Assembly (NCBI RefSeq): GCF_030463535.1
Contig: NC_132881.1
Span: 2,765,526-2,829,525, forward strand
Reading direction: 5' to 3'
Origin: Salminus brasiliensis
Taxonomy: Eukaryota > Chordata > Actinopteri > Characiformes > Bryconidae
DNA length: 64,000 bases
Below, in pieces: positions 1 through 64,000 of this stretch. The notes beneath the pieces are model-generated. The model was not told the origin of the DNA and made no database searches. It worked only from the letters and a program-made list of their open reading frames with translations. A program made the translations under genes and the position numbers. Each line of letters opens with the position of its first letter. The first letter of the stretch is position 1.

Positions 1-149
1 AATGAGTCCAGACAGTGCAGTCATGCCTTCGGACACGATGGAGGCCCAGACCTGCTGCAGACCTGATAAAGTGTATTTTGTCATTGGGGAGGTTCATTAG
101 CTAAAGCGGTTCATCAGCTGAAGCGGGACGAATAAGCTGCACACTGTAC

Positions 150-350
150 TGCTGCTTCATGAATCATCTGTTCCCCATCATGAACAGAGATGTCCCGATG
201 TTCCCAGTGGAAGCAGCTGGGAGCTGATTGGTCAGGGAGGAGTTAGATTGGATTATAAGATATTAAACAGTCATTTTAAGAAAAGTCTCTACCAAACTAA
301 ATCAGTCAGTCCAGAATGTTTCATTATAGAAACGATATAGAAGCGCCTGC
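150..350. mobile_element. Fragment of a hAT-like non-autonomous DNA element
   Basis: The stretch with the phrases gggagctgattggtcagg and aagatattaaacagtcat reappears at 20106-20240 in the same order. The 20 kb copy sits between terminal repeats, so this is a degraded copy of the same family. No open frame belongs to it. The first 150 bases of the window show nothing else I recognise. Confidence 0.45.
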
Positions 351-414
351 ACAAGAATGAGGGGCTTGAAATACCTGCAGGGTGTGCAATGGTACTCGGG
401 CTTTGAGAATAGCT

Positions 415-680
415 GACACAGGACAGTGAGGGTCTCATTGGATGTGTAGAAAATGGGTCGCAAAGCAAATGTTAATGATTGGCTAAAAGAAGTGATTGCA
501 TTTGGGCATGTTTGCCACTGCTGGTAGACCCGTATGACCGTACGCTTCCATACACCCGCAGATTCAGCTGCTTCCTTCACACTCTGGTCTTTAACACGAC
601 CAACTGCAATCCCTCCTTTTAGCCAATCATTAACATCTGCTTTGTGACCCATTTTCTATACATCCATCGAGACCCTCACT
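415..680. mobile_element. Inverted pair of Tc1-like transposase N-termini
   Basis: Plus-strand 424-505 and the reverse complement of 592-676 are near-identical arms. Each starts with acagtgagggtctc and then an ATG reading MGRKANVNDWLK (plus) or MGHKADVNDWLK (minus). The minus arm continues into SVKEAAESAGVWKRTVIRV, which resembles the N-terminal helix-turn-helix of Tc1-family transposases. Both copies are broken: the plus copy stops after about 24 codons and the minus copy runs into unrelated sequence. It is a decayed, palindromically arranged fragment and not a functional gene. Confidence 0.55.
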
Positions 681-699
681 GTACCACCTGTACCACCTC

Positions 700-1190
700 T
701 TCTCAAAGTATAAGAGTCCCGTCCTACGCCCATGCAGCGCCATCTGCGGGAGCCTGAAGTTACTACCATCTTAAACCTATAATGTGTTTTAGATTTTAGT
801 GTGAAAAAACAGAATAACTACTCATATGCTGCTACGACAGGCGAATCACAGCTCCCCTTTCACTCCCGAGAACCTGCAGGAAGGTCAGTCAAAATTTGGT
901 CATTTGGCAAAATGTGAACAAATGAAGTCTTGAACAGGTGCAGGTAAGAAAGGCAAATCACACCCCATACAGGGGACCTGCAGGAAGGCCTAGCTGAGTC
1001 AAAAGGGGGGTTTGTGCACTGTTCTACTGTATATTCGTAAAGGAGGAGTCAAAAGAAGGAAAGCTTACCTGCGACCTCGTCGCAAAACTCGACTTCAGCC
1101 TGTTGACCACAGCTGGAGACAGATACTGTGGACACTGAGCATGTCGGTGATTAGATCATTTGATAGTAGAAATAGAATAAAGTAGCGATG
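700..1190. other. Intergenic DNA with a degenerate direct duplication
   Basis: No gene is seen. Two loose copies of a segment built around ggcaaatcaca and cctgcaggaagg lie near 838-900 and 945-1005, suggesting an old local duplication. The stretch lies downstream of the wdr89 3' end. Confidence 0.35.
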
Positions 1191-1211
1191 ATGCGAATTC
1201 TGTTAGAGAAT

Positions 1212-1217
1212 TTTATT
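1212..1217 (-). terminator. Candidate wdr89 polyadenylation signal
   Basis: AATAAA on the minus strand, about 170 bases past the wdr89 stop codon, is the first canonical hexamer after the coding region. It implies a short 3' UTR of roughly 190 bases. The assignment rests on position and motif only. Confidence 0.5.
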
Positions 1218-1386
1218 TTTTAGGTTGATACTCGTTCAGAAACTCCGACAAGTATTCCACGGCTGTAAAATTTCAATCGGGCCAGACGTGAGGTGCCCCA
1301 TAACTTACACAGTAAAACGTTAAATGACAGTTTTTCAATTAAAACGCACCAGGGTTCTAGATAAGAGCCTCGGCACGTACCGTGCT

Positions 1387-1883
1387 TCACGCACTCTGTT
1401 TCTTGTCTCTTTTGGTGGTGTGCTTCCTGTGGGCTTTCGTTTTGAGCTGCATGGACGAGATGCTTTTAAGCGTGCCTTTCTTTCCCACGCTAATTTCCTC
1501 CCCTCCTGCTTTCCACTGCAAAAGTTCGCCGTCCTCCCCGCCGGTCAGCAGAGCTCCCCCCACAGGATCCCACTGAAAACACCTCAACGTCGCCGAATGC
1601 CCTCCTCGCAGCGACGTCATCGTCTTCAGGCCACTCTCGCTGCACTCCAGGAGGTGGAGCTCTCCGCTGTGAGACCCGCCCGCCACAAGCAGATGGCCCG
1701 CCTCTTCTAGCCAAGCTCCCCCCACAAAGTAGTCCAGCGTCGAGCCTTCGGGGAGTGACGCAAGGGCCCGTGCGTCGTCAGAACTCAGGAGGGTCAGCGG
1801 GTCATCGCTGTCCAGCCGGGATAAGTCCCACAGCCGGAGGCCTTCATCGTGACTCAAGCACAGAAGCTGGTCCAGATTTTTAC
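1387..1883 (-). CDS. wdr89: wdr89 coding exon 2
   Basis: It starts with the last two bases of a split glycine codon and reads KNLDQLLCLSHDEG to the stop. It encodes the final blades and the basic tail. The intron before it (1884-2060) is only 177 bases long, with no recognisable repeat. Confidence 0.9.
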
Positions 1884-2742
1884 CTGTCAGTCAAGAAAAG
1901 GAAAGCAACAGAGTTTAGAAAACCTACCGGATGCAGTTCTGGAGTGACGTACATACAGAACCATCTACAGTTCTACAGTAGAACCTTTTGGAGAACCCTG
2001 AAGACTGAATGCTGTTAAGCACTTACTGTAGCAGCTAGAGAATGAATCCGAACTGCCTACCTGACCAGCAGAGGGCGCTAGCAGACGATTCGCAGTTACA
2101 GGTTGTGATGAGGGCGTCGTCCTCCTCCCCCAGACTCAAATCGAACACGTTCACCAGGCCATCCGTCGCCCCCGTCGCCAGCCTGTCCGCCTGGGACGGG
2201 TGGAAGCACACGGCCGTGACGTCATCGCTGTGTGTTTCGGAGTACACCCCCAGCAACCGGTTTTGCTTGCCTTCAGCCTCGCTCCCTCCGTCGCCCACCA
2301 CCCGCGAGTCCCAGAACACCAGGAAGCTGTCCTCGCCCACCTGCTCCGTCCCGGCACAAAGCACCCTGCCGTTACAGCTCACGTCGAAGGAGCAGTAGGA
2401 GTGCTCCGGATCACTCCGGAACGTCTGAACCGCAGAGGAACCAGGGCGTCGGACGTCCCAGCATCGGAGTGTCCCATCGGCAGACCCAGCGTACAGAAGA
2501 TCGGGGGAGGACGCGGAGAACCGGACCCCGAAGACGGCCCCCGTGTGGCCCTGGTACTCGCCCCACAGGCGGAGCGTCTCCCTGCTGTGCAGTCGGACAG
2601 TGTGGTTCGAGTGGCTTGCGGCTAACAGGTCGGTCCGCCCGGACGTGGGCGGCAACGCCAGGTCCAGGATGTACGACGGCTCGTCTGGCTGCAGGCGCCT
2701 GGCGATCGAGAGGCCTTTGAAGGTGTCTTCAAGGGAATCCAT
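1387..2742 (-). CDS. wdr89: WD repeat-containing protein 89
   Basis: Two exons, 2061-2742 and 1387-1883, join to a 392-aa protein, close to the roughly 387 aa of human WDR89. The donor TGGTCAG|gtaggc and acceptor gactgacag|GTAAAAA restore the conserved run S-G-K-N ahead of THDEG-type sequence (here SHDEGLRLWDLSRLD). Family hallmarks are YSETHSDDVTAVCFHPSQ, DGLVNVFDLSLGEEDDAL, SLRGGHSATLRCFQW and TGGEDGELLQWK. WD40 blades run from about residue 20 to 360, and the C-terminus is basic (KRDKKQSA). The ATG at 2742 is chosen because MDSLEDTFKGL aligns with the start of the human protein; the frame opens slightly further upstream but without an ATG. The protein should fold as a seven-blade beta-propeller scaffold. 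Its cellular role is poorly defined, so I assign none. sgpp1 lies next, as in human. Confidence 0.93.
2061..2742 (-). CDS. wdr89: wdr89 coding exon 1
   Basis: It encodes residues 1-227 plus the first base of codon 228 (phase 1), from MDSLEDTF through the WD repeat ending CNCESSASALCWSG. A possible splice acceptor (gggtgcag) lies 16 bases before the ATG, so a separate 5' UTR exon is likely. Confidence 0.9.
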
Positions 2743-2822
2743 CGGACCGGACAACTACCTGCACCCTAGTGACGACATCATCCTACAGTCAGATTATAGC
2801 GCACTGATTAAACCCATATACT

Positions 2823-3203
2823 CACTACATGTCCAAAAGTATATGGACACCAGCTCTTTCAGCGTTTCTTCTGACATCAAGGGAATTAATAGGAAGTTTA
2901 CCCCCCTTTGCTGCAGCAGTAACATCAAACCTCTACTCCTCTGAGAAAGCTTTACTCTACATGTTAGAACATTGCTGTGAGGAGGATTTGATTGCATTCA
3001 GCTTCATGAAGGCAAAGCAGAGAAGCCTTAAACTCATGTGCAACCGCTCCAGAGCATCCGGTCCCACTGATCAGTGCCTTTCTATGGACATTATACAAGC
3101 TATGACGGGGCAATTAAACCCGGTGTCAGCAACAGATGAGCTAAAGTAGCTGAATGCACTAATTAGAAGGGGTGTCTGGAAACTTTTGGACATATAGAGT
3201 AAA
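2823..3203. mobile_element. Tc1-type MITE copy A (complete)
   Basis: The element opens with cactacatgtccaaaag and closes with the inverted counterpart cttttggacatatag. These are terminal inverted repeats of about 28 bp bounded by TA, as expected for Tc1/mariner-type non-autonomous elements. Relatives lie at 30072, 48696 and 60131, with partial copies at 13580 and 55048. It has no coding capacity. It lies in the presumed first intron of wdr89. Confidence 0.7.
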
Positions 3204-4754
3204 TTGCATATTGGTTTTAGTGTAGTTATTGAATAATTAGGGTTAGAATGATTAACTGAATGATACACCGCTGATTCAAGGCTGATGATGCTCCTTAACA
3301 TCTTTAAGATTTACCTCAAATATATTTTTAAAAGAATTTTCTTTAAAAGTTCAGAAAATTGGGTTTTCATTTAAGTTCTCACACAAAAGATTATTTTCAG
3401 AGATTTTAGACTATTATAATAAAACGTGTTGAATTTTCTCAGATCATGGTTTACACTGTTTTGCTGAAGTCGAGACTGTAATCCTACCCACTTTTCATGC
3501 TCTCAACGGAAGATAATTTCACATATTTCCACTCCTTCTTCTTCTTATTATTATTATTACAAACTGACTCTTAAAGGAAGGAAAACAGGGTTTTTTATGG
3601 TTAAAACGATGCTTTACTTTGCTTAAAACTTACCAATTTATTGAAGGAATTATATGCAAATATAACAAGCTAATAAGCTAATCATTCATTTTAGTGTGGA
3701 TTCATCTGCTAATTATTTTCCTTAATTAATTGACTGACTGTTTGCTTTAAAAACTTTGAAAATAGAAAGAATGTGGAGGGATTCAGTTCCAGTATTAAGC
3801 AAATGTTATTTACAGTGTAATAACCACCAATTTACATAACGAGACGTAGCGTGGTATACCTTACGACTCTAATACCATCTGACGGATTTTATATCGCAGG
3901 CGGGTTTTAGCGCTTTAATAAGCGTGCAGGTGCAGGCGGTGGAAACGGAAATGAAAGGAAGTGTTTTGAAAGTGTCCATAAACATTTTCCCCCTCACACA
4001 AAAAAATAGCATCTATAAATACCGACTCTAAACCCTCCGCTTTTTTCATGCTCTCAAAACAAACAAACGCTGCTATTATCAGAGAGAATCGCTGGTTCGA
4101 ATTCCGGGTCGAGCTGCTTGCCATCAGCAGCCAGACTCAGAGGGAGCACAGTCTATGATGGGTGTATGCACCTTGTAAAGCATAATTACTGTTCATTTGC
4201 TTAATTTAATACGAAATACAAAAATAATAAATAAATAAAGTGTGCAAAAGTAACAGCACAGTTACGTTATGTTTTTTTAAAGATTACATTTGTTTAAATT
4301 AGTAAATATTTGGAAAATGTGTCATTTGACCAGGGAAGCCCACGTCATAGCGTAAGACTTTAAAGACTTAAAACTTTGCTTCTCTATTTTCGGTATTTTT
4401 CACTTTTGTTCTTTAATAAAATTTGAACAATGTGCAAAAGTTCATATAAAAATAAAAAAGACCAAAAACAACAAAAATATTTATTAATTCTGTGTTCCGC
4501 GAAAAAAAAAGAATCTGTTTTATTAAGTTTTTTAAAAACAATTTTTAAACCTAACCTAAGAATAAAATGATTATTTAATCAAAGATATTTAGAGAAAGAC
4601 AGAGGAAATCTCATCATTTTAAAGATAATTCGACATGAAGCCACTGAGCGCAAAACGCTTCCATAATTCGTGCAAACCAAGTTTATTATTGATGTGTTTT
4701 AATTAAGAAACCATTTAATTGTAGGTCATGATGTGGGAAATGTCTAAACTGTAA
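3204..4754. other. AT-rich non-coding stretch, presumed wdr89 first intron
   Basis: No credible gene or repeat family is seen. The 69-codon minus-strand frame at 3915-4124 has no recognisable motif. Base composition is strongly AT-rich between 3.3 and 4.7 kb. Confidence 0.4.

Positions 4755-4756
<2 letters not shown>

Positions 4757-4792
<36 letters not shown>
4757..4792. repeat. (AAT)n microsatellite
   Basis: About twelve uninterrupted AAT/ATA trinucleotides are visible. It lies 180 bases before the large 10-bp minisatellite. Confidence 0.9.
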
Positions 4793-4970
4793 GCTGTTGG
4801 TTGTTGGTGTTGCTGAAAGTTTACAGACTGGATTTTACCTCAGAAACAGCTCCTAAACCGAGGAGCTCTGAACAGGTTAAACTACAACCTACAGGCTGGA
4901 CTTCACTCAGGAAACTAATCATTTAACCAAGCCTGGGTCAGAAAGTCTCCCTGTGTCTGAAAGTGGTTAT

Positions 4971-6546
4971 TTAAACCCAGTTAAACTCAGTTAAACCCAG
5001 TTAAACCCAGATAAACTCAGTTAAACTCGGTTAAACCCAGTTAAACTTGGTTAAACCCAGATAAACTCGGTTAAACCCAGATAAACTCGGTTAAACCCAG
5101 ATAAACCCAGATAAACTCAGTTAAACTCGGTTAAACCCAGATAAACTTGGTTAAACCCAGATAAACTCGGTAAAACCCAGATAAACCCGGTAAAACCCAG
5201 TTAAACTCAGTTAAACCCAGATAAACCCGAATAAACTCAGTTAAACTTAGTTAAACTAAGATAAACCCGGATAAACCCGGTTAAACTCAGTTAAACCCAG
5301 TTAAACTCAGTTAAACCCAGTTAAACTCGGTTGAACCCAGATAAACTCGGTTAAACCCAGATAAACTCGGTTAAACCCAGATAAACTCAGTTAAACTCGG
5401 TTAAACCCAGATAAACTCGGTTAAACTCGGTTAAACACAGATAAACTCGGTTAAACTCGGTTAAACTTGGTTAAACCGAGATAAACTCAGTTTAACTCAG
5501 TTAAACTAAGATAAACCCGGTTAAACCCAGATAAACCCAGATAAACTCAGTTAAACTAAGATAAACCCGGATAAACTCAGTTAAACCCAGTTAAACTCGG
5601 TAAAATCCGGTTAAACTCAGTTAAACCCAGATAAACTCAGATAAACCCAGTTAAACTTAGTTAAACCCAGTTAAACACAAATAAACCCAGTTAAACTCAG
5701 TTAAACTAAGATAAACCCGGTTAAACCCAGTTAAACCTAGATAAACACAAATAAACCCAGTTAAACTTAGTTAAACCCAGTTAAACCCGGTTAAACTAAG
5801 ATAAACCCGGTTAAACCCAGTTAAACACAAATAAACCCAGTTAAACTTAGTTAAACCCAGTTAAACCCGGTTAAACTAAGATAAACCCGGTTAAACCCAG
5901 TTAAACTCAGTTAAACACAAATAAACCCAGTTAAACTCAGTTAAACACAAATAAACCCAGTTAAACTTAGTTAAACCCAGTTAAACCCGGTTAAACTAAG
6001 ATAAACCCGGTTAAACCCAGTTAAACACAAATAAACCCAGTTAAACTTAGTTAAACCCAGTTAAACCCGGTTAAACTAAGATAAACCCGGTTAAACCCAG
6101 TTAAACTCAGTTAAACACAAATAAACCCAGTTAAACCCAGTTAAACACAAATAAACCCAGTTAAACTTAGTTAAACCCAGTTAAACCCGGTTAAACTAAG
6201 ATAAACCCGGTTAAACCCAGTTAAACTCAGTTAAACACAAATAAACCCAGTTAAACTTAGTTAAACTCAGTTAAACTTAGATGAACTCGGGTAAACTCGG
6301 TTAAATCCGGGTAAACCCAGATAAATTCAGTTAAACCCGGTTAAACCCAGTTAAACCCGGTTAAACTCGGTTAAACTCAGTTAAACTAAGATAAACCCGG
6401 TTAAACCCAGTTAAACCCGGTTAAACTCGGTTAAACTCAGTTAAACTAAGATAAACCCGGTTAAACTTAGATGAACCCGGGTAAACCTGGTTAAACCCGG
6501 GTAAACCTGGTTAAACCCGGGTAAACCTGGTTAAACCCGGGTAAAC
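4971..6546. repeat. 10-bp minisatellite, 157 units in strict register
   Basis: The unit is TTAAACCCAG, with variants such as ATAAACTCGG, TTAAACTAAG and TTAAACACAA. From 4971 to 6540 every unit starts exactly 10 bases after the last, so substitutions are frequent but there is not one single-base indel. Within it, 5741-5940 and 5941-6140 are two 200-bp (20-unit) blocks differing at only two visible bases, and a third partial block starts at 6141. That is a higher-order repeat. The array probably lies in the first intron of wdr89, just downstream of its likely 5' exon. Confidence 0.97.
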
Positions 6547-6555
6547 AGTAAAGGT

Positions 6556-6720
6556 CCTGATCGGCCTCGGCGTGGAAACGCCTCGCTCAGGAGGCGGCTA
6601 GGCTAGCGGAGCTGCCTGCGTTGGATAGCTTAGCTTAGCTAGCTAACGTCCCGTAAAGAGTTTTAACGACGGAAAATAAAGCAAAATAAAGCAAACTCAC
6701 ATTTAGAAAACCTGCCTGGC
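6556..6720 (-). promoter_or_regulatory. wdr89: Probable wdr89 5' end (CpG-rich)
   Basis: This stretch is GC- and CpG-rich against AT-rich surroundings and lies upstream of wdr89. It carries a TAGC-rich palindromic run (gctaggctagcgg, tagcttagctagctaac) like the one in front of sgpp1. A possible minus-strand donor (AAAT|gtgagt) occurs near 6690. A transcript start and a non-coding first exon here are inferred and not shown. Confidence 0.4.
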
Positions 6721-6960
6721 TGAAATATGACGGGAGGAAACTGGTGGAAATGGACGTTTCTTCACCGCTCAGCTGTTTGCTCACATCTGTCTAACTTAGC
6801 CTGCTAGCTTAGCACGCTTCTGCAGCGGGTGCCACACCATAAGCCGCCCGACGGGAAACGTGTAACTTGTTCGCTGCCAAAGTTTTTTTCCGCCGCTAAC
6901 AGATTAAAAACACAGACGTGGATACATATATTTATATTTATTAGATTAATAAATATATAG

Positions 6961-7318
6961 TTTGAGGCAACTAAGCACATTATTTCCAACTATTCCTCTC
7001 AGCAGTGAGAGAGTTTTACTGCAGAAGCTCCAGATCTGATCAGAACAGATAAAGCAGCTGAACATGAATCCAGTAAAAAGGAGAAACAAGAGCTTCTCAT
7101 TCTGAAGAGAGAAAGTAGTGAGATCTTGTCGGTGAGCTAGTCTGAAGAACAGAGCTCGGTTCCTCCAGGGTTCTCCTGGACGCCCCCCAGTCCAGCCAGC
7201 ACAGCGTGGAGGATGTGTTCAATCAACTCCATCAGCATCAGCATCAGCATCAGCATCAGCAGCAGCATCAGCATCAGCATCAGCAGCTCACCTGATTCAC
7301 CATCATTAAGCCCTGATT
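6961..7318. repeat. Interspersed repeat, copy 1
   Basis: Shares about 350 bases at very high identity with 33764-34100, from aagcacattatttccaac to attaagccctgattt. Both copies include a (CATCAG)n/(CAGCAG)n tract of different length. The flanks of the two copies differ. No terminal inverted repeats or coding region are obvious, so the class is uncertain. Confidence 0.85.
7225..7288. repeat. (CATCAG)n hexanucleotide tract
   Basis: About ten CATCAG/CAGCAG hexamers lie inside the repeat copy. The sister copy at 34037-34070 is shorter, so the tract has changed length since duplication. Confidence 0.85.
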
Positions 7319-7399
7319 TGGGGGAGGACTCTCTTACTGCCAAATTTGAGCTCAAATTGTCCAGTAATTGTCCAGGAGCCTAAGAGGTTTAACTTTTGC

Positions 7400-8510
7400 A
7401 GAGTACTGTATGCACAGCACATCTGATCTTGCAGAAATATGATGCAGAAAAATGTGAAACAAGGTTTGCTGGAAGCATTTTTATTATTTTTTTTGCAACT
7501 TCAAAAATAGACAAACGCACAGAGTTTCTGCATCTGAGGAAATTATGCAAACATCACAATCTAGAAAAACACAAAACGCTCATCAGATTAACAGTTTAAA
7601 GCATTTGGACTAAAGGCCTTGTTTCCACCACCAGTAAACCAAGGCGGTGCTGTTCTGCACGATGGCCAGCAGGAGGCGCCTTCGCCTATATCTGCAATTC
7701 AGGACATGCATAAAGGTACCAAACCTTGGTACTGAAAATATCACCGGAGTAAAAGCAGGAATACTCCACAGTGGCAACTCTACTCGAGTGGGCCGGTGCT
7801 GCTGCAGACACTCTGCAGGGCCTGGTTCCCTGAAAGCATCTTAGGATGAAGGTGGTTCCGAAATGAAGGGGCGAGCGAGTGAGTGAGCATCACACTGAGC
7901 ACACACTCCCTCTCTCTCTGCCAGTTAGGACCACCTTATCACCAAGCCCTCAGGCAGCTGGGCCGTTTAGTAAAACACAATCCAACGACTCTCAGTACTC
8001 TTACTTTCCTTACTTAAAGGTCCCATGATCCCAGAAACACACTGAGTTTGTGATGTCACAAAAACCAGCATATTTATTTACTGGCCTGTTCAGCCTGTTC
8101 AGCCCCTCAGATTCACTCGGACCCCCAAAAAAGGGATTCAGTCTGGGCTGTTTTTTTTGTTTTTGTTTGTTTTTGAATGAGCCAGAGCAATAATACATGG
8201 CAGCCAATCAGAACAGACCTCATTTACATACATCAGTGTTAAAGGGGTAGCCGTTTAATGAATTCTGAAGGGGGGTACTTTAAAATTGAGGGATTTTTGC
8301 AGATGTCTACTGTTTTTTATTTTTTTTTAAAGGTCTCCGTACTGTGTCCACTCCAGAAAACGCCCCCCTACTGTCTCCAACACCGGAGCAATTAGTAGAA
8401 GATCTAGCTGTTAGAAGATCTGGTACTGAAAGAAGCAGATTCTCACACATCAACAGCGCTACAACAGCAGAACCTTGTTCCCCTCTCACACACAACCCTG
8501 TTCTAGACAC
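7400..8510. other. Intergenic DNA between wdr89 and sgpp1
   Basis: Short open frames occur on both strands, but none shows codon structure or family motifs. The interval 7980-8300 has the look of an old interspersed repeat with a T-rich run, which I could not assign. Confidence 0.35.
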
Positions 8511-8518
8511 ATTTGGTA

Positions 8519-8560
8519 CAGCAGCCCAGCCCAGCCCAGCCCAGCCCAGCCCAGCCCACG
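8519..8560. repeat. (CCCAG)n pentanucleotide tract
   Basis: About eight tandem AGCCC units are seen from cagcccagcc onward. It has no coding context. Confidence 0.9.
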
Positions 8561-8764
8561 AGGGGGCTTTAGCAGACGGGTGCGGGGTCCGTCAGCAAGT
8601 GCTGGACTGGATCTTACGAACTTTTCTGCATAGAGAAAAAACACACAGGGCTCTGAGCTACTGTTCTCGCCTACGGTTCAGACAGCACACACACACACAC
8701 AGACACACACAAGGCAAACATCAAATACAAATGTGATCAAATCAATGGTTCTCTTCCTCTCCAG

Positions 8765-8960
8765 AATCAGCCAGAACATTAAAACCCCTGACAGCGTGGG
8801 CTCTACGTATCAGGCAGCAAGTCGGTTCTTAAAGGTGATGGACGTTTTGAAGCCGGACAAATAGCCGAGCGTAAGAATCTGAGACACTTCGCCAGGAACC
8901 AAACTGTGCTGTTCTAGACAGCTGGGTCAGAACATCTGAACTTGTGGGAAGTTCACGGTC
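8765..8960 (-). mobile_element. Fragment of the TACACCGATCAGCC DNA element family
   Basis: The interval matches, in reverse, the interior of the complete element at 38815-39332. Shared segments include attaaaac near one end, caggcagcaagtcggttct against the agaactgactgttcacctgctgcct part of the other copy, and gctgggtcagaacatct. The outer terminus is missing, so it is a truncated non-autonomous copy. Confidence 0.6.
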
Positions 8961-8999
8961 TGCAGTGGGCAGAACCTACCAAAAAAGTGCAACATGAGA

Positions 9000-11925
9000 G
9001 GCTCAGAGAGGCTCACAGATGCTCATGAAGGCCCCACTTGACAACGTGCAGGACTGCTGCAGGGATCTGCTTAAGGGAATGTCTTTGGACACTGTGGAGT
9101 CCCTGCCTCGACGGGTCGGGTCAGGTCTCATTTGGTGGCATAAGGGGAACCTAGATATTATTAATTATCTATCTGGTGAATTTTCAGAGAAAGAGAAGCC
9201 GTGTGTGTATAATAGAGTATTAGCAGATATTCTTTTGCATCTGTGTGAATGTATGACTAGTGCAAAGCAGAGTTACGTTATTGCTTATTTCTCATCACTG
9301 ACGAGTAAGAGCGCAGAACAGAGCGAATAAGAGAGCACGCATGAAGTCACTCTGCTGTGGAAGAGCAGATCTAGAGCCGGACTCTGATAATCTCCATCAC
9401 AACCAGAGACTGCAGGAAAGGCACGGAGGAATTCTACACTGAGCAGTATTTCACACCAGAGAGTCTCCAGAACACTAGATCAAGCAGAGCGGTTCTGACC
9501 ACGGCCTTAAATCAGCCACAAAGGAACAGAAAGGAGTCTCTAAGGGCGTATACTCCTAAAAGAAAGGCCTCTTGGCTTGGATGAACGGTTCTAAGACAGA
9601 CTGATACACAACCGAGGTTCAGGGCGTTCCGTATTTGGGTTCTAGGTGGATCTGCTCTCTCTCCTGAGTTCAATAATTCTGCATAGTCAAAAGGTGAGTG
9701 GTCAGACTGGTACACTGTGGTGTAATGAGAGAACGTCTGAATAAACGTGGAATGATCAAAAAGTTGTTTTAGTCGAGTTCCGACAATAAAATACAAACAA
9801 ACCAAATATATAAAGCTACTTCTTATGGGCTTAGAGAGTAAATAATCAATTTAACTGCCTACGAATCACACGCAGGCATATAATCACTGTACGTCTCCAA
9901 TAGTGTGCAAAGAAAATTAGCAACGAGGCTGTAGATTAGCCAAACTTATCCAAAAAAAGACCACAGAGAAAGTCAGGCCTCCTGAATTTATGCCTGACCC
10001 AGTTACCGCCTGGCCCATTGTAGAGAAGACAATAGCGGCCGTGCTTTATCTCACCTAACCATATCCTCCTTATCTCTGAATCTGACGGCGAAGCTTTGTG
10101 CTGCCAATAACTGGGACGTACAGCTTGCAACGCTTCACGCCTGCTGAAAGCCCACCTTACAGCCAGGGAAGAGTTGCTCTATTTCAGTGCTGACGGATCT
10201 GTTTTCATCATCCCCCCAACAAAACATCCTGTTTACAGAAGGTGAAGGCTCAGGAAAGCTCAGGAGCCTTCCTTTATAGCTTTCACACACTGGGCCAGAG
10301 GACTGAGGAAGACTAAAGAAAGGATAGGCCTCCCTCTGCTCAAGCCTGATCAGCTACATCAATAACAAGGGCACAGAACGGCACCTGTCAGAGCAGTGCA
10401 TTCGGGAAACAGTGCATTAAAAAAAACAACAACAACAACAACAAAACAGTACCTCAATCATGTTTAGACCTCAGCCTAAAACAAAAAGACTACAATTAAG
10501 ACTACTATCCTAACACTGAATTAACAGCTATGTAAACCGATTTAACGAGCTTAGAACAGACGTGAGCTCTTTGCTGAAAAGCCCTAAAGCACTATACCGT
10601 CCTATAAAAGCTTAGATTACAACGTCAAAGCATATCAAAATCATAACAGACATCCTGTCGAAACCATAGTGGTTAGAAATGATTGTCTAAAGGAGACATC
10701 GACGAGCTATAGTTGGCATCAACAAAGCCTCTCTCACCCTACGGATCCTACTGAAGATGGTAAGCAGCCCCTAACATTCTTCCGTCCTGGTCAGTAGTCT
10801 ATCTGTTCACTCAACACTACCACCTCACGCAAATAGTGCTGCAGTGATGCAGTAATATGGTGTTCAAACAGCAGCTCACCTTGGTCATTTCAAGGGGATA
10901 TAAAAGATTCAGACTGATCCTGGTGCAACAGGTGTTTTTAAGAGATTCGGCATTAATGAAATGAAATGCTGGTGCTTAAATAAAACAACCAGCTGACCAA
11001 CGTAAATGAAGACAGATAGAGATAAAAAAAAAAGCCTAATTGGCTAGTCTGCTCAGTCTGCTAGAACCATCTTCGGCATTGGTTTCCAGACTTTAGACAG
11101 CTTTAAAGCACTTGTTTTAGGTCACAGACAAGCATGAGCCCGACTGTGAAATAAGTAATAGATGACCATCAACGCCAGAAATAACCCAACAAATAATCCA
11201 GGTCGTCTTCTTTCCATAGCTGAAGGCTGCTGAGGTTTTACTGTTAATTTGGTCGGATTTAGCATCAGTCAGTCAATCAAGTCAGTCAATTAATCAATCA
11301 TAGCCCTTCCATTAACTGCACAAATAGTTCAGTCAAAGAAATCAATACACATCTACAGTAAATCAGTCAAGGTTCAAACATCCGCTGTTTACAGAAACAC
11401 ACACAGTCCTCGTTAACGTCACAATCCCAAGTAATGGGATAACTTTTTTGGGAAAGTCTTGAAGCATCCAAGGTGCTACTCAAACCTAAAAAGTTCTATA
11501 AGGTGCGGCCACAGAGTACGACCGCAGACCTGTAGAAAATATGTGCCAGTTCACAACGCGAATTCGAAAAAGCAAGATGGTGCCTTCAGAGTCCAGCCGT
11601 TCAGTACAAACAAACCCTTCCATTACCTACTAACTGTGCTGAGAAATTAGAAAAGCAAAAGCTACAGAACTTGAAAACAATCAGAACAATCACAGGGCAG
11701 AATGAAATAAAAGAACAATAACAGAGAGCCATAAATGTAAAATATAGACTTTTAAAGGTCTTATTATGAATAACGTGCTAATCTGCTAAATGCTGAGCGA
11801 ATGTTATACAGTAGGTAACGTTAGGGGGGAATCATTTCTTTTTGCAGTGCTGAAAGGCTGGCATCGGCTCCACCCATCCATCCATCCATCTGCAGCCTTG
11901 AGCGATACCTCTGCCTGGAGCCAGA
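9000..11925. other. Downstream of sgpp1: probable 3' UTR plus intergenic DNA
   Basis: No gene is seen. The sgpp1 3' UTR must begin at 11925 and run leftward, but I cannot place its end: no convincing AATAAA on the minus strand lies within the first 1.5 kb. The open frame at 9019-9330 overlaps the end of a transposon-derived segment and shows no family motif. Short poly-A and CAA runs (10421-10447) are present. Confidence 0.4.
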
Positions 11926-12477
11926 TCAGGACAAGCCGATGAAAACAAAGAGGGAAGGCACGAGGAAGAACGCGCTGAATCCCACTGTCCAGTAAACGAT
12001 GTACCGGTATGGTAGCTCCACCTGCATATTCTGTCTGGCTTTACGGACATCTCCGCCTGGAATCCCGACAAACCAGCACACGAGTGGGATCGTTAGAGCC
12101 TTCATCACGGCTCTTGTTACAAAAAGCACCAGCACTCCCAGGACGAATCGGAGCAGGCACAGTCCCACCAGGCCGAAGCTGAGGGTCGGTGGCGGCAACG
12201 GAAGCATGGAGGCTGGAGGATCTGCAATCACGGCCAGTTGGTAGTTGGCATGAGTCGCCACCGCTATTCCAGCCCCGGTGCCCAGGATCTGAGCGGTGTC
12301 GCCCCGAGAGGTGCTCCACGTGTCCAGAGTGAAGGAGAAGAGTCCCATGGCTGCGTGGAGGGAGACGATGAGGATGGGAGAGTAGCGGAAGGAGAGGTTG
12401 AACGTGTCGATGACTTCGAGGGCAGGGCTGAAGACGAGCAGGATCAGAAGGCTGTAGAGGCAACCAACGATGACGTC
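11926..12477 (-). CDS. sgpp1: sgpp1 coding exon 3
   Basis: 184 codons including the stop, after the acceptor tttctacag|GACGTCATC. It encodes the C-terminal membrane helices, from [11 protein letters not shown] to FVFIGLS. Confidence 0.95.
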   Translation of the reverse strand, partial: DVIVGCLYSLLILLVFSPALEVIDTFNLSFRYSPILIVSLHAAMGLFSFTLDTWSTSRGDTAQILGTGAGIAVATHANYQLAVIADPPASMLPLPPPTLSFGLVGLCLLRFVLGVLVLFVTRAVMKALTIPLVCWFVGIPGGDVRKARQNMQVELPYRYIVYWTVGFSAFFLVPSLFVFIGLS

Positions 12478-15400
12478 CTGTAGAAATAAAACAAAGCGGT
12501 AATATTAGGAGAGCGAATAGTGGGCTTTAAGATCAGAACACACTCATGCAATGATCTCCAGGAAACCTGAAGGCTGGGCTGGTGTGTTTTTGCTGGGGAG
12601 TCACTAGAACAGCTCAACTCCAGCCTAAAAACTGCTCTGGCGTTAAAAGAAACCTCGCCTACGATGTTCTACCTTCTTTAATGCTGGCCTTGTAAGTCCT
12701 AAAGACCGCTCTAACACTAATAACTACTACAGAACATGTAACCATATTCTAATGCTGTCCCCCTATTCACCCTGACCCAATCACACTGTGCAACAACAAT
12801 GTTCTCCACCAATGTTTGCTAATTTTTATTATTACAGTCCATACTATTATAAGCTGCCAAAATCGGTGTGCCATGGCCCTGGTGCAGTAAACAGCGGTCA
12901 GTATTTCTGCTTGATTGATACTGAATTTGAGCTCCACTGCATAAAAAAAAAAACACCACCACCCTAAACACACGCTCACAAAACTAAGAAATGAGTACCA
13001 GATATTGATTTGTTGACCTGATTCTCCCAGAGCGATGGACAAGCACATACAACTGCCTCAACGTTCACCTTTGCTCTCATTCTCATGTAGGAGCTGGACT
13101 TTGATATGAAAGACATTTTCCAGCAACTGATTTCTGGGAACCACAACTTTTACACTCCCCCCTAGACCCTTTGCACTGTCCTAGGATGTTCCTTGACTTA
13201 CGCAGCGCTTCACTGTCCACTCAGAAAATACCCAACGTCCAAAAGATCCCTCTAAGCTTAGATCATACCAAATACAGACGTCAGTGTGGAGACCAAAATA
13301 CTCAACACCACATTACTAGCTTGGGGAGGATGATGGTGAATGCAGAATTTCAGCAATACCAGCTTAATACATTACTTAATTACATTCCTTTACACTAACG
13401 TTTCATTCGTGAACAGTTTATTTCCCCTTTTCCGTACTGTGCTAGACGTTTGACCGAACACGCAATCACAGGATAAGGTAATATGATGCCAACATTGCAT
13501 CAACACAACAAGTCAGCTGGTGAAATGTCCTCCCTCCTAGATCTTCCTCCATCAGCTGTGAGTGGTATTATTATTATTATTCAACAGTGAAAGCGTTTGG
13601 GAGAGCAGCTCAGCTCAGTTACAGCAGAGCTCCAGACCTGCTGCTGTTAGAGCTGCAAAGGGGGACCGGCTCCATATTAATGACTATGGGTTTAAAATGG
13701 CAGGTCATAAAAGCTCAGGTTGGTGTACTGTGCAGATGTCCAAATACTTTTGTCCAAATAGTTTATGTGAAATGTTCAAATATTTAAATGCCGCAGGTTT
13801 GACTGGCATGGTTCAGTTTACCACAGGATGTCCATAAGAGATTCACACCCCAAAAAAATATCAAATAAAGGCCCTGTAAAGTCACTGTAATCTTTACAAA
13901 GTATGCATTTACTGATACGGTGGGTTCAGACAGGACTTAAACCCTTAAATTCTCTGTTAATAATTACATAACAGTCCTACCCATGCAAAACTAATCTTGT
14001 ACAAGTAGACATCTTACTTTAAGACCCACAGCAATCCTCTGTAAGCACTTTTTTTTTTTTTGCTGAACTGCTGGATTACCTCAACGCCTCCTCACATGGT
14101 TCAAAGTCTCCACCACTGCTGAGAAAAATCAGCTGCCTCGGCATCCCGCATTACTCCACTGTTATCAGCACCCTGATAAACGCAAGTCTACACAGTTCTG
14201 CAAAGTGGGTCGAGAACCGCGTGCACTGCAAACACAGTGTTCTCAATGACCTGCCTCATCATCAGAGATGTGCAGTAAGGCAGTAGAACTTCTTCACTAC
14301 TGTACTTAAGTACTAAAATACTGTATCTGTATCTACTGGAGGAGTATCCCAGTAGATCTCCTCCTTCCACTTTTACTTCACTGCATATGCTTGGATGAGT
14401 TTAATCCTTTTACTCTGTTACGTTGTTGATGTGCTGCATCGTTACTCAATACAATTCTAAAAACGCCAGAGCGCTAGATGGCGCCGTCACCGGGTTCGAT
14501 GAAGCCGCCTCAACATTGAGCAGAACAGGCGATCGAGCCGTGAGCTCCGCTGCTGCAGTGAGGCTGCAGAGCTAGAGCTCTGTTAGTTTCTCTCCAGATG
14601 GAAGAAGAAGAACCACCAGAAGAACCACCTCCATCATCTTCACCTCCTGCAAATACTCGTATGTGTCCGAATGGCTCTTGAATGAGCTCTTTCAGGTGTA
14701 GTTGAGTTTACAGAGAGTGAAGCTCAGGGTTTGAGCTGCTCTCCTCACTGGTTTTACAGATGAAGCTCTTGTATGTGGTCAGATCTGAGTTTAGAGAGTG
14801 ATCTGAAGACTCATGAAGTTCTTCTACAGTCCTGTCCTTCTACTACAGCCAGAGGAACTGAGACTGTCCTTAAGTCTGAGCATCTGAACTAATATAAACA
14901 CTGATGCCCAAACCTTTGACTGCTTCTGTAAGAACTACAGAATACAGTACTGTACTTTTACTTTCAGTACTTAAGTAGTACTTTTTAGAATAAACTACTT
15001 GCAGTACTTAAGTACAGATAATACTGAATACTTTAGTACTTCTACTTAAGTCTAGAGCTTAAAGACACTTCTACTACTAAAGTCACTTTTCTGAGAGAGC
15101 TCCTGTACTTTTACTCAAGTCTGGGTCTCTAGTACTGTATACACGTCTGCTCCTTATTACCCGTGATTAGATTGAGAACGGCAGTTTTAGGCTTGAGTTG
15201 ATTGAAGAAGTTTTACTGATTGAAATAATATTTATATAAATGTTCAGATTTGAACCTTTATGCTCTGTGTGCTACTTGCTAACAGAGCTTGGATACATCA
15301 TTTGTCGTCATCTTACTTGTATGCAAAAAAAACAACATCTGCAGTCGACAGATAATTGGTGTGTAAAATAATCTACAATCTACCGTTTGATAGTCTTATT

Positions 15401-18400
15401 AAAATGTGGTCTGTTGCTACACACCTCGTAAGACAGTGTGATTAGAAGTAGAGCCCTCTCTGTCATTTGATTCTCTGCTGGAATATCACTCCAGCATGGT
15501 GTTTTTCCTTCCCCCAAAAAGGGAGTGTCTCACTGCATTGTGTGGATGTCACATGTCCGGGGAAAGAACAGGCTAGCCAGCCAGCCAGCTGTTCAAACAT
15601 GTAAGCAAATTCAAAGCTCTGCTTAGTGTCTGTTCAAACAGGAGTTCAGCTAAGAACTTGGTTGCACTCCCTTTTAATGACGGCGTGGAAAATGTTCACG
15701 GAACGACACCCCGGTTCAAAATAATTAAAAAAGCACAAAGTACATCACAGGTAATAATGACCTACAGAGAGCAGGGTTAATAATTCATAAATGAGGCTAG
15801 AATTACTTATCAAAACACGCTAAACCACCTTTGAACATTTTAGACACTCTCACTGACCACTGACCATGTTTATTTGAGTTTATCCTAATGTTATATAGAG
15901 TTAATTACAGGTAGACACTCTCACTGACCACTGACTATGTTTATTAGGGTTTATTCTAATGTTATATAGAGTTAATTACAGGTAGACACTCTCACTGACC
16001 ACTGCCTTTATGTTTATTTGGGTTTATTCTAATGTTATATAGAGTTAATTACAGGTAGACGCTCTCACTGACCACTGACTTTTTCCTAAATCCAACCGCT
16101 GGGTTGTTTTTTCCTACATTAATGTTGGTTTGGGTTTATTTCCTGAGATGGTTAGTTTTGGTGTAGCCCAGCTACTGGATTACTGACTACATTATGATGT
16201 TATGAGTTTTACAGATATACACTATTACTAACCACTGACTTTATGTATTTGGGTTTCTTTAGATTTCTCTAGATTTATTTATTATTTTTACTTTCAGAAA
16301 TACAAATATTGCAGAGGGAAATAGGTCTGAATAGTCTTATAGATCTTTTTTGTTCCTCAGACGTTTGGACAGCACTGTACATTTCCAAAAACATTACAGG
16401 ACATCTGATATAAAAAATAAAGTCTAACGAAAAATTGCTGGTTGAAACATTATGCATCAAAAATAAATACTACAACTAATAATAATTATTTCAGAAATGG
16501 TCTTACACTGTCTATTTTCTGAACACGATATCAGAGACATTGTCATTGTCAAAACCAAACAACTTCTTTTTTTATGCCACAGCGTAAAAAAGAAATGATA
16601 TTTTAAGAAAAGATTACTAGGTTTTGAAACAGTACCGGGATAACACTGTTGTACACGAACATGGATTCAGGAAAATGAAATTCAGTGAAATTACATGGTT
16701 AAGCAGCCTGAAACAAAAATAAGCCAAGTGTGGGGAAACTGCTTTTCTCCTTCCCTTTGTGCTTTTCTGTGAATGACTCGTCTACAATCATACATACGTC
16801 TGTGTAAATCCAACCAAAACAAAAACTGCCTTGTTTCAAAAGACCAAACTACTAAACATCCCTAAATGCCCTAAATCAAGCTGCGCGATGCACAGGTGAC
16901 AGCTCGCCAAAAGATAGCTAAAATAGGACCCACAATGTTAAACGAAAATGTAATTCATTTGTAGAGAAAACAATACATTAAAAAAAAGGATCTGAGAGCG
17001 TTGTCCAAAATAACCATTTGTTTGGGTAACGATTATGGTCCAGCCTGACCATCAATGCTTGGTCAGTGTGTGGTTTGTTGACCCAGCGCTGGATGGTGGA
17101 AATGACCTAAACTGGGTTACTTTGAACACAAAGTAGGACATTTAGGACATTATAATAACGGAAGATCTCATCCTCTGCTATTACAGTAAATCTGTAAAAT
17201 TACCTCACTGCCACAAAAACATACGCAGTCACTCTGGAAAATCTGCACATCTGGTGAAACAAATATGAGGAAAACTTGTTTCGAAATCTTGAATGACTGA
17301 TCTAAAGCTGCAGAGAGCAGGAACTAATGGGCGGTAACCAGAAACCGAGGAGCTCGTGTGAACGGACTTCGACAGACACTCAATCAATTTTAACCCTGAC
17401 ACACAATATGGCCGTAACCATGGAAACGGTCTCCACTCAGCACCCCAACACGGCAACCAGACACATGAGGTCAGCCTAGGGATGACATTACCACTTCGAG
17501 CGAATCAGAGAAAGACGAGCGACACACTTCTCCCGCACACACACGCGCCGACCAAATCCATTAGATCACCAGGTTCAGTGGAAATGACCTCCTGAAGGGA
17601 AAACCTCCACACACAGACAGCCCCATCTGTGCTACGCCTCAAAGGGGAGGACAGGACAGGTCAATAGGAAACTGAGGTCGGATCATAGTACACTTACATC
17701 TTTTTTGTAGCCTTAATAAAAAGTATAATTGCTTCCATACACGCAGATGAACCCACAGCTTCTAAATATCGGCGCATTTTATCAATATTTATTCATATAC
17801 ACCGATCAGGTCCAGCTGAGATTCTCACTGCATACTAAAATGTGTGTCCTGATGAGTATAAATTTGTATCCCGATACAAATACCACTATGCGAGTCTCAG
17901 ACATTATTGACACATTTAATTAACTGCAATCAGACGCATAACATCAACATATATCTACAAAAAAAAAATACTTGACTTTAAAATATATATATATAAATAT
18001 AAATATAAAAGGCCTTTGGTGGTTGTATGGTTTCTCTGTGAAGGCATCCTTTCATCAACACCACATGAGTGGCCTGTGGGTGAGTGTTTAGGGGTGCAAT
18101 CGACCACCCCACATGCTCGTTTCCCTTCCCATAGTGATACAGGCAGTTACAGTGGGGCAGAGGCGCTGCAAGCAGTGTCGCTGCCTCAGGACATGAGCCA
18201 CAGCACCCTGACCTCGCCTTTGAAACCGTAATAGAGGCCTACAGGGATGACGCGTGTTCCCAACATTCAGACCACACACAGACACTTCACAACTGACTGC
18301 AATTATCCACTCCAGAAAAGAAACGCTAGAGCAGGTTTTCCCATGATGCAGTTCTCTCTGCAGTACATACAAACGCACAAGATCTGAAGAAATGAGAAAT

Positions 18401-21400
18401 TACAGACAGTCTTAATATTAAATCTATTGAAGCCCTTCAAGCTTCAAGTACGGCTCGGCTCGACCCGCCATCCCTCAAAATCCACGGAAGACAGGCGTCG
18501 AGGCTCTTTTCTGTCCTGCACCAAAGTGGTGGAACGAGCTTCTCCTGGGTGTCCGGATGGCAGAGTCGCTCGCAGTCTTCAAACGCAGACTGAAGACCCA
18601 CCTCTTCAGAGAGTACTTGTGCGAATAGCAGAGCGGTCACCTTACAGACTTCTGTGTCTAGTAGTGTCTTAACTTGGAGGTATCTTTGAATTTTAGTCTA
18701 TTTAAACTAGCTGAGGTTTTTAACCTGTAAGTAAATAGCAAAGCACTTTTGTAAGTCGCTCTGGAGAAGAGCGTCTGCTAAATGCCTTAAATGTAAATGT
18801 AAAGTTAATATTTTAATATCAAACCACTAATAGCACTTTACACTTACTATTACAGCATAATAAACAAGAAGCTGAACCGGTCACCAATATTTGCTGTAAT
18901 TCCAATCTTATGGCCCTATTTTAGCGATCTTTTGGAAATCCGCATAGCTTGATTTAGGGCGTGTTAGTTTGTCTTTGTCATGGTAACGACGGGAAAAGTT
19001 TGCTTTCCACTGCTCAATGATGTGATGTAGCATTATTTTTCAAATCGCCCGGCCCTAGTTAAAATGTCGAGAGTGTGTGTGTATGTAATTCAGGGCTTAC
19101 CAAGACAGAATGCATGCCCATGTAGATGCGACTCGCACACACCAGTATGCACCAGCTGAAAGCCAGAGCGACTCCAAGCAGGAACGGATACTGCGGAGAA
19201 AGAAACAAAAGATAGATCAACTGAGACCTTGTTTAGAGCTCATTATGCTGAATGGGTTCTACTTTGGTGAACTGATGTAACTTTAGCAGGTGGGTACAAC
19301 CTTACTGTACGTTAACATACACTAGACCCAAGTGGGCTGCTACCATATTGAGCACAACAGACGTAACCCCACCGCAGAATACAGAATACAGAATGGAAAT
19401 CTAATGTCAATGCTAATTATTAGTCTGTTATTAATTATGTAATTACATTTCAGTAAAATACAACCCATAACAATTCAAGACTTCTAAAGGCTGTTGTACA
19501 TGCGCTCACTCTCTGATCTGAAGAGCAATCAGAATAGAAAACACAGGCAAATAGGAGTGTGCATACATGTTCACACATATACACACGTTCCCAGCTAATT
19601 GTTGTTTCTCACGCTTGTTACTTCTCAAATGACACCACATCCCTCTAGGCTAGTTCATTCAAGGAAACTCTACATACACAAGACATGAAAAAAGAACCAG
19701 GGTTCATGAACATGTGGAGCCCACTGGCAGGGAGCCTTAATTGTGTTGACAAAACAGCCAGTTCCAGTTTTAGGTGGTGTGTGTTGGGTCTTGTGAATGA
19801 TGACTAACCAAATGGTGATGCTTCAAAGGTGCTGATCGCCTACTGTGACACTGTGAATGTGGAATATCTGAAACGTAATATTAAGAATGAATATGTTTCT
19901 CAGTAAGCAAGTCGCTTCAATGAATATTTCAGAATATTTATCTGAACTAACTAATCAAACTAATCCGCTGGCACATCGTTCACTGATGAGAAAACATCTG
20001 TCATGTTCCTCTAGGGATGTCACGATCCGATCAAGTGACTCTGGATCAGGGACAGATCCAGGCATTTGTTAGTGGATCGGGTATCTGCTTTTAAGGTACC
20101 CATCTGGGAGCTGAATGGTCAGGTAGGTCAGTCAGACTCGACTGTAAGATATTAAACACTATAGAGTTTAAAATGGTCATTTAAAGTTGGTCCATACAAA
20201 GCAAATCAGATTAGAATTTAGCCTCATTTTAGAAACTGGTACTAATATAGTGACTTAACTTCTGTTTACTGTTGTAGATTAGCGCATCTTTCCTATGTTT
20301 GAGGGCTGTATTATTTAAAGAAACACAAAGACTGGATCGGTATCGGCCGACAGTCAGCATTAAGGGACTCAAATCGGCTTAAGGTAAAGACCTTGATTGG
20401 GACATCCATATATTCCTCATTTGCATCCAAGGTTTTAACTATAAGCTGTAATTTTATCTTAAGAGGCTCCTCCTACTTACCCAGCACTACTGATACTCAT
20501 TTATCTGAGCTATTTTTCAGACATCGCCCCAAAAAACAAAACAAAACAACAAACAACTGCTGACACTACTGCGGCCCAGACCTCGATGTTCTCACAGCTA
20601 GTTACTGTCATGTTTATACCAAACGCCTGATCACCACAACGACCACAAGCAGCTTTTACTTCCTTTAAATGTGCACCGATTGTTTTGCCCATCCAGCAAC
20701 AAAGCTGAGCGCCAGTAGCTAGTCTGAATGACTTTCGGCTTTAAACGAGGATGGACTGCATGCCAAGTACACACATACGTCTGAAAACAGTGTGTTTGTG
20801 TTTTTAGCAGATGCCGGTATCAACATCGAGTTACGATGGCAGAATAGTGCTGTGTGGAGTCGTGCAAACTGTTTGTATTGGGAATTCATGCTAGCATGTT
20901 CATATTTCAATGTGTCCATATAGTAAATATCAGTAAATACAGTAAATCCTAGAAACTATACATAAATCAACATCATTTTCTTTACACACTGCAGTATTAT
21001 TGCACATAATTAACATTCTATTCATTCCCCATTGTTTTACTACTGACATGCAGCAGAAGAGGCGGCCATCGCTGGGGTGAAGGTCACATGACTGCAATAA
21101 TAATATTGTTACAATATGACTGCACTGAAGAAACACAGAGAACAAAATAACAGACCTGACAAAGCCAGAATGGCTGGATCCTGACCTGGGTGACCGGAAA
21201 GACTAATGTTTTCACTAAAAAACATACAAAAAAAAAAAGAAGAGGAAGAGGAAATAGGAAACGTGCACTTATGTGTCGAAATAGTTCGAATTTATCATCA
21301 AATTGAACAGGAAGGGAAGAATAACTGAACATGTTTACAAGTATCAAATCCTAACATTCAAAACACCAGGCCTGACTACTTTGTGGATACTTCAGTGAGC

Positions 21401-24400
21401 CAAACACCACAGTAGACCTACAGCACACAGAAACAACTGCTTGACTGCATTTATTGATTGCCCTGTGTTATAGCTGTAGTCACGCATCAGCAAATGAAAT
21501 TAAACACTGTTGGATTTTACGGTTAAGTCCAAAATCCAAGGAATATGCGAATATGCTTCAACAATAGAAGCACTGAAACTCCATCGGTATGATGCTTCTC
21601 CATAAACAGACTGTACTCGTAACCCAATACATCCCAGCTACTGAACCGATAATGGCCTACTCCAAAAGCACACAGCGTACTGTAACTCTACCTTCTTCTT
21701 TACCAGAGAGTACAAAATGCAATTTTACAGCACGTAGTTGCACAAAGCTGCTTTGCAACCATGGATGACGTAGCCGAGCAGGTTCCCACTTTGCATAAAA
21801 AATAGCTCCGCAAAAAATACTGTTAACTGCACCACCCAAATACGAAGCTACTGGTTTCACTCAGTAGATTCACATAATCACTTGGTTGTGTTCGAGTCTG
21901 AATCAGTACGGATCTTGTTTTATGTAATTCTCCTTGCATATTAAAAATGGGACAGTTGTAGGGCAGCCATTGCCTAATGGATAGCGAAGCAGCATTGAGT
22001 CCAGAAGGTCACCAGTTCAATCGGGACTGATAGTAATTGGGGGTTGGGGGTGGGGTGGAGCAACAGCGATGTCTTCTTCTTCAGTGACATTCAAAGCTGA
22101 AATGTACTTGTGTGCAATGTACCTGAACTTTTGGGTGCGAGGGGTTTACGTTACTCCCATCCCGTCTTTACTGCTGAATTACGTCTGGTTAGAAAGCAAA
22201 CTATCGCTGAAATGCTCTGTTCTACCGAGGTGGAGGAGGCTAATGCACAGACATGAACAGTCAGGTAGGTCAGTCAGACTGGTTGAAGGTCACCAGTTCG
22301 ATCGGGACTGACAGTGAGTGGGGGTTGAGGGGAGGGACGCAACAGCAATTTCTTATTTCCTTCGTCTTCTTCAACAACATTCATAGCCAAGACGTTCATA
22401 GGCACCCGACCCCAACTGCTCTTTGGACGCGAGGTGGCTGTCCACCACTTTGGATGTGTGCTCACACGAACGAATGGGTTCATTTCTGTTGTACTGCTCT
22501 GCAACGGCCATCATAAAGAACGATCCTAATCTTGCTAGGTTTTCTCTAGTGCCATTAAGTACTTCTGTTCCAGTACAACTGGTTATTGCCATTTACAGTA
22601 GGGGGGGGGAAAGGGGTCAAGTTACACAGTCCAAATTTTCAATCTATAGTGGCTGAGGTCAGCTTTCTTGTACAGTAGGTAGGCTGTCCTGTGTGTATCT
22701 CCTGCATCTGCTGCATATCTAATAAAATAAAGTGGTAAAATAAGCTCCTGGAAGAAAGCTGAGTGCGCTGCTCTTCACTGCATGATTCAGCAAGACTTCA
22801 CTGCTTCACATGAACGGACTTTGAGGAAAATCTGTTCTTGGCGGCACCTCAAGCCATGGGCAGGAGCCCTGAACACCAAAGCTTTTCCTTCTGGAGGGAA
22901 AGGGGAAAAAAACAACAACATGTGGTTCCAAAGCGCCTAACTATCCTGACCACTCCTTATGCCCTTAGACCACATGACAGAGGCACGGGGCCACATGCTA
23001 AACTCTCCTGCAGAAAACAAGTACGTCTCGAGAGGCAAACCTCCCCTTTATTCCTGCACAGGCTCTTACGCTCACCACGGCTAACCTCATATGGTAAAAC
23101 ATCTGCCGCAGATTACAGGGGAGTGTGTATGTGCAGGCTTCATCTTGAGAAATCGCAGCGGTGGTGTGTGTCTGTTTGACTGTTATGTGAATGTGCAGTC
23201 AGAAAAAAAAAAATTTCAGTTGCCAATTATCAATGCAAGTGAACAGCCACCTATGTGCATTGTGTAAAATGGTCGATGGTCCTTTGGTTAGCAGCAAGGA
23301 AAAAGCCTGGTTGTGGTTTCTGCAAAGCAGAGGAGCAAGCAACAGCAAAGCTTCAACCCAACTAGATATTCAGTCGTTGAGAACCAGGGCTTTTGCAGAA
23401 CCAGGGATGTTGCACACTTCGGAGCCAAGAAACAGCAGCGTCCCGTCTCGAAGACATTTCACCAACACTGCAATTAACGAGACCAGAAACTCTAAATTAT
23501 TGTTTAGCTGTTAAATGACTCTTATGGTCAACATAACTGCACATTGTCTCAAAACCAATCCTAACCAGAGCACTGAAGACAGAGCTGCTGTAGAGTGTAG
23601 CAGATGAACGGCAGATCACTAAGGAAGAATTAGCATTAGTTACTGAGAACGTGCCAACAATGCTTTCGCCCACAGGCTAAACCTGGCCTCTCAGCCAGGA
23701 CTTGCAGTACTGCGTTTTTCTCTACACCGCAGCCTCACTGGAAAACCTTCCAGAGGGCTTGCCACCTCACTTCTCTTTGTTTTATTCATAAAACATATGA
23801 AAAAACGATTCACTGTGGATCATTACAAACAGTTTACTTTAAAAGTATAGTAAAAACAGATGCACTGCAGCCCACAGAATCGTAATCGAATAGTGAGGTG
23901 CTTAGAGATTCCCCACCCTGCTTAAAACTAAGCTATGATATGCTGGTTCTGCTGGTTCTTCACCTACCACAAGCCAACCAGTAAACGCAGAGCTTAGTGC
24001 TTCCGTCTCAGGCAAAACAACAGGGATTTTAATGGACTTGTTAAACAACATATGAGCATTTTTTATTGTCCCAACCAAAGTCTTAAACCTACTATTTATA
24101 CTTTAAAGAACAACCTATGATACTCAATAAACACTTTTTTTCTTTGGCAGTTTTAAAGATTATTGCCACTGAAAGACCTCTATAAAGTTGTGACAACTGT
24201 GGCACGTTTTACAGCGCGGAGGAAAAAAAAAAAAAAGACTGAATGGGTGAATTTTCAGGCCACAACAACGACACTGAATCCTGTTTATGGCTCAGTTAGG
24301 ACTTTGAAAGAGTGAGCATGCATCTGCAGGATCATTTAACTGCATGCACAGACCGAGGCTGAAAGATTAGAAACTTAATTAGCCACTGAGATTGTTTAGT

Positions 24401-24411
24401 GTTGCAGGGAG

Positions 24412-24452
<41 letters not shown>

Positions 24453-27400
24453 TGTGTGTGTGTTTGTGTGTCTGTGGTGTGTTGGAGTATTGTTCCTCAT
24501 TCTGAATTCCTACTCTGCTGGAGCAAGACAGCACAGGCAAGCACCAGAAGGCCACAAAACACAAGTTCAATAAGCAGAACTCCACCCTTCCTTGCTTTTT
24601 GCACGAGCTTACACACAGAATTAGGCAGAGGACTTTTGGATGGGGGGGAAAGTAGTGCTGGCTGAATACTGAACACACTGTGCTCAGTATTAATTACTGG
24701 TAATTAAACCTATATAAATGTAGCCATACATGTACTGTCCCTCTTTTGCTAAGCTCACTACACTGCATGCAGTGAGCCTTCCCATCACAGTGCTATCCAT
24801 GCTGAGAGAGTAAGGGTTAGCCTTGTCGTCCTCCAAGTCACATAAAGCCAACCAACTGCTTCATGAATCCTATCAAACTGCTACAGCTGAACACGCTAGG
24901 CATCTGTTAGGGGTTACATCAACTAACACCCACCCATGCAGGCCACAATCATGCTGAGGGAAGAGGGAGGGAGGGAGGGACTTCCTACCCACCCAGAAAA
25001 ACATGAGGTCGGTTATGCCCTTTTGGACTCCTGACCACGGATAGCTGCGTGATGGCATTTTAAAAATCTCATATTTATAAAAATAAGCTCTGTGAAGTAG
25101 TAGTGAAGTACTGCAATATTATATTAACAGCATTTCGCCCAGCTCAACTGCATAATACAGATGGCACTAACAGAACTGCCAGATATCAATAATAATAATA
25201 ATAAAAAAAACACACATCTGAGCTGATTCAGTCATTAATGTAGCCTGAAATGTCCCAGAATGGTTTAAACACAACATTAAGATAAAAGTAAAGTAGATTA
25301 TGAGATGAGCATGTAGGCTAATTTATTACTCACATTTGCATCGTAAATAGAAACTGTGTGGCTTCTAGTTACTACAAGTTTTGTCTTGTAGAATGGTTGA
25401 AGCTCAGCGATGTTAGTTATGATACTTCAGATGTCTTTGTCAGTTCTTGGGAAAAATTAAATAAAATAAATAAATAAATAAATAAAAGTTGTACCCTTCC
25501 AGAAAAGCACTGTGAAGCATTTTGTCTACAGTGGGTCTGAGTAAGGATGTAGCTGCTGAACAATGTGTGCTGTGTTCAGGCTGTAACAGGGCTGCTCAAC
25601 AGTGTCCACGATATACTAATTGCTGCAACTATTAAATTCAGGTGGCTGAATGCTATCAATTTCTCACAGTCACAGCAATGCTCTAGCATCTACCGTAAAG
25701 TCTGTTATTGCAGAGAAAAGGTCAAACACCCGTTGATTTTAAAGAGGATCAGACATTTGGACAAACAACATAAACACTAGTGAATTTTGGATCACGTATG
25801 CTTTTGCGGTTACCTCAACTATTATTATTATTAATAATAATTCATCTGAAGTAAGAACCAGTCCCACTACTTCCAGGTGTGTGTGGTAGGCAAACATGGC
25901 CTTGCCTGATTTACTACACAATTAAAATTGTGTCAGTATATTATCTTACAAAAGATAACACGTCACACAACCTTCAGCGGTCGCCTGCTGACTGTACACG
26001 CTACAGCTGACCTTCATTTTTACGTGCAGCTTAGCTCTATATCAGAGTAAACAAAGAAGAAGGAGGTAGGAAAGAAGCACTTTATCTGTGCTTTCACTGA
26101 CGAAACTGATTCACAGCTCATTATTGTCAGGTACGTATGCTGTGGCCTATATTACTATCTTCGCTAATTCCATTAAAGGCAAAAAAAAAAGCACGCTGAG
26201 CTCTATCAAAGATTTCTTCCTACATTTGATATGGTTTAAATTAGAGCTGGGCAATATGACGACATTTTTTGTGATAAATTTTGCTATGGTGATAACAATA
26301 TGCTTTTCTAAGCATATGGAGGAGACTGTTGGTGCTTAATAAACACTGATCAGCTGCAGGTTTCATTACAGACAGTGTAATTAGACTGGTTTAATTAGAT
26401 GAAGAGCTGCAGATGTTGAATAAAAATCACTGGAGATTATCTAAACAGTGTTTTTTAAGAATCTGTCGCCACTGATGTATTTAGTATTTTAGTGATTACA
26501 TGTGATAAATATTGCGCATCGTGATAAGTCTTTAAATATTCTGGTACAGAATTTTTACCATATCGCCCAGCCCTAGCTTAAAAACACTGACAGTCAAAAG
26601 GAACCACTTATATGTTTACTGAAATGTGCACTGTGGGCCCCAAGACAATACATTATTGTGTATATATCTGCCAATAAAATGAAGTACTGGGACTAAGCAT
26701 TACAGAGATATGTAAGATTTACACCGCCTGCCAAATATAGTATAGGTTCTCCTCGTGTCAAAATACACAAGGCGTTTGGTCATATTCTCACATTTTCTGG
26801 AAATCATCTAAATAAACCCCTTCCCACGTTCCTCACTGTTGTACACACACACCTTTCCAGATTTTAATCAGGTGATTGCACTGGCCATGACATCACCTGA
26901 ACTTCCTCGCCAACCAACCCAACTCAAGCAGCCCCTAATAGGTCAAATGTCAGGTCCTTCGTAAGATTGAGATGTGTGCAGTGGGTCAGGGAGAAACTAC
27001 AAAACTGTGCACTACAGGAGATCATCAGGAGCAGGACTGGCAAGCGCAGACCACACCTGGTCCTGGAGGTCCGGCTTAGTAGTTTAGTCGTCAACAACCA
27101 GGTTCAACTTTGGTGCGATGGTTTAGGGAATTTACCAACATTTGGCTGGTATTTGACCAGATGCCTGCCAAAAGCCAATTTTAGTTTAATACTAAATCTG
27201 CCTGCCTGCCAAATGTGACTGTATGGATTTGATGTGTACAACTCAAAATCAAGGGCGTGAAACTGCGGTCCTGGAGGGCCACAGCATGGCAGGGTTTAAC
27301 ATACATGGCAGTGCAAATTCACTGATGGGGTTAACTGCTCTCTAAGGGCACTTGTGTTGTGCTGGACTTCAGCACTGAAGACTGCGAATGCCAACTTATC

Positions 27401-29441
27401 TGCACTGTTCAGTGCACCTTATAAACATGTCGTTCTTGTATCGTAACTGCGGCTCAGACAAGTATGAGTTCCTCTTTTGAGGCTCAGTTCCTCCAAATGA
27501 TTCTTCATTGCGGTCTTAAGGAGTTTGTGTTGTTAAGGGGAATAAATTGCTGTAAAAGCTGCACCAGGGCAGGGTCCGAATAAAGCATCAGACATTTCAG
27601 TCTGAGGGTCAAGGGTTCAAGTCCCTGTGCAGGCGACCAAGGGAAATGGCAGTGGTTCAGTGCTCAGAGACCTGGGTCATTGGATCACAGGGTTGCGAGG
27701 TTGATACCCAAGCTGCCACTGTTTGGCCCTTCAGGTCCAGGGGGCACCACAGCATGGCTGACCCCACGCTCCGGCTCTGGTATCGATATGTTTAGAGATA
27801 ATTTAGCTGTACTGTACAAGTGTAGAAGAAGGTACTTAACTAACGCAGCCAGCCTTTTGTAGGAGGTAAGAACTAGACCCTATATAGATGTGACCAGAAA
27901 TTAGACACCAAAAACTAGGGATGCACCGATACCAGATTTTTTCAAGTACCTGCCGATACAGAGTACCGACACTGATTCCAACTCAGATTTAACTACTGGA
28001 TAGACGGCTCTAGATCCTGAAACTCGTAGTGTTCCACTTTTTATAGGTCCTGAATAATAAGAACAGCTTTTACTGGTTGAAAATTCACATTTCAGAGCAG
28101 TGAAAAATGCCAGTTTAGAAACAAAACAGTGCTTCTGCAGCAATTTCACATTCAGGTCCACGTCTCTGTGCGAAAAGCTGCTGAACCTCTCTCTGAAACT
28201 TCTGGTTTCTAAAACCAAACAAATCCAAACAAAAAAGAAACACCACATGGAAAGAAAAGGGGCTAAAAGTTCAATTAAATGTCTGTTTAAGGGTAATAAC
28301 TATTGATGACTGTGTTTTACTGGTAGTTTAAACGTTTGATTTGCAAACAAAAGCTTCTTGGTATCGATGCTCTCTGGCCTGATACCGATACTGAGTCGGT
28401 ATCGGTGCAACACTACCTACCAAAAACATAAACATCACTGAATCAGACACATCTGATCCGTTTATTGGGTTAAAATATGGATGAGGAAGGGTTGTTAGAG
28501 CAGAAAACACTAAAGTGAAATATTAAGGGGCTATAAAGTGCAAAAAAACACTAAAAAACAAACAGTAATCCTGAACTGAATCAAACTCCTGATTCATTTA
28601 ACCGATTCATTACCAAATCCTTCATTGCAAGAAAGTGAACTGGACCCTGGATTTTTTATGTTATAAGTTAAAACATATGAAATAGAGATGAAAGCAGTGC
28701 AGATGTGCAGTGTGCAGGGTTCTCCAGGAGCAGAACCAGAACCAGGGAACAGCCCCAGCCCCGCTACCCTCTCACCTCCCAGCGGTCTTGTGTGAGCAGA
28801 AGCATCGCCAGCGGCACGGCGGTCCCAGACATGGCGTGGGTGGAGGGCATGCTGTACTCGGAGTTGTAGAAAACCTCCACCTTGACCACGGGCGGCGAGG
28901 CTGGCCGGGGCCAGCGGAACACGTCCTTGGTGCACTGGCCGACGTACATGACCCAGACCCAGATCACGATGAGGCGGCGCGCCACTACCGCGTCCACGTT
29001 CCACACGAGGAAGGGGAAGAAGCTGATGTAGAAGAGCTCGTTGCCCAGCTCTGTGCCGCAGGTGAACAGGTAGTAGAGGAGCCGGTTGTCGATGTGGAAC
29101 TCGTGGCCAGTGTCGCCAGTCAGAGAGTTCCTGCGGAGGGGCTTGACAGTCACCGGCTCTCCGGCGGCAGCCAGCGCCGTCCCGTTCGCCACGCCGTTGT
29201 TGTTACAGCGGTCTCTCTTCTTCTCCTTGCCGCCCGGGTCCGCTGCTCTCTGCCGGACATGCCCGGCTCGCTCCCCGGCTCGCTCCCCGGCTCGCTCCCC
29301 GGCGCTCCCGCCGTTTACCTCGGCTTCGCTCTTGGCGAACGTCCCCCTCACACCGCAGAACTGCTGGAAACGGGCTACAAGGTGCGGGTCCTGCAGATAA
29401 CACAGCAGCCGAGACACCCTTGCTTTTAAACCGGCGCTCAT
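11926..29441 (-). CDS. sgpp1: Sphingosine-1-phosphate phosphatase 1
   Basis: Three exons (28776-29441, 19101-19190, 11926-12477) join in phase 0 to 435 aa, close to the 441 aa of human SGPP1. The enzyme removes the phosphate of sphingosine-1-phosphate in the ER and thereby feeds sphingosine back to ceramide synthesis. It belongs to the PAP2/lipid phosphate phosphatase superfamily. All three catalytic motifs are visible: KDVFRWPRP (K172...R179-P180), PSTH (199-202) with the catalytic-type histidine, and SRIYMGMH (S242, R243, H249). The helices are multi-pass; exon 3 carries the conserved [16 protein letters not shown] and the closing [18 protein letters not shown]. The start is a good Kozak ATG (aaacATGAGC). 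The N-terminal 110 residues are variable and hold a GERA tandem repeat. The introns are long (6.6 and 9.6 kb) and filled with transposon debris. sgpp1 rather than sgpp2 is supported by length and by wdr89 as neighbour. Confidence 0.96.
12500..13570. other. sgpp1 intron 2, non-coding
   Basis: No recognisable repeat family or gene is seen. The small frames on both strands lack motifs. Confidence 0.4.
13580..13775. mobile_element. Partial Tc1-type MITE
   Basis: It ends in gtccaaatacttttgtcc followed by aaatagt, the inverted terminal sequence of the MITE family at 30072. Only this end is recognisable. Confidence 0.5.
14265..15138. mobile_element. Foldback-like non-autonomous DNA element
   Basis: Complementary, palindrome-rich ends flank unique interior: tgtacttaagtactaaaata near 14300 and agtacttaagtacagataat near 15006, each with several internal inverted ACTTAAGT segments. 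The interior includes GC-rich sequence (gcgccgtcaccgg) and an AG-rich gaagaagaag run. This type is common in teleosts. It lies in sgpp1 intron 2. Confidence 0.6.
15838..16085. repeat. ~70-bp tandem repeat, about 3.5 copies
   Basis: The unit begins tagacactctcactgaccac, passes through taatgttatatagagtta and ends at ttacagg. Three full units are followed by a partial one, and further decayed traces reach about 16240. Confidence 0.9.
16250..18425. other. sgpp1 intron 2, unannotated part
   Basis: No exon or recognised family is seen. An AT microsatellite-like patch (aaaatatatatatataaat) lies near 17980. Confidence 0.4.
18435..18805 (+). mobile_element. Truncated 3' end of an L2-type LINE
   Basis: The plus strand encodes, with frame disruptions, the tail of a LINE reverse-transcriptase protein. 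A region reading like RPFSVLAPKLWNELP-type sequence is followed by [13 protein letters not shown], equivalent to a typical [14 protein letters not shown]. It ends with the common fish LINE tail gtaagtcgctctggagaag, agcgtctgctaaatgcc and a (aaatgt)n-like run. It is 5'-truncated, as usual for such insertions. Confidence 0.75.
19030..19060. mobile_element. hAT terminal remnant
   Basis: aaatcgcccggccctagtt matches the end of the hAT-like element at 26242-26576 (tatcgcccagccctag). Only one terminus is clear, and it lies just downstream of sgpp1 exon 2. Confidence 0.4.
19101..19190 (-). CDS. sgpp1: sgpp1 coding exon 2
   Basis: A 30-codon exon, acceptor tctccgcag|TATCCG and donor GTCTTG|gtaagc, both phase 0. 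It encodes [18 protein letters not shown], a membrane helix, followed by the C3 motif SRIYMGMH. Confidence 0.95.
20012..20410. mobile_element. hAT-like non-autonomous element (agggatgtcacgatcc family)
   Basis: The left end tagggatgtcacgatccgat is mirrored by gattgggacatcca at the right end. The length is about 400 bp, with no open frame. The interior shares a block with 150-350 of the window. Confidence 0.6.
20420..21955. other. sgpp1 intron 1, unannotated part
   Basis: No exon is evident. Small minus-strand frames between 20510 and 21347 have no similarity that I recognise. Confidence 0.4.
21961..22060 (+). mobile_element. tRNA-like SINE head
   Basis: The sequence gggcagccattgcctaatgg resembles an internal A box, followed 30-40 bases later by a B-box-like gtcaccagttcaatcgggac. 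This fits a tRNA-derived SINE. A second copy of the B-box region and the following sequence lies at 22283-22390. A functional tRNA gene is excluded because no cloverleaf can be drawn. Confidence 0.5.
22283..22390 (+). mobile_element. Second partial copy of the tRNA-like SINE
   Basis: gaaggtcaccagttcgatcg and the GGGGTTG-rich tail repeat the 22000-22110 sequence, then both run into a cttcttcaacaacattcaa-like segment. The A-box end is missing. Confidence 0.5.
22600..24410. other. sgpp1 intron 1, unannotated part
   Basis: No repeat or exon is supported. Open frames at 22838-23179 and 23191-23514 have no recognised motif and no splice context. Confidence 0.4.
24414..24475. repeat. (GT)n microsatellite
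   Basis: About 30 GT units with a few interrupting T residues. Confidence 0.95.
24680..26240. other. sgpp1 intron 1, unannotated part
   Basis: AT-rich unique-looking DNA with short (AAT)n and (AAAT)n runs at 25190 and 25455. No gene is seen. Confidence 0.4.
26242..26576. mobile_element. hAT-like non-autonomous element (gagctgggcaatatg family)
   Basis: The left end tagagctgggcaatatga and right end catatcgcccagccctag are inverted counterparts with few mismatches. The interior contains paired gataa-rich segments and no open frame. Confidence 0.7.
26590..27580. other. sgpp1 intron 1, unannotated part
   Basis: Nothing recognised with confidence. A short tract near 27255-27330 (ctgcggtcctggagggcc) resembles other dispersed fish repeats but is too short to classify. 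Confidence 0.35.
27585..27760 (+). mobile_element. tRNA-derived SINE-like segment(s)
   Basis: Two B-box-like sites occur (gggttcaagtccc at 27612 and gcgaggttgatacccaagct near 27697), followed by ctgccactgtttggccctt, a sequence also found in reverse at 57100. This suggests two abutting decayed SINE copies. Confidence 0.55.
27916..28415. mobile_element. hAT-like non-autonomous element (agggatgcaccgatacc family)
   Basis: The left end tagggatgcaccgatacc and right end ggtatcggtgcaacacta form terminal inverted repeats around a 500-bp interior with no transposase. The family is common in fish. It lies 360 bp from sgpp1 exon 1. Confidence 0.75.
28776..29441 (-). CDS. sgpp1: sgpp1 coding exon 1
   Basis: 222 codons from [13 protein letters not shown] to DRW-E, ending at the donor GGGAG|gtgaga in phase 0. 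It holds the N-terminal cytosolic region, the first membrane helices and catalytic motifs C1 and C2. Confidence 0.95.
29262..29302 (-). repeat. 12-bp coding repeat in sgpp1 exon 1
   Basis: Three tandem copies of ggctcgctcccc on the plus strand encode GERA units of the variable N-terminus on the minus strand. The frame is preserved because the unit is a multiple of three. Confidence 0.9.
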
Positions 29442-29870
29442 GTTTTGCTTTTCCGGACAATTTTCCCTCAGAAATCCAGAATCTGACCCAGCTAGTGTCC
29501 CCAGTCTCCCGCTCGGTCGTTAGTTAGCTCGCTAGCTAGCTTGTTTAGCTAGCCGGCGCTGCTAGTTCGCTACAGGCAGGGGAAACAGGTACAGCGCGCC
29601 TTATTCCATGGCGGGAAAGTCGCCCAAGCTGTCGTTTATAGTCTGTTTTTAGTGGAAAATGTAAAAAAAATCCGCCACTCTAACTCTAAAAATGGGGTTA
29701 AGAGCCGAGGTGACCGTCCGCTGCGCCGCTGCGCCGCTGCCCCACACCGCAACCGCTCAGCTCAACTGACAGGAACGGCCGAGCGCGCACGCGCACGCGC
29801 AAGACTGAGAGCGGGCACGTGCGCGCGCTCACGACACGCGAAAGTGAAAGCGCGCTCACAAGCGTTCTAA
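29442..29870 (-). promoter_or_regulatory. sgpp1: sgpp1 CpG-rich promoter and 5' UTR
   Basis: CpG-dense sequence continues from exon 1 to about 29870, including a run of gcgcacgcgcacgcgcaag. The segment 29516-29572 is a palindromic TAGC-rich block (cgctagctagcttg, ttagctagccgg) within 130 bases of the ATG. No TATA box is evident, which suits a CpG-island promoter. Confidence 0.6.
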
Positions 29871-30071
29871 GACTATTGCGGAACCCTTTTATAGGTTTAT
29901 CTGCAAAGCTGGAAAACACTACACGATGATATGGTGGTCGGTTTATTAAGGGGTGGCCACAAGATAATATGTGGAGGCCATGAGATAATATGTGGAGGCC
30001 ACAATATATATTGGGGCTATAAAAAAAATATCATCTTGTGGCCACAAAATAAAACATTGAGAACACAGTGT

Positions 30072-30447
30072 AATGTATATGGACAAAAGTATTGGGACAC
30101 ATGCTAATTCAGTGCTTCTTCTGAAATAAAGGGTGTTAAAATAAGAGCGTCTCTAGATTTGGAGGATGGAGCACTGCTGTGAGGATTTGTTTGCATTCAG
30201 AGTGTTAGTGAGGTCAGAATGTTGGACGATCACCATCCTACCTCATCTATCCCCCATTCATCCCAAAAGTACTGGACGGAGCATCAACCACCATCATTCC
30301 AGAGAGTACAGCCCAATGCTGGGGGGGTTTATACCCCTCTATAGCCTACGCCTGGCTGGCATTACCTACTCCATCTAATCTACATGTTTATCTACTCCAG
30401 AGAGTCCTATTATATTGGCAATACTACATTTGGACACATATAGTGTA
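30072..30447. mobile_element. Tc1-type MITE copy B (complete), nested
   Basis: It starts gtatatggacaaaagtattg and ends catttggacacatatagtg, with TA at the ends. The interior carries gagcactgctgtgaggattt and cagcccaatgctggggggg. The flanks on both sides (29945-30060 and 30448-30540) contain related gtgggcacatgataat / gccacaagataat sequence, so the MITE sits inside an older repeat. Confidence 0.75.
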
Positions 30448-30669
30448 TATGGTGGGCACATGATAATATACTGAGACCATGAGATCTGATAGCCAAGGCC
30501 ACTTAATAGTGAATTGATTCCACAAGATCATTTATTGAGGTCACAGACTACGTTTGTCGTGCAAATGCTTTAGAGAGCAAAAACTAAAATATTATCAAAA
30601 CCTATATTAAAATAATTCATCCAAAAGGGCCTATAACAGAGAAATAAAAAGACTGAGACGCAATGAAGC

Positions 30670-32149
30670 GAAACATTAACTCGTACTTTTATTTGATTGC
30701 GATACCTGAAAAATAGACAGATCTCTGCTGCTACTCGTAAGTCTTTTTGGCAAAATATGGTGAACGTCTGTGTAGAACAGGCTATTTTCTTAACAAAAAT
30801 AAAGACGTTGAAAATAAACCATATGTTCGTGTAAATCTCAAGATTTCAAATTCAGTCGTCAGTTTTACATTCGGATATTGAAACAGAGACAAGACCAACA
30901 TCACCATTCAAACGTACACGGATACAAACAAACGGAAAAAAGAGCATGTTTAAAGGTAATAGTTGACATTGCATGGCATATTAAAATACAGGCTATGTTT
31001 GTACCATTGCTTTGCTTGTTTTGCGTGAGAATCTAGCTGACATTTGCTGCAAAGTATGCGAGCGTCACACATCCTTGTATTTTTGCAGTTGGTCTACGTT
31101 TGTGGTGCCGCTAACTGACAACGAAGGGAACAAAAAGTCGCTATCTGTTAGTCAGTAAGTGTGATAAGCTGGATTAGAAATGACTGTGAGTTCAGAATTC
31201 CAGACAACCTAAACAATCCCAGTTTTTCTGTTTTTCCAAACAGAATTTCAGCTTTCAGTAATAAAAAAAACTGTTGCAACAATTGACAAAATATATTCCA
31301 CTGCCAGGATTAAAACTCGCCTGCAAAACAGAACCAGAATAGACAACAATCAAAAAAGCCATGAAGTGGGCCCTGCTCTTACTGAAAATCCACACTAGAG
31401 GGCGATAAAGTTCCATCTAGTCTAGTCTGGAAACCTGTAAACCAATACAATAAGTACCGTCCAGGTTTTTCCTCACATAAGCATATTTTATACAGCCCTC
31501 ATATGATATGCCAGCGCAGATTTCCATATATAATATCTTTGTTTGGAATCTGTGACTCGCAAAGCGAAACCACTGCCACTTTTCCATTTAGTGAAGCAAC
31601 ACTTGACAGTTTTTATGTTTGTTTGTTTGTTTGTTTATTTACATAGACACAAAGTGCATGGCTTATTTTTTTGTCTTTCTTTCCCTGAAAAATGCTCAGA
31701 TAGGTTATAGATCGTTTAAGCTTAAAAAAAAAGAAAGAAAAGCAAAATAAAAGTCCTAAAGGTCTTGTGTTTAAAATTCAGAGAGGCAGTTAGGCTTTTT
31801 TTTCCTATAAGAAAAGAAAGCAGACCCTGATTCACCAACAGTTAGTGCAGTTCTAACCTCAGCTCAGCGAGGCTTGCGGTTTCTGAGCTCGTTTTCTAAA
31901 GCTACAGAAGTGCACAGAGACGCCCAACCAGAACCAACCTTCTTCTCTCCAACATTGAGGCTTCTGCCACTGTTTGGCAGCTGTAAACAAACTGCCCCCT
32001 GAATCAAAGAGCTTCGATACTGCTCTACCAGCTCAACGACAACTGATGCTCTCCCAGTCCGTTTAAGCACAAGATTAACGTCTAAGAACGCGATGTCGTT
32101 CAACCCACGCTAAAACACTCATCTCCGGCTTTGACGGACTGGGACATCA
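30670..32149 (-). other. Probable 3' UTR of the sertad4-like gene
   Basis: About 1.5 kb of unique, AT-rich sequence without recognised repeats follows the stop codon. It ends near an AATAAA on the minus strand at 30688-30693. The lack of transposons in a window otherwise full of them supports transcribed, constrained sequence, but this is inference. Confidence 0.45.
30688..30693 (-). terminator. Candidate polyadenylation signal of the sertad4-like gene
   Basis: A canonical AATAAA on the minus strand at the end of the repeat-free stretch. The assignment is by motif and position. Confidence 0.35.
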
Positions 32150-34693
<2,544 letters not shown>

Positions 34694-34719
34694 GTCCTCC
34701 ACTGTAAGAGAGAGATGAT

Positions 34720-35370
34720 ACATGCAAGGTTTTGGCAAACGATCCTGAGATTTCCATGAGATGTCCATGGCCTTACATGCCTTTAAAATACCACATTTTC
34801 TAACCGTTTATTACTTAATTATATGCATAATGATGCTAATGACCAGTAGTGCCTACAGTTCCTGTTACGAAGTGGTGCAATAACAAAGCCATGTCATCCT
34901 TTTAAAGCCTAAACCACCGAATACTGACCAGAAAAGTCTAATTCTTAGAAATCGGAGTGTTTCTGACCCTCTGACCATCAGTTATTTAAAAAAAAATGAA
35001 ATAACACCTCTAATACATGACTTTTACATAATCTTTGTATCATATTTGATAAATAAACTAAAACAGGACATAAAATTGTTCAAAACTGTAAATGTTTTAC
35101 TCAAGTCATCTCAAACTTAGCTAGAAATTGCAATGTATTGATCTGGTGCATGCAATGCACAAAACATCCACCAGAGGAGCACCTAACATGTATCTGGTGT
35201 TATTTTCTCATTTACATTAATTATGATTTCTATTTATATTAATTATTATTATTTAATGTAACTTATTTGCATTATTTAAATATTATTTAATGGCTAATTA
35301 TTTAAGATTATCACAAAGCAGATATGACAGCTACACTTGGCTTTAGGTTGGCATGTCTAGGTAGCTAGCC
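34720..35370. other. Intron DNA upstream of the sertad4-like start exon
   Basis: AT-rich, no exon or repeat family recognised. Confidence 0.35.
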
Positions 35371-35377
35371 TAGGTAA

Positions 35378-36445
35378 GTACATAGACAGATAGACAGACC
35401 TAGGGATAGACAGACCGATAGCTAGACAGACAGACAGATGTACAGGAAGACAGACAGACAGATAGCTAGATAGACAGACAGATATACAGGAAGACAGACA
35501 GACAGATAGCTAGATAGACAGATATACATACAGCTAGATAAACAGACAGACAGACAGACCTAGGGATAGATAGACCAATAGCTAGATAGACAAACAGATA
35601 GATAGATCGATAGACAGAAAGTTTGATAGATAGATAGACAGACAGACAGATAGACAGACAGATAGATAGATAGACAGACAGACCTAGGCATAGATAGATA
35701 GACAGATAGACAGACAGACAGATAGATAGACAGACAGATATATAGACAGATAGACAGACAGATAGATAGACAGACAGATAGACAGATAGATAGACAGACA
35801 GATAGATAGACAGACCTAGGGATAGATAGACAGATAGATAAATATATAGACAGACAGACAGATAGACAGACAGATAGACAGACAGACAGATAGACAGACA
35901 GATAGATAGACAGACCTAGGCATAGATAGAAAGACAGATAGATAGACAGACAGATAGATAGACAGACAGATAGATAGACAGACAGATAGATAAACATACA
36001 GACAGATAGACAGACAGACAGATAGAAAGACAGACAGATAGATAGACAGACAGATAGATAGACAGACCTAGGCATAGATAGAAAGACAGATAGATAGACA
36101 GACAGATAGACAGACAGATAGAGAGACAGACAGATAGAAAGACAGACAGATAGATAGACAGACAGACCTAGGGATAGATAGACAGACAGATAGATAAATA
36201 GATAGACAGACAGATAGACAGATAGATAGACAGACAGATAGATAAATAGATAGACAGACAGATAGACAGATAGATAGACAGACAGATAGACAGATAGATA
36301 GACAGACAGATAGATAGACAGACAGATAGATAAATAGATAGACAGACAGATAGACAGATAGATAGACAGACAGATAGATAAATAGATAGACAGACAGATA
36401 GACAGATAGATAGACAGACATATAGATAGACAGACAGACAGACAG
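35378..36445. repeat. GATA/GACA (Bkm-type) array, 1.07 kb
   Basis: Interspersed GATA and GACA tetramers form mostly GATAGATAGACAGACA-type blocks. Seven variant segments gacctaggg/catag start at 35397, 35557, 35681, 35813, 35913, 36065 and 36165. All spacings (160, 124, 132, 100, 152, 100) are multiples of four, so the register never breaks. The array sits in the probable first intron of the sertad4-like gene. The long minus-strand open frames over it, rich in YLSVCLS, are an artefact of the repeat. Confidence 0.97.
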
Positions 36446-36529
36446 TTAACTAAACTAACTAACTAACTAATTAACTAATGATCCTGAACCGTCGATCTTG
36501 GCCTGTTATTAAAGAGGTGTAGGCTATAT

Positions 36530-37130
36530 AACAGCTCACCTCTTACCCCTCAAAGCAGGCCTCTGTAAACAGTCTGCTGCTGTGGTAAAGGGGTGTAAAC
36601 ACTGCAGCCCGGCGCTAAACGCGGAGCTTCAGCAGCGGAGCTTCAGCAGCGGAGCTTCAGCGGCGAAGCGTCCAACGGAATTTTGCCCTTCGTTGCTTTT
36701 AACGGTTTTCGAACCTCAGCGCGCGCTCACTTTCAAATTTCAAATTCAAACCCGACTTCAAACGCCGCCGGCAGACACACGAGCGCGCGCGAGGCTGTGA
36801 ACCCGCCACGGGGCTTCTGTGAAGTCTACCTTGTCCAAATCAGTAGTCCCGTCACGCTGCTCGCCTGCGGGGCGGCCGGCTCAGCGTTTCATAATTTCCG
36901 CAGGTCCCGAAAGCAGCCTCGGAGGCACGGCACGGCACGGCACGGCACAGCACGGCGGAGCTGCTGGTTCCTGCCGCTGGTTCGGTCGCTCTGGATCCCT
37001 GAAGAATACTGAGCTCTTAAAATATCACCTTCGCAACGGCGAGCAATAACACGCGCCTCGCCGCCTCCTGATTGGCCCCCGGCGAAACAGATGTTGCCTG
37101 TTGCTAGGCGACTCGCTAGGTAACGGTGAC
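36530..37130 (-). promoter_or_regulatory. sertad4-like: CpG-rich 5' region of the sertad4-like gene
   Basis: GC- and CpG-rich sequence runs from about 36600 to 37130. A minus-strand donor candidate (TAAGAG|gtgagc) lies near 36535-36545, which would end a non-coding first exon. Inside are three 15-bp copies of gcggagcttcagca at 36620-36664 and five (CGGCA) units at 36927-36952. GTTGCC at 37093 and GGTAAC at 37119 are RFX-type half-sites. Transcript start is inferred. Confidence 0.5.
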
Positions 37131-37139
37131 GCTGCGCCA

Positions 37140-38140
37140 GGCTCCATTCTTCTCGCGTCGTTCTTAAAACACACACACACACACACACACACTCACAATC
37201 TCTCCTTTTCTCTCTCACCTACTCACGCGCACATCCACCCACACACACACACACACATATAAGAGTGTATACCTGTATTTGTGGGGTCTTCCCATGTCCT
37301 TCTGTAGGAGGTAAACAAAATCGCCCTGGCTGCTCTGAATAGTTCCCAGTGGTGCTGAATGGAACCATACCTCTGAAACTCACATCAAATGTTACACCAA
37401 ATAGTTATGAATTCATTTATAAGAGCCATAAATCATCTTCAGTTTTGAGGAGATTTTGGTGTAAAATGTATTTATAATAATCCCATTCATGGTGGAGGGA
37501 TACACACAGGCGTTCTAAGGCAAAACAGTCTCCAAAAACACACACCTTCTTCAGATCTGCCTGCTTTTCACCACCATCACTCCATATAAAACTCATTGGA
37601 CGCGTCTAGGTTCGCTGATGGGTTTGGGTAATGATTAATTATGATTTATTAAAATTACTAATCAATTATCTGTGTATATTTGCACCGCACAGTGAACCAT
37701 TTCGCACCCAACCCCACTCCAAATGCCTCTGTTTACATCCCTAACCACTGAATCCGGCCTACATCTGTGCAGTTCCCGAATAGGTCCCCACAAATCCCTA
37801 AATACACAAACAGATTCACACACTCTACTTTATTGTGACCATTCGTATTGTTTCACTGGACCACTACTGACACAAACTGCCCGCAGGGGGTCTATTTCAA
37901 GGAAGGGGTCGGTGAACAGCACAATTTCACACTCATCCCAGATGTAGTCGATCAACCAAGACATGCTGAGCGTCTACATTTGGCTTCTTCGTTAGCTGTG
38001 CACTGGAGTTACGAGGCTAATACAGCTAGCTGGTTTTGCTAGTGTCCATAGCTCAGAGCACTCATGCTGACCCCTAAACCACACTAACCAGTCTGCACCA
38101 CCTAAATGAAGATCTGGATGTGGTTTGAATGGGATGGTTG
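37140..38140. other. Intergenic DNA upstream of the sertad4-like gene
   Basis: It contains (CA)n runs at 37170-37192 and 37239-37256. No gene is seen. Confidence 0.4.
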
Positions 38141-38141
38141 A

Positions 38142-38145
<4 letters not shown>

Positions 38146-38180
<35 letters not shown>
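38146..38180. repeat. (GT)n microsatellite
   Basis: About 17 perfect GT units. Confidence 0.95.
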
Positions 38181-38182
<2 letters not shown>

Positions 38183-38814
38183 TTACGCAAAGGATTTGAG
38201 TGACTTCTAGTGTTTGTTAGCAGCATAAGCTCCAGCGCTACACTGAGGAAGCAAAATCTGGACAGCAGACATGTCTTAGGTGGTCAACTACATCTGGGAT
38301 AGGTCGCCCATAAGATCCCGTAAACCTTTTCGAGACTGTTTATAATCTCAAAACTGCAGATATAGACAAATCTAGCATTTCCCCGGACTACGCTAGGTGT
38401 GTATCAGGGTGCAGCAGTGCTGCTGGGGGGTTTGCACACATCGGTAGGTTGAGAACAGGTCCATCAAGACTGGCTCTGAGGTTGAAAACTGTGCACCAAC
38501 AGATGATCTACAGTCCTTAACTGAACACCAGCAAGGTGGAGCAAATAAAGAGGCGTTTCCAATAAACTGGCACTCTGAAACCTTTGCTCCTGGGCCTCAA
38601 CGCTCCAGTTCATGCTCTAAGCTGAAGATAAAGAAGCGAAAAATGACCATGAGCACACTTGATTGACAAAAATAGATATTTTTTAATCTACAAAACCACT
38701 GGAACAGCACATAACCCCATGCAGTCTGCAGTACAGGCAGTGTTGAGTGTAGAGTCAACTGTAAAATGCTGAGATCCATGCAGTTCTGGACAATTCCATA
38801 CATTTCATGCTGAC

Positions 38815-39332
38815 CTACACTGACCAGCCATAACAGGAAAACCACATCCCTCATATTTCAACAGCTCTGATCTTTGAGACTTGGACTCCACCAGTCCTAT
38901 GAAGGTGTGCTGGGGTATCTGGCGTGAAGACTAACCAGCATTAGCAGCAGATCCTTTAGGTCCTATAAGCTTGGAGGTGAGGCCTCCATTAGCATCAACC
39001 CATCAGCCCACAAGTGCCAAGATCCAAGAAAACGTCCTTCATTGGAGTACCTTTGGTAGATACTGACCACTGCATACCGGGAACACCCCACAAGACCTGC
39101 CTGATGTTTTGGAGATGTTCTGACCCAGCCTGACTTGTCTAGAACATCACACTCTGGTTCTTTTGGCTCAGATTCTTTAGCTTAAGCTTGCCCATTATTT
39201 GTCCTGCTTCAACACCTCCAACATCACCTTCCAGAACTGACTGTTCACCTGCTGCCTAATATATCCAGCCCTGGTCAAGCGCCATTGGAAGCACCTGGCA
39301 GTGATTTTAACGTTATGGCTGATCGGTGTATG
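38815..39332. mobile_element. Non-autonomous DNA element, TACACCGATCAGCC termini (complete)
   Basis: The left end tacactgaccagccataaca and right end cgttatggctgatcggtgta are inverted copies. The length is about 518 bp, with no transposase frame. A partial reverse copy lies at 8765-8960. The class (probably hAT or related) is not certain. Confidence 0.75.
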
Positions 39333-39679
39333 TTATAAACACAGTCCGATTCATACGTATATGCTCTAGAATACTGAACAGGCACTTCATATGCATGTGC
39401 AATCCTAACATGCTGTACACATCTAGATTTTTTTCAGACATGTGGACACCTTTTGTGAGTATGTGAGTTGATATATACACGGTACAATATGTAGAAAGCG
39501 CCGGGCGTGCATAAGAACATGACATAGTGGTGTACAATGTTATAAGAACAAGGAATAGGAAGCCATTTTCCCGGATACACTTATGATTTGTGAAAAACAG
39601 CGAAGCCTCAGTTCGTGTTAACCTCATGTACAGACACATGGAATAGAGTTACAGGACAACACTGATTTGACGTCCTTAT

Positions 39680-40906
39680 ATACGGTGCTGTGGAAGAGTA
39701 TTTGCTCCCTTCCTAACTTCCCTTAATTAACCTTATTATCGCCCATGTAAAAAATGACCTGATCTACAGTCTCTAACTGACACCAGCAAGGTGGAGCAAT
39801 GAAAGCACTGCTTGTGCCACCCTTGGCAGTAACATCTGCAATTAGACATTTGCAAAACCTCACGATGCGTCTTTTACATCGCTGTGAAGGAACTGTAGCC
39901 CAATCTTCTTCCAAGATTATGTTTTAATTTGGCAATACTGGACAGTTTTCCAGCAGGAACTGCCCGTTTCAGGTCTTGCCACAGCATCTCAATAGGAATT
40001 TGGGTATCAGGAATGAATGGTGACCGCAAACCAGGCAGACTTGCTTGTGCGTTTCGGATCATCGTCCTGCTGCAGAACCCAACTTCAGCGCTTGAGCTTT
40101 AGATCACAAACTGACAGGTACACATTCTCCTTCAGGATTTTCTGAAGAACTCATGGTTCTATCAATCATGACAAGAGCCAAGTTCCAAGTCTTGCAAGCT
40201 GTGCAAGACCTTCTACACTGTCGCCATCTTTGCTGTCATCAAAAGCGTTTGACTCTAAACTGTCCTCTAGTGGATGTACTGCTAAGCATCCATGACAACG
40301 TAAAGCACGCACTGAAGTGAGAGTGCAGCAACGGTTACAACGTTCCAAACAGATGTATTCATTTTCATATTTAAAGGCAGATGCGCTATACGGGGGGAGA
40401 AATGACTGAAAGAGGCCATAGACTTAATCTATTAATTAAATCTATGGGCAGAATTGTTAAAAGTTATGGGGCCCACTGTAATATCACATACCTGGCAGCA
40501 CCCCTGCGTAAGGGGAGTATAGATGAGCCTTTAGAGTCAGAAGCAAAGCAGCCACATGGCGTCACACTCCAATCACCATGTTTAATATGTAAAAATAGAA
40601 GCATTTCTGAAATATATGCCTCAAGGTTTGCTCAGGTTAAATGGCCTGACATCGGCAGCCAGAGCCCGAGAGAGCACAATTGGCCTTATTCTCTCCAGGT
40701 GGGTAGATGGCTTTCTCTCTCTACTCACATCACTTTAGATTGGCATCTGCTAGGCTGCTATGTACCCTTGGTGGTCCTCCGAGCGTGCTGATAGCCTGGT
40801 GATGTTCGGAAAGAGGCGATGGCTATAGTATAGTATAGCGGTACTAAAATTATATTACTTAAATGTGTAAAATAGAAGAAAATACTTTTTCACAGCACTG
40901 TATGTG
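39680..40906. mobile_element. DNA element with tacagtgctgtgaaaaagta termini
   Basis: The left end tacggtgctgtggaagagta is mirrored at the right by tactttttcacagcactgta. Interior pieces such as ttgccacagcatctcaatag and ggatcatcgtcctgctgcag are typical of a widespread fish DNA element. The 1.2-kb body includes another repeat (40262-40545), so it is probably a composite. Confidence 0.6.
40262..40545. repeat. Interspersed repeat pair, copy 1
   Basis: Shares cctctagtggatgtactgct and catccatgacaac, then gggcagaattgttaa and ggcagc-cccctgcgtaa, with 42074-42270. An insertion of about 90 bases relative to copy 2 lies in the first half. Confidence 0.75.
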
Positions 40907-40909
40907 GCC

Positions 40910-42070
40910 TTCAAATAAAAAAGTATCATCTGACTGTGACAGATCACAGATTACAAACAGAGTTAAAGCTACAACATTTCGTCTACGAGGCGTTGAAAAT
41001 GTGCAATTTTCTTCAAGACCAAGACCAAAGCAGCTTAACCACAGATGAAAGTGCACGTGAATGGCCGTATGAACTCAGATTTGAACTCTAAAGAGTGGTC
41101 AAGTCAAACCAATTTTCCCCCCACCGCAGTGCCGGTCTCCTTACCAAGCTCCACGGCAACAAGACATGGGTTCAGAAGAGCTTCTAAGCCTGGGGTGAAA
41201 GAGTCAGAGCTAATCACAGATCGGCAATTAGGCCTCCATTCATTCATGCAATCACCAGGCGGCGGCCACCGCTGGCCCAGCAACAATGAGTGATTGGTCG
41301 GGTGCAGCGGAGAGCACTCCAACATTAAACGGGTGAGCCGGCTCTACGGTGTGATGTCACGTCCTGGAGACGAGATAAGAGGACGCAATAAAAGCTGCTC
41401 TAAGTGAAGGACAGCTGGAGCTGTAAAAGCAATCACAATAAGTCCCTTCCTATACGCGTCTATTGTTTTACAACAGTGGTGTCCCTCCCTCCTGCTGGAG
41501 ATCCCGTCCTGCCAAGTTCAGCTTGTGAAAAGCACTGGCGGGTTGGAGCAGGTGTGGCTGATTAAGGCTGGAACTAAACTGCCATTGGGATGCGTCTGGT
41601 AAACAGTAGCATTCATGAGCTTATACATATCTCTTATTCATCATCATCATCATCATCATCATATCGTGGCTTCTCATCTGCTTTTGCATGCAGATTTATC
41701 ATGCATGTGTTTTCCAGAGTCTTTGTTATTTGAGAAGAGCCTTTGAGAAGACGACGTCCCACAAAACTGAGAAACCCTTACGCAAGAGAACGCTCCAAAA
41801 GCAAAGGAAAGGAAGTGGCAGCATGGCCAAAGCAGAGGTTCCTCACCATAGTAGCTCTCTGTAAACCTCTGTAGCATTTCAATACAAGCTAGCGTACTCC
41901 CAACGGTCCCGAAAGGGTCACGTAGAGGCTCATTTATGCTCAGCGCTAAATACGGATATGGATACAGACCCTTCGGAGCACTATCATTCAAAATCGTGGG
42001 GTGGGGATTTTCTGAAGAGAGGCTGTGCGACATAGGTCACCTAGGAATTTCATTATCACGGCCTTCTCAC
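40910..42070. other. Intergenic DNA, nothing supported
   Basis: A (TCA)n run at 41639-41662 is the only clear structure. Open frames here lack motifs. Confidence 0.35.
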
Positions 42071-42073
42071 AGC

Positions 42074-42270
42074 CCTCTAGTGGATGTACTGCTTAACATC
42101 CATGACAACATAAAGGCCGGTGCGCTGCACGGGGGGAAAAATGACCGAAACAGGCCCTGAAAAATGTATTAATTGAGTATTTGGGCAGAATTGTTAAGAG
42201 TTGTGGGGCACACTGTAAAATCCCTGGCAGCGCCCCTGCGTAAAGGGAGTACAAATGAGCCTTAAGAGTC
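42074..42270. repeat. Interspersed repeat pair, copy 2
   Basis: The compact copy of the 40262-40545 sequence, same orientation and about 1.8 kb away. Confidence 0.75.
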
Positions 42271-42714
42271 CTCCAGTACTGCAGGTGGCGCTATGACTTT
42301 TGATGGTCATTTCCGTGACTACTGGAAGAGGACTTTACTGCATGCCTCTTCAGCACCAATGCTGAGTCTGAGTCTGTTTACCTGCCGTGTGAACAGTTAT
42401 GTCCGGTTATGTCCACAAGAAGTACACCGAGGCCTTAAGGATGAGCCTGACCACCACACCCACGCTCCTTCAGCTCAGCCTGCTTTCTTTTACGCATTTC
42501 TACAATCCAGAACGGAGAAGAAAGCTACAGCAGAGTCTTGATTTACACTGGAAGTCATATCCTCGAGCAGTCCTACAGTGCAAGGGCACCGGGCTGCCGA
42601 GAAGCTACGGGTGCGATGTGATGTCACTGATAGCACATTCGTCCACCGAAAACCATCTTTTTCGAGAGATCATTTTCGACAGTGGTTGTTATCAACAGTA
42701 TGTCGGCCCGATAT

Positions 42715-43220
42715 TAAAGGAGCACTATGTAGATTTGTGGTTTGGAGCCACCTTGGGTGGAAATGTGTCATTGCAAGCGACAATAAAGCAGAATGTCAAC
42801 AAAAAGAAAATAGCTTAAGTAAAGCAGCCCTGCATATGTTTGGGGATTTGGAGCCCCCTCTGGTGAACATATGCCATTACAAGTGACTGTTAGTAGACAG
42901 CACTAACAGTTCTACCGGCTAAAATGAACAGGATGGTAAAAATAGACGGGTTAAAGCAGCAATATTCAAGTTTGGAGGCTTGGAGCTCACTGTAAGAGAC
43001 TTGGTAGTCGTAAGCAATGGTTTACAAACAGGTTTAGCAGCCTAATATAAAGCAGGGTGGTGAAAATAGGCTAGTTAAAGCAGCAGTGCATGAAACTGGA
43101 GTTTGGAAAAATGTTACTGCTTGCAACATGGTGGTTATCATCAATGATTTAGAACAGTTTATCAGCCTAAAGCAGCACTGCATATCCCTGGTGTTCGGGG
43201 AACCCCCTCTGGCGGAATAT
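42715..43220. repeat. Degenerate ~120-150 bp tandem segment
   Basis: Four loose copies of a segment built of ttaaagcagc, gcatat, tttggag and gagccccctctgg occur around 42720, 42820, 42955 and 43160. Divergence is high, so it is an old local expansion of a dispersed repeat. Confidence 0.5.
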
Positions 43221-43634
43221 TTTTAACTGCAATACAATATACTTCTTGGTACAGCAATGACGTTGATGCTTGGGCAAGGAACCAAACCTTCAGAGAGCTG
43301 CTGTGCCGTCACTACACTGCACCACTCGTGGCACTTCAGCATCCAGCCAACCTTCTTTTGAGCCCAGAACTGTGAGGTCAGTCCTTAAAATGATCGCCAG
43401 AGCCTTGAAAACATCCGGCAAATCCGTCCCGACAGGTGTTGACGAGGTTTGTTTCTGAAGTTTGTTTCTTTGATTTTACGCTGGAGCTACGAGGCTAATG
43501 GAGCTAACAGGTAGGGATGGACTCGTCACTGGGAGACCTGAATGACAACAGCTGGGAAAGGTAAACCTTGAAGGCTAGAGAAGGAAGGATTGGTGGAGTT
43601 GCTGTAGGACTGGTCTAGACCAGTGACTGGACTG

Positions 43635-44170
43635 TAGAAAACATGGACAGCAGAACCTCTCTCAAAAGTGAAACCACTAGCGCTTCTGGTTGCTGTATGA
43701 TGTGTAGCTCCACCCTCCCCCATATGTTTCAGTTATGAACCCCCGCCCATTTTCCCATCTCATTTTCCTACAGCAGTTTTTTTCCTTCTGCTGATATCGG
43801 CCCATATGTTGTTTTCCCCCTGAAATCGTTTTTTAACCCTCAACCCTCTAGTGTAAGAAGGCGGGGCTACACTTGGAATGGGGTGATTGACAGCCTTGGT
43901 TAGAAGAGACCAGCCATCTACAGGGCCTGTATGGTGCTCCTTCTGTTTATTACATGGAGAAGCTGGAGAGCTGCACTTTTACTGTTGGAGCGTCCTCTTA
44001 CCGGACAAACTGGGAATCCAGGGGGAAGCTCAATGAAGGCGGTCTGAGACACTAAGGCTTGGTCTGGGTGAAGGGGGCGGGTCTACCAAATGAGCAAGCG
44101 ATGCTGGCTCCACCTCTGGCTCCGTCTCTGGCTGCAAATTTGGCGGACAACATAGCGGATAGTTTTGGAT
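43635..44170. repeat. Dispersed repeat related to 52735-52925
   Basis: atggacagcagaacctctctcaaaagtg and gggcgggtctaccaaatgag with gcaaatttggcggacaa recur, changed, as atggacagcgcaacgtctct, gggcctagcaattgagtag and gcaaatttgaccacaa at 52750-52900. Between the two matching parts this copy holds about 340 extra bases. Confidence 0.55.
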
Positions 44171-44655
44171 TCATTTTTACAGAAAGGAAGGGAATGGGAC
44201 CAGGGCATCCATGTCTTCTACAGTCATTGGTCTGGACAATCTGGACAATTTAGCTACCAGTCTAGCTTAGCTAACAAGTAATAGAAGCATATACCCCACC
44301 AATTAGCATTGTGTGCTGTGTAGGATTTTGCCAATATTTTACAGATTAGCCTTATGGAACAGCTAACACTCCAACAATTAGCATGATGCTAACTGCATGC
44401 CAGGTTGTTCAGTAATCTCTAACAAACTGTATGACTGGAAAGCATTAGCATCCATAGTCTTGAGCCTCCAGCACAAAGCAGATATAGCTTCAGACACCAA
44501 ACCCGTCTTAGCTGGGATACCAGGAACTGCTTTAAGTAAACCACCCATGTCCAGATGTTCCTTATAGGCCATCAGGAACATCTGGAAATTGCAGATTACG
44601 TATTCAGTCCGACCATCTTTTCACCCATCCATCACACATCTCCGACCTCTGTCCG

Positions 44656-44969
44656 CTAAGCCTCCAGGAGCATGTGCCAGCGGCAGACCTGCTGGTTGCC
44701 GCTCTCCTTCATGTCCTGCCAGTGCAGCGCCTCCTCCTCGCCGCTGCTGTTCTGGCCCAGTGCCAGCCAGCCGATCATCTCCTTGCGCTTCATGTTGCGG
44801 CGGTTGTAGACGGCCACCATGAGGGTGACGTCGGAGAGCTGGAAGAGCGCCACCTGGAAGACGAAGGTCTCCTTGAAGACGGGGTTGGGCTGCCCGCGCC
44901 GCACCGACGTCTTGCAGCGAGAGATCTCCTGACCCATGGAGTTCAGCAGGGTCAGCTTGCCGTACGTGT
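44656..44969 (-). CDS. syt16: syt16 last exon (C2B domain)
   Basis: Acceptor cacctctcag|ACACGTAC, then [20 protein letters not shown] to the C-terminus [12 protein letters not shown] and stop. Tryptophan and the LLE(A/S) end match the family. Confidence 0.93.
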
Positions 44970-47900
44970 CTGAGAGGTGCGAGAGGACAGAGAATCAGGG
45001 CATGCTGCTGACGAGAACATACAAGGCCTACCTGTGAACCGTGCTAATTACCTGGCGGCCGGTTGAGTGCTAGGTTGCGAAAGTGGCTTCCTTTAATAAC
45101 CTCCACAGACAGGCGGCCAGTAGTGGCGTTGTAGGCCAAACCCAACAGCAGCTCAGGAACTCCACCGTGAGACAGAGACTGACTGGAGGAAGCGCTGTCA
45201 CTCTGAGCACTCAGAGACACCTGAGAGTCTATAGCCTAGAGAGAGAGAAAGAGAGAGAGAGAGGGGGTTTCTAATAAAGTGACCAGAGAGTGGAAGCACA
45301 AGATAGGGGTTTCTAATAAAGTGGCCAGTGAGTGGAGGCACAAGGGAGGGGGTTCTAATAAAGTGACCAGTGCTTCTACTCACAAGGTTGGTGTTTCTAA
45401 TAAAGTGGCCAGATAGTGGATTCACAAGGTAGAGGTTTCCAATAAAGTGTCCAGTGAGTGGAAGCACAATGTGTTTCTAATAAAGTGGCCAGTGAGTGGA
45501 AGCACAAGGCAGGGGTTTCTATTAAAAGTGGCCAGTGCTTCTACTCACAAGGTAGGGGTTTCCAATAAAGTGGCCAGTAAGTAAAAACACAATGTAGGGG
45601 TTTCTAATAAAGTGGCCAGAGAGTAGGCATACAAGCCAGGGGGTTCCAAAATAGTGGCCAGAGAGTGGAAGCACCAAGTAGGGTTTTCCAATAAAGTGGC
45701 CAGTAAGTAGAAGCAAAAGGCAGGTGTTCTAATAAGGTGGCAAAAAGTACAAAGTAGGGGTTTCAAATAATGTGGCCATTGAGTAGAGATTTCTAATAAA
45801 TTGGCCAATTTTGTTAATTTAACATGTTAATTTTCCTAATGACGTAGGTATTTCTGATAAAGTGGACGCCTCCTCATACCTTCAGATTGCTGCGAGGTTC
45901 TAGCACCAGCGTTGCCTCCATCTGTCCTGCGTCAGTGCTGAGTTTGCTGAGCCTGTAGATGGTCTCACCCATCATTCTCTCTCTGTTCATCTTGCCCAGA
46001 GCGTACAGACGGAAGCGCAGAGCTGATGACCCGAGCTCCGCCGGCTCCAGCCGTGAGAACCGGAACGTCTCCCCGAACCGAGGCGCCGAGCCTTTTTGCA
46101 CCGCCGTCTTGTAGCGCTGCCGTTTCCCTGGCAACAGAGCCACGTGCACCTGCCACGAGTCCATGCCGCTCCGCCCCTTGTCGGGAATTCCCTGGGCCAT
46201 TACCACTGTTACTAGGAGTTTGAAGGTCTCGGGCCGGTAGTCGAGGACGATGATTAGGTCGCCGCATTTGGAGATGGGGAGGCGGGGCGAGGCGCTGGCG
46301 GGGCGGGACAGAGAACTTCTGCTACCTGCACGTTCCTGCTGATTTTCAAACATACACACAGAGGACAACTCATAAATATTCATGGCAATTTAATGCAAAG
46401 CAGCTATACAGTATAACACTGATAAACGCTTTCCAAAAGTATCCAGACACCTTCTCTTCCAAAGTTTCTCCAAATGGCAGAAGATTCTCCTGCAAGCCTA
46501 GCAAGTTCCTCTACCCTCCTATGGTGTTCTATCACCCTCAACCCATCCCAAAGATGGAGCTTCATCCTTTTTACTCATCCCAAACATTTTTACTGGAGCT
46601 TCATTCCTTCCACTAATCCCAAAGATGTTAAATCTATGATGCTCTGGTACCCTTTTTTCATCCCTAAGGTGTTCCATAGAGCTTTGTCCTTTCAACTCAT
46701 CCCAAAGTTTTTTTAGTGGAGTTCAACTCATCCCATAGGTGTTCAATTGAGTTTTATGATTCCAACTTATCCCCAAGGTGTTCAATGGAGTTCCTTCGCA
46801 CCAACTGATACCAAAGAGGTTCAGCTTTGTCATTTCAACTCATCCCAAAGATGTTCAGTGGAGATTAATCACTTCTACCTATCCCGAAATGTATATTTAT
46901 TCAATGTTGCTGTATCACCCCTACTCATCCCACAAGTGTTCAAAGGAATTCCATCGCACCAACTCATCCCAAAGAAGTTCAGTGGAGCTTCATCCTTTCA
47001 GCGCACTCCACAGATGTTTAAAAGAGCTTTGTCTTTTCAACTCATCCCAAAGATTTTCAGCAGAGTTTCATCAGTTCAACTTATCCCAAAACATATTCAT
47101 ATCACTCCTACTCATCCCACACGGGTTTAATGGAGTTCCATCGCACCAACTGACCCCAAAGACGTTCAGCTTCGTCATTTCAACTCATCCCCAAGCTTTT
47201 CAGGGGAGTTTCATCACTTCAACTCATCCCACAAGTGTTTAATTGAGTTTCATGATTCCAACTTATCCCCAAAGTGTTCAATGGAGTCCCATGACTCCAC
47301 TCATCCCAAAGATGTTTAGTGGAGATTAATCACTTCTACATATCCCAAAGCTTATTCATTCAATGGTGCTACATCACCCCTACTCATCCCACAAGTGTTC
47401 AACTGAGTTCCATCAAACCAACTCAGCCCAAAGAGGTTCAGCTTTGTTCTTTCAACTCCTCCCAAAGATTTTCAGGGGAGTTCAATCACTTCAACTCATC
47501 CCATAGATGTTCAATTTAGTTTATTGATTCCAACTTATCCCCAAGGTGTTCAATTGAGTTACATGACTCCACTCACTCCAGAGTTGTTCATTGGAGCGTC
47601 ATCCTTTCTACTCATCCCAAAGATGTTAAGCGGAGCTTAATCACTTTGACTTATTCGAAAACGCATTCATTTAATGGTGCTGTGTCACCCCTACTCATCC
47701 CACAAGTGTTCCATCACTACTGCAACTTATCCCAAAGATGTTAAGTGGAGCTTCACCCCCACCCCTAGCCTTCAGTAGGTGTAGTACATGCTTGCAAATG
47801 CGTGCACACACACACACATACACACACAACCCACACACACACACACTTCAGTACCTCAGGGCTCCAAGTAGAGGAGCTGTCTGTGGCCTCATTGTCATAA

Positions 47901-50900
47901 CCTTGGTTATCCAGCGCCATGTCCATCTCCAGACTAGGCAGGGGAGTCTGCTGCCTCTCCTCTCTATAAAGGGCGTCCGACCCATCCCCTGTGTCCTGTG
48001 AGCCCATGGAGGCCGTGTCCCCTCTCACGGACAGAGGGTCACTCAGAGGATCAGTGGGAGCTGAGTGTCGCTGGATGAGTGTCCGGGACAGGGGGTCCCT
48101 CTCCTTTTGCTGAGACCCTTCACGACTTCGGCAGGACAGAGGGTCCTGGAAGCTCTGTCTGCTCACCCGGTCAGCTTCTGTGAGAAGACATGGGTCAGAT
48201 ATATGCTTGAAATTACTCTTATATGATGCTAAGTGTCCAAAAGTATTCAGACATCACTTCTAATGAGGGAATGTAGCTACTTTTATGTGTAGCCCTCTCA
48301 GTTGCCTCTCAGTCTGACTGATGGAAACGTAGCACACATTCTTCTACAGTGAGTTTCTTCCTGTTTAGACACAGATGGAGATCGGAAACGGAACTGCGCT
48401 GCACAACAAATGTATTCCAGTCAATTCTATTCTTCAAGGCGGCCTTGGCAAACTGCTTGCACAAACATTTTTTTGTGTTACCAGTCCACCTCATGCAACA
48501 TGCTCCCTGCTCTCTTCCCCAGATTTCTGTTGCTGGCCTACAGAGCCAAAAAATAGGCCAGCCCCCCACTACCTGATGGCTATGGTCACTATCTGATCCG
48601 TACCAAAGAGCCCTTAAAGCTTTGAGTGTGGCTTGGCTGGACTCACCATCCTTCGAGACGTATAGAAGACAAGCAAGCATCTCCACTTTCCATTTACTAT
48701 ATGGACAAAAGTATTGGGACACCCTTATTTTTATTGAGTTCATCTTTTTTTGGAGCTTTTGTTGGAGTAACTGTCTCTACTATCCAGCGAAGAAGGCTTT
48801 TTACTAGATGTTGGAGGAGCATTTCTGTGAGGATTTGATTGCACAAGTGTTGGGATGGAGCACCACCATCATTTCAGAGAACATAGTTCTCCACTACTCA
48901 ATAGCTTGAGGCTCTTGGGCAACATGGTGCCAATAGGTTCATGTTTATCTGCTCCAGAGAGTCCTATTCTATTGGCAGTATTTAATTTGCACATCTGTGT
49001 CAGCAACGGCTGCCACCTACAGCGGAAGATTGCATTCATTAGAAGGGTTGTCCACAAAAGGGTTGCTATTCACACCAGCTAGGGATATCTTCTGAGCGAA
49101 CAGTGAAGCACCTTTGGATAAGAGCGTCCGATAAATGGCACAAACGTAAACGTGAACGTAAATACGCAGCCCACGCCTCCTCAGCAGCATTATGGATTAT
49201 TGTGAGCTGGATTCTGTGACCATTGTGGGCTGAAGTGACACTTCTTGAACCTTAAGCAGGTCCACGAGTAAACTGGCTGAATGGAAGCCGCTGGCAAGGC
49301 TGCATTTTCTATGAATGGAAGCTCCATTAAGGAATAAAATGTTCCATTTCTTCCATTTCATCATCGTGGAACTACTCTGTTGCCATGACAACCCAAGGTG
49401 AAGATAAGTTCCGCCATGGTAACAGAACATGGCAACAGTCTCCAAAATAAAATTCTCATAATATCGGGCTGCCTTTCAAATCAATCTTCCTGTTTTCTGT
49501 AGGAAAGGAACTGGGGAGTCAGCTGTTGTTTTGCTGGAGGGGGGGGGGGGGGTCTCAAAATACAGGGGACATATAGACCACTAGGGCATCCCAGAATGCC
49601 TTGCAAAGCAAATCAGCAATTGCAAATTTACTGGTGGAATTCACTGGCTGGGTACTTTATTAGAAACACGACGACTAACACTTGGTGGGGTCTCCCAAAT
49701 CTTTATGGCATGGATTCCACAAGATATTCTGGTCCATGCTAGCATGATCCATGCGTCCCACAATTCCTGCAGATGCTGGGAATCTCTGATTCTACCACAT
49801 TCCGAAGATGTTCTACTGCTCTACGTATGCTGGAGAGATGATGGTAAAGATGCTAAACTGTGGTCGTGAAGGGATGCACATGGTCAGTAACAATATTCAA
49901 CTAGGCTGTGGCATTTAAGCGATGAATGGCTTGTATAGGAGGTCACAAAAAGGCCAACAATCACTTTTGAGGAGCTGCAGAGTTCAGTGACCAAGACTGG
50001 ATTGAAGGTGCACCAGTCAACAATATCAAAAGCTCTGCACACAACTGGCCTGCATGGTGCAAAGCTAACACTGCCCATTCCTCAACAACCAGCATCCAGA
50101 AATATGGTGGGGAACGACGACCCAGGCAAGTGTGTACAGAGCAATCGATGCTGCAGCTGACCTCTACAATAAACACCTTCCATCACCTAATACTGCTGTC
50201 CAACGCCCAGATCTGATTCTGACTTTGAAGGGGGTTGAATACTTTAGGGCTTTAGACTGCATAAGTCAACCACAAATACGCCCACAGATTGCTTTACCTC
50301 CAGGACGGATTTTCCAAATGACTCAAGGTTCTTGGACATTGCCAGACATCTGGGACTGTGCTGAAAGGTTTCGTCCCTCGCTCAGAGCACTTTTTTTTTG
50401 CAGACTCATGGTTTTTCTTTGAGGCCAGAGGAGTCTTCCTTCCTCTTGTAGACCACATCTGAGTAATCTCAGAGGATCTCAGGGTTCTCAGAGAGGTCTA
50501 TGAGCATTTTGGGGGGGTTTGCTCGTGGGCTGAAATTGGCGATCGGTTTAAAAGATGATGGAGCTATGGTAACTGTTTCTCCTGCTGTGGACATCTAAAT
50601 TTAGATTAGCTCTTCGTAAATTGCTTGATACATGCCAGAGACATCGGCACATGTTCTCCTGAAGTCCTCGGAGAACTCTGAGGATCTGTTACCTCTCACA
50701 TGCTTATAACCCATCTACTCATTTTAATGTGAAACTGGCCCTTTCACTGGCTCACATTGGCTTGCACCTGGTTGTGGTGTGGCTGGTGCTCATCATCATC
50801 ATCATTATCATCTGCAGAAAATAATAAAGCTGTGGAAAAAGGTGCTGTCCTGTAATGGCACAAAAACAAATCTGTGTGTGTGTGTGTGTGTGTATGCATG

Positions 50901-53900
50901 CATGTATATGTGTGTACCTTCGCAGTCTGAAGGCTCAGTGCTGCCCTCCTCCTGGTCCGGCAGGAGTCGCTTGAACTTGTGGTGTCGACTGGGTGCGCTC
51001 TGGGCCTCGACCTCCGCAACCCCGGAGCGGAAGCTTTGCGAGCGAGAGACGGAGATTTCGAAGCGCTTCGCGATCTCGTCCTCGCTGTCCGAGGAGCTGG
51101 TCACCTCACCATCATCTCCGTAACTGTTCACTAAACACACACCCACACACACACAGACAGGAAACGTTGGGGAAGAGGCCAAAACAGAGGGATTTGAGGT
51201 CATTCAGGTACGTTTACATGGAAAAGAGGCAATGGGCTGATAAGGGTGGAGAAGAGGTGGAGGAGATCGAGCAAGAGACAGAGAGAGAAATATTAATAGA
51301 TATAAATAACTTTAAATAATATGAATAATATATATACATATAACATTATAATAAAATATGAATAAAAAGAAAGCATTATATATACATATATATATATATA
51401 ACAATCAATTTCTGCATTCATTTCCTTTACTCTTCTTTAACCATCATTTGATAGAACCACTTGTGTGCTTAGGGTCATTGTCTTGCTGCATGGCCCATGC
51501 TCTTCAGAGATTCAGCTCACGGACAGATATCCTGACGTTGTCCTGGCTGGTAAAATTCATAATTAAAAATAATTCATTGTTCCATCAACGATGGCACAAA
51601 GCCGTCCTGGCCCAGATGCAGCAAAACAGGCTCAAACCATGATAATACCACCACCATGTTTCACAGATGGGATGAGGCTTTTTAGGCTGGAATGCCGTGT
51701 TCTTACCTATTACTTCAGGGTTTTTTTTTGTGACCTTGTGGACTATTACACACTCGCTCTTGGCGTGATATTTGTTGGTCGAACACTCCATTTGTACACA
51801 ACCTTTCTGACTGTGGATTGCTGGAGGTCCATCCCTGTTCTTTCAATCAAACAGGCCACCCTCTCACACCTAATGATCGCCCCATTGATGGATTCAAACA
51901 CCTGACTCTAATTTCACATTCTTCGAATGATCTGCTTATCCTAAAAGTCCACATACTTTTGCCACTCGTTGTTCTGCCTGTAATCATGGATCATTTTCCT
52001 CGATTAATTAAAAAGCATGTCTAATATTTATGTCTCATTTGTTTGATTTGGTTCTTCTCAGATACTTTTAGGACTTGTGGGTCAAACTTATGCAGAAATG
52101 TAGAAGATTCTAAAGGATTCACAAAGTTTCAAGAACCATACAGCACAAGCTCTCTCTATATATATATATACTGGATATGTTATGTGGGACTGATGTACAT
52201 AACTGAAGGACTTCGAGGAAGGATCCTCCACAGTTTACAAGTATACAAATATATTTATATTATATTTATATATTTTTTTTTATTTTTTTGTTTTTCATGC
52301 TGTATTGTCACTTCACCTTCTATACATGCACACACATACCCACCCACCAAACAAACCGAATACACCCAAGTGGCTCTGCATTGAGCAGCAGCGGTCACCA
52401 TGGTTACCTGTTCCTCACACTCAAGTGTTTTTTTGCCTGCGTCCTTCTCTTTTTACCGCGCAAATGTTCGGTTGCCGCGGCAACCCTTCCCCTGCGCCCA
52501 CTGGCTGAGTGGCCGCTGACTGATTGGTGAAAGCACCACCTTCATCTTCCTTTGACCGGCTTCCTCAAGAGCCTTTTAAAACAAGCGCTGCTATAAGCCT
52601 TGCACTCCAGCCCAGGCTTCTTAGCATGTACAGAAACGAGGAGGGAGTGTGTGTGTGTGTGTGTGTGTGTGTTGCTGGCACAGTGCTTCTGGACACACTC
52701 CCTTTAATAGAGGACACACTGTAAACATGCAGCTTCAGCAAAACCTGACCACAGAACCCATGGACAGCGCAACGTCTCTCAAAAGTGGAGCACCCACCCC
52801 TCTAGCGCCTCTGCTGGCCGGTTGCAGGTTTCATGTGTAGGGGGTAGGCGGGCCTAGCAATTGAGTAGGCGAGTCTGGTAGCAAATTTGACCACAATTGC
52901 GGACAGCTTTGGCTCTCTTGGGGATCCCAAGTGGTATCCCTTGTGATGCCACAGCCGTCCAGCGAGCACCATTCATAACTATGTGCATAGAGGTCCTCCC
53001 TCTCCCCCCTACCCCCAATTCTGGCCCTACCCTCAACACTCCTCCGATACATGGACACCAGCCGATGAACACCAGCTAACAGAGTGACGAGGAGAGAGAG
53101 CGCCACCTGGTGAGAGAGAAAGAGAGAGAGAGCACGGCCAGTTGTGCTCTCTTAGACTTTGGCTGCTGATGGCAACGCGGCACCCCTCGCCATAGCATCA
53201 GCACATCAGACCGCTGAGCCTACCTTGTCCTCCATCTGTAATAAAGCAGAGTGGTGGATGTGGTGGATGACCAATGGCGAGCTTTGAAAACAGGGCTGGC
53301 TGTTTTTATTGCCCGGCTGATAAAGATATTGATTACTGAACCCAATCAGCTCACCCAGGAAGCTGTGTGATGTGTTTGTGTGTGTATCCACGATTCCCGA
53401 GAGCTGTGCTGTGTGTTGTTCCATGCTGGAGTGCTGCTCCCTTTCGAGCCCTGACTCTTCACGACAAGGAGGAAAGTGCTTATTTTGAGTCCTCAGCACC
53501 TTAAAAGAGAGCTGGACGCGGTCTGAGCCGGCTGAGGGAGGTATGTGGAGGTGTATTTATGACTACTGAGTGTTTGTTAGCTACCTTAGCCTGGTAGCTC
53601 CAGCGCTAAACTGAAGGAGCCAAAATTTGGATGAAATTTGGAGAAATATAGGTGTTACAGCAAGTAGCTGAGCACGTAGCCCAGATTCATACTGGTTTAA
53701 CTGTATGTTTAACTCTGGTTTAACTTTTTTTACTAACAGACTGTACATACTACCCACACTGCTAATTCATACTGGAGTAAACTCACTAGACAGATGTTAC
53801 GATCAGATTGTACAAACTGCAAGCTTAGCGCAGATTCATACTGGATTCAAATCAGTCCACAGTTATTGCTATCAGGCTGTAGAACTTACATGCACTGTAA

Positions 53901-54624
53901 ATTCATACTGGATTAAATGTACACCACAGTTATAGCTATCAGGCTGTACAACGCCTGCACATAGTCCAGATTCATACTGGGTTAAAATCACTCCACAATT
54001 ATTGCTGGGAGACTCTAAGAAATACACACACTGTAAATTCATACTGAACTACAATCACTCCACAGATAGTACTTTCAAGCTGTAAGACTACACACACAGT
54101 GCAGATTCATACTGGATTAAAATCACTCCACAATTATTGCTATGAGACTGCAAACAGTACACACAATGTAAATTCATACTGGATTAAACATACTCCACAA
54201 TTATTGCTACGAGACTGTAAGAAATATACACACTGTAAATTCATACTGGGTTAAAATCACTCCACAGTTAGTACTATTAGGGTGTAAGACCACATGCACT
54301 GTAAATTCATGCTGGATTGGCCGCACTTCAAAGTTATGGCTATGAGACTGTAAAAAGTATGCACATAATCCAGATTCATACTGGGTTAAAATCACTCCAC
54401 AGTTATTAGTATTAGGCTGTAAAACTACATGCACTGTAAATTCATACTGGATGAAACATACACTACAGTAACTGCTATCAGGCTGTAGAAAGTATGCACA
54501 TAGTCCAGACTGTAAAATGCACAGATTCATACTGGAGTAATCACACCCTCACTAAAAACTCTGCAGAAGGACATGTGGACACACTGACATACATACGAAT
54601 GAAAGAACTGACAGCGAGTGATAC

Positions 54625-54678
<54 letters not shown>

Positions 54679-54932
54679 AAAGGCTGTTCTTTGATTACTG
54701 AGAGAGATGAGATGTTCCGTTTGTGTGTGTGAAGGCTTTAGGGATGTGTGTCAGAGGGGACGGTGTGTGGTGAGTGTGTGTGTGTATGTGTGTGTACACT
54801 GAGCCGGCTGTTTGTTTTGCAGGGGTGGGAGTTCTCTCTGCATATCAGTTTACTTATTATAACCAAACACACCAGAAAGTAAACACACACACACACACAC
54901 ACATGCAGTTAAACCCTCCACACTTACTCATT

Positions 54933-54963
<31 letters not shown>

Positions 54964-56665
54964 CACAGAGATTGATACTGAACTGTAAAAACTATCCACT
55001 GCAAATCCATACTGGATTAAACTCACTGATCTCATGAACAATCACATACACTATATAGACAAAAGTATTGGGACACCTGCTCCTTCATTGTTTCTTCTGA
55101 AATCAAGAGTATTAAAAAGAGCAGATCCTGCTGGCCACTTTTTGTTGACCAATATGACCAGCAAGATCAGCATGGTCACTTTTGTTGACCAGAATGACCA
55201 GCATAACCAAACTGTTTGACCAGCATGACCACCACAGACCAAGTTGGTTGACCAACATGGCCACTCTGGCTGACCAGCATGGCCAAGCAGGACCAAAATT
55301 AAATGGAACATACACTATGCTGGCCAAGAGCTGGTTGACCAGCCTATGTACCCTGTATACCCTTTATGTTTTCACTTAGACGACCAGCTTTTCAACCACC
55401 TTGACCATCAAACCCATGGGTGGGTTCTCACCAGTGCTGCTGCAGGGCGAACCAGAACCGCCTCTTTTACTCTCCAGCTCCTCTGCCTCTTCATTTATGG
55501 GCGTCAGGCGCTCCAAAGGACCGGGTTCAGACCCACTACCCAGGCCTCGCAGTGCCAGCTGGTCCTTCAGAGCCCAGAGCCTCTCCTCAGGATCCATAGA
55601 TGCGGTATCGAGGTGAGATCCGCCCTCTGCTGTGACCTCGGCATGGTCCGACTTGGGGATAGAGGCCGGTTTGGGCCCAAGACTTAGAAAAGAGTCTTTT
55701 ATGGCGTCGGAGAACTGAGAGAACCAGGCGGAGATCGCTGCAGCTCCTGATGGAGAGGAGTCGGTCATCTTGGGCAATTCTCAGTGACCAAAACCTGAGC
55801 TGTGTCCCAAATCAAGCACTTCTGTAGCGCACTAGCTACTTCTGTACTGAGCGATTCTTGCGGTGTGAGGATTTTTACAACCAGGCAAAGTTAAGGCTAG
55901 CTTTAGCTAGCTAATATGAGCTAACGGAGAGCCTGAAAGAATCCTGGGGTGCGTCCCAATTGCATGCTAATCACTAATAACAACTAAGTAGTATAAATAC
56001 AATTGCCCAAGTGGAGTACACTTAAATATCCAAGATGCTCAGAACTGGTCCGTTTTTGAGTGTGGCTACGATGGACACTGTTCTCCCACAATGCAATGTG
56101 CAACGGAAAGTGAGGAGCTACGCACATCTAGAAACGGCATTCGGAAAAAATGGCGGCTAGCAATGAAGCGCCTGTCGGACGGCGGCTGGAGAACTTGCAG
56201 TGACGTATGTTGGCATAGCGACGCTTCATCGTTTCCTGTTGGTAGTAAATAGGTCGGGACGTTACTATTCTGTGTGCTAACCCTCTAAACCTGCACTGTT
56301 TAAGATTAGTACATAGTCCATACCTTATAGTATTAGTGTGTAGTATGCAATTGGGACGCAGCCCAGGTCTTCCACACTGCTGTACACTCCCCCTAGCAGT
56401 TGTTAGCGATACCTAGCGATAACTAGTGATGACCACCTCCGTCCATGGCTGTAATCACACCAGTCCCTAGGTTTCGTGAAGCTGAAGCTGGGAGATGACG
56501 CTCGTAAGGTGTTCCGGAGAGAGTGATGGATGTATTCCAGACGCTGGCTAACGCACTAACTACCTGACTGACTGACGGGCTGGATGACTGACTGGGTGCT
56601 ATTTGCTAAGGGAGGTGCACAGGCTAGAAATACCACAGCAGGGCACTTCCCTCTCTTTACACAGA

Positions 56666-56698
<33 letters not shown>

Positions 56699-57788
56699 GC
56701 ACTACGTAACCCGTGACAGAGTTTCAGGTTTCAACACTGTGTGAGTTTGCGTCTGACATGGCAATCAAGCTGGCAATGTCCAGCTGTAAGAGCTCAAAGC
56801 AGGACACCCGTACCTTTAATAATGACTGGATGATGTGGTTTCTGCCACTGCGGGACAGAAGTACGTTAGCATAGCGCTGCTTTAGCTTAGCGTTAGCTCA
56901 GAGCTAGCAACGGCAGACGGCTCCCAGAGCAGCAGGTAAAGAGTGAGCCAAGGGTGCACGTATTTGTGTCCTCCGCATTTTACCCATCTGTGGTAGTGAA
57001 CACACACACACACACTAGTGAACAGGGGGAAAGTGAGCACACACACACACACACCCAGAACGGTGGGAGGGTGAGCAGAGAGGGTGAAGGGCCTTGCTCA
57101 AGAGTGCCCAACAGTGGCAGCTTGCTGAGCCCGGGTATCGAACCCACACCCCTCTGACATCAACAGCCCGGAGCTCGAAACCGCTGAGCCTACTTGAAGC
57201 CACCCCTTCCCCAGACACAACATCCTAACCTCGGGAGACGTCCTAAGAGTGTGTCCTAAAAGGTCTAACTCACCCATTTCCTCCCCAATTTGGGCCGTCA
57301 ATTACCCAACCTGCATATCAATGATTGCTAATGGAAATAACAGATAAATAAAAATGTAAAAATGAATGAAAATAAAAATAAATAAATAAAGTAACTTAAT
57401 AAAATAAATTAAAATAATAATAATGAAAAGGCTGATTTGGGTCAGGGATTTTAAAATATGAGAGGTGATCACGCTGAAATACATAAAACATTAATGATTA
57501 ATTAAATTTCGGCGAGGTCATGCTCGCGATCTCTCACATGATCTTTTGCACTTATTATAAACCGCACGGCCAGGCTTCAACTGCACATACAGGACAGGCA
57601 GGCCAGCTCACCCAGGCCCTGGTGGACGCCGGCCCGGTCTTTGCGCTTGCGTCGGCCGGAATGCTCGAAGCAGGGCAGCCCCCCCACGCGGGCGAAACAC
57701 AGCTTCTTGTTGATGAAGAGGAAGAGGATGGCCAGCAGCACCACGAAGACGCCGACGGCAGAGAGGAAGCCGATGGCCTCGGGCGTGA
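44656..57788 (-). CDS. syt16: Synaptotagmin-16-like protein (SYT14/16 group)
   Basis: Five shared exons (50918-51130, 47855-48177, 45880-46335, 45052-45235, 44656-44969) follow one of two upstream exons: 55432-55768, giving a complete 608-aa protein, or 57612-57788, a membrane-anchor exon whose start exon is not seen. All phases fit. Two C2 domains are clear: C2A ([33 protein letters not shown]) and C2B ([59 protein letters not shown]). The loop aspartates that bind Ca2+ in classical synaptotagmins are absent, as known for Syt14 and Syt16, so Ca2+-independent membrane traffic is the likely role. I prefer syt16 over syt14 because of VLEPRSN, SLSHGG and DTYGKL, and because wdr89 and sgpp1 are near. 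Syt14 is the alternative. Confidence 0.85.
45052..45235 (-). CDS. syt16: syt16 exon, C2A-C2B linker and start of C2B
   Basis: Acceptor ctctctctctag|GCTATAG, donor CCGCCAG|gtaatt (phases 0 and 1). It reads [18 protein letters not shown], then [20 protein letters not shown] and [13 protein letters not shown]. Confidence 0.92.
45255..45862. repeat. ~41-bp minisatellite filling a syt16 intron
   Basis: About 14 copies of a unit built of gtttctaataaagtggccag, tgagtggaagcacaagg and a short G-rich end. The intron is 644 bp (45236-45879), so nearly all of it is this array. The core taataaagtgg(c/a)cag resembles the end of a fish DNA element; its reverse (ctttattagaaaca) starts a segment at 49652. Confidence 0.93.
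45880..46335 (-). CDS. syt16: syt16 exon with C2A domain
   Basis: Acceptor aaaatcagcag|GAACG and donor CTGAAG|gtatga, both phase 0, 152 codons. It holds the entire C2A domain, from [20 protein letters not shown] to [10 protein letters not shown]. Where a classical C2A has D-x-D in loop 3, this has A-L-G-K-M. Confidence 0.92.
46460..47760. repeat. ~40-bp minisatellite filling a syt16 intron
   Basis: Degenerate units of the type ctcatcccaaagatgttcag, tggagttcatcacttcaa, unit length about 37-45 bases, roughly 30 copies. It fills most of the 1519-bp intron 46336-47854. A piece at 46432-46456 (tccaaaagtatccagacacc) resembles the end of the Tc1-type MITE family. Confidence 0.92.
47855..48177 (-). 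CDS. syt16: syt16 exon (DPLS-repeat linker)
   Basis: Acceptor tcttctcacag|AAGCTG and donor CCTGAG|gtactg. Disordered linker, rich in Ser, Asp and Gln, with four DPLS motifs in a row of about 35 residues. This repeat is not a feature I know from the family. Confidence 0.85.
48232..48290. mobile_element. MITE terminal fragment
   Basis: tgtccaaaagtattcagaca followed by cttctaatgagggaatgtag matches the second end of the MITE family (compare 60135-60185 and, reversed, 3125-3203). Only this terminus is present. Confidence 0.55.
48345..48690 (+). mobile_element. Decayed L2-type LINE fragment
   Basis: ggctggactcaccatccttcg and gaagacaagcaagcatctcc correspond to the start of the 18435 LINE piece. 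The preceding 250 bases probably belong to the same insertion, with broken frames. Confidence 0.4.
48696..49000. mobile_element. Tc1-type MITE copy C, inserted within LINE debris
   Basis: The left end ctatatggacaaaagtattg is clear; the right end aatttgcacatctgtg is a degraded terminus. Interior parts shared with copy B are gtgaggatttgattgca, ggagcaccaccatcattt and gtcctattctattggcag. LINE-like sequence lies on both sides (48345-48690 and 49086-49155). Confidence 0.65.
49086..49155 (+). mobile_element. L2-type LINE 3' tail
   Basis: cctttggataagagcgtccg, then ataaatggcac and an (aacgt)n-like end; this matches the tail at 18755-18805. Confidence 0.55.
49379..49392. promoter_or_regulatory. RFX X-box-like site
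   Basis: GTTGCCATGACAAC fits the X-box consensus GTNRCC-N(0-3)-RGYAAC with one mismatch. It is in a syt16 intron. Function is not shown. Confidence 0.3.
49646..50145 (+). pseudogene. Tc1-like transposase remnant
   Basis: At 49945-50100 the plus strand reads [13 protein letters not shown] and then [16 protein letters not shown], the middle of a Tc1/mariner transposase (helix-turn-helix to linker). The surrounding frame is interrupted by stops and the catalytic DDE part is not recognisable. The preceding part (49652 onward) starts with tactttattagaaacac, an element end that shares sequence with the 45.3 kb minisatellite. Confidence 0.6.
50918..51130 (-). CDS. syt16: syt16 shared exon (linker)
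   Basis: Acceptor tgtgtgtttag|TGAACAG and donor TGCGAAG|gtacac (phases 1 and 1). It encodes [18 protein letters not shown] and a serine/basic linker. Both upstream exons join it with a split valine codon. Confidence 0.88.
51445..52005. mobile_element. Non-autonomous Tc1/hAT-like DNA element
   Basis: A set of phrases widespread in fish DNA elements is present in order: gggtcattgtcttgctgcat, ataataccaccaccatgttt, ctgactctaatttcacattc and ccacatacttttgccactcg. There are no intact terminal repeats and no transposase frame. Confidence 0.55.
52394..52407. promoter_or_regulatory. RFX X-box-like site (one mismatch)
   Basis: GTCACCATGGTTAC, part of a palindrome GGTCACCATGGTTACC, lies 64 bases from the perfect site at 52471. 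Confidence 0.35.
52471..52484. promoter_or_regulatory. Perfect palindromic RFX X-box motif
   Basis: GTTGCCGCGGCAAC is a perfect match to the RFX dimer consensus, in a locally GC-rich patch (52440-52520) of an otherwise AT-rich syt16 intron. It could mark an intronic enhancer or promoter. Confidence 0.45.
52647..52671. repeat. (GT)n microsatellite
   Basis: About 12 GT units, in the syt16 intron. Confidence 0.9.
52735..52925. repeat. Dispersed repeat, second copy of the 43.6-44.2 kb sequence
   Basis: See 43635-44170 for shared phrases. The minus-strand frame across it has no motif and is not a gene. Confidence 0.55.
53670..54540. repeat. ~67-bp tandem repeat
   Basis: About 13 units organised as actgtaaattcatactggat, taaaatcactccacagttat and tgctatcaggctgtaa. 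Spacing of the attcatactgg core is about 64-84 bases. A detached unit lies at 54965-55030. It occupies a syt16 intron. Confidence 0.92.
54626..54674. repeat. (GT)n microsatellite
   Basis: About 24 perfect GT units, adjoining further GT/CA runs at 54775 and 54880-54960. Confidence 0.95.
55048..55130. mobile_element. Left end of the Tc1-type MITE
   Basis: cactatatagacaaaagtat followed by tgggacacctgctccttcat and ttcttctgaaatcaagagta. Only the left 80 bases are present, then a tandem array begins. Confidence 0.65.
55125..55350. repeat. GACCAGCATGACCA-type tandem repeat
   Basis: Irregular 9-20 bp units of tgaccagcatgacca with ttgttgacc and ctggttgacc variants. The right end lies 80 bp from the donor of the alternative syt16 exon. 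Confidence 0.85.
55432..55768 (-). CDS. syt16: syt16 alternative first coding exon (soluble N-terminus)
   Basis: Opens with ATG (context ccaagATGA, A at -3) and reads [19 protein letters not shown] on for 112 codons, ending ACTG|gtgaga in phase 1. That is the phase needed to join 50918-51130. Residues 12-30 can form an amphipathic helix (I12, W15, F16, F19, I23, F27, L30 on one face), and the remainder is acidic and serine-rich. No membrane segment is present. It could also be an internal exon after the anchor exon (a weak acceptor cactgag would keep frame), but a first exon is more likely. Confidence 0.7.
55769..55943 (-). promoter_or_regulatory. syt16: Possible promoter of the soluble syt16 form
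   Basis: The 175 bases between the alternative ATG and the MITE include a TAGC-rich block (aaggctagctttagctagct, 55892-55911) like those ahead of sgpp1 and wdr89. No TATA box is evident. Confidence 0.3.
55944..56366. mobile_element. MITE with 25-bp termini (tgcgtcccaattgcat)
   Basis: The left end ctggggtgcgtcccaattgc and right end gcaattgggacgcagcccag form inverted repeats with two mismatches. The length is 423 bp. The interior has CpG-containing sequence (gcctgtcggacggcggctgg). It lies 176 bp upstream of the alternative syt16 start. Confidence 0.75.
56667..56696. repeat. (GT)n microsatellite
   Basis: About 15 GT units. Confidence 0.95.
56955..57220 (-). mobile_element. tRNA-derived SINE
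   Basis: On the minus strand a B box GGTTCGATACC (57134-57144) follows an A-box-like ggctcagcggtttcgagctc region, then caagctgccactgttgggca and a tail ending in a (GT)n-interrupted segment and atgggtaaaatgcggagg. It shares its middle with 27700-27730. No complete cloverleaf with proper anticodon stem is formed. Confidence 0.65.
57225..57605. other. AT-rich intron DNA beside the anchor exon
   Basis: Contains degenerate (AAAT)n between 57345 and 57425. No exon is seen. Confidence 0.4.
57612..57788 (-). CDS. syt16: syt16 upstream exon encoding a transmembrane helix
   Basis: Acceptor ctctcccccgcag|TCACGCC and donor GGCCTGG|gtgagc, entering and leaving in phase 1. It reads [13 protein letters not shown] and on through a ~21-residue hydrophobic helix to [13 protein letters not shown], then a basic cytosolic stretch (GRRKRKDR). 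It closely matches the anchor region of SYT14. It needs an upstream exon with the ATG, which I do not find; it may lie in 57.8-64 kb or beyond the window. Confidence 0.85.
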
Positions 57789-58085
57789 CTGCGGGGGAGA
57801 GAGGACACACAGAGACACACGGATCAGACCACGCTGCCATGCAACCTCAACACACACACACACACACGCACACACACATAGACACATAGACACATAGACA
57901 GATACACACACAAACAGAGCGAGCAGGACTTTAGTAAATAAAGCAGCTCATTTTATTAGGAAATACGAAGAAATAAGAAATGCTAATATATGCTAATTCA
58001 GGCCATTTTTATTGGTCTGTTTGCGTTGAAGATTCAGACAAACAAACAAACAAACAAACAAAAAGGATATACAAGGTTTTTGATC

Positions 58086-58086
<1 letters not shown>

Positions 58087-58129
<43 letters not shown>
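58087..58129. repeat. (TA)n microsatellite
   Basis: About 21 TA units, preceded by a (CAAA)n run at 58037-58062. Confidence 0.95.
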
Positions 58130-58132
<3 letters not shown>

Positions 58133-58134
58133 AG

Positions 58135-60125
58135 ATATACCACAGAATAAGCATTTCGTCTCTGTCCAATGAAAAACTGGTATCTCCAAAATGCTGAATT
58201 TACAGGACAGGGGAAAACCTGGTAACTGTCAATGGAAAACGATTTCATTCGGGAGGATTTCTATTGGTCCATTGGAGATACGGCCCCTGAGTGGTCCAGC
58301 AGAATAAGGCCCTGTCACTATGACCATAGGACCACCGGTTGTATTTAATGTTATATTTAATATACACTTTTTTTTAATCCAGTTTAATCAGAGTTAGTTA
58401 GCTAGCTAGCTAAATGCTCTAAAAAGGTCAGATGCTCAGGTCTGTGAGTGTCAAATCGCATCAAAACTGCAACGTAAAACCCCGAACCCCCCCGTAAACC
58501 CCCCGTAAACCCCACCCAAGTCAGTAACAGTGCCGGTGAGGTACTGCGTACTTCCATCCTACGGCCTCGTACGTAGTTCCAGCAATATTCCGCTAGTTGG
58601 ACACAATTTTAAAACATTTCAGGTGTTTGACCGTCCGTTACTTTAGCGTTTTACTCCGAATCTAACCAAGATATGTCCCCCTTTTTCCCTCCCAGGTTAA
58701 CATTAGCATTGTTAGCATTGCCCCAGGCTAACACTGTTAGCAAAACCAGTTGGTAACTACGCCTCCAAACCATAGAAACACGTCCACAGACAGGCTCTGG
58801 ACAGTGCCGTGGGTACGACTGACCTAATGAGACCCAGCCAGAGCGAAGTGCTGATAAGTGCTGTGTTATTCTGAGGGCAGCACTAGCATGCACAACGCTA
58901 ACAGCAGGCAAAATTAGCGTCAGCGCTGGAAAAACAGCAACATCTGAGGTAAAGTTTTAGTTGAGGTAACTTTTTTTAGTGTAGCACGGCACGCTAAAGG
59001 CTAAAGCAGCCTAGTAAAGTCAACCGCTTGTTTTTCTTCATGAATACATGCTAATAATCTCTCTAGCCCTGGAGCTCCAGCGCTAAACGGCAAAAGAAGC
59101 ACAACTCGGACAGGAAACGCGCCTTGGCCGATCAAATACATCTCGGGAAACCTAAAATCATGTGAATTTCATTTCATTTCTCCCTTCAGGCCAAACTGCA
59201 GTGAGCGTCAGCTGGGAACGCAGCAGGGCTGAATGCTATTAGCAGTGAATGGGTGCTGGAGAGCCGGGCTAATACAGCCTTATGCAAGAGCACAGTGAAG
59301 GGCCCTTCAAGCGCCATTTCTACTCAACCACCCCCACCTCCACACACACAGAGCTCCTTACGTGGACACGTTGTGTGTGTGTGGGTGCTGATCTCACCTA
59401 GGCCTCTCCTCATACATACAGTATTAGCGGTAATAGCGTGCATGTGTGTTTGTGTGCCAGGGACACGGCGGGGGAGGAAAGCTGACGTGAATGCGTTTAG
59501 ATCATAAAGAGACGGCGAGAAGGAGTCCTGGAGCGCTGACAGGTCCTCCTGTGTGCGTCTCAGCGGCGCATTGATCTAGAGCCTGTGTAGGTGTGCGTTA
59601 GTGAGAGTGGGAGGGAAGAACAAGGCCCGAATCATCCCACGCGCCTCTACGAGCCTCAGGCTCCGGGTTCCCGCGAGAGAATCCAGCGTAAGGGACTGAA
59701 TCCCCTTTCAGCGGCCCCGCTTGACCCTGTGAAATCACCCCGGGGTGAGACGGACGGTCCTCGGAACCCTCGGAACCCTCGGAACCCACCGGAACTGGTC
59801 GCGAACTCGGCCCGGGCCTGCTGTCTGAAACGCAAACGTGCATCTATTAAAGAAGTGTGCAGGCTGTAAACACACGGATCGACCTGCTTACCCAGGCGTG
59901 CGCTGGCCCACAGAGCTCCTCTAGAACCGGTCAATACGAGCCCGAGCACAAACACACAGGCCCGAGTCCGAACACGGCCCGCTCAGGTACACGTGAAGAC
60001 GTGTAGGAAGGGCAGCGATGTTTACACTGGTGTGTTTGTTCAGATATATATAATTTCACATATATATATATATATTTTATTAATTATAATTTATGCTATA
60101 TAGACACATAATTTATTTATATATA
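58135..60125. other. Presumed first intron of the membrane-anchored syt16 form
   Basis: No exon recognised. A 9-bp (ctcggaacc) x3 repeat lies at 59759-59787. Several TAGC-rich tracts (58394-58412, 58695-58740) occur. The missing syt16 start exon could be here but I see no supported candidate. Confidence 0.35.
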
Positions 60126-60130
60126 TACAC

Positions 60131-60470
60131 ACACTACATGTCCAAAAGTTTGTGGACACCCCTTCTAAGGAATGCATTCAGCTACTTGAGAATCTGCTAC
60201 TAGTTGCACCCATTGCACACACAGATGTACGAATGCACACGCAAACACACGCAAACACACACACACACACACACACAGCTTGTCTAGTCCCTGTGAAGAA
60301 GTACTGCCAATAAAATAGGACTGATAAACGGAGCAGATAAACTACATGAACCTATTGGCACCATGCTGCCTAATGCCATAGAGGGGTATAAAGCCCCCCA
60401 GCATTGAGCTGTGGAGCAGTGGAAGAACTGTGTTCTCTGGACTGATGGATGGTGGAGCTACATCCAATAA
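60131..60470. mobile_element. Tc1-type MITE copy D (reverse orientation)
   Basis: Starts ctacatgtccaaaagtttgt and runs cttctaaggaatgcattcag; the interior holds, in reverse to copies B and C, actgccaataaaataggact and gaggggtataaagcccccca. A (CA)n run has expanded inside it at 60240-60277. Confidence 0.65.
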
Positions 60471-60607
60471 TTTTATATATGTTACTATTATTATATTATT
60501 TACAAGCTCTTGTATATTTCCAAATAGATGTTAGCACATGTTGGTACATGGGTACCTATAGAAAACGTATGCATGACCAGACATTGGCACTGGCAATACA
60601 GAGAAAA

Positions 60608-60612
<5 letters not shown>

Positions 60613-60656
<44 letters not shown>
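60613..60656. repeat. (GT)n microsatellite
   Basis: About 21 GT units. Confidence 0.95.
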
Positions 60657-60659
<3 letters not shown>

Positions 60660-60823
60660 GAGTCCACAGGCTAATTGTTTGGGACCCCGAGTACAGTACT
60701 GTCCATTCTGCCCAACATTAATTACTACATTAATTTCTAACCAGTGGAAGCTGACATTAAAGTAAACAAGTAAACAAGATGGTCTTAATTACTTTGTCAT
60801 CGCCCACATTAACACACAGATTC

Positions 60824-60829
<6 letters not shown>

Positions 60830-60866
<37 letters not shown>
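60830..60866. repeat. (CA)n microsatellite
   Basis: About 18 CA units. Confidence 0.95.
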
Positions 60867-60867
<1 letters not shown>

Positions 60868-61094
60868 CTCTGCAAAGCACATGAAGTACTCAGTTTCCTT
60901 GGAAACAGCTCGACGTTTTTGTAAGAGCTGATGTATGCCTTCATCCATGTTAAACGCACGCACGCACGTACACACACACACACACTCTCTCTCTCTAAAG
61001 GTCTCATGTTGCCATGGTAGCATAGCTCTTTAATAACTGGACATCGATCTGCATGTTTATCATTACTTTTCAGAGGTCTCCTACACACAGACAG

Positions 61095-61096
<2 letters not shown>

Positions 61097-61131
<35 letters not shown>
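61097..61131. repeat. (CA)n microsatellite
   Basis: About 17 CA units. Confidence 0.95.
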
Positions 61132-61133
<2 letters not shown>

Positions 61134-61317
61134 TTTAAACTCTACTGAAGAAGGTGCTTGAAATGTGTTCATTTCCACATAAATAACATAACAGAATATT
61201 ACTATAGTTTATTATGTAATATTATAACTATGTATATAATAAAACTCGCTACTTGCGTATATTATTATTTCTATTTCTGTTGTTTTGTATCTGAGCCTGT
61301 TTAAATGTTCAGAGTAA

Positions 61318-63706
61318 CTGGAACAGTAGTAGTAGCACTAATAACAGGAGTAGTAGTAGTAATAACAGGAGTAGTAATAACAGTAGTAGTAGCACTAATA
61401 ACAGTAGTACTAGTAGTAATAACAGTAGTAGTAGCATTAATAACAGTAGTAGTAGCAGCACTAATTACAGGAGTAGTAATAACAGTAGTAGTAGCACTAA
61501 TAACAGGAGTAGTAATAACAGTAGTAGTAATAACAGTAGTAGTAGCACTAATAACATAAGTAGTAATAACAGTAGTAGTAGCACTAATTACAGTAGTAGT
61601 AATAACAGTAGTAGTAGCACTAATAACACAAGTTGCAATAACAGTAGTAGTAGCACTAATTACAGTAGTAGTAGTAGCACTAATAACAAGTAGTAATAAC
61701 AGTAGTAGTAGCACTAATTACAGTAGTAGTAGTAGCACTAATAACAAGTAGTAATAACAGTAGTAGTAGCACTAATTACAGTAGTAGTAGTAGCACTAAT
61801 GACAGTAGTTTTAATAGCACTAATAACAAGTAGTAATAACAGTAGTAGTAGCACTAATGACAGTAGTTTTAATAGCACTAATAACAAGTAGTAATAACAG
61901 TAGTAGTAGCACTAATGACAGTAGTAGTAATAGCACTAATAACATAAGTTGCAATAACAGTAGTAGTAGCAGCACTAATAACAGTATTAGTAATAACAGT
62001 AGTAGTAGTAGCACTAATAACAGTATTAGTAATAACAGTTGTAGTAGTAGCACTAATAACAGTATTAGTAATAACAGTTGTAGTAATGATAGTAGTAGCA
62101 GCAGTACTAATAACAGTAACAGTAGTAGCACTAATAGTTGTGGTAATAACAGTAGTAATAGCAGCACTAATAACAGTAGTAGTAATAACAGTAGTAGTAG
62201 CACTAATTACAGTAGTAATAATAACAGTAGTAGTAGCAGCAGCAGTAATGTCAGCGTTAGCAGTAATGTCAGCAGTAGCAGTAATGTCAGCAGTAGCAGC
62301 AGCAGTAATGTCAGCAGTAGCAGTAATGTCAGCAGTAGCAGTAATGTCAGCAGTAATGTCAGCAGTAGCAGCAGCAGTAATGTTAGCAGTAGCAGTAATG
62401 TCAGCAGTAGCAGTAGCAGTAATGTCAGCAGTAGCAGTAATGTCAGCAGTAGCAGTAATGTCAGCAGTAGCAGCAGCAGTAATGTCAGCAGTAGCAGCAG
62501 CAGTAATGTCAGCAGTAGCAGTAATGTCAGCAGTAGCAGTAATGTCAGCAGTAATGTCAGCAGTAGCAGCAGCAGTAATGTCAGCAGTAGCAGTAATGTC
62601 AGCAGTAATGTCAGCAGTAGCAGTAATGTCAGCAGTAGCAGTAATGTCAGCAGTAATGTCAGCAGTAGCAGTAGCAGTAATGTCAGCAGTAGCAGTAATG
62701 TCAGCAGTAGCAGTAATGTCAGCAGTAATGTCAGCAGTAGCAGCAGCAGTAATGTCAGCAGCAGCAGTAATGTCAGCAGTAATGTCAGCAGTAGCAGTAA
62801 TGTCAGCAGTAGCAGTAGCAGTAATGTCAGCAGTAGCAGCAGCAGTAATGTCAGCAGTAGCAGTAGCAGTAATGTCAGCAGTAGCAGTAGCAGTAATGTC
62901 AGCAGCAGCAGTAATGTCAGCAGTAATGTCAGCAGTAGCAGTAGCAGTAATGTCAGCAGTAGCAGTAGCAGTAATGTCAGCAGCAGCAGTAATGTCAGCA
63001 GTAGCAGTAGCAGTAATGTCAGCAGTAGCAGCAGCAGTAATGTCAGCAGTAGCAGTAATGTTAGCAGTAGCAGTAGCAGTAATGTTAGCAGTAGCAGTAA
63101 TGTCAGCAGTAGCAGCAGCAGTAATGTCAGCAGTAGCAGCAGCAGTAATGTCAGCAGTAGCAGTAATGTCAGCAGTAATGTCAGCAGTAGCAGTAATGTC
63201 AGCAGTAGCAGTAATGTCAGCAGTAATGTCAGCAGTAGCAGTAATGTCAGCAGTAGCAGTAATGTCAGCAGTAATGTCAGCAGTAGCAGCAGCAGTAATG
63301 TCAGCAGTAGCAGCAGCAGTAATGTCAGCAGTAGCAGTAGCAGTAATGTCAGCAGTAGCAGTAATGTCAGCAGTAATGTCAGCAGTAGCAGTAGCAGTAA
63401 TGTCAGCAGTAGCAGTAGCAGTAATGTCAGCAGTAGCAGTAATGTCAGCAGTAGCAGTAGCAGTAATGTCAGCAGTAGCAGTAATGTCAGCAGTAGCAGT
63501 AGCAGTAGCAGTAATGTCAGCAGTAGCAGTAGCAGTAGCAGTAATGTCAGCAGTAGCAGTAGCAGTAATGTCAGCAGTAGCAGTAATGTCAGCAGTAGCA
63601 GTAGCAGTAGCAGTAATGTCAGCAGTAGCAGTAGCAGTAGCAGTAATGTCAGCAGTAGCAGTAGCAGTAGCAGTAATGTCAGCAGTAGCAGTAGCAGTGG
63701 CAGTGG
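61318..63706. repeat. 2.4-kb compound trinucleotide array
   Basis: The left half (to about 62240) mixes AGT, AGC, AAT and ACT triplets in ~36-bp modules such as aataacagtagtagtagcac. The right half is a chain of modules agcagtaatgtc (12), agcagtagcagtaatgtc (18), with 15- and 24-base versions, that differ by whole AGT/AGC steps. No stop arises in two plus-strand frames because of the triplet period, giving spurious proteins rich in NVSSSS or MSAVAV. The array is in the presumed first intron of syt16 or beyond its 5' end. Confidence 0.97.
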
Positions 63707-63709
63707 TGG

Positions 63710-64000
63710 TAGGATTTGATCAGAAAGCTGATTCTACAAAGGAAACAAGTCTCCACACTTCTGCAGTCTGAGGAAAGACTCCTTCCAGATTAGAGCAACG
63801 GCTCCACCTACTGACGGCTCCTTACCCAAGCGCTCTACTGCTCAGCAGATGGCCTACCAACAGTACTGCCGGAGACCCGGCTATCATACACTTGCCCCTT
63901 GGCAGCAGAAGAAGCACAAGTTCTATTTACTGCATTTATAATATAGGAGAAATGTCAAAATTACTTGTGTGTGAATGCAATCAAATTCTGACAGCTATTT
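63710..64000. other. Window end, nothing supported
   Basis: Unique-looking DNA after the array; no gene or repeat family recognised. Confidence 0.4.

Follow-up and report, generated by a model that had tools for sequence, protein, structure and literature searches.

Little is understood of SYT14 and SYT16, two synaptotagmins that act independently of calcium. A review (PMC9393329, in the text available) describes SYT16 as a protein without a transmembrane (TM) segment, citing Fukuda 2003. In the accessible sections of the survey by Craxton in 2010 (PMC2823689), vertebrate Syt16 proteins with and without TM are presented as separate alignments, mammalian Syt16 encodes a TM while TM-less variants are expressed too, TM-less N-terminal variants are given for Ciona and sea urchin Syt16 and for human SYT14, and Syt16 is treated as the parental gene of the Syt14/Syt16 pair. 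A peptide of human SYT16 (residues 132-147, KLPHVLSSIAEEEHHL) is, according to the available parts of PMC9398451 and PMC5586252, a PP2A-B56 ligand in vitro that binds B56-gamma1 at 0.6 uM as measured by ITC. Its tested motif lies at residues 137-142 of an isoform whose numbering is not specified in those parts, and it is called the strongest ProP-PD hit in PMC9398451.

The gene analyzed here, taken to be syt16, belongs to a ray-finned fish with a genome of 1.07 Gb in 103 contigs, and it lies on the minus strand of positions 2765526-2829525 of contig C4, a 64 kb stretch referred to as the window. The preliminary description of this DNA had proposed an anchor exon and an ATG exon, both ending in phase 1, and had both of them joining the same exon. 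These claims were reproduced, with both exons on the minus strand and in frame with the shared exon, in such a way that one gene with two alternative N-terminal exons is confirmed at the sequence level. The gene model consists of the following parts, in coordinates of the window:

57612..57788, minus strand: anchor exon, in phase 1 at both ends, coding for a transmembrane helix and a basic juxtamembrane stretch (from translation and hydropathy)
55432..55768, minus strand: alternative ATG (soluble) first exon, 112 codons plus 1 base, phase-1 donor (from coding score)
50918..51130, minus strand: shared exon to which either first exon would be joined, with SSSDSEDE as an acidic segment (from translation)
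47855..48177, minus strand: linker exon (from translation)
45880..46338, minus strand: C2A exon, with a NAGNAG acceptor that leaves a three-base ambiguity (from translation; two Pfam C2 stretches in the complete soluble reading)
45052..45235, minus strand: C2B exon, first part (from translation)
44656..44969, minus strand: C2B exon, second part, stop codon included (from translation; Pfam C2 at residues 484-590)

Exons, phases and frames can be read directly from the DNA, and the splice junctions between them are predicted. The anchor exon has 177 nt (acceptor CCCCCGCAG, donor G|GTGAGC) and the ATG exon 337 nt (donor CACTG|GTGAGA), and when translated either of them forms a G|TG valine codon with the shared exon. 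The maximum hydropathy over 19 residues was 3.07 in the anchor exon, while the soluble form reached 0.52 in its first 100 residues, and with the anchor exon in frame the gene would encode an N-terminal TM form of SYT16. The soluble reading has 609 residues and the anchored one 556 without its 5' piece. Two Pfam C2 stretches (E 6.8e-27) were detected in the soluble form, the tandem C2 arrangement of the SYT14/SYT16 group, and the nearest solved structures were those of synaptotagmins; the N-terminal parts of syt16 had no match in Pfam. We are confident that the syt16 gene of this fish has dual first exons.

The coding nature of the ATG exon was studied through codon usage. Frame 0 of the exon scored 0.316, a value reached by 0 of 2000 shuffles, with -0.05 and 0.02 in the other forward frames and 0.20 in the best reverse frame. 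In the first training set, a WD-repeat piece had brought in one stop codon, and a piece of the C2A region of the syt14 gene on contig C4, which spans an intron, another three; after retraining without the syt14 genes, the score was 0.283 and 0 of 1000 shuffles reached the value of the exon. When ATG frames of at least 112 codons followed by a phase-1 donor scoring at least 8.5 were searched for on both strands of the window, only two were found, the ATG exon of syt16 and the coding frame of the WD-repeat protein. An open frame arisen by chance, or a separate short gene, would agree with the lack of a Pfam family and with a genome search that gave no second copy of the exon at E<=10 (2 candidates scored). 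Against this stand the codon signal, the donor in phase and the coding exons that both paralogues described below have in the corresponding position, and such an origin seems to us very improbable. Contigs of bacterial and archaeal genomes were scanned as well, and no relatives of the exon were found. Matches among solved structures, to designed repeat proteins (E to 7e-10 with the whole sequence), were discarded as repeat artefacts, single stretches giving E above 100.

The ATG exon reads as a first exon because an in-frame TGA lies five codons ahead of its ATG (tga gaa ttg ccc aag ATG). Alternatively, the anchored transcript could include it optionally as an internal exon, entered through the acceptor CACTGAG|AATTGC (55779), in which case ELPK would be added before the ATG and an anchored protein carrying the B56 motif described below would be produced. 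The frame does work in that way (G + AA TTG CCC AAG ATG), and with a score of -4.7 this acceptor comes close to that of the shared exon (51130), which gets -4.4 in the same simple scoring; a score that cannot judge the shared exon is too weak for settling the exon type. On the other hand, the AG at 55779 is preceded by G and has no clear pyrimidine tract, all the other in-frame acceptors listed between 55794 and 56082 run into a stop, and close in-frame stops also precede both syt14 ATG exons. G is the rarest base before AG at acceptors. We consider the internal position improbable, also in its version with the motif on an anchored protein, and keep the reading as a first exon.

In order to know if this layout is particular to syt16, its closest relatives in the genome were located with the C2A sequence. 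Twelve matches were obtained: the gene itself, then loci on contigs C1 (E 3.9e-25) and C4 (9.2e-18), with the other nine at 2.4e-9 or weaker. The nearest loci were syt14 genes with the same exon layout, one at 1.15-1.18 Mb of C4, around 1.6 Mb from syt16, and the other at 68.65 Mb of C1. Both fit human SYT14 better than the gene of the window does (79% over 91 linker residues for C4 and 39% over 112 for C1, against 32% over 77), and because of this match we call the C4 gene syt14 and the C1 gene syt14-like. Their alternative exons are:

C4:1169224-: anchor exon of syt14, phase-1 donor
C4:1164491-1165508, minus strand: ATG exon of syt14, 339 codons, found by scanning the anchor intron (donor AAG|GTGAGG, score 11.1)
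C1:68661605-: anchor exon of syt14-like, phase-1 donor
C1:68658499-68659420, minus strand: ATG exon of syt14-like, 307 codons, found by scanning the anchor intron (donor AAG|GTGAGG, score 11.1)

The anchor exon of syt16 is 46% (54 residues) and 38% (42 residues) identical to those of the two paralogues, both of which have a lumenal exon further upstream. In the three genes the ATG exon sits inside the anchor intron, the six donors of anchor and ATG exons are all in phase 1, and the shared exon starts in phase 1, with acceptors CTCAG|AT in syt14 and CCCAG|AC in syt14-like. Over 448,000 bases (counted as bases times strands), only 7 ATG frames of at least 100 codons ended in such a donor; three are the ATG exons, another is the WD-repeat frame, a fifth runs into the lumenal exon of syt14, and two are left over. 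From these two unexplained frames, on which the rate rests, around 0.03 frames would be expected by chance per intron of 5-6.5 kb, and one was observed in each of the three introns.

The two syt14 ATG exons are homologous (MAFFK[NS]FQ...), with the same residue at 40 of 66 aligned codons, good conservation over the first 60 residues, and changes that are most frequent at third codon positions (35, against 23 at first and 9 at second positions). A search of the genome with 90 residues of the C4 exon gave two places only at E<=10, both of them syt14 ATG exons (4 candidates scored). Pfam had no match for any of the three ATG exons, and the syt14 N-terminus gave only chance matches against the PDB (best E 0.097). 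Alignment did not establish that the ATG exon of syt16 resembles those of syt14 in sequence, with shuffle fractions of 0.25, 0.18, 0.84 and 0.042 and an hhalign probability of 0.25%. The helical moments of the N-termini were high in all three ATG exons, being reached by 16, 5 and 32 of 1000 shuffles. Position, phase and amphipathic helix, and not sequence, suggest common descent of the syt16 ATG exon with those of syt14. We think it likely that the two-first-exon layout is shared with syt14 by descent; the pair of first exons probably goes back to the ancestor of SYT14/16, the soluble N-termini having diverged since.

The C2A exon of the C4 syt14 gene is split by a 155-base intron (C4:1158625-1158779, CAG|GTAGAG ... 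CTGACAG|GTGCAC), and syt16 and the C1 gene match the split region without a break. The neighbours of syt16 in the window are a WD-repeat frame, a PAP2-like frame that scored 21.7 bits, short of the Pfam cut-off of 27.2, and a third frame without match; we take the first two to be WDR89 and SGPP1 of human 14q23. A frame with a SERTA motif (Pfam E 1.6e-13) was detected at 32150-32665 of the window, on the minus strand, around 12 kb downstream of syt16. SERTAD4 adjoins SYT14 in human, and the SERTA frame near syt16 may be a retained duplicate neighbour; no SERTA match was found in the 60 kb around each syt14 gene. Two repeat regions were also observed, a very large block of simple repeats upstream of syt16 (window 61300-63720) with open frames longer than 600 codons on both strands, and long repeat-derived open frames made of ICLSVYLS units on the minus strand at 35466-36462.

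The preliminary description had further proposed that the soluble state of SYT16 derived from the loss of the anchor exon, and had suggested a search for this exon in mammalian SYT16. According to the accessible text of the survey (PMC2823689), the mammalian gene encodes the TM and expresses TM-less variants as well, and this, together with the layout common to both syt14 genes, contradicts the proposal. The early description of SYT16 without TM quoted in PMC9393329 speaks for a novelty acquired by anchor loss. Yet Syt16 proteins that include the TM have been published for vertebrates, and TM-less variants for Ciona and sea urchin (PMC2823689), the two syt14 genes of this genome have the same layout, and the syt16 anchor exon described here keeps an intact frame and good splice sites. 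Since both Syt16 forms are in the survey, anchor-exon loss is a poor account of the soluble protein, and we regard such an origin as highly unlikely. Having both forms looks ancestral instead, given the TM-less variants of the survey and the ATG exons that the syt14 genes have of their own.

The contents of the soluble exon were then analyzed, and two features were found in it:

55688..55741, minus strand: predicted amphipathic helix, residues 10-27, helical moment 0.553 (reached by 16 of 1000 shuffles)
55487..55507, minus strand: LTPINEE at residues 88-94 of the soluble form, a candidate PP2A-B56 docking motif of the LxxIxE type (rule from the accessible part of PMC5586252)

LTPINEE is the single occurrence of L..I.E in the soluble form and lies inside the exon specific to it, with none in the 556 anchored residues modelled. 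The rule given in the available text of PMC5586252 asks for L or I in the first and fourth positions, E in the sixth, and net acidic or S/T residues at 2, 7, 8 and 9; both LTPINEE and the human SYT16 peptide follow it with N = 3. This level was reached by 0.47% of the shuffles of the exon and 1.0% of those of the whole protein, and N of 1 or more by 2.5% and 7.2%, respectively; the plain L..I.E appeared in 3.7% of the exon shuffles and the loosest form in 23.5%. Around 520 residues separate the fish motif from the C-terminus. Human SYT16 has 645 residues, which would leave about 508 after its motif; the two distances fit the same region but prove nothing. When the human peptide was compared with the fish protein, ungapped and with flanks, LTPINEE was not picked out above chance, and the best place was elsewhere and itself at chance level. 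Orthology of the fish and human motifs is thus unproven.

The two first exons could be real and LTPINEE incidental, the soluble exon serving to leave out the anchor and perhaps to supply a lipid-binding helix. The high helical moments of the three ATG exons agree with this, as do the chance figures of 2.5-3.7% under plain rules in exon shuffles and the absence of the strict L..I.E from both syt14 ATG exons (the C4 exon has a loose LNSVSE). What counts against an incidental motif is that human SYT16 has an experimentally tested one of the same kind, in the accessible parts of the B56 papers. We hold the incidental motif to be a serious possibility, a little short of even chances, and we judge evenly balanced the proposal that in this fish B56 docking belongs to the soluble form alone. 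Among openly licensed papers, none was found linking the choice of SYT16 isoform with B56, and the available text of PMC4924639, PMC13069148 and PMC8164606 contains nothing on these exons.

Two promoters would be the simplest explanation for the two alternative N-terminal exons. Indirect signs of a separate start at the ATG exon are the in-frame stop ahead of its ATG and the CpG content. The candidate elements in the window are:

55801..56600: stretch of raised CpG content immediately 5' of the ATG exon, a weak sign and thereby a candidate promoter
59398..59443, minus strand: weak candidate 5' coding exon of the anchored form (MHAITANTVCMRRGL), phase-1 donor and poor start context, unproven

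The observed/expected CpG ratio was 0.71-0.88 in the bins of the first element, versus a mean of 0.46, and the 95% quantile of all bins (0.98) is above the stretch. Little weight is placed on CpG content because at the ATG exons of the syt14 paralogues the enrichment was weaker or none, with no clear bump. A CpG-rich stretch at 59.3-60.1 kb adjoins the candidate 5' exon and is a candidate for the upstream promoter of the anchored form. No 5' end for the anchored transcript could be located in the 46 kb upstream, where a search for short first exons with donors of at least 9 listed five, none of them convincing. A lumenal exon of the syt14 type (GGERSCGVHELICIRK in C4, GGRGCGVHELICVR in C1) was also looked for upstream of syt16, from 57.8 to 64 kb of the window and 40 kb beyond, with nothing convincing. 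A start of the anchor exon at an ATG at 57840 (MAAWSDPCVSVCPLSPA), back to which the frame is open, was rejected: a strong acceptor lies between this ATG and the exon, and for this reason the anchor exon is read as internal.

From these data we propose that transcripts from an upstream promoter would contain the anchor exon and encode a membrane-anchored tandem-C2 protein that would not recruit PP2A-B56. A second promoter inside the anchor intron, at around 55.8-56.6 kb, would start transcription at the ATG exon and give a soluble tandem-C2 protein, in which the helix and the C2 domains would touch membranes and the motif would bring PP2A-B56. The two-start switch would date from before the separation of SYT14 and SYT16, with the soluble N-termini diverging later. 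Promoters, transcripts and B56 binding are predictions made from the genome sequence. In general terms, two alternative first coding segments on one body, the soluble one adding B56 docking, is an explanation that we find probable. More tentatively, and with somewhat less than even confidence, the choice of first exon may act as a switch between an anchored C2 protein and a soluble carrier of PP2A-B56 to C2-bound membranes, in a layout older than the SYT14/SYT16 split. The choice between the promoters may then trade membrane anchoring for docking of the phosphatase. If both genes always had both starts, the notion that SYT16 is the soluble one would be a sampling effect, and experiments must name the form used. 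The strongest peptide hit of the B56 screen (PMC9398451, in its accessible part) would gain a concrete and testable context if only the soluble start carries the B56 motif.

The existence of anchored and soluble SYT16 is a phenomenon largely known already, and the observation made at this locus is real and had been read correctly at the sequence level. Skipping of the TM exon has reportedly been described in other synaptotagmins (Craxton and Goedert, 1999). There, as predicted for the fish gene, the presence of the anchor depends on transcript choice, but the exon is skipped, whereas in fish syt16 the anchor would be replaced by another coding exon. Within this fish, the syt14 ATG exons, of 307 and 339 codons, are around three times as long as that of syt16. 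The vertebrate Syt16 survey (PMC2823689) includes fish genomes and likewise has TM and TM-less N-termini, but the accessible text contains neither the B56 motif nor a comparison with Syt14 regarding a common intron; its human SYT14 variants resemble the present case in having a TM-less alternative N-terminus in the sister gene. The human SYT16 132-147 motif (PMC5586252 and PMC9398451, in the parts available) is similarly an LxxIxE followed by an acidic residue, and differs in flanks that cannot be aligned above chance and in that the position in a soluble-only exon is known for the fish only. What is new here is that all three genes share the same-intron layout and that the B56 motif is confined to the soluble exon.
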